From a virus, in the IMG/VR virus record IMGVR_UViG_3300008450_000459, positions 1 through 23,631 of that record: DNA of 23,631 bases; one strand, written 5' to 3'. The notes under the pieces were generated by a model that saw only the letters and a program-made list of their open reading frames with translations, searched no databases and was not told the DNA's origin. Position numbers and translations under genes: made by a program. Below are positions 1-23,631 of this stretch, in pieces (the stretch's first letter is position 1; the number at the start of each line of letters is the position of its first letter).

Positions 1-417
1 TGTTGTAGTAGTACTTGATGTAGATGTAGTGGTAGTGCTAGTAGAACTGGTAGTTGTTGTTGTAGATGTAGATGTAGATGTAGAAGTTGATGAAGATGTA
101 GTAGTTGTTGTTGGGTTAAAACAATTAGTTATAGTTTGACAAGTCAATGCATCATTCACTAATGTTATAAACTCAGGAAACTGCTCAATGTTATCTTCTA
201 GATATGTCAAGAACACCTGCGTCACTTCTAAACTACATAAAAAGTTTTCAAGCTTTTGTATAGCTGTAGAAATATCATCACCATTTTGTAAATCCATGCA
301 TATTGCAGAGATTCCATTGTAAAAAAATTGGTCAGAGGTATATGCAGCATTGCAGACAACTCCTGGATTAGAAGCTGTCTCAATACAATTACAATCTTTT
401 AATAAGGTTGACCACAT
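1..417 (-). CDS. Virion-associated protein with Thr/Ser-only tail (partial)
   Basis: The start ATG is at 417, and the reading frame stays open to the window edge, so the C-terminus is missing. The visible 139 residues begin with a roughly 100-residue Cys-containing domain (start MWSTLLKDCNCIE, many Cys spread through it). From about residue 103 onward every residue is Thr or Ser, at least 37 in a row. The gene lies 4 bases downstream of the tail-collar gene in the same direction, so it probably belongs to the virion tail or fibre set. The Thr/Ser run is encoded by ACA/ACT/TCT codons and contains short GTAGAT-type nucleotide repeats (plus-strand reading, about 61-85) that could expand or contract in frame. 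Such tails are usually flexible linkers or possible O-glycan sites. I do not recognise the family and cannot say what follows the linker. Confidence 0.75.
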   Translation of the reverse strand, partial: MWSTLLKDCNCIETASNPGVVCNAAYTSDQFFYNGISAICMDLQNGDDISTAIQKLENFLCSLEVTQVFLTYLEDNIEQFPEFITLVNDALTCQTITNCFNPTTTTTSSSTSTSTSTSTTTTTSSTSTTTTSTSSTTTT

Positions 418-421
418 AGTT

Positions 422-1573
422 TTATGGTATATATATTATGTAATATGCTCCTCTTGAAGGCTGTACGTTATTGTGAGAACCGCCTCCACCATTTGGAACA
501 ATGTTAAGTGAAGTTGTAATTACGCTATTACCTATTCCTGTTTGTCCTGTAGTAGGGTCACTAGTTGATCCAAATAATGCATAACTTGAAGAATTTCCAT
601 AATCTTTAGAATTTACAATACTTGTACCTGGTGTACCTAAAGATTCTTCACTTCCATATGCAACGTTTAAATGGTAGTGTCCTGAATCTACAGATGTTGC
701 AGAAGATCCTAAATGATTATGATTAGGTACTTGTCCCAATCCTAACGTTACTGTGTTTGCTCCATACTCTGTAGTTACTAAATAATTAGGATTTCCAGGT
801 GTAGCAGGATTAACTTCAGGATCTAAAACACTCACTCCCATACCTGTAACTCCTACCACTGTACGACCTCTTAAATCAGGAGTGGCATTATCACCATTAC
901 ATAGATACACCTTTTCCCAATATCCTGTACCTTCTCCTGTAACACTAAGATTATCTCCTGGAGAAGGATAGTTTGAAAGAGAACCAAAATAAGGAATTGC
1001 TGCATAAGGAATCATTCTGTCTTTAGCTTTTGCTAAAAAGTTTTGACTAGTTAAATATGATGCAATAAGACCAGGTAATGCACTTATTTGTACATAAGTT
1101 AGTGGAAGTGTATTTATTAATGTAGTGAATGCAGAATTTAAATTACACAAATTAGTAATTACAGCTTGTACAATATCATGTGTATCTGAAGATGCTGTCA
1201 CTCCTGTCAAACATCCAATTGTGTAGTTTGCGTTAAGTGTAGTGATTGCATTAGTGTTTGCTGTAACTTGTGCTTGTAAATCACACGCAGCTCTTATAAT
1301 TGCTGTAAGCACTTCATTTAATGTGAATCCTGTACATTCTGTACAAGCTGGTAGATATTGTCTCACCACTGTACATATGTAGGAATCATCAATTATTGGT
1401 TTTATCCCTGTACCGTTTATTGCTGGTACAAGAAAGTCAATTATAGCTTGTTCAACAGCAGCAAGAGGATCACCATTGTTAATACCAAGTTCAGGAACAT
1501 CAACTCCTGTATATTTTATGCATTGATCTGAAATAGTTTCAGCACAGCCATTAAAGCAGTTAGTACATGCCAT
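422..1573 (-). CDS. Tail-collar domain fibre / receptor-binding protein
   Basis: This 383-residue protein has two parts. Residues 1-180 are Cys-rich at the start (MACTNCFNGC) and then helical and Thr/Asn-rich, probably the virion-anchoring and shaft section. Residues 187-383 look like a phage tail-collar domain: MIPYAAIPYFGS, then the signature YLCNGDNATPDLRGRTVVG at 223-241, a QVPNHNH motif, and the usual ending HNNVQPSRGAYYIIYIP. Tail-collar domains occur at the tips of short or side tail fibres and in microcystin-dependent-protein-like proteins, where they trimerise and contact the host surface. Its place among the last genes of the structural operon fits a receptor-binding or fibre protein. 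The domain call is strong; the exact virion position is inferred. The ATG at 1573 lies 2 bases after the preceding gene's stop. Confidence 0.85.
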   Translation of the reverse strand: MACTNCFNGCAETISDQCIKYTGVDVPELGINNGDPLAAVEQAIIDFLVPAINGTGIKPIIDDSYICTVVRQYLPACTECTGFTLNEVLTAIIRAACDLQAQVTANTNAITTLNANYTIGCLTGVTASSDTHDIVQAVITNLCNLNSAFTTLINTLPLTYVQISALPGLIASYLTSQNFLAKAKDRMIPYAAIPYFGSLSNYPSPGDNLSVTGEGTGYWEKVYLCNGDNATPDLRGRTVVGVTGMGVSVLDPEVNPATPGNPNYLVTTEYGANTVTLGLGQVPNHNHLGSSATSVDSGHYHLNVAYGSEESLGTPGTSIVNSKDYGNSSSYALFGSTSDPTTGQTGIGNSVITTSLNIVPNGGGGSHNNVQPSRGAYYIIYIP

Positions 1574-1575
1574 GA

Positions 1576-1842
1576 TTATTTAAATTTTAAAAGTTTGATT
1601 TTACTAGCAATCATATTGACAGTGTAGTGTCCTGCATAATCAGGATTACACACTTTATAAGTTAGAATTCTTTTATACATAAGAAGATCTGACAACGCAA
1701 TAGAATTGAAAGATTTATTTAACATGAATACAGTGTTGTTGTATAACACGTTAGATAATTCTGCCACTCTGCAGTCAATCTCATTAATAAGAGAATTTAT
1801 GTTTGCACATTCAGCGCAGTTTGTTAATCTTGGAGAAAGCAT
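1576..1842 (-). CDS. Small unknown protein with Cys-rich N-terminus
   Basis: This 88-residue protein is not a family I recognise. It begins MLSPRLTNCAECANINSL with a CxxC pair, continues as a mostly helical segment, and ends in a basic tail (KIKLLKFK). It starts inside the end of the upstream 39-residue zinc-finger-like gene (19-base overlap) and stops 2 bases before the tail-collar gene, so the three are almost certainly translated from one message. A small protein in this place could be a fibre chaperone or a minor tail component, but that is position-based inference. No transmembrane segment or signal peptide is visible. The plus-strand ORF across the same bases has no supporting context. 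Confidence 0.7.
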   Translation of the reverse strand: MLSPRLTNCAECANINSLINEIDCRVAELSNVLYNNTVFMLNKSFNSIALSDLLMYKRILTYKVCNPDYAGHYTVNMIASKIKLLKFK

Positions 1843-1943
1843 CTTCTTAAGAATTTTGTTAGGGATCTACAAGCTGAACATAAGCCATCTTTTAATTGAC
1901 AGCCACATCCAACCTTTGTTCCACAATTTCGACAAATTGCCAT
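1824..1943 (-). CDS. 39-residue zinc-finger-like mini-protein
   Basis: A very short gene fills what would otherwise be a gap between two structural genes. It reads MAICRNCGTKVGCGCQ at the start and has seven Cys in 39 residues (positions 4, 7, 13, 15, 22, 25, 35). The pairs CRNC, CGC and CSAC are spaced like a small zinc-binding knuckle, followed by a basic helix (RSLTKFLRR). The start ATG at 1943 lies just upstream of the preceding gene's stop (1946-1948), and its end overlaps the next gene by 19 bases, as expected for a coupled operon gene. The Cys spacing and the tight packing are the main evidence that it is real. Its role is unknown; it might be a structural or assembly zinc protein. Confidence 0.65.
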   Translation of the reverse strand: MAICRNCGTKVGCGCQLKDGLCSACRSLTKFLRRCFLQD

Positions 1944-1945
1944 AG

Positions 1946-2509
1946 TTAACTGAAGTTAGTTAAGTAATTAGTACCCGAGCATCCACAATCATTTTTCATA
2001 AAAGAAGTTAATTGTTTACTTGCTTGGTTGTAAAGTTTATTAGCTTCAACTATTGCGCAGTTATTAGCTGCTGCAATTGCTCCTTGAATAAAGAAGTATA
2101 TTGAATTAAGTTCAACTTTTGATTGAGTTTTAATTGCTCTATCACATTCCATCATATCGAGTCTCATAAAAGCTTCATCAAATCTTTGTTGAAGTTTATC
2201 TACTCTCATAAATGACTTTTCTACATAGTTTTCATATGCAGGAGCTATTGAATATTTCAAATGATACACCCCATCAGGAAGAGGTTGGTTGACACCAGCT
2301 GCTGTAATTTGTAAACTTGATGATGTAAAGATATTAAAATTATTTACATTAAATGGAATATTTACCACATCAAATCCTGGAACAGTTATTTCTATTGTAG
2401 GATTGGTTACAACTGGAGGGTCATTTGGATACGTAGAAGCATCAACCACATTTAATGTATTGATATTGTACGTAGGAACTACTAATATGTCTAAGTTTAA
2501 TGTTGGCAT
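1946..2509 (-). CDS. Structural protein with beta N-terminus and helical C-terminus
   Basis: This protein of 187 residues has no family I can name. Residues 1-95 look like a beta-sandwich (alternating hydrophobics, many Val/Ile/Pro/Asn, phrases such as IEITVPGFDVVNIPF and LPDGVYHLKYSI). Residues about 96-165 are helical (VEKSFMRVDKLQQRFDEAFM and following). The end contains a CGC pair (NDCGCSGTNY). A beta module followed by a helical bundle suits a tail-tip or fibre-attachment adaptor, and the gene sits between the Cys/Thr-rich virion protein and the collar fibre. Translation begins 7 bases after the T-tract of a terminator-like hairpin (2516-2560), so its expression may depend on read-through from the upstream gene. 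Confidence 0.75.
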   Translation of the reverse strand: MPTLNLDILVVPTYNINTLNVVDASTYPNDPPVVTNPTIEITVPGFDVVNIPFNVNNFNIFTSSSLQITAAGVNQPLPDGVYHLKYSIAPAYENYVEKSFMRVDKLQQRFDEAFMRLDMMECDRAIKTQSKVELNSIYFFIQGAIAAANNCAIVEANKLYNQASKQLTSFMKNDCGCSGTNYLTNFS

Positions 2510-2515
2510 GTTTTT

Positions 2516-2560
2516 AAAAAAATAATGCCAGAGGATTGAGAATTATCCTCTCCTCTGGCA
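2516..2560 (-). terminator. Intrinsic terminator after the 391-residue virion gene
   Basis: In the minus direction a 9-base-pair perfect stem (2552-2560 with 2526-2534, TGCCAGAGG/CCTCTGGCA) is followed by TTA and seven T (2516-2522). That is the classic form of a factor-independent terminator. Inside it, AGGAT/ATCCT can form a competing smaller stem. It lies between the stop at 2585 and the next start at 2509, so it would reduce transcription of the tail-tip genes relative to the upstream virion gene. Confidence 0.75.
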
Positions 2561-2584
2561 TAGGTTTATTAATTACTAGATTGA

Positions 2585-3760
2585 TTAAGGAATCAATGTA
2601 GAAGTGGTTGTAGTTGTACTTGGAGGAACACCAGTAGTAGTGGTAGTTGTAGTGATACAAACTCCAGACTCGTCTACAATAGTTCCTAACAATTCTGTTA
2701 ATGCAGAATCAACATCTGTTTCAATTTGTGAACCTGTAGGAACAGCAATGATTACTTGAGAGTCTTGCATAATGTAATCTCCCCATTGGTAAGCAGCTCT
2801 ATCATACTCATTAAATTTAATGTAATATGTAGTGTAGTTAGTACCATCAGAAACCCAGCTTTCGAAGTTACCGTTATACCCAACCATTCTGTATAGGTGT
2901 TTTAAGTAACCTGCTTGGTAGCTGTAGAAGTTTTTCTCTAACTGGATGATTTCGTCAGAAGTACCTCTTGCGTAGTTAGAACGTTGTGTGATTACTGGAT
3001 TAGCAACAATGTTACAATTATCAGCAACGATAAAGTCAGCTGTAGTTGCAGGACCACTGTATACAAATGTACGGAACCACATTCTGTCATATTCGTAAGG
3101 GAAAGCAGCAACGTCACATGGTTGTCCATATTTAGTTAATGGTTTCTCACCAATACGAAGAATTGTACCTCCAACATTTTCAAATGTGTAGAAATTATTC
3201 AATGAAATGTTGTCAGGGTTGATACCAGGAGCTTGTTGAGTTAATTTAGCAATAAATGCATCAATTAAAGCACTTACATCAACTGTATCACATGGATCAG
3301 CACCACAATCACAACATGGAGCTTGTACTGTTACAGATCTTGTAAATCCGTTAAAATACAATGTATCCAAGTAAGAAGAGTGAGCACGTAATGTTAATGT
3401 AACAACATCTCCACAATGTACAGTCCATCCACTTACATCTGTAATTTGAGTTACAGGAGTTGGACATCCAGATACTTTGTAAAATTCAGTTACATTTGAT
3501 TTACAAGAAGAACCTGTAGGACATCCAGCAATTTTGTCTGAACGTTTAGTTCCTTGTAAATAGGTATTTTCTCTACCTTGAGCTACATAGAAATAGTTTC
3601 CTGTAGCAGAATCACCTGGATCAATAGTAGAATAGTCTGCGTTAAAGAACCCTACTTGACCAGCAGTTAAATCTTGTGTAGCATTTACTCCTGCACCTGT
3701 GGTAGCAATATCCTCGCCAACAGGGACTACAAAGAGCGTGTTTAATGAAAAATCAGCCAT
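2585..3760 (-). CDS. Cys-rich virion protein with Thr-rich C-terminal tail
   Basis: The product is 391 residues, starting MADFSLNTLFVVPVGEDI. The body is beta-rich and contains clusters of Cys (CPTGSSCKS, a CCDCGADPC cluster around residue 150), then a section rich in Tyr and Phe. The last 25 residues hold two Thr runs separated by GVPPS. It follows the neck-like gene at 26 bases and ends 25 bases before a strong terminator, so it is likely expressed at high level, as expected for a major virion protein such as a tail-tube or head-decoration component. That role is inferred from position, size and the terminator only; I do not recognise the family. The Thr tail resembles that of the partial gene at 1-417, so the two may share a way of being modified or displayed. 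Confidence 0.8.
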   Translation of the reverse strand: MADFSLNTLFVVPVGEDIATTGAGVNATQDLTAGQVGFFNADYSTIDPGDSATGNYFYVAQGRENTYLQGTKRSDKIAGCPTGSSCKSNVTEFYKVSGCPTPVTQITDVSGWTVHCGDVVTLTLRAHSSYLDTLYFNGFTRSVTVQAPCCDCGADPCDTVDVSALIDAFIAKLTQQAPGINPDNISLNNFYTFENVGGTILRIGEKPLTKYGQPCDVAAFPYEYDRMWFRTFVYSGPATTADFIVADNCNIVANPVITQRSNYARGTSDEIIQLEKNFYSYQAGYLKHLYRMVGYNGNFESWVSDGTNYTTYYIKFNEYDRAAYQWGDYIMQDSQVIIAVPTGSQIETDVDSALTELLGTIVDESGVCITTTTTTTGVPPSTTTTTSTLIP

Positions 3761-3785
3761 TTTATTTATTTATTAAAGTTAAAAA

Positions 3786-4517
3786 TTATTCGTTTGTTTG
3801 TATTCTATATGCTGCATTTTGTACAGCACTTTGATTTTCTGTGAACATTGCTAGGTTCTGCACTGTTAAATCTAACAACTCATCTTCTAGATATGTTTCT
3901 AATTCGCAATCTACATCTTCAGAAGCAGTTCCATCAAACTTGATATATCCTTCTTTATCAATGTAAACTGGATATCTCATATAACTCACACATATTTCTT
4001 TAGGAGTAAATGTTCCATCTGTAAATATGCTTATCTCATCTGAAGATAATATGTTAAATGTTTCTTGATATTCAAAACTTGGTTTGTAATGATCGTTGTT
4101 TAAAATAAACTGTAGATCACCATGTTTAGCAAGATCCCGATTGATCCAAATTCTTCTATCCTTACATTTTCCTTTATCAGCTAAAACATATGAATCTATA
4201 TAGAACATATATTTAGGAACTAGAGCATGAATGTCTGCACTATATTCATGTAAGATTGGATTCTTTAACACCAACGGTAATATTCCATTCTCATAAGATA
4301 TTACAAGACTCTGTAAGTCTTCATATCTTTTCTTAAATGAATCAAGTCCCATTTGACTTACAGTGCTAATGTTATCAATCTTCTGCTTTATCAACTTAAT
4401 CTGTGCCTCATTTAGAGCTAAGATTTTATCTTCAAGCTGAATTTGTTGATGAGCATTAGTTGATAGCTTATTTAGACGTTGGTCAATTTTATATAATAAA
4501 CTATCTACTGGTATCAT
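3786..4517 (-). CDS. Candidate head-tail connector (neck/adaptor) protein
   Basis: This 243-residue protein has an N-terminal coiled-coil-like stretch (about residues 5-75, KIDQRLNKLSTNAHQQIQLE and onward). A mixed domain follows, with a phrase common in phage neck adaptors: VSYMRYPVYIDKEGYIKF, then an acidic stretch (DVDCELETYLEDELLDL) and a final helix containing AVQNAAYRIQTNE. Adaptor proteins of portal-based phages often combine a strand of the 'sYirkP..id..g' kind with a helix near the end that docks on the portal. The gene lies downstream of capsid and portal genes, as expected. This is recognition of a pattern rather than a firm family match. It begins 26 bases after the preceding gene's stop. 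Confidence 0.7.
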   Translation of the reverse strand: MIPVDSLLYKIDQRLNKLSTNAHQQIQLEDKILALNEAQIKLIKQKIDNISTVSQMGLDSFKKRYEDLQSLVISYENGILPLVLKNPILHEYSADIHALVPKYMFYIDSYVLADKGKCKDRRIWINRDLAKHGDLQFILNNDHYKPSFEYQETFNILSSDEISIFTDGTFTPKEICVSYMRYPVYIDKEGYIKFDGTASEDVDCELETYLEDELLDLTVQNLAMFTENQSAVQNAAYRIQTNE

Positions 4518-4542
4518 ATTTTATATTTTTTTAAACTAGCTA

Positions 4543-5511
4543 CTAAATAGCAGCTAGTTTTTTACCTTTTAATTTTTGTTCAAGAGTGATTAGTTCATCT
4601 TGATTATCATCATCGATTAAGAATTTCACTAAAGCTTCTTCATCGTTTGCAATTTCAAATTCTCCTTCATAAACTCTACCGTTCGGTTTCACTCTATAAA
4701 TTGAATGATTAATTGCTTGTTTAACTAAATCTTTAATATGGAGCAGGTTTTCTTTCATGTCAGCAAATCTATTAAACACTTCAACAGGGTTTAATCCTTG
4801 GAAAGATCCTGTTTTAAACTCTGCTTGTTTTAAAACATTATCCACCTGATTGTAGACAATCTCTTCTTTGGTATCCTCTGTTACTGGAAGTCCTAAAAGT
4901 CTTGCCACTTTACGTTTCTTCTCAGGAGTCATAGCGTCAAACTTAACAATTGCTTTATTGATCAATTGTTTTTTCTTAAAGATTATTCCACTTTCAATAT
5001 CCTCATCAACAACATAAAATTGTGTATCTGCAGGAAATTCTCCTCTTTCCCATGCTTGGTAAGAACTTGCAATAGTTGGATGAACTCTTAACCAAGAAAA
5101 TGCTAATTCTTGAAAAGCAACAGCGAAATCAAAAAAGTTATCACCATCTAAAAGTTTAACAGGTTGTACGTGTGTGTAGTCTTCTGTAGAAGTAGATAAT
5201 CCATAGTTCCAAAATTTAGATCTTGGTCCTAAATCAATATCTCCTAATGCAGCTTCTAGCTTATCACGTAGTTTAGTAACTCTTTCAATTTCCAACTCTC
5301 TTTCTGTAGGATCTGAAATTCTTTTGATGTAACTAGCGTTTGGATCAAGTCCTGTTCTATATTGTCCATCAAGTTCTTTGTAAGGGTATTTGAAAACTCC
5401 TGTTCCAGGAATTCTTGTCATACCTTTTGATGCAAGATTACTTTGCATAGTTTGCAACTGTGAAGTTGTGTACTCTTTCTTTAACGTAGAGATCTTCCCT
5501 ATTCTGCCCAT
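4543..5511 (-). CDS. Unknown head-region structural protein
   Basis: The product is 322 residues, basic at the N-terminus (MGRIGKISTLKKEYTTSQL) and strongly charged and helical throughout, with a run of acidic residues near the end (FLIDDDNQDELITLEQKL) and a Lys-rich finish (KGKKLAAI). I do not recognise the family. It is the first gene after the capsid gene, separated from it by a 202-base hairpin-rich gap, so candidates are a head-completion, cargo or internal head protein. The start is ATG at 5511 in the context AACTACATTATG, which also precedes two other minus-strand genes here and supports this start. No membrane segment or signal peptide is visible. Confidence 0.75.
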   Translation of the reverse strand: MGRIGKISTLKKEYTTSQLQTMQSNLASKGMTRIPGTGVFKYPYKELDGQYRTGLDPNASYIKRISDPTERELEIERVTKLRDKLEAALGDIDLGPRSKFWNYGLSTSTEDYTHVQPVKLLDGDNFFDFAVAFQELAFSWLRVHPTIASSYQAWERGEFPADTQFYVVDEDIESGIIFKKKQLINKAIVKFDAMTPEKKRKVARLLGLPVTEDTKEEIVYNQVDNVLKQAEFKTGSFQGLNPVEVFNRFADMKENLLHIKDLVKQAINHSIYRVKPNGRVYEGEFEIANDEEALVKFLIDDDNQDELITLEQKLKGKKLAAI

Positions 5512-5549
5512 AATGTAGTTATTTAATTATAATTTGGTTTTAATTTAGA

Positions 5550-5703
5550 AGAGTGTTCCCATCGAAGGGAATGCGACTGGTAAACCAATCCATCACTCTA
5601 GTTTGAGATCAATCCCCTCTAGGAGGGAGTGGGTGTGAGGGGATCTTTCTCGGATAAATGAGTTACTCTGGGACGCTGTTCTAATGGGTAGCGTAGCAAC
5701 TAC
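5550..5703 (-). ncRNA. Structured intergenic RNA candidate downstream of capsid gene
   Basis: The 202-base gap between the capsid gene and the next gene is far more structured than other gaps here. An outer stem AGAGTG (5550-5555) with CACTCT (5594-5599) encloses two hairpins: TTCCC (5556-5560) with GGGAA (5567-5571), and TGG/CCA around 5578-5588. Next comes an 8-pair stem ATCCCCTC (5612-5619) with GAGGGGAT (5637-5644), and then ACGCT (5673-5677) with AGCGT (5690-5694), which can alternatively pair as GTAG (5688-5691) with CTAC (5700-5703). It is richer in G and C than its surroundings. I see no ORF in it. It may be a 3' UTR stabiliser, a processing site, a regulatory leader for the next gene, or a free small RNA. 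Strand is inferred from the flanking genes. Confidence 0.5.
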
Positions 5704-5713
5704 TTTTTTATTA

Positions 5714-7282
5714 TTAGAATTGTGGGATTTCTTCGATCAACACAGTTCTTGACAAATCTTCAATGAATACGTCACATCTGTCTTTCATCCAGATTTCGTA
5801 TCCTGGGAATTTGTTAGCTGAACTCATACCTTGTGACTTAGCAAAACCTAAGTGGTGACGAGTACCATCAATATAACCCCAAGTCATAGAAGGAGCACCT
5901 TTCATTCTCACTTCACGAATGTTATTTACCATTGAACCATCAGACATTGGAGACACATCAAACACCATAAATACTGGAGTAGATTTTTTGTTTTGTCCAA
6001 ACTCTAAGTTAGATTGTGGTAAATCTAATTCTTTCAAGTGGATTAATTCAACTCTACCAGTCTCACGAGTTACCATTGCATCAAATGCAAAGTTGTAAGT
6101 GATATGTTGTCCTTCTCCTTGTAAATATCTGTTTCCAGAATCAGCCATAAATGTAAGACCTGAATTCAATGCATCATTTTTCAAAGCTTGTTGGAATACA
6201 TCGAATCCAGCTTCGTTGGTGTACATTTTAACTCTTCTGTCTTTTACATCCACACGTCTGTAGAATAAATCTCCAAATACTGAACGAATCAAGTTAGCAG
6301 AAAATTCACCTCTGTTGTATTGTACTAAGTTACCATTGTTTCTCATTCTGTGGTAAACAACAGCAGATGTACGTTTAACTTCTTGTTTAGAACCGTTAGT
6401 TTTCACTGTACCTGGTTTAGCCCAGATCATACGTTTAACTTTCAACTCTAACATAGACTTACGCATCCAGAACTCGATGAACGGTTCCCATTTAACATCA
6501 TTACGAGTTAAAGGTAATTGGTTACGTCTTTGTGGAGCATATACTAAAATGTCAAGTGGCTTACCAGAAGCATCTCTCATCATTTTGTCATCAGCCCATT
6601 CAGTGATTTTGTGCTCATAACCATATGCAGAACCTAATGATTCAAACATAGTGATTTTTTCACCCAATCTTGGTAATCCTAATAAGTCTTGATCAAATTC
6701 TCCAATAGCAGCATCAACCAATTCTAATTCAATACCTACTTGTAAGAATGTAGAAGATACAAAATCAACAACAGGATTGTCAGTTACTAATGTAAATGAA
6801 TACAAGAATCCCATGTTCCAGTTGATTGGATCTTTGGTTACATAGAATCTAGGACCATATTGACGAGATCCAACTGATACAATGGCATTTTTAGAGAACT
6901 CATTAGTATCTAATACTAATTGGAATTCTTGACCATCAATACCTGGTTTACCACTACCTTCTTCTAAGATGGCAGTTAAACTTGCAGGGATATCAATAAT
7001 TTTTGGGAATTTGTAAGGAACTTGAATATCCCATTTCCAAGCATCACTATTATTATCAATGTAATAAGGAGTGGACTTGTTAATCATATCTAAGAAGTCA
7101 TTGCTGTACAATGAGCTCTGAGTATACAAACTGATGATTTTTTTATCATAGTCTGCAGGTTCTGTAGAGTGAAAAGACTCTAAGTGGTTTGAGTCGGTTA
7201 ATTTACCAACAGCACGTTTGTCCATAGAGGCAACACGAGCGTAAGTAAAACCAGTTAAACCAGGAATAGTTTGAATTGACAT
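5714..7282 (-). CDS. Major capsid protein
   Basis: The product is 522 residues, in the range for large HK97-fold capsid proteins of Bacteroidota phages. It starts MSIQTIPGLTGFTYARVA, has no Cys-rich or low-complexity parts, and alternates beta strands and short helices as in capsid proteins (for example WKWDIQVPYKFPKIIDIPAS, then VGSRQYGPRFYVTKDPINW and GHQ-free aromatic-rich loops). It follows the portal and an acidic scaffold-like gene in the usual head-gene order, which is the main support. Codon usage looks well adapted (regular CCA, GTA, AGA), consistent with a highly expressed gene. The gene is preceded 28 bases upstream by the scaffold-like gene and followed by the structured gap. The assignment rests on size and order; a structure prediction would settle it. 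Confidence 0.75.
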   Translation of the reverse strand: MSIQTIPGLTGFTYARVASMDKRAVGKLTDSNHLESFHSTEPADYDKKIISLYTQSSLYSNDFLDMINKSTPYYIDNNSDAWKWDIQVPYKFPKIIDIPASLTAILEEGSGKPGIDGQEFQLVLDTNEFSKNAIVSVGSRQYGPRFYVTKDPINWNMGFLYSFTLVTDNPVVDFVSSTFLQVGIELELVDAAIGEFDQDLLGLPRLGEKITMFESLGSAYGYEHKITEWADDKMMRDASGKPLDILVYAPQRRNQLPLTRNDVKWEPFIEFWMRKSMLELKVKRMIWAKPGTVKTNGSKQEVKRTSAVVYHRMRNNGNLVQYNRGEFSANLIRSVFGDLFYRRVDVKDRRVKMYTNEAGFDVFQQALKNDALNSGLTFMADSGNRYLQGEGQHITYNFAFDAMVTRETGRVELIHLKELDLPQSNLEFGQNKKSTPVFMVFDVSPMSDGSMVNNIREVRMKGAPSMTWGYIDGTRHHLGFAKSQGMSSANKFPGYEIWMKDRCDVFIEDLSRTVLIEEIPQF

Positions 7283-7310
7283 TTTATTAATCGTTTTTAG
7301 TTATTATTAT

Positions 7311-8564
7311 TTATTGAAACCATGAACTTCCAGTTTTTGAACTACTTCCTGTTGTACCAGTTTTTGATTTTGTAACTTGTCTGGCAACTTCAGAGAACAA
7401 CTCATTTGTTTTTTTAGAAACTCCTGTTTTCTGAATAGTTGATAATGTTGGATCTTTTTCTAAGATTTTTAATAACAAAGCCACTTTAACTTTCGTTGCA
7501 TGGTTCTCTGGTCTTTTTAAATCTAGAATAGTTCTATCAAAATCTGAAAGGGTTTCTCCTGAAGGAGTTTTCCACTTATCAACTAATAGAAAATCTTGTA
7601 TTTCATTTGCTAACTTTGGATTTAATGGAATACCATCAAATTCTTTAGCTTTTAGTTTATCATTAAGAACATCTTGTACATTCTTAACGTATTGTTGTTT
7701 TATTTGTTGTTTTTGTAGTTGCTCTTGTTCTGCATTAGCTTGCATTTGATTTAACTTCTGAGCTTCTTTTTTAACCAACACTTTATGATGTTTTGCAGAT
7801 ACGCTCTCAAGATCACCATAATTTTGTAATCTCTCAATCTCTGTATCTACATCTTCAGGATCAAATCCTTGATCAGCTAAAGCTTGTTTCATTATTCTAA
7901 TCTGATTAGACTCTTGTGATAAGTCCATTTCAGCAAAATTTACAACTTGGTTGTATGTTCCAAAATATTCTTTCGGATCTACTCCCTTTACAAATATGGC
8001 ATCAAACGCTTGTTGGTAATCTTCTCCAAATTGACCAATGAAATTTTCAACTATTTCAGAAGCACCTTTTCTTTTCTCAACATTAAATCTCTCTAAGAAT
8101 TCTTCTGCTGTAGTGATTTGTACATCATCTTCATCATCTTCTTTTGTAAACACACCTAATTTAAATAGGTCATTTGAAAGAGCAGAGAACTGAGTGGTAG
8201 GACCACCTTCACCTTCATCATCATCAGTTTCAGTAACTGCTGCTGGTTTTGCTGGTGTGATATCATCCTCATCATCGTCTTCATCATTATCTCCTAAAAA
8301 GTTTGTGATGGCTGATTGAGCTTTTTTCTCATCAGTGTCATCATCTTCAACAGGATCTATTGTTTTACCTTTAGGAACTGCTGGTTTTGCTGGAGCTGCT
8401 GGAGCATCTGCATCTTTAATAATTGGTGTAATATCGTCAGGTGTAGAAGATGCTGTTTCTGGTGCAAACAGTCCTTCAAGAAGCTCTTGATTACCAGCAC
8501 CCATTTCCATTGTATCTTGGATAGAAAAATTACCCATAGACAAATTTTCTGTATTGTCTGCCAT
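7311..8564 (-). CDS. Acidic scaffolding-type protein
   Basis: This 417-residue protein sits between portal and capsid genes, where scaffolding proteins normally lie. The N-terminal third is acidic and disordered, with Asp/Glu runs and Pro/Ala-rich linkers (DDDEDDITPAKPAAV). The middle is helical, with a Lys/Gln-rich coiled-coil (KKEAQKLNQMQANAEQEQLQ). The C-terminus is basic and Ser/Thr/Gly-rich (VTKSKTGTTGSSSKTGSSWF), typical of a scaffold's capsid-binding tail. No protease catalytic motif is visible. The start at 8564 has the AACTACATTATG context. A scaffolding role is inferred from composition and position; an alternative is a minor head protein or a prohead core component. Confidence 0.75.
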   Translation of the reverse strand: MADNTENLSMGNFSIQDTMEMGAGNQELLEGLFAPETASSTPDDITPIIKDADAPAAPAKPAVPKGKTIDPVEDDDTDEKKAQSAITNFLGDNDEDDDEDDITPAKPAAVTETDDDEGEGGPTTQFSALSNDLFKLGVFTKEDDEDDVQITTAEEFLERFNVEKRKGASEIVENFIGQFGEDYQQAFDAIFVKGVDPKEYFGTYNQVVNFAEMDLSQESNQIRIMKQALADQGFDPEDVDTEIERLQNYGDLESVSAKHHKVLVKKEAQKLNQMQANAEQEQLQKQQIKQQYVKNVQDVLNDKLKAKEFDGIPLNPKLANEIQDFLLVDKWKTPSGETLSDFDRTILDLKRPENHATKVKVALLLKILEKDPTLSTIQKTGVSKKTNELFSEVARQVTKSKTGTTGSSSKTGSSWFQ

Positions 8565-8703
8565 AATGTAGTTGTATTTAATATTTGGTTTATATTCTAT
8601 GTAAAACTAAAATAGTTATTTATAATTACAAAAGAAATAACACTATATATCAAACTTTTTGTCGGATAATATAGCATTATGTTTTATTTCTCCTTAAAAA
8701 AGT
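8565..8703 (-). other. 139-base AT-rich gap between portal and scaffold genes
   Basis: In the minus direction the gap reads through AAACATAATGC, then a TTTG (within AAAAAGTTTGATATATAG) and a CTTTTG further down, before the AACTACATTATG start context of the scaffold gene. The two boxes are only loosely placed for a Bacteroidota promoter, and the inner box lacks a clean TAnnTTTG. It could hold a secondary promoter for scaffold and capsid genes. No hairpin followed by a T-tract is evident. Confidence 0.3.
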
Positions 8704-11292
8704 TTAACTTTTTTTGTTATTTCTTCCTTTAGCATTCTCTTTTGCCACTGCAAGATCGTTTGCCATATTCTCTCTAGCCACTTGTAATTTCTCTTTTTCT
8801 ATAGACATTTTATCATTGGCTTGTTTATTCTTAGATTGTATCTCTGCCATCTTTATTCCATAGTCTTTAGCAGCTCTATTTTCCTCATTTGCTAACTTAC
8901 TCATTTCCAATACATCAGGAATTGCATTTTCATTAACATCTTCACTTTCCACATTTCCAAATCCTGTAGCTTGTATAATTGCAATCTTTTCTTTAGATAA
9001 TCTATCCAACTCTCTTTGGTAATCATCATGAGCTTGTTGCTCTTGTTGCATTTGTTGTGCAGATTGTATCTGAGCTTGCGTAGCTTCTTGTTGTTGTTGA
9101 AGTTTTTGTTGTTCAAGTTGTTGAGCTTGTTGTTGCATAGCATCTTGTTTGTCTCTAAGATCTCTGAACACTTTCTTCATCTCTCTCATAGACTTGGTGC
9201 TATAAAGCTCAATCACTTCGTATAATGATCCACCATTTTGCATCAACGGTTGTGCAAGTTGTCTAAGCTCATTAAACATTTGTGTATCTTCAGGTCTATT
9301 AGTTGTGAACACTTTTAAATCTCTGAATTTGATATCTGATCCATTCACTTGTACAAATGCAGATTCTCCTTCATCGGTTATATAAGAAATAGTTGATTGT
9401 GGTTTATCACTTTCTATATATAATGCAGCATCAATCACTGCTTGGTATAATTGTCCCATTACATACTCGTGTGCAACAAATAGAGGCTCTGTCTGAGAAT
9501 AACTTTGTTGTATGGCAGCATTTGTACCTGTAGCAGATTCACTAGCTGATATCGATCCTAAACGCTGTTTAGACATACCCACAAGTTCCCAACATTCTGC
9601 TTTAAGTTGTACAGCTAGATTATAACGAGATTGTATTTCGTTTGTTCTTGTCAAATCTACGTTACGTGCTACAGATTGATTTGTAACAGGAGCCTTTGTA
9701 TTTTCAGGACTGTCATCATCAAACATTATACCACGTTCTCTTGCTTCTAATTCCCAGATATCAATGTCATCTTGTGCATCTCCATCTTTCACACGAGGAA
9801 CACGTCTAATGTTAACACTAGCAACGTTACCAATTTCTTTCTCTAAAAGCTTATACATCTGGTTCATACAGATATTGTATAACACTTGAAAAGGTTTCAT
9901 CATATCTACTAATGAACGAGCTTCTGTGTTCTTCACTTCAAATGTTGTTCCTATAATAGGACAATAATTCAATAGCTTATAAGGTTTTACGTGATAGATG
10001 TCTGGACCAATTTTAATTCCTTGATACCACTCATTAATCCATCCCCATTCTAATGATTTTTGTGTAGGGATGGTTCCTGATTTGTAATTCTCATCAACAA
10101 GCATTGATTGCTCATTGCCCATTTCATCTTCGTAGATAAGCTTACCAATTTTTCTTTTAGAAATCCAATAGCTACGTATAACAACATATTTATATCCGAA
10201 AGAACTAACGTTAGAAGAAAGACCTAAGAAGTCTTGTAATCCATCATTGTTCTCTTTCATCTCACTCTCTATCAGCATTCTTGTTTGTAGAACAAGAGGA
10301 TCATATGTGTCATATGTAACAGAGTCAATACCAGGAGCAATATTAGGATTGCCAAGATTTGATTCTCTAACATTGATTAATCCATAGTCTTGTAGCGATG
10401 AGCGTAAGTGGTCGATCTCCTCTTTTGTAAGATCTGGTATGCTTTCAATGATCTCCGAAAGCTCCATAACTTGTACTGTACCAGCAGCATAGGCTCCTTG
10501 AGCTCTACCAGTCGGATCTGATATCCATTTTCTATCAGGAGTAGTAAGAAACCAAGTGTTCTTCGGGTTTGCCACCTCAACGTTAAATCCAGTTTTGGAA
10601 TTGTCTTCATATATGTGATAAAATTCTCTTGCAGATATAAGAAGATCTCTGAACGTATCTTCTGATTTTTCTTTTAGATTAAACTCTGCTTTTGTACAAG
10701 TTAGTATATGGTTAGCCCATTTTTCAGCGGTTGATGTATATGAATCAAGTTGATCTTTAACTTGTTCCATTGTCATTTGCTCTAATTGCTCTTCATCTAA
10801 TTCTTCTCCAGCTATTGCAGCTTTTTCTAATATTTGCTGTTTTGCTTTTGATATAATATAGTTTTGAAGCGTGTCTGTTTTAAATTGCAATTCTTCTGCC
10901 TTACTGTCATCATCAAAAGCTTTCACTCTGTATGTGTCAGGTCTTTTAGATATCTCTCCTACAAGTTCATTGATTGGCGTAGTGATTATGGAATAATGTT
11001 TTACATAAGCAGGAAGGTTTAGATTATCTTCAAGAATTTCTGTAAAGCTTTTAACTTGTGGATCTTGGTAGAAATCTTCCATACGAAGAATACCCTTCAC
11101 AAGATCGTAGTTCTTAACGAATGAGTCTCTATTTTTTATATACTCAGCATATGCCTTGTTTGCAAAATAGTCCATTGTATTCTTAATCCAACTCTCATCT
11201 TGCTTTTCCTTCTCTGTTTTGAACTGATCAGGAAAAATGTTTAAGTATGCATACCTAATAGTAGCATCCTTTGTATATCTAATTATTGCCAT
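8704..11292 (-). CDS. Portal protein
   Basis: This 862-residue protein lies immediately downstream of the large terminase (1-base gap). The N-terminal two thirds have the helix-rich, mixed composition of portals, including ITTPINELVGEISKRPD and the stretch SESATGTNAAIQQSYSQT followed by a helix leading to QLYQAVIDAALYIES, which resembles the helical core of phage portals. The C-terminal part (about residues 710-780) is extremely Gln-rich and coiled-coil-like (MQQQAQQLEQQKLQQQQ), then Lys/Glu/Asn-rich helices to the end. Large portals with long Gln-rich C-termini are known from Bacteroidota phages. Its role is to form the dodecameric ring at the packaging vertex through which DNA is pumped by the terminase. 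Order (terminase, portal, scaffold, capsid) and size support the call. Confidence 0.85.
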   Translation of the reverse strand: MAIIRYTKDATIRYAYLNIFPDQFKTEKEKQDESWIKNTMDYFANKAYAEYIKNRDSFVKNYDLVKGILRMEDFYQDPQVKSFTEILEDNLNLPAYVKHYSIITTPINELVGEISKRPDTYRVKAFDDDSKAEELQFKTDTLQNYIISKAKQQILEKAAIAGEELDEEQLEQMTMEQVKDQLDSYTSTAEKWANHILTCTKAEFNLKEKSEDTFRDLLISAREFYHIYEDNSKTGFNVEVANPKNTWFLTTPDRKWISDPTGRAQGAYAAGTVQVMELSEIIESIPDLTKEEIDHLRSSLQDYGLINVRESNLGNPNIAPGIDSVTYDTYDPLVLQTRMLIESEMKENNDGLQDFLGLSSNVSSFGYKYVVIRSYWISKRKIGKLIYEDEMGNEQSMLVDENYKSGTIPTQKSLEWGWINEWYQGIKIGPDIYHVKPYKLLNYCPIIGTTFEVKNTEARSLVDMMKPFQVLYNICMNQMYKLLEKEIGNVASVNIRRVPRVKDGDAQDDIDIWELEARERGIMFDDDSPENTKAPVTNQSVARNVDLTRTNEIQSRYNLAVQLKAECWELVGMSKQRLGSISASESATGTNAAIQQSYSQTEPLFVAHEYVMGQLYQAVIDAALYIESDKPQSTISYITDEGESAFVQVNGSDIKFRDLKVFTTNRPEDTQMFNELRQLAQPLMQNGGSLYEVIELYSTKSMREMKKVFRDLRDKQDAMQQQAQQLEQQKLQQQQEATQAQIQSAQQMQQEQQAHDDYQRELDRLSKEKIAIIQATGFGNVESEDVNENAIPDVLEMSKLANEENRAAKDYGIKMAEIQSKNKQANDKMSIEKEKLQVARENMANDLAVAKENAKGRNNKKS

Positions 11293-11293
11293 T

Positions 11294-13315
11294 TTATCTA
11301 AATAATTTACGTTTTTTATTATTAAACACCCCTTTTGATTCTGGGAATAACGAGCTCTTCTGTCTCTTCACTCCTAACGAAGTGGTTCGTGAATCTGTGT
11401 TATCACCTATCTTACCAAATATAGGATCTAGTTTCATTGCCAAAGCTACAGCTAATTCTGCAGCAATAATACGGTCAAAGTTACCATCTTCATTATATTG
11501 TATCATCTCTTCTAATAGAACAGGATCCAATATCTTTGCCATACCCTTTGTTTCTGATACAATGTTTCCTTCTTCATCCTTCTCAACATGTATCACTTCT
11601 TCTGTATATTTCTTAAGACATCCGTGCAAGAAGTCTCTAATCTTCTCTGCAGATCTATGTATTCCGTAATCCCTTCTCACTGTGGTGTTTGGAACTATTT
11701 CTTTTAACCAATCTGGTTGTCTTTCTAAATAATGTGCATCTCCCTTACTAATCATATAATCAATAAAAGAAATTTCATCATTCTCACATAATGTTCTAGC
11801 GTTGAAATACTTTATCAATAATCGTGCTTGTTCTTCCCAGGTTTCTTTTTTATCTGGACGAGCACAATAGCTAGCTACAAACATGTCTTGGTATTTCTCT
11901 CCTGATATACTATGCATACGTTTGTAAATATACACAGAACCTAATGAACTTGAGTATGCAGATTTTCCTTGTCTGTAGGGGTCAACTCCTGCAACATATA
12001 ATCCATATGGTGGATTTTCTACAGGGAATTCATATATCACTACTGGAGCATCTTTTCTATCTGAATTCTTTAATGGAAAATTAGAAATAGGAAGCTTGTC
12101 TGTAAACTGATGTTTCACACCTTGTCCATCATCATATAGAACAACAGGCACACCAGTTTTTTCATTATTTAATAATTTAGTTTTTTGACGCTTGGCAGCT
12201 TCTATATCAAATATGTTTGTGTCTTCATTCAAGAATATGTCATCCACCTCTTGTGGATAATACATCTTCTCTTTTAAATAAGCCACTCTATCTCCAGCTT
12301 TCTTAAGCTTTTCTAGATTGTCATTTGTAATCTGTGTAGCAAGTTCTTCATTGCTCACCATCATGTTCACTTGATACAAAGAACTTCCTTCTGGTTTTTC
12401 TAAGAATGCACCAAGAGAAGATTCCTCTTTGGCTTCCATTCTGTATTTATGTGAAATGAAAAGTCCATGCACTCTAGCATCATCCTTTGCATTGTTATAC
12501 GTAAGAAAATTGAAATTCTCTACGTCAAACATTAAACTCTTTGCATCCATGAACTTCTTCATGTCTCCACCTGTACCTGTAAGTATAGGTGAACAGCCCC
12601 AACCAAATGGTGTTGTAAAACCTGGTGTTGCTGCTTGAAGTCCTCGAAGGAAAGATCCTTTCCCTATCTCATCAATAATAAGCCTTCTAGGCTTAGTACC
12701 TGCAATAGCCTCTTCATTGTTTCCTTCATCTAAGTTTCTTATAAGAATCTGAGAGAACGGTATTCTCTCTCCTGACTTAGTCTTAATCCCTAATGTCACT
12801 TGGTTCTTCCAGTTGTCTTCAACTCTCTGCCATCTCCAAGCTTCAGGAAGGAAGTTTAATCCTTTGTCAATCTTATCTGTAATCAGTTTTATATCGGGAG
12901 CATTCAACCCTGCAATAATGTTCTGACTGTTCTCATCAAATGTAGCTCCTTGTCCTATATAACTAGCTTCTATAACAGACTTAGCAAAACGACGAATACC
13001 TAGTATAACTAGGCCTTTCTTTTCTTTATGAGCTCTGTCTATTTCATTAGTAACCAACCATTCATTATCTCTAAGAAGTGGGTTTGCATATTTCTGATTG
13101 ATACGCCCATACTCATCTATGTAATCCACCTCTGTATGCCATATGTTTAAATGCCAATATAGAAAGGGATTGATGTACACACCATCCATCATACAGCCAT
13201 TTGTACAAAGTTCTTTATGAAAAGCAAAGAATTGTTTATATTCTTCAGAACCTTTGTCTGGAATACGTTTTTGGTTAATGAACCAATCTTGGTATGTTAC
13301 GTTATGTAATTGCAT
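11294..13315 (-). CDS. terL: Terminase large subunit (packaging ATPase/nuclease)
   Basis: The product is 673 residues. The ATPase part shows a deviant Walker A, LGIRRFAKSV (residues 105-114), a Walker B RRLIIDEIGKG (210-220, catalytic Glu216) and a likely coupling motif ILTGTGGD (244-251). The C-terminal RNase H-like nuclease is visible as YVAGVDPYRQGKS (first Asp at 445), acidic residues in LCENDEISFIDY (509-520), and the last Asp in NFDRIIAAELAVALAMKL (612-629, Asp614). The order and spacing match large terminases that cut and pump phage DNA into proheads. It overlaps the upstream small gene by one base (TAATG) and is followed one base later by the portal. The Walker A lacks the usual second Gly before Lys, having Ala there, as in some other terminases with Arg-rich loops. 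Confidence 0.93.
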   Translation of the reverse strand: MQLHNVTYQDWFINQKRIPDKGSEEYKQFFAFHKELCTNGCMMDGVYINPFLYWHLNIWHTEVDYIDEYGRINQKYANPLLRDNEWLVTNEIDRAHKEKKGLVILGIRRFAKSVIEASYIGQGATFDENSQNIIAGLNAPDIKLITDKIDKGLNFLPEAWRWQRVEDNWKNQVTLGIKTKSGERIPFSQILIRNLDEGNNEEAIAGTKPRRLIIDEIGKGSFLRGLQAATPGFTTPFGWGCSPILTGTGGDMKKFMDAKSLMFDVENFNFLTYNNAKDDARVHGLFISHKYRMEAKEESSLGAFLEKPEGSSLYQVNMMVSNEELATQITNDNLEKLKKAGDRVAYLKEKMYYPQEVDDIFLNEDTNIFDIEAAKRQKTKLLNNEKTGVPVVLYDDGQGVKHQFTDKLPISNFPLKNSDRKDAPVVIYEFPVENPPYGLYVAGVDPYRQGKSAYSSSLGSVYIYKRMHSISGEKYQDMFVASYCARPDKKETWEEQARLLIKYFNARTLCENDEISFIDYMISKGDAHYLERQPDWLKEIVPNTTVRRDYGIHRSAEKIRDFLHGCLKKYTEEVIHVEKDEEGNIVSETKGMAKILDPVLLEEMIQYNEDGNFDRIIAAELAVALAMKLDPIFGKIGDNTDSRTTSLGVKRQKSSLFPESKGVFNNKKRKLFR

Positions 13316-13650
13316 TATTTGTTTCTACCTTTTAAGAATTCTTCTGCTTGAGAACTAAGCTCAGCTCCTCCTCGTGTCTCCACCTTCTTAGCTTCTTGTT
13401 TCTCTCTCATAACATCCACTTCTTTTAATAAAGCTAGATAGTTCTTCATTGTCTCTTGTACAAACTTACCCTGAGACTCAATACTTGCAATCACCATAGG
13501 AAGCATTCCTCCTTTAGCTGTAGGTTTCCATTCTATCCTATCCTTCAGTTCGTGAAGTGGATTAGCATCAACGTATTGTTTCCAGCTTGCCAATTGTGTC
13601 TCAGCCCAATCTAGCTCGACATCAATGTATGTAGTTTTTCTTACTGCCAT
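13315..13650 (-). CDS. Candidate terminase small subunit
   Basis: The 111-residue product begins MAVRKTTYIDVELDWAE and is predicted to be largely helical, with a coiled-coil-like second half (KNYLALLKEVDVMREKQEAK) and a charged C-terminus (EEFLKGRNK). It overlaps the large terminase start by one base (TAATG), which implies translational coupling and fits the usual small/large terminase arrangement. I do not see a clear helix-turn-helix, so the small-terminase call rests on position, size and helical character. It might alternatively be an assembly factor. Start context is AAACTACATAATG, the same motif found before other minus-strand genes. Confidence 0.55.
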   Translation of the reverse strand: MAVRKTTYIDVELDWAETQLASWKQYVDANPLHELKDRIEWKPTAKGGMLPMVIASIESQGKFVQETMKNYLALLKEVDVMREKQEAKKVETRGGAELSSQAEEFLKGRNK

Positions 13651-13658
13651 TATGTAGT

Positions 13659-13943
13659 TTATTCTTCCTCTTCTTCGAGGAACATTGTGTTAAGGTGCAT
13701 TCCATCCTTTAATATATTCTCTATCTCTTCTTGATCAACGTGATCAACATCCATGTTCAATGCTATTTCATATTTCTCTAAAGCAAAGAGGAATTCTTTA
13801 TCTGTTATTCCCCATATGTCATCATAGCCATCTAAAGCTGTAGAAATATGTCTTCCCATGTTATATGTTGGATGGGCCTTGTGTAAACTCTCCAACACTT
13901 CAATGATTTTTCGATAGTGATAATTAGGACGTGGCTTTTTCAT
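13659..13943 (-). CDS. Small conserved-looking phage protein, acidic tail
   Basis: This 94-residue protein starts MKKPRPNYHYRKIIEVLESL and contains HPTYNMGRHISTALDGYDDI and WGITDKEFLFALEKYE, ending in a Glu run. It matches, by memory, a type of small protein carried next to terminase genes in several Bacteroidota phages, but I know of no function. It is soluble, helical and acidic. It ends 8 bases before the candidate small terminase start, and the next upstream gene stops 3 bases before its start, so it belongs to the packaging-gene message. It could assist terminase assembly; this is position-based inference. Confidence 0.7.
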   Translation of the reverse strand: MKKPRPNYHYRKIIEVLESLHKAHPTYNMGRHISTALDGYDDIWGITDKEFLFALEKYEIALNMDVDHVDQEEIENILKDGMHLNTMFLEEEEE

Positions 13944-13946
13944 ACG

Positions 13947-14228
13947 TTATTCCATTAATTTATTGATGTCATCATCAGATAGAGGTGTTACATCATCATC
14001 ATCATTAATATCTATTTGTATTTCTCTATCTAATTCTTGTATATCATCATCGTCTTCATCCTCCTCATCCTCTAAATACTCAGGCTTCACTGTAATCTTA
14101 ATTGTATCTCGTAAGGACTTACCATCATCATTTACACTTCCTTCCAAATCAATAAAATTCACACCATCCTCATACAATCCTTGAAGAATTTCTATAAACG
14201 GTCCTAATGGTATTTTACGTAGTTCCAT
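13947..14228 (-). CDS. Small acidic protein of unknown function
   Basis: I chose the ATG at 14228 (MELRKIPLGPFIEILQGLYE, 93 residues). A longer reading from 14252 would need a TTG start and would overlap the upstream gene more. The N-terminal 50 residues form a compact alpha/beta unit (IPLGPFIEIL, GVNFIDLEG). The C-terminal half is very acidic, with runs of Asp and Glu (EDEEDEDDDDIQELDREI). The start lies within the last codons of the upstream zinc-ribbon gene (14-base overlap). Similar proteins with the opening 'MEL+KIPLGPF' occur in Bacteroidota phages by memory, without known function. The acidic tail could bind basic partners such as the HU-like protein in this operon, or mimic DNA; neither can be shown here. 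Confidence 0.7.
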   Translation of the reverse strand: MELRKIPLGPFIEILQGLYEDGVNFIDLEGSVNDDGKSLRDTIKITVKPEYLEDEEDEDDDDIQELDREIQIDINDDDDVTPLSDDDINKLME

Positions 14229-14484
14229 CGTTCTCTGGCATTTGTTGTGCAAGCCATTTCTTTAATGGGCATTCACATGTTAAACATTTAGTTTTTGCAG
14301 ACAATGTGCATCCACAATTTGTGCAATGTGCATCTGGTCTTATAGATAGATGATTCTTAGAATGAAACTCACATGAATTACATATATCAAGTCTTGAAAT
14401 ACTAACATGTTCTATGAAAGCTTTCATTCTTTCTTCTGGAAGGAGGTGGTTCTTCCATCCTTCATATATTTGACTTACTCCCAT
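14215..14484 (-). CDS. Zinc-ribbon-like Cys-rich protein
   Basis: I chose the ATG at 14484 (MGVSQIYEGW, 89 residues), since the longer reading starts at a TTG. Eight Cys lie at 35, 38, 54, 57, 59, 67, 70 and 72: CNSC, CTNCGC and CLTCEC. This arrangement can bind two zinc ions, and the ending CPLKKWL is typical of a small family I associate with Bacteroidota phages. The N-terminal 30 residues are helical. The start is inside the previous gene's last codons (23-base overlap), so it is co-translated. Possible roles are nucleic-acid or protein binding in early packaging or gene regulation. The zinc call is well supported by the Cys pattern; the function is not. Confidence 0.8.
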   Translation of the reverse strand: MGVSQIYEGWKNHLLPEERMKAFIEHVSISRLDICNSCEFHSKNHLSIRPDAHCTNCGCTLSAKTKCLTCECPLKKWLAQQMPENDGTT

Positions 14485-14839
14485 GGTCAATTTTTGGTTT
14501 TAATTTTATTCTATTATCAATAGCTGTTGCAAGTTTCATCTCAGCGTTTCTTCTAACTGTTGGAGAAATCGTTGTGTCTTCTAACACTCTAGAGAAATAA
14601 GCAATTATACTCTCAATCTTCTCCATCTTCCTTTCTGCCTTTGTCATGTTAAAAACAAACTTCCCAAATCCAGAAAACTCCACCGTATTACTCTTATGCA
14701 TTGCCTCATTGGCAAAATCAAATTGATGCGAAACCACCTTATTAATAATCTTTTCAGAAATCACCCTATCTTCAATCACCTTATTAATAGCAATCTTCTT
14801 GATTAGGTAATCCTTAATATGCATATTATGTGGCTTCAT
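14462..14839 (-). CDS. HU-like DNA-binding protein candidate
   Basis: The 125-residue product has a helical N-terminus (KDYLIKKIAINKVIEDRVI, then SEKIINKVVSHQFDFANEAM) followed by TVEFSGFGKFVFN at about 52-64. The phrase 'V.f.GFGkF.' at the end of a helical pair is the hallmark of the HU/IHF fold, where helices lead into the saddle-shaped beta sheet. The part after it (KAERKMEKIESIIAYFSRVL and on) differs from the DNA-binding arms of ordinary HU, so this is a divergent member. It overlaps the winged-helix gene by 14 bases and the zinc-ribbon gene by 23 bases. A DNA-architecture role in packaging or transcription is inferred. Confidence in the fold is moderate. Confidence 0.65.
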   Translation of the reverse strand: MKPHNMHIKDYLIKKIAINKVIEDRVISEKIINKVVSHQFDFANEAMHKSNTVEFSGFGKFVFNMTKAERKMEKIESIIAYFSRVLEDTTISPTVRRNAEMKLATAIDNRIKLKPKIDHGSKSNI

Positions 14840-15170
14840 GAATCAATGTGATTTGTAACGTAATGTCTTTGTTGAAATCTAAACATATTGATGGATGCAC
14901 CTTCACCTTACTTCCATCCTTAATAAGAATACCAATATTCTTAAGTCTGCTCACCATGTTATTAATTGTAGCTGTTGTTGTTTTGAATTCTTTACAAAAC
15001 TCCTCCTTAACATGTTTATATGAAATGCTTCCATTAATGGCCATAAAAGAAACTAATTGTATTTCTCTCTCTGTAACATTAACATTATTAACATCAAACA
15101 AAAGAGAATAATACTTCTTAGCTATAGAGAAACTATCTTTCTCTTGTCTTTTCATCCTTTGTACAATCAT
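14826..15170 (-). CDS. Winged-helix DNA-binding regulator candidate
   Basis: This 114-residue protein is the first gene of the late operon. It carries a likely winged helix-turn-helix: VTEREIQLVSFMAINGSISY, then a recognition helix around FKTTTATINNMVSRLKNIG, and a wing (ILIKDGSKVKVHP). The pattern 'TINNMVSRLK..GIL.KDG' is close to MarR-like and other wHTH proteins. Its gene starts at 15170, about 22 bases from the nearer copy of a promoter-like repeat, so it could control its own operon or the switch between the two divergent transcription units. It has no visible ligand-binding domain. A second in-frame Met (residue 6) could be the real start; the ATG at 15170 is the first available. Confidence 0.7.
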   Translation of the reverse strand: MIVQRMKRQEKDSFSIAKKYYSLLFDVNNVNVTEREIQLVSFMAINGSISYKHVKEEFCKEFKTTTATINNMVSRLKNIGILIKDGSKVKVHPSICLDFNKDITLQITLIHEAT

Positions 15171-15191
15171 TGTAATTTATTTTGGTTTAGA

Positions 15192-15203
15192 CAAAGGTAT
15201 ATA
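15192..15203 (-). promoter_or_regulatory. Promoter-like element, copy 1 (TATATACCTTTG)
   Basis: The minus strand reads TATATACCTTTG here, which includes TACCTTTG, a match to the Bacteroidota -7 box TAnnTTTG. It lies 22 bases upstream of the ATG at 15170, so a transcript would have a very short leader. No TTTG is present at the proper -33 distance, so this copy may be weaker, need a phage factor, or be an operator rather than a promoter. The same 12 bases recur 96 bases upstream. Confidence 0.5.
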
Positions 15204-15287
15204 AAAAAACTTTCATATATAAAAATATATTTTATTTTCCTATATAGAAAAAAATGTATAAGCATCAAGACAAACCCACCCACCCAC

Positions 15288-15317
15288 CAAAGGTATATAG
15301 TTTTTTTCAAACCACAA
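15288..15317 (-). promoter_or_regulatory. Bacteroidota-type late promoter, copy 2
   Basis: On the minus strand TTTG (15314-15317) is followed after 18 bases by TACCTTTG (15288-15295), close to the Bacteroidota consensus TTTG-N19-21-TAnnTTTG. The 12-base core TATATACCTTTG is identical to copy 1. Transcription would begin a few bases further on, inside a GGG-T-GGG-T-GGG run, and give a leader of roughly 110 bases ahead of the regulator gene at 15170. Confidence 0.55.
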
Positions 15318-15453
15318 AAAAAATTTTCCCCAAAAATTTTACACCCCTCGTGTGTATAAGAATTAAGACCATTCCAAATCAAAACCCCCTGTACAAATTG
15401 AGAGATTGGGTGTATCCCCTGTCTCTGATTATTAATTTTTAAATCTTATTGCT

Positions 15454-15684
15454 ATGGACATAGTTGAGATTGTAAGTCGTGACCCAAGTCACGCAAACAG
15501 ATTGTTTGATGTTAATGGTGTTGAGTATTCACATCCATTAGGATTAACAATCTTTGAATTACCATTCAAAGGTGTTGTTGAAAGCAACAGAAGAATGGTA
15601 ATAGGAATAGTGTTGTTTAATGGTTTAGTCTTCACACAATGGAAGAATGAAACAATCAACATTAGTGAATTAATAGCATTGTAA
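15454..15684 (+). CDS. Unknown protein, first gene of the rightward unit
   Basis: The 76-residue product starts MDIVEIVSRDPSHANRLFDV and appears to be a small beta-rich domain (YSHPLGLTIFELPFKGVVES, RRMVIGIVLFNGLVFTQW). I do not recognise it. It has no membrane segment or Cys. Being the first gene of the rightward set, it is a candidate for early expression and for host takeover, but this is inference. The ATG at 15454 is preceded by an A/T-rich leader with no Shine-Dalgarno, as usual for Bacteroidota. A hairpin spanning its stop codon (15667-15700) may limit read-through into the next gene. Confidence 0.7.
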   Translation: MDIVEIVSRDPSHANRLFDVNGVEYSHPLGLTIFELPFKGVVESNRRMVIGIVLFNGLVFTQWKNETINISELIAL

Positions 15685-15700
15685 TAGGTGCTATTAATTC
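15667..15700 (+). repeat. 11-base inverted repeat across the end of the first rightward gene
   Basis: GAATTAATAGC (15667-15677) and GCTATTAATTC (15690-15700) are perfect inverted copies with a 12-base loop that includes the stop codon (15682-15684). The RNA hairpin is AT-rich and followed by ATCAAAACCCTTTTT, so it may act as a weak terminator or processing site, or the DNA may be a regulator-binding palindrome. Confidence 0.55.
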
Positions 15701-15771
15701 CATCAAAACCCTTTTTAACTTTTTAAATAATTTTTAATAAACCGATTGCAAGGTTAAGTGCTACCAATATT

Positions 15772-16257
15772 ATGGAAAATGAAGTTTTAGTATTTCAGCA
15801 AGCGTCAGAGAGAAAATCAACGCTTAAGTCTTTTGGAACAGTTGCCAATTTAATTGGTGTTAATGGTAAAGTTGTTCCAACAAATTCAACAAGAGCCTTA
15901 GAAGAGCAGGCTTGTAATCTAAAGGTTGAACTTACAAAGGCAGACGGAACATTTCTTGTGGCTACTTGCTCTAAGAGTGTGATGAAAGACCTTTGGAGCA
16001 AAGCGTTAGATTACAAAGACTTAAAAACTCTTGACGTAATAGAAACGTTTGGCGATAAAAGTGCTCTTAATGCTGAAACCAATCTTTACGAGAAAGTTCT
16101 TGATGAAGCAGGTAACCCTGTTAAAGAAAGAATTTACACTTTAGGCTATTCAGGAACAGACGCTTCTGTCTTAACTCTTGAAGTTACAGCAGAAGACATC
16201 GCTAAAGCAGAAACTGCAAAGCGTACTGTTAATTGGGAAAACCTTATCTCATTATAA
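15772..16257 (+). CDS. Unknown 161-residue soluble protein
   Basis: The product begins MENEVLVFQQASERKSTLKS and reads as a mixed alpha/beta soluble protein with phrases FGTVANLIGVNGKVVPTNS, ADGTFLVATCSKSVMKDLWS and ASVLTLEVTAEDIAKAETAK. The combination of a strand-rich middle and charged helices could suit a small DNA- or protein-binding factor, but I recognise no family. Codon use is clean and regular compared with the small genes to the right, which suggests strong expression. An 87-base leader separates it from the upstream gene, and a terminator-like hairpin follows 10 bases after the stop, so it may be its own transcription unit. No membrane segment is visible. Confidence 0.75.
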   Translation: MENEVLVFQQASERKSTLKSFGTVANLIGVNGKVVPTNSTRALEEQACNLKVELTKADGTFLVATCSKSVMKDLWSKALDYKDLKTLDVIETFGDKSALNAETNLYEKVLDEAGNPVKERIYTLGYSGTDASVLTLEVTAEDIAKAETAKRTVNWENLISL

Positions 16258-16266
16258 TAAGGACAC

Positions 16267-16299
16267 AGCAACAGGCTCATCATTGGGTCTGTTGCTTTC
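16267..16299 (+). terminator. Terminator-like hairpin after the 161-residue gene
   Basis: AGCAACAG (16267-16274) pairs with CTGTTGCT (16289-16296) over 14 loop bases and is followed by TTCTC. The U-tract is short, so termination is probable but not certain. It lies 10 bases after the stop codon at 16257. Confidence 0.55.
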
Positions 16300-16322
16300 T
16301 CATAATAGTGGACCACAGAGCG

Positions 16323-16340
16323 ACAGCACCAAGGTGCTGT
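16323..16340. repeat. 18-base palindrome
   Basis: ACAGCACC and GGTGCTGT are perfect inverted copies separated by only AA. With a 2-base spacer it is more likely a DNA operator for a dimeric protein than an RNA hairpin, though a cruciform or a short stem is possible. It lies about 30 bases past the terminator-like hairpin. Confidence 0.5.
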
Positions 16341-16433
16341 AATACACACGAGCACAATAACACACATATATATATGGGTGGGAAAAACTTGTTTAGGTGT
16401 GGGTTAACAAAAGAAACACACATTATTGCATTA

Positions 16434-16505
16434 TTCTCAGTTTTTAAAACTTTCTACGAGGAGCGTATTAACTTTCTTTCAATGAAATGTAAGAAAAACT
16501 GAGAA
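16434..16505 (+). repeat. Long inverted repeat, possible structured RNA
   Basis: TTCTCAGTTTTT (16434-16445) and AAAAACTGAGAA (16494-16505) are perfect 12-base inverted copies around a 48-base loop containing a small TTTC/GAAA hairpin. If transcribed it would be a 72-base stem-loop. No ORF is supported inside it. Confidence 0.55.
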
Positions 16506-16625
16506 TCTTTCAATAAAATATACATTGAAGAGTGTGTGAAAACACCAACGTGTAGACCATTCCACAATATAATCCACTTATAAATCAATCAAAAAACACA
16601 AAATCATTCTAATACATATAGCGTT

Positions 16626-16733
16626 ATGACAACAATACCAACATCATTCATTACACATTCCATCATTGTAAACAATAGAACAATGATATGGCAAGATAAT
16701 ATTATCTATAAAGGATATGTTTATCATTCTTAA
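16626..16733 (+). CDS. Possible 35-residue mini-gene
   Basis: An ORF starts at an ATG at 16626 (MTTIPTSFITHSIIVNNRTM) and ends in a stop at 16731-16733, followed 13 bases later by a good terminator (16747-16775). The product has WQDNIIYKGYVYHS at the end. The codons are ordinary, and the terminator right after the stop makes it more credible than a random ORF. No family is known. It may alternatively be part of the non-coding stretch. Confidence 0.4.
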   Translation: MTTIPTSFITHSIIVNNRTMIWQDNIIYKGYVYHS

Positions 16734-16746
16734 TTAATCAATATAT

Positions 16747-16775
16747 AAGGCTCTATTACTTTAGGGCCTTTTTTT
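16747..16775 (+). terminator. Intrinsic terminator
   Basis: AAGGCTCT (16747-16754) pairs with AGGGCCTT (16763-16770, one G-U pair) over an 8-base loop, and T residues continue to 16775 (seven T, 16769-16775). It closes the unit containing the non-coding stretch and separates it from the small-gene cassette. Confidence 0.75.
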
Positions 16776-16790
16776 AACACATTATATAAT

Positions 16791-17057
16791 ATGTACCAAA
16801 TACTTAAACGTGGAATGATGCATAATCATGCACATTCTGATTTTTATCAAACAGATTATTTCTTTTTAAATGAAGAGAATGCTATTGATAAAGTGAAACA
16901 ACTATCATCTACATACAAAGGCATTAGTTTTGAAGAAGTAGTTGATTGGGGTGATGAAGGTGGTCAAATATTTGATTTTGTTCTTTATGACATAAAAGAC
17001 TGTTATAAGATAGTCAAGATTGTTCCTTTTGAAGAACAAGATAAATTACCCTTTTAA
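16791..17057 (+). CDS. Small unknown protein, first of the small-gene cassette
   Basis: The product has 88 residues: MYQILKRGMMHNHAHSDFYQ, then FLNEENAIDKVKQLSSTYKG and FVLYDIKDCYKIVKIVPFEE. It looks like a compact alpha/beta protein of unknown function. The middle phrase FEEVVDWGDEGGQIFDFVLY resembles short phage proteins with a strand-helix-strand pattern, but I cannot name it. The ATG lies 15 bases after the terminator T-tract, so its promoter must overlap that area or transcription reads through. A non-coding stretch of about 360 bases follows. Confidence 0.7.
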   Translation: MYQILKRGMMHNHAHSDFYQTDYFFLNEENAIDKVKQLSSTYKGISFEEVVDWGDEGGQIFDFVLYDIKDCYKIVKIVPFEEQDKLPF

Positions 17058-17414
17058 ACATATATAGGCTATTGTGGAATAACAGTTAACATTCATATTG
17101 TCTGATGTATCAGAAATGTTCTGCCCTTTACCTATTTTATAGTCAGTTTGTGTGGTGATTGTTCTGACTCTAAACTCGTGAATCAAATCCTATCCAGTAA
17201 GTTGCTGGCATATCAGAGAAGATATAGATATAAAAACTCAATTAAAAAACTCAATAACATTCCAAGATGTTGAGGACACCAGTTTCTTTTAATAATATTT
17301 GTAATCCTGAAATAAGCAGGATAGGAGTATAAAATATAATCTTACGATGAAAAATATATACCAATTATTAAAAGTTTTAGGTGTAAAACACAAAATCCCT
17401 TAATAACAAACAAT
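17058..17414 (+). other. Mostly non-coding stretch with short inverted repeats
   Basis: These 357 bases lack a convincing gene. Visible items are AGTCAG/CTGACT around 17140-17176, CCAG/CTGG near 17199-17214, ATCCTG (17304-17309) with CAGGAT (17317-17322), and a repeat of AAAACTCAATTAAAAAACTCAATAA. An 18-codon ORF (17347-17403, MKNIYQLLKVLGVKHKIP) ends exactly in the CCTTAATAA motif that precedes the next gene. It might be a leader peptide, but support is weak. The stretch could encode a small RNA. Confidence 0.4.
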
Positions 17415-17576
17415 ATGGAAAAATACGTATTAGTCGTATGGCCTGATAGCCAAAGATTATTAGAAGAAAAATGGTTTGATGAATGTATTCTTATGAATGA
17501 TGCTAAGCACATAGACAATCTTGGATATTCTGCTTATTTTGTTCCTGAACAACGTTATTTAGAACATATAAACTAA
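17415..17576 (+). CDS. 53-residue unknown protein
   Basis: A short gene starts MEKYVLVVWPDSQRLLEEKW and ends YFVPEQRYLEHIN. The alternating opening (YVLVVWPDSQ) followed by a helix and a second strand-like segment (GYSAYFVPEQ) suggests a compact alpha/beta fold. The ATG at 17415 is 16 bases after the start of a CTTAATAA motif, the same gene-start element used by many neighbours, which is strong support that it is real. No function is known. Confidence 0.7.
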   Translation: MEKYVLVVWPDSQRLLEEKWFDECILMNDAKHIDNLGYSAYFVPEQRYLEHIN

Positions 17577-17598
17577 TTATATTAAATCTATATACATT

Positions 17599-17886
17599 AT
17601 GAACGTAGTTGACACAATAAAGCACATCATTGATACTAATGACATCACTGATCAGGATATTCTTTCTCTTAGAGAGTATTTCTCTTCTATATTTACATCA
17701 GAAGAGATGAAAGCCTGGGAAGAAACCAATGAAATGGCTAATGAGCAGTTCTTGAAAGAACAATTAGACGATCCATATTTTGATGGATATTGGGAATGTA
17801 ATCATGGTACATTACACACACATAATGATGTATGTAATTGTGATGAATATAAAGATTATCCTTGTGATATAGTAAATGAATTTTAA
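17599..17886 (+). CDS. 95-residue protein with Cys/His-rich C-terminus
   Basis: The N-terminal 55 residues are helical and acidic (VVDTIKHIIDTNDITDQDIL, EEMKAWEETNEMANEQFLKE). The C-terminus holds ECNHGTLHTHNDVCNCDEY, then DYPCD: several Cys and His in a pattern able to bind a metal ion. A small zinc-binding protein is therefore likely. The gene starts 22 bases after the previous stop and lacks a clear copy of the CCTTAATAA motif (only TTAAATCTATATACATT). The family is not recognised. A role in host takeover is possible, from its position only. Confidence 0.7.
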   Translation: MNVVDTIKHIIDTNDITDQDILSLREYFSSIFTSEEMKAWEETNEMANEQFLKEQLDDPYFDGYWECNHGTLHTHNDVCNCDEYKDYPCDIVNEF

Positions 17887-17907
17887 ATCTCCTTAATAAT
17901 AAATATC

Positions 17908-18141
17908 ATGAACAACGATTTTAAAAAAGGACTATTGATAGGACTATTGATATGTCTAGCACATTTTACAATAACAGTGTTTATATTATCTACAATGGTA
18001 GATGATAACAAACAAAAGATTGATTACCAATTAGAACTCATCAATCAAACTGATGTAAGACTAATGGATGAACATGGTGAGACATTATACATCACAACAT
18101 TTGATAGTATTGGATATTACATTGATCAAGATAATCTTTAA
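17908..18141 (+). CDS. Single-pass membrane protein (77 residues)
   Basis: The protein begins MNNDFKKGLLIGLLICLAHF and has one hydrophobic segment (about residues 8-31, GLLIGLLICLAHFTITVFIL) right after a short basic start, so the N-terminus probably faces the cytoplasm and the remaining 45 residues (NKQKIDYQLELINQTDVRLM onward) face the periplasm. It is preceded by a full copy of the gene-start motif (CTCCTTAATAATAAA, ATG 16 bases after its CT). The function is unknown. Small inner-membrane proteins early in phage genomes often interfere with superinfection or host transport, but nothing here shows which. Confidence 0.7.
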   Translation: MNNDFKKGLLIGLLICLAHFTITVFILSTMVDDNKQKIDYQLELINQTDVRLMDEHGETLYITTFDSIGYYIDQDNL

Positions 18142-18161
18142 ACCCTTAATAATAAAAAGAA

Positions 18162-18473
18162 ATGAGCAAACATTTAACCAATGAGCAAATAGATAACAGA
18201 CTTGGTGCTGTTATGAATGCATTCAAAGAAGAGAATGCTACAGGTGTGTGTAATATGAACGCTGTAGCCAGTTTATTAGAGCGTGGATCATATAGCATTA
18301 ATGGTGACGCTAAGACTAATGAACAAGTGGCTAAATCAATCAGAAGATTGACAACCTTTGTTAATAGAATATCTGACATAGTGCATAAAGGCACTGAAGA
18401 ATGTGATCTTGATACTCAGATTGATGAGAATCATAAGTTTTGGAAAGATCTTGCAGAAATATTAAATCCTTAA
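18162..18473 (+). CDS. Helical 103-residue unknown protein
   Basis: The product starts MSKHLTNEQIDNRLGAVMNA and is almost wholly helical (ASLLERGSYSINGDAKTNEQ, then RRLTTFVNRISDIVHKGTEE), ending KFWKDLAEILNP. The motif CCCTTAATAATAAA begins 17 bases before the ATG. Its own stop lies in the next copy of the motif (CCT TAA TAA TAA), so the motif serves as end of one gene and start region of the next. No known domain is recognised, and there is no membrane segment. It may be a small DNA- or RNA-binding regulator, but that is a guess from its helix content only. Confidence 0.7.
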   Translation: MSKHLTNEQIDNRLGAVMNAFKEENATGVCNMNAVASLLERGSYSINGDAKTNEQVAKSIRRLTTFVNRISDIVHKGTEECDLDTQIDENHKFWKDLAEILNP

Positions 18474-18483
18474 TAATAAACAA

Positions 18484-18687
18484 ATGAAATCAACAAAAAT
18501 TATGTTGGCTGTAATAGCCACATTTCTCATTACATGGTGTGTAATGGGACTAATAGGTTGGATGGTGTCTGACTTACCATTTAAAGAATGTATTACACAT
18601 GGTGGTACATTAATGCTTATGTTAATCTTTGGTTGGATACCTGCTGTATTTGTAGGTGCTGATCTTGATGAGTATTTAGATTCTTAA
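18484..18687 (+). CDS. Two-pass membrane protein (67 residues)
   Basis: MKSTKIMLAVIATFLITWCV begins a first hydrophobic segment (about 7-28) and THGGTLMLMLIFGWIPAVFV a second (about 38-58), separated by a polar loop (SDLPFKECI). The end is acidic (GADLDEYLDS). Two short hydrophobic helices with small loops resemble phage holins or small membrane anti-host proteins, but no lysis gene is nearby. The gene-start motif CCTTAATAATAAA lies directly before it (ATG 15 bases after its CT). Confidence 0.7.
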   Translation: MKSTKIMLAVIATFLITWCVMGLIGWMVSDLPFKECITHGGTLMLMLIFGWIPAVFVGADLDEYLDS

Positions 18688-18692
18688 TCATT

Positions 18693-19046
18693 ATGGAAAA
18701 AAGAAAACAACGAAATGAACCAGTGTTTAAAGCCGCTGTTTGTGTAAACAATCAAAAAGAATGTAATGCACTCAAAATATTGTGTATCAAATATGATCTT
18801 CCTATATGGAAAGGTAAAGAAGCATTTGATATGATGGATTACGATTATGCACATTTACATTATCGTGATGCTGGTAATGATGATTATTGTTTCTATATTG
18901 ATATAGTAGATGAAGATAATCTTGAAGAACTCAACATTGTATCTGTAGAAGAGTTTGAACAACTTGCTAATGATCTAAACCCTCAATATGATGGTATAGA
19001 TGATATATTATCTAAAATGAAAGAATTAAATCGTATGTTAAATTAA
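18693..19046 (+). CDS. 117-residue soluble acidic protein
   Basis: The product starts MEKRKQRNEPVFKAAVCVNN and contains KILCIKYDLPIWKGKEAFDM, then FYIDIVDEDNLEELNIVSVE and a C-terminal helix (DDILSKMKELNRML). It looks like a small alpha/beta protein of unknown function with a strongly acidic middle. It begins 5 bases after the preceding stop, with only a partial start motif (CTTAATCATT, ATG 10 bases later). No family is recognised. Confidence 0.7.
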   Translation: MEKRKQRNEPVFKAAVCVNNQKECNALKILCIKYDLPIWKGKEAFDMMDYDYAHLHYRDAGNDDYCFYIDIVDEDNLEELNIVSVEEFEQLANDLNPQYDGIDDILSKMKELNRMLN

Positions 19047-19061
19047 ATCTCCTTAATAACA

Positions 19062-19253
19062 ATGAAAATCGAACAAATTGAAAAGCGTATTCAAGACATC
19101 AAGAATGAAATTCATTCTCTTGATGCTACAAAAGAGTCTTATGATGATGTGAATGTACACAGCATAGAAGATCAAATTGATTCATTATTAACTGAAAGAA
19201 ACTCTCTGATGGAATTATTGGAGAGTTCTTTTGATAATCTAATTGGCTTATGA
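19062..19253 (+). CDS. 63-residue coiled-coil protein
   Basis: Almost the whole protein looks like a coiled coil: MKIEQIEKRIQDIKNEIHSL, then SIEDQIDSLLTERNSLMELL. It starts 10 bases after the CT of the CCTTAATAAC motif and ends in an ATGA overlap with the next gene (stop 19251-19253). This is the first of five genes linked by overlaps (19062-20052), so they are likely translated together. A dimeric helix bundle is likely; the partner and role are unknown. Confidence 0.7.
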   Translation: MKIEQIEKRIQDIKNEIHSLDATKESYDDVNVHSIEDQIDSLLTERNSLMELLESSFDNLIGL

Positions 19254-19507
19254 AAAAATTATTCAAACTATGTAAAGTTAATTTATTAGCTTTTCTAACG
19301 CCTGAACCAGAGATTCAACAAGAGTATGTTGACAAGATGGTTATTCTCTTACGTAGAGATTTCACAACGACACAACAGAATGAAATCGTTGTGAGTGTAG
19401 CAAAACAACTTTCTCAGCTTAGAGAGAAAGATATGGAAAGAATGACAATTGAATATGACATTCTACAGAAAGACACTAACCATTTAAAAAATGTAATATT
19501 ATGCTAA
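19250..19507 (+). CDS. 85-residue unknown helical protein
   Basis: The protein begins MKKLFKLCKVNLLAFLTPEP, a short basic and hydrophobic opening that might be a weak membrane-associated stretch, then becomes helical (EYVDKMVILLRRDFTTTQQN, VSVAKQLSQLREKDMERMTI). Its start overlaps the previous gene (ATGA) and its end overlaps the next one (ATGCTAA, 7 bases). No family is known. The N-terminal hydrophobic piece is too short to call a signal peptide with confidence. Confidence 0.65.
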   Translation: MKKLFKLCKVNLLAFLTPEPEIQQEYVDKMVILLRRDFTTTQQNEIVVSVAKQLSQLREKDMERMTIEYDILQKDTNHLKNVILC

Positions 19508-19671
19508 TATATTGTATGATTTGTTATTTGGTAATGTTGGGAATGATGCTTGAAGCATATGGTAAAGAAGGTATTCCATTCTCAACTTGGATGATTTGGT
19601 TATTTAGTCCGCTTGTTCTTCCAATTATTGTTGGTATGATGTTAGTTGAAAAACGTGAAAGCAATGAGTAG
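19501..19671 (+). CDS. 56-residue two-helix membrane protein
   Basis: MLIYCMICYLVMLGMMLEAY forms a first hydrophobic segment and WMIWLFSPLVLPIIVGMMLV a second, with GKEGIPFST between them and a charged end (EKRESNE). Start and stop both lie inside neighbouring genes: it overlaps the preceding gene by 7 bases and the following one by 8. Five Met in the first 20 residues is unusual but fits a small membrane protein. A holin-like or membrane-scaffold role is possible and unproven. Confidence 0.65.
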   Translation: MLIYCMICYLVMLGMMLEAYGKEGIPFSTWMIWLFSPLVLPIIVGMMLVEKRESNE

Positions 19672-19900
19672 AGATCCACACATTGATGAGATAATTCAAA
19701 ATCTTGAATCTCTTGCAAAAGCTCAATCATCAGCATTGAAAGTGTCCAAAGAAATCATTGCTCTAAAAAATAGATACATAGAACTATGTGAAATGGAAAC
19801 AGCTCTGTACAAAAAACAAGTTAGTAAACATGGTGTAACAGTGCTTGTATTATCTGTAATGCTTATTACTACATCAGTTCTTTTATTATGTAATTTATGA
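19664..19900 (+). CDS. 78-residue protein with coiled coil and C-terminal membrane helix
   Basis: I chose the ATG at 19664 (MSRDPHIDEIIQNLESLAKA); the longer reading from 19646 would use a TTG. Residues about 5-50 are helical and coiled-coil-like (EIIALKNRYIELCEMETALY), and the last 25 residues are a hydrophobic segment (VTVLVLSVMLITTSVLLLCN) ending at the stop, so it is a tail-anchored membrane protein. Its start overlaps the end of the two-helix membrane gene and its stop overlaps the next start (ATGA). Adjacent small membrane proteins could form one complex. Confidence 0.7.
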   Translation: MSRDPHIDEIIQNLESLAKAQSSALKVSKEIIALKNRYIELCEMETALYKKQVSKHGVTVLVLSVMLITTSVLLLCNL

Positions 19901-20052
19901 GACGTAGAATAAGTAAAGGCACATTAGTAGGTTCAACTAATCCTCTTAGAAGAATAACTTCTAAGAGGCTTATAGTTGAGGTGTTATACAATTTCAGACA
20001 TGGGATTGTGAAAGAGAAAGTAATTGATGTGAGAACATCTATAGAACAATAA
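19897..20052 (+). CDS. 51-residue basic protein
   Basis: The product starts MRRRISKGTLVGSTNPLRRI and is rich in Arg and Lys (TSKRLIVEVLYNFRHGIVKE). It overlaps the preceding gene by ATGA and is the last of the overlapping chain. A perfect 11-pair inverted repeat lies inside its coding sequence (19942-19968). A basic protein of this size might bind nucleic acid; nothing else is recognisable. An upstream copy of the gene-start motif is absent, so expression depends on coupling to the previous gene. Confidence 0.65.
   Translation: MRRRISKGTLVGSTNPLRRITSKRLIVEVLYNFRHGIVKEKVIDVRTSIEQ
19942..19968 (+). repeat. Perfect 11-base inverted repeat inside a coding region
   Basis: CCTCTTAGAAG (19942-19952) and CTTCTAAGAGG (19958-19968) are exact inverted copies around AATAA. 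As RNA this is a stable hairpin in the reading frame of the basic protein. It has no T-tract, so a terminator is unlikely; RNA processing, a protein-binding site or translational control are alternatives. Confidence 0.6.
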
Positions 20053-20079
20053 ACAGTTTAATTTAAATCCTTAATAATC

Positions 20080-20580
20080 ATGCAAAGTACAAAAACAAGT
20101 ATTTTCAGTTTTGACCACGGTCAAAAAAAGCTTAACAAAGCAATTGGTGTAGAAGAATCCTATATGGATGATCTTCAAGAACAAATCGGAGATGTGTTGA
20201 AAGACTATCTCTTTGATGAAGACAAGAACTTAAAAGATGATTTATCACCAAGTTTGTTGGTGGAGAAATGTCTTCACGAGTTTAGTTACAATCAATTAAT
20301 TCTTATGTCATCATTCTTCTTACAAGGTAAGATAGAAGAGTTTGCAACTATGACAGAGAAAAAATTGAAGAAACTATCTGCAAAGGTTCAAAAGATTGCC
20401 TTAGATGAGGATGATATTCCACCACACATCAAAGACGCTCTTATGAGACTAATGGAAGAGGGTGAGGGAACATCTAAAAATAGTGCTATCAATGGTGATG
20501 ATCTTCCACAAGAGATCAAAGACTTCCTTGACGATATTGTCAACAAGTCTGATGATGATGGTGATGGAGATGATGATTAG
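20080..20580 (+). CDS. 166-residue acidic protein upstream of the AAA/VWA pair
   Basis: The protein starts MQSTKTSIFSFDHGQKKLNK and is highly acidic at its end, with a run of Asp/Gly residues after NKSDDD. The middle is helical (YMDDLQEQIGDVLKDYLFDE, NQLILMSSFFLQGKIEEFAT), and two similar segments recur: DIPPHIKDALMRLMEEGEG and DLPQEIKDFLDDIVNKSD, an internal duplication. The start has a full CCTTAATAAT motif, and a terminator follows 7 bases after the stop, so this gene may be a separate unit from the ATPase genes. MoxR/VWA pairs often have a third, accessory protein next to them; this could be one, but the link is positional. No family is recognised. Confidence 0.7.
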   Translation: MQSTKTSIFSFDHGQKKLNKAIGVEESYMDDLQEQIGDVLKDYLFDEDKNLKDDLSPSLLVEKCLHEFSYNQLILMSSFFLQGKIEEFATMTEKKLKKLSAKVQKIALDEDDIPPHIKDALMRLMEEGEGTSKNSAINGDDLPQEIKDFLDDIVNKSDDDGDGDDD

Positions 20581-20587
20581 TATTAAC

Positions 20588-20615
20588 AAAGGAGCATTGT
20601 AATGATGCTCCTTTT
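20588..20615 (+). terminator. Intrinsic terminator before the AAA gene
   Basis: AAAGGAGCAT (20588-20597) pairs with ATGCTCCTTT (20605-20614) over a 7-base loop and is followed by T and an AT-rich tail. It is a strong 10-pair hairpin between the acidic-protein gene and the ATPase gene, so the AAA/VWA/tmRNA section may depend on read-through or another promoter. Confidence 0.75.
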
Positions 20616-20626
20616 ATATCAAAGCT

Positions 20627-21955
20627 ATGAGTAAATATAGATTTAAGACAGCAGAAGAATTTAAAGCAGATGGTGATTGGTTAGATCATCCTAATGGAAA
20701 ATCATTTCCATCTCATTGGAATGATAATGGTGCTATGGATAGATTCTATGGACAAGAGATTCCTGATGAATTCAATGAAGTGATTGAAGCAAGAAAAGAT
20801 TTCAGTCATGATGGTTGGTCATTCAGAGCATGTGAATGTGTAGAGATTGAAGTAGAGCTATCAGAAGAAGAAACAAAAGAAATTTTAAACCAAGTAAAAG
20901 AAAAAAACAATTCCTTAATAACAAAAAAAATGAAAAACACAGAAACAAAATCAGTAAAGAGAAATCCAGTAGCAGAGAAGTTCGTATTTATGGACAAAAC
21001 AGTTAACATCCTAAACGTAGGATTTATGACTGGTAAGAATGTTGTATTGTTTGGTCCAGGTGGACACGGTAAATCAGAAATCACATTGGATTTCTTGAAG
21101 AGTAAGGGTATTGATCCATTCATCCAAACAATGGGTACAGGTATGACTACAGACAGATTGTTTGGTGGTCTTGATATACCAACATTCGAAACAACAGGTA
21201 AGATTGAATACCTTGTTGAGAATAGTTTTATGAACCACGAGTATGTAATCTTCGAAGAGTTGTTCGATGCTCCTGATTTCATTCTAGAGCAGTTGAAGGA
21301 CATTCTATCATCTGGTGTATTCAGAAATGGTACACAGATATTTCCTATCAACACCAAGTTCATCATCTGTTGTACTAACAGAACTCGTGATGAATTCTCT
21401 AAGAACATGTCATTGAAGGCATTGATGGAGCGTTTCCCATTAGAACTTAATGTTATCTGGGATAACTACACGGAGATTAGTTACAACAAATTGTTGGAGA
21501 GCAAGTTTGGTGAAGGAGAGGTTGATCCTGTTATTCCTTATTTGTTACAGGAATATGCTAAGAACAACATCACCATTTCACCTCGTGTTGCTGTTACAGC
21601 ATATCAGGTGTATGATGAATGTGGTCCAGAATCATTGTCATTCATTGCTGAGTTTGCAAAGAAACCATCTCTTATTGCTGAAGCAATTAAGAAATTTGAA
21701 TCTACAATCAAATTCAGAGAGTTGTCTGCAAGCATTACAGAAATGATTGAGACACTAACCACTCTTCCATTGGTAAGTAGAGAAGATGAGAAGACTTACA
21801 AAGAGGCCATTAGAAGCCTTGAAATGCAGTTAACTGATATCAAAGGCTTATCAGTGGGTGATGATGTAGCACATGTACACGCACAGCTTGTTAAAGCAGC
21901 TAAATCTGCTGTTGAGAAATTCAACAAGAATCTAACTATTGCTTCTTTCGTATAA
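20627..21955 (+). CDS. MoxR-like AAA+ ATPase with fused small N-terminal domain
   Basis: The full ORF has 442 residues. Residues 1-101 form a separate small acidic domain (MSKYRFKTAEEFKADGDW, NDNGAMDRFYGQEIPDEF). From M102 the MoxR-type AAA+ module begins: Walker A GPGGHGKS (143-150), Walker B EYVIFEE (205-211), sensor-1-like FIICCTN (245-251) and arginine finger in MERFP (267-271). MoxR ATPases act as chaperones that remodel or insert cofactors in partner proteins together with VWA proteins, and a VWA gene follows directly (TAATG overlap). At codon 102 an ATG is preceded by a full copy of the gene-start motif (CCTTAATAACAA), so a shorter 341-residue ATPase could be made from 20930. Whether the N-terminal part is a true fusion or two proteins cannot be decided here. 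The AAA+ call is strong. Confidence 0.88.
   Translation: MSKYRFKTAEEFKADGDWLDHPNGKSFPSHWNDNGAMDRFYGQEIPDEFNEVIEARKDFSHDGWSFRACECVEIEVELSEEETKEILNQVKEKNNSLITKKMKNTETKSVKRNPVAEKFVFMDKTVNILNVGFMTGKNVVLFGPGGHGKSEITLDFLKSKGIDPFIQTMGTGMTTDRLFGGLDIPTFETTGKIEYLVENSFMNHEYVIFEELFDAPDFILEQLKDILSSGVFRNGTQIFPINTKFIICCTNRTRDEFSKNMSLKALMERFPLELNVIWDNYTEISYNKLLESKFGEGEVDPVIPYLLQEYAKNNITISPRVAVTAYQVYDECGPESLSFIAEFAKKPSLIAEAIKKFESTIKFRELSASITEMIETLTTLPLVSREDEKTYKEAIRSLEMQLTDIKGLSVGDDVAHVHAQLVKAAKSAVEKFNKNLTIASFV
20913..20932 (+). promoter_or_regulatory. Internal gene-start motif and ATG within the AAA gene
   Basis: CCTTAATAACAAAAAAA at 20913-20929 leads to ATG at 20930-20932, codon 102 of the long ORF. It is in the same relative position as the motif before other genes (CT 16 bases before the ATG). 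In the ORF frame the bases are read as SLITKK, while in another frame they give two TAA stops. A one-base change upstream would split the ORF into two genes. Confidence 0.65.
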
Positions 21956-23325
21956 TGTCAAAGTATTGGGATGATGGGTATGACGATTACTATGGTAGTC
22001 GTTATGCTCCAACCTATGCTCCTAAGAAAAGCACAGGGGGTTGGAAGAGTAAATATAGTGGTGGTGGTTGGTCCAAAAGTGGATGGGGTTCATTCTCTTT
22101 CTCTTGGGGTGCTGATTCAGACAATAATGATGATTTGTTTGTTAAAGATCCAATTAACTATCTGACACCAACAGCATCAGAAATCAGAAAGAAAGTGCAT
22201 GCTCCTAAGCAAAGTTCTGTTGATACAATCAAAGAATTAGCACGTGTGTGTTATTTCAAGATGATTGACGAGCGTGATTTTGTAGCTGAGCAGTTTGTAG
22301 GTTCTGAAGACAGTGAACATCAACAAAGAAAGGCTTTATACGACAGTATATTTGAGCAATATATTCCTGGATTCACACCATTAGAGCAAGCCATATCTAT
22401 TTTCTTGAAAATGAAGAGTGGTAAAGAATATGCTGAGAAGAATGAAGATGATGATGATGAATTGGACATGAAGAAAGGATTAGACTTTGATAGACAACTT
22501 TACAGTGATCCAAACATCAATGAACAATTAGATCTTAATGAACTAAGTAAAGAAAGAAAGATGGAGATTATGAACCATCTATCTCTTGTTGGTCAGTTTG
22601 GATCTGAGTTCAAGGTGGAGAAAGAAATCACGGAAAAGATTGTTGCTAATTCTGATCAGTATTCTACAATGATTATGAGAGACTATTCTCAAATTCATAT
22701 GATGAATCTAGTGCAGAAGGTGTTTCCAAACTTCAGAAGTAAGTTCTTAACTAAAGACTTAACAGTGAGTGTTCCAGTTGATAGAAAAGAACAACTTCAG
22801 AAGATCATCATCATTCTTGACTATTCAGGAAGTATGGGTTATGATCAGAAACAGATATGGGTTAATGCTATTCTTATAGACAGATTCAAATATGTTATGA
22901 GAGGAGAGGCTGAAGTGTTCTTTAGTTATTTCGTTGACCGTACAGATGATCTTAAATTCCAACACATCAAGGATAGAGAAGATGTCATCAAGTTTTGGCA
23001 AACATTCTCTAATGATCCAAATGGTGGTATGACAGAGGTGGGTGATATGGTTAGACATATATCTGATGAAATACAATCTGGAAGATTATGCAATCTTGAT
23101 GTAAACCTATCAGAAGAGAAACCAGAGATTCTTGTTATCAACGATGGTCAAGATGATATTGGTACAGATGCATTCCCATACAAAGTGAATGCTGTCTCAT
23201 TGTTAGAATTCAGTGATGAATTGAAAGATCTTTGTCTTGCTACAGGTGGTAAACAAATTGAGGTGACACACGATCTTGATGTGTTTAGTTATTCAACTGA
23301 AGGAGGCAAACAACAAGTTAAATAA
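21955..23325 (+). CDS. VWA-domain partner of the MoxR ATPase, with Tyr/Trp/Gly-rich N-terminus
   Basis: This 456-residue protein begins with an unusual low-complexity section rich in Gly, Ser, Tyr and Trp (about residues 1-55, MSKYWDDGYDDYYGSRY, GGWKSKYSGGGWSKSGWGSF). A helical middle (about 60-270) contains a short Asp/Glu run near 163-170. The C-terminal VWA domain has a complete metal-ion site: ILDYSGSMG (287-295; Asp289, Ser291, Ser293), GGMTEVGDM (357-365; Thr360) and INDGQDD (395-401). VWA proteins partner with MoxR ATPases in chaperone-like assemblies, and the gene is coupled to the ATPase by a one-base overlap. What the pair acts on in this phage is unknown. The disordered aromatic N-terminus is not typical and could drive condensation or partner binding; that is inference. 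Confidence 0.9.
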   Translation: MSKYWDDGYDDYYGSRYAPTYAPKKSTGGWKSKYSGGGWSKSGWGSFSFSWGADSDNNDDLFVKDPINYLTPTASEIRKKVHAPKQSSVDTIKELARVCYFKMIDERDFVAEQFVGSEDSEHQQRKALYDSIFEQYIPGFTPLEQAISIFLKMKSGKEYAEKNEDDDDELDMKKGLDFDRQLYSDPNINEQLDLNELSKERKMEIMNHLSLVGQFGSEFKVEKEITEKIVANSDQYSTMIMRDYSQIHMMNLVQKVFPNFRSKFLTKDLTVSVPVDRKEQLQKIIIILDYSGSMGYDQKQIWVNAILIDRFKYVMRGEAEVFFSYFVDRTDDLKFQHIKDREDVIKFWQTFSNDPNGGMTEVGDMVRHISDEIQSGRLCNLDVNLSEEKPEILVINDGQDDIGTDAFPYKVNAVSLLEFSDELKDLCLATGGKQIEVTHDLDVFSYSTEGGKQQVK

Positions 23326-23330
23326 TTAAT

Positions 23331-23361
23331 TTTGTTATTTCCCTCTGTAGATGTATATTTG
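23331..23361 (+). promoter_or_regulatory. Bacteroidota-type promoter for the tmRNA
   Basis: TTTG (23331-23334) and TATATTTG (23354-23361) are separated by 19 bases, an exact match to the Bacteroidota promoter pattern TTTG-N19-21-TAnnTTTG. A start near 23368 would leave a leader of about 70 bases, which contains hairpins at 23380-23396 and 23418-23433, before the tmRNA 5' end. The CCCTCTG/CAGAGGG pair (23341-23347 with 23362-23368) overlaps the promoter and may also act as a weak end for the VWA transcript. Confidence 0.65.
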
Positions 23362-23417
23362 CAGAGGGTTAATTAAAACGCTAATCATTGGTTAGCAACA
23401 CAACTAATTGATAAGTG

Positions 23418-23433
23418 TCCCTCACATGAGGGA
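23418..23433 (+). repeat. Small hairpin in the tmRNA leader
   Basis: TCCCTC ACAT GAGGGA is a 6-pair stem-loop, ending 5 bases before the tmRNA 5' end. A further stem GCTAATC/GGTTAGC lies at 23380-23396. These may be leader structures removed when the tmRNA 5' end is matured (normally by RNase P). Confidence 0.5.
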
Positions 23434-23438
23434 ATATT

Positions 23439-23631
23439 GGGGGCGACTGGTTTTGACAGGTTACCAATAATTAATACAATCAGCCAGAGAGATAACTGTA
23501 AACTAAGGTGAATATAATAAATGGCAAAAACAATTCTCGTGTAGTGGCTCTAGGAGCAAACGCACAAATCGAAGCTAACATGAACAAAGTATTCTCTCTA
23601 TTGAGAGAAGAAGTTGCTGTAGCAGCCTAAA
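23439..23631 (+). ncRNA. ssrA: tmRNA (trans-translation RNA), 5' part, cut by window end
   Basis: GGGGGCGACTGGTTTTGACAGG at 23439-23460 matches the universal 5' part of tmRNA (E. coli GGGGCTGA..CTGGATTCGACGGG), which forms half of the tRNA-like domain. The candidate resume codon GGC (23523) is 84 bases from the 5' end, as in E. coli (position 90), and the tag frame starts GKNN, like the GENN/GKNN-type tags of Bacteroidota. tmRNA frees ribosomes stalled on broken messages and adds a degradation tag. The 3' tRNA-like half, with its Ala identity pair, must lie beyond the window. Phage-encoded tmRNAs are known but uncommon. Leader, promoter and conserved end support a functional copy. Confidence 0.85.
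23523..23630 (+). other. tmRNA tag reading frame, unusually long (35 codons)
   Basis: Reading from GGC at 23523 gives 35 codons to the TAA at 23628-23630. The tag starts GKNNSRVVALGANAQ, has a helix-like middle (IEANMNKVFSLLREE), and ends VAVAA, close to the usual ALAA degron end. Ordinary tags have about 8-15 encoded residues. The other frame from GCA at 23524 gives only AKTILV and a stop, without a degron-like end, so the long frame is preferred. Confidence 0.65.

Follow-up and report, generated by a model that had tools for sequence, protein, structure and literature searches.

A covarying three-way junction RNA behind the capsid gene in a clade of crAss-like phages, and its possible place at the end of the capsid mRNA

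What is the compact element of several hairpins that lies directly behind the capsid gene of this phage, and what may it do there? The window, as we call the whole stretch of DNA analysed, is a 23.6-kb virus sequence (23,631 nt) that makes up the source record. PHROG head and packaging families match its capsid, portal and terminase. In its terminase the phage shares 41% identity with Leptolyngbya phage Lbo-JY46, 32% with the Cellulophaga phages phi17:2 and phi4:1, and some 26-30% with gut crAss-like phages; we therefore place it in an environmental clade of crAss-like phages. A DNA similarity search against phage records gave nothing useful. Tissierellales was considered as host and rejected, given that it rests on one capsid relative in a MAG contig, which is too weak to name a host. 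On the plus strand, at 20627-23325, an ATPase gene (PHROG ATPase) is directly followed by a gene with a DYSGSM motif in its product; this motif resembles a von Willebrand A domain, and the two look like a MoxR/VWA-like gene pair.

The gap behind the capsid gene

The window's structural genes, including that for the capsid, are carried on the minus strand, and the RNA of the gap is therefore read on that strand, in the order hairpin A, hairpin B, three-way junction and, for the next gene, an AAACCA...AACTACAT leader. The features are as follows.

4543-5511, minus strand: next gene (322 aa; PHROG 16383, protein of unknown function)
5512-5540, minus strand: leader of the next gene, AAACCA (5535-5540) ... 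AACTACATT immediately 5' of the ATG
5549-5600, minus strand: three-way junction, identified by covariation and covariance-model matches
5594-5600 with 5549-5555, minus strand: stem P1 of the junction, 7 bp, UAGAGUG/CACUCUU (in the window, 6 pairs and one T-T)
5571-5593, minus strand: arm P2, with an invariant bulged G at 5574
5556-5570, minus strand: arm P3, with loop UUCGAU at 5561-5566
5605-5651, minus strand: hairpin B, long and stable, with lower stem GAGA/UCUC, upper stem AUCCCCUC/GAGGGGAU and a pyrimidine-rich loop
5661-5701, minus strand: hairpin A, first module 3' of the capsid stop, with a 7-bp stem, then a CGCU/AGCG stem of 4-5 bp and loop UACCCAUUAGAAC (5678-5690)
5714-7282, minus strand: gene of the major capsid protein (PHROG 11589, major head protein), located upstream of the element

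The gap between the two genes (5512-5713) is 202 nt long. As an initial annotation of this DNA had noted, it is richer in G and C (39.6%, and 48.7% in 5550-5703) than the flanking genes (35.8% and 33.6%), and the stems described there exist, namely an AGAGTG/CACTCT outer stem around two hairpins (5549-5600), a stem of 8-9 pairs (5605-5651) and a further stem (about 5661-5701). Its remark that other gaps are mostly under 40 bases is fair, with exceptions of 139 nt (8565-8703, before the scaffold gene), 103 nt and 75 nt.

Folded as minus-strand RNA, the gap has z = -3.83, with 0 of 200 shuffles equally good, and each of three structured parts is stable alone on this strand (z = -2.97, -4.11 and -2.61), whereas the plus strand reaches only z = -1.81, with a different structure. 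In three overlapping alignments, the paired positions contain 156 G-U cells against 30 A-C cells (A-C being the antisense of G-U), 70 against 15 and 102 against 28, and the capsid-sense RNA is therefore the selected molecule. No family of Rfam 15 matches the gap, either at the gathering score or with E<=5, which makes the element new to Rfam. Rfam matches of the window and of three relatives stayed at chance level, whether the threshold was gathering or lax, apart from a real tRNA in the relatives. No description of the element was found in the open-access literature.

Covariation and distribution of the junction

The queries used to collect relatives were the capsid protein, the proteins of two downstream genes and a capsid relative, with up to 80 viral loci from each. 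Among the matches listed there are 183 distinct gaps between the capsid stop and the following start codon, mostly 118-245 nt in length; several relatives are fragments, and 8 of the 183 gaps came via a DNA-pattern scan of the element itself, so that about 175 are free of that selection. A covariance model, R1, detects the junction in 179 of these gaps and three more have it by eye (L068, L177 and L305). Conservation in 182 of 183 related gaps therefore puts the element beyond chance. The one gap that lacks the junction, L101 (120 nt), has hairpin B joined straight to the leader and is a natural deletion; the junction is therefore not strictly essential. L277, a MAG contig with an 88% identical capsid, has an outlying junction (covariance-model E 0.0036) with GGAGGGG/CCCCUCC, a short arm and the UUCGAU loop of the window. 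Nine distant capsid relatives scanned with R1 lack it. The junction is single-copy in 12 long genomes, with no other significant match; copies elsewhere in genomes were looked for and none was convincing (one match at E 0.46, in G002). The clade is common in public viral metagenome collections (three protein searches gave at least 598 rows each), and the element occurs in nearly all examined phages of the clade, yet is missing from Rfam.

Covariation was counted in a 39-member alignment of the junction. With the structure given above, 94.0% of cells pair (73.8% in shuffles) and 19 of the 22 pairs have two-sided changes, with 144 two-sided cells against 41 in shuffles, in an alignment whose members were hand-picked and whose covariation counts are inflated by the kinship of the sequences. 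Pairing collapses when the structure is slid by one base, and this control and the many distinct compensatory types point the same way as the counts, despite kinship and hand-picking. P1, for instance, occurs as GUG/CAC, UGG/CCA, GAU/AUC, GUAA/UUAC and others, with a near-constant CAGA/UCUG foot. RNAalifold recovers nearly the same structure unaided, and in a 98-member covariance-model alignment the highest corrected mutual information, obtained with the structure not used, falls on the base pairs of the junction. The element is a structured RNA, as had been proposed: covariation in relatives had been set beforehand as the test that could refute the proposal, and covarying pairs are present there. 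Nearly invariant among the unpaired positions are, in the 3' strand of P2, the bulged G and the C after it, and, in P3, the UUCRNU loop, whereas the loops of P2 and hairpin B vary. Mutual information gave no strong non-helical signal for a tertiary partner of the UUCR loop.

The formal pair counts cover the junction and neither of the two hairpins. Hairpin B is retained in nearly all relatives with a stem that varies in sequence, and its covariation rests on listed stems rather than on counts, as the MAFFT alignment is not structure-true. The loop motif of hairpin A is present in 34 of the 183 related gaps, the window (5678-5690) included, and the others have a different hairpin. Its consensus is CC-R-Y-..AGAAC, flanked by covarying GCU/AGC, GCA/UGC or CCA/UGG pairs, and it is a second conserved RNA motif.

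The position of the junction is fixed. Hairpin B comes first, about 4-8 nt from P1, with other hairpins inserted between the two in some relatives, and the foot of the junction lies 26-36 nt from the next start codon in most of the 179 members. In some relatives, HNH-like genes (350-580 nt) or tRNA genes (about 75 nt) separate the junction from the next gene. A tRNA-Met(CAT) lies 3-6 nt 3' of the junction in all ten tRNA-bearing gaps (L062, L065, L073, L076, L080, L083, L119, L125, L147 and L173), and in G006 the tRNA-Met of this gap is the sole tRNA detected in the genome. The slot thus tolerates RNA cargo 3' of the junction. This is compatible with an untranslated region that may be processed, and it makes a tight coupling to the next gene less likely.

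Other features were seen in the course of this comparison. ORFs like HNH homing endonucleases occur in the post-capsid gap of L003, L056, L061, L065, L068, L109, L228 and L337, some with duplicated leaders. Further hairpin modules of a AAGCCTCTT type and a GCATTTGCCTTAG type recur in L010, L053, L062, L074, L083, L098, L106, L125, L147 and L163. In the phage genome L366, ARAGORN calls a tmRNA (14088-14411, minus strand) that is possibly spurious.

Possible roles of the element

The start of the next gene bears on the role of the gap. AAACCA precedes the window genes at 5511, 8564 (scaffold) and 15170, each after a gap of more than 100 nt; the leader signal of the 5511 type also stands before the scaffold gene and, in part, before the 15170 gene. 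In the window and two genomes, with gene calls that are simple ORFs, AAACCA lies upstream of 18 of 90 genes after long gaps vs 10 of 162 after short gaps, and it ranks first among hexamers of the same composition in long-gap enrichment. It may be a transcription or leader signal, a putative transcript start. Several early genes (17599-20080, plus strand) have CCTTAATAATAA or CTCCTTAATAA in common, shortly 5' of the ATG, which may be an early start signal of a different kind from the late AAACCA...AACTACAT leader.

Distant crAss-like phages also carry AAACCA. The gap measures 64-103 nt in the group of Lbo-JY46 and its relatives and has small hairpins at most, which in L258 and L262 carry a terminator-like T-run tail; an AAACCA-like leader comes after them in most, then the next gene. 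The capsid gene of phi17:2 has a strong hairpin (AAAAGCAGAG..CUCUGCUUUU) on its 3' side, and AAAACCA lies 5' of the gene that follows. Outgroups have a simple hairpin here instead of the junction, with the gene behind the leader unchanged, and the order of capsid, hairpin, AAACCA leader and next gene looks like the older layout, elaborated in the window's clade.

We tentatively favour the reading that the gap is a boundary of two late transcription units, at which the scaffold-capsid transcript ends as a structured 3' UTR. Transcripts of the scaffold and capsid genes would run into the gap and end there, with a 3' UTR composed of hairpin A, then the stable hairpin B, then the compact junction. 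Hairpin B may block 3'-to-5' decay, and the junction could be a specific docking or processing site, while the next gene would start afresh from its own leader. Of the three roles that had been proposed, the best fit is to stabilise the capsid mRNA or to form its end, because the element is placed after the capsid stop and before the putative start motif, where outgroups have a simple hairpin, terminator-like in two. Covariation, strand bias, fixed single-copy position behind the capsid gene, outgroup layout, the long-gap excess of AAACCA, tRNA-like geometry and the tRNA-Met 3-6 nt behind the junction count for this 3'-end role. Against it count the lack of a U-run 3' of hairpin B and of any terminator call (0 terminator-like sites in a search of 5400-5800), broken T-loop rules and L101 without the junction; the tight spacing of junction and start also fits a 5'-leader role.

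A more specific step may be considered for the 3' end. RNase P cuts minimal acceptor/T-arm substrates and is believed to gauge a distance of 12 bp between T-loop and 5' end; some phage RNAs and mRNAs are also among its substrates (PMC11143913). Among the 176 members parsed, 140 have a P1 of 7 or more contiguous pairs, in 95 of them exactly 7, and from the P3 loop to the 3' arm of P1 there are 5 nt (110 members) or 6 nt (65), which gives 12 or 13 layers if P1 and P3 stack. A stack of P1 (7 bp) on P3 (about 5 bp) with its UUCRNU loop would resemble a tRNA acceptor/T-arm, and suggests RNase P-type processing. With P1 end to end on the UUCRNU-closed P3, the junction would offer the shape that RNase P measures in pre-tRNAs, and cleavage at the 5' foot of P1 would place the end of the capsid mRNA just behind hairpin B. 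The likeness has its failures. A 7-nt T-loop with A58 and a closing G53-C61 is absent, the loop being of 6 nt and the closing pair mostly C-G. Position 5 of the loop is A in 133 members, G in 33, C in 5 and T in 5. A strict T-loop was rejected because of the loop length and of position 5, which differs from A in about a quarter of the members. Neither ARAGORN nor Rfam RF00005 calls the junction a tRNA, and both find only the separate tRNA-Met genes. We therefore limit our tentative claim to a structured 3' boundary element and keep the RNase P step apart. It is doubtful, if conceivable, that an anticodon-arm-less tRNA-like RNA in the capsid mRNA 3' UTR recruits host RNase P for a cut just behind the protective hairpin. 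The process would be a phage version of 3'-end formation of the MALAT1 type and would set capsid mRNA abundance.

Other explanations place the function elsewhere. The junction could be a cis-regulatory receptor in the 5' leader of the 322-aa gene, tuning its translation or transcription in response to a phage protein or small molecule. Its invariant non-helical bulged G and UUCR..U loop look like a binding site, and its foot stands 26-36 nt from the start codon in most of the 179 members. However, MFE and centroid structures have no alternative pairing to the leader, and in distant relatives the AAACCA leader is present where the junction is missing. Control of the next gene, as had also been proposed, is possible but weaker than a role at the mRNA end, because tRNAs (about 75 nt) and HNH-like genes (350-580 nt) can come between element and gene, and we regard it as unlikely. 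We think it similarly improbable that a discrete small RNA is excised from the capsid transcript to work in trans, be it on RNAs of the host, on ribosomes or on proteins. The fold is compact, a genuine tRNA-Met occupies the same slot in ten relatives and the hairpin modules of the gap are exchangeable, but no conserved single strand is long enough for a target, and the loops of P2 and hairpin B vary.

A packaging or virion-assembly signal, whether pRNA-like or a capsid-bound site, has the neighbourhood of capsid and head genes in its favour and nothing else. The element has no Rfam match, is single-copy and is not beside the terminase gene, phages with homologous capsid and terminase lack it, and L101 argues against an essential role; the packaging RNA that had been suggested is thus unsupported, and we consider it very unlikely. 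Hairpins are common in phage gaps, and a mere DNA-level or chance feature (a cruciform or inverted repeats) would need no RNA role at all. This reading retains hardly any probability, being refuted in the main by covariation and by the 156 G-U vs 30 A-C paired cells, which indicate selection of the sense RNA. A covariation-supported structure behind a crAss-like capsid gene, together with a natural deletion and outgroups, makes the shaping of the capsid mRNA end directly testable.

Comparison with known systems

In purine aptamer-type riboswitches, P1 of a three-way junction closes two hairpins in an untranslated region. The same arrangement is found here, but the junction differs in having no Rfam match, conserved junction strands or loop-loop kissing pattern. 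The stable RNAs C and D of phage T4 lie in a tRNA cluster and have no assigned role; the element is likewise a structured phage RNA beside tRNA genes. With intrinsic terminators between phage late genes it shares its position, where distant relatives have a simple hairpin, some with a T-run tail. Unlike them, the element has no U-run and has a much larger conserved architecture with an invariant loop and bulge.

Minimal RNase P substrates and tRNA-like structures include phage C4 RNA, T4 gene 32 mRNA and the tRNA-like ends of plant viruses (PMC11143913). The junction is like them in its 7-bp and about 5-bp stems, which would give 12-13 layers if stacked, the UUCR start of its loop and its place within a long transcript. 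It differs in that it has one long P2 arm in place of an anticodon arm, a 6-nt loop, a mostly C-G closing pair and no CCA, and cleavage here is only proposed. In MALAT1/mascRNA, a stable 3' structure and then a tRNA-like element take part in the maturation of the RNA 3' end. The gap belongs to a bacterial virus, has a hairpin rather than a triple helix and is processed only by proposal. Here too, though, a stable structure near the 3' end comes first and a tRNA-like element second, and the latter would define where the RNA ends.
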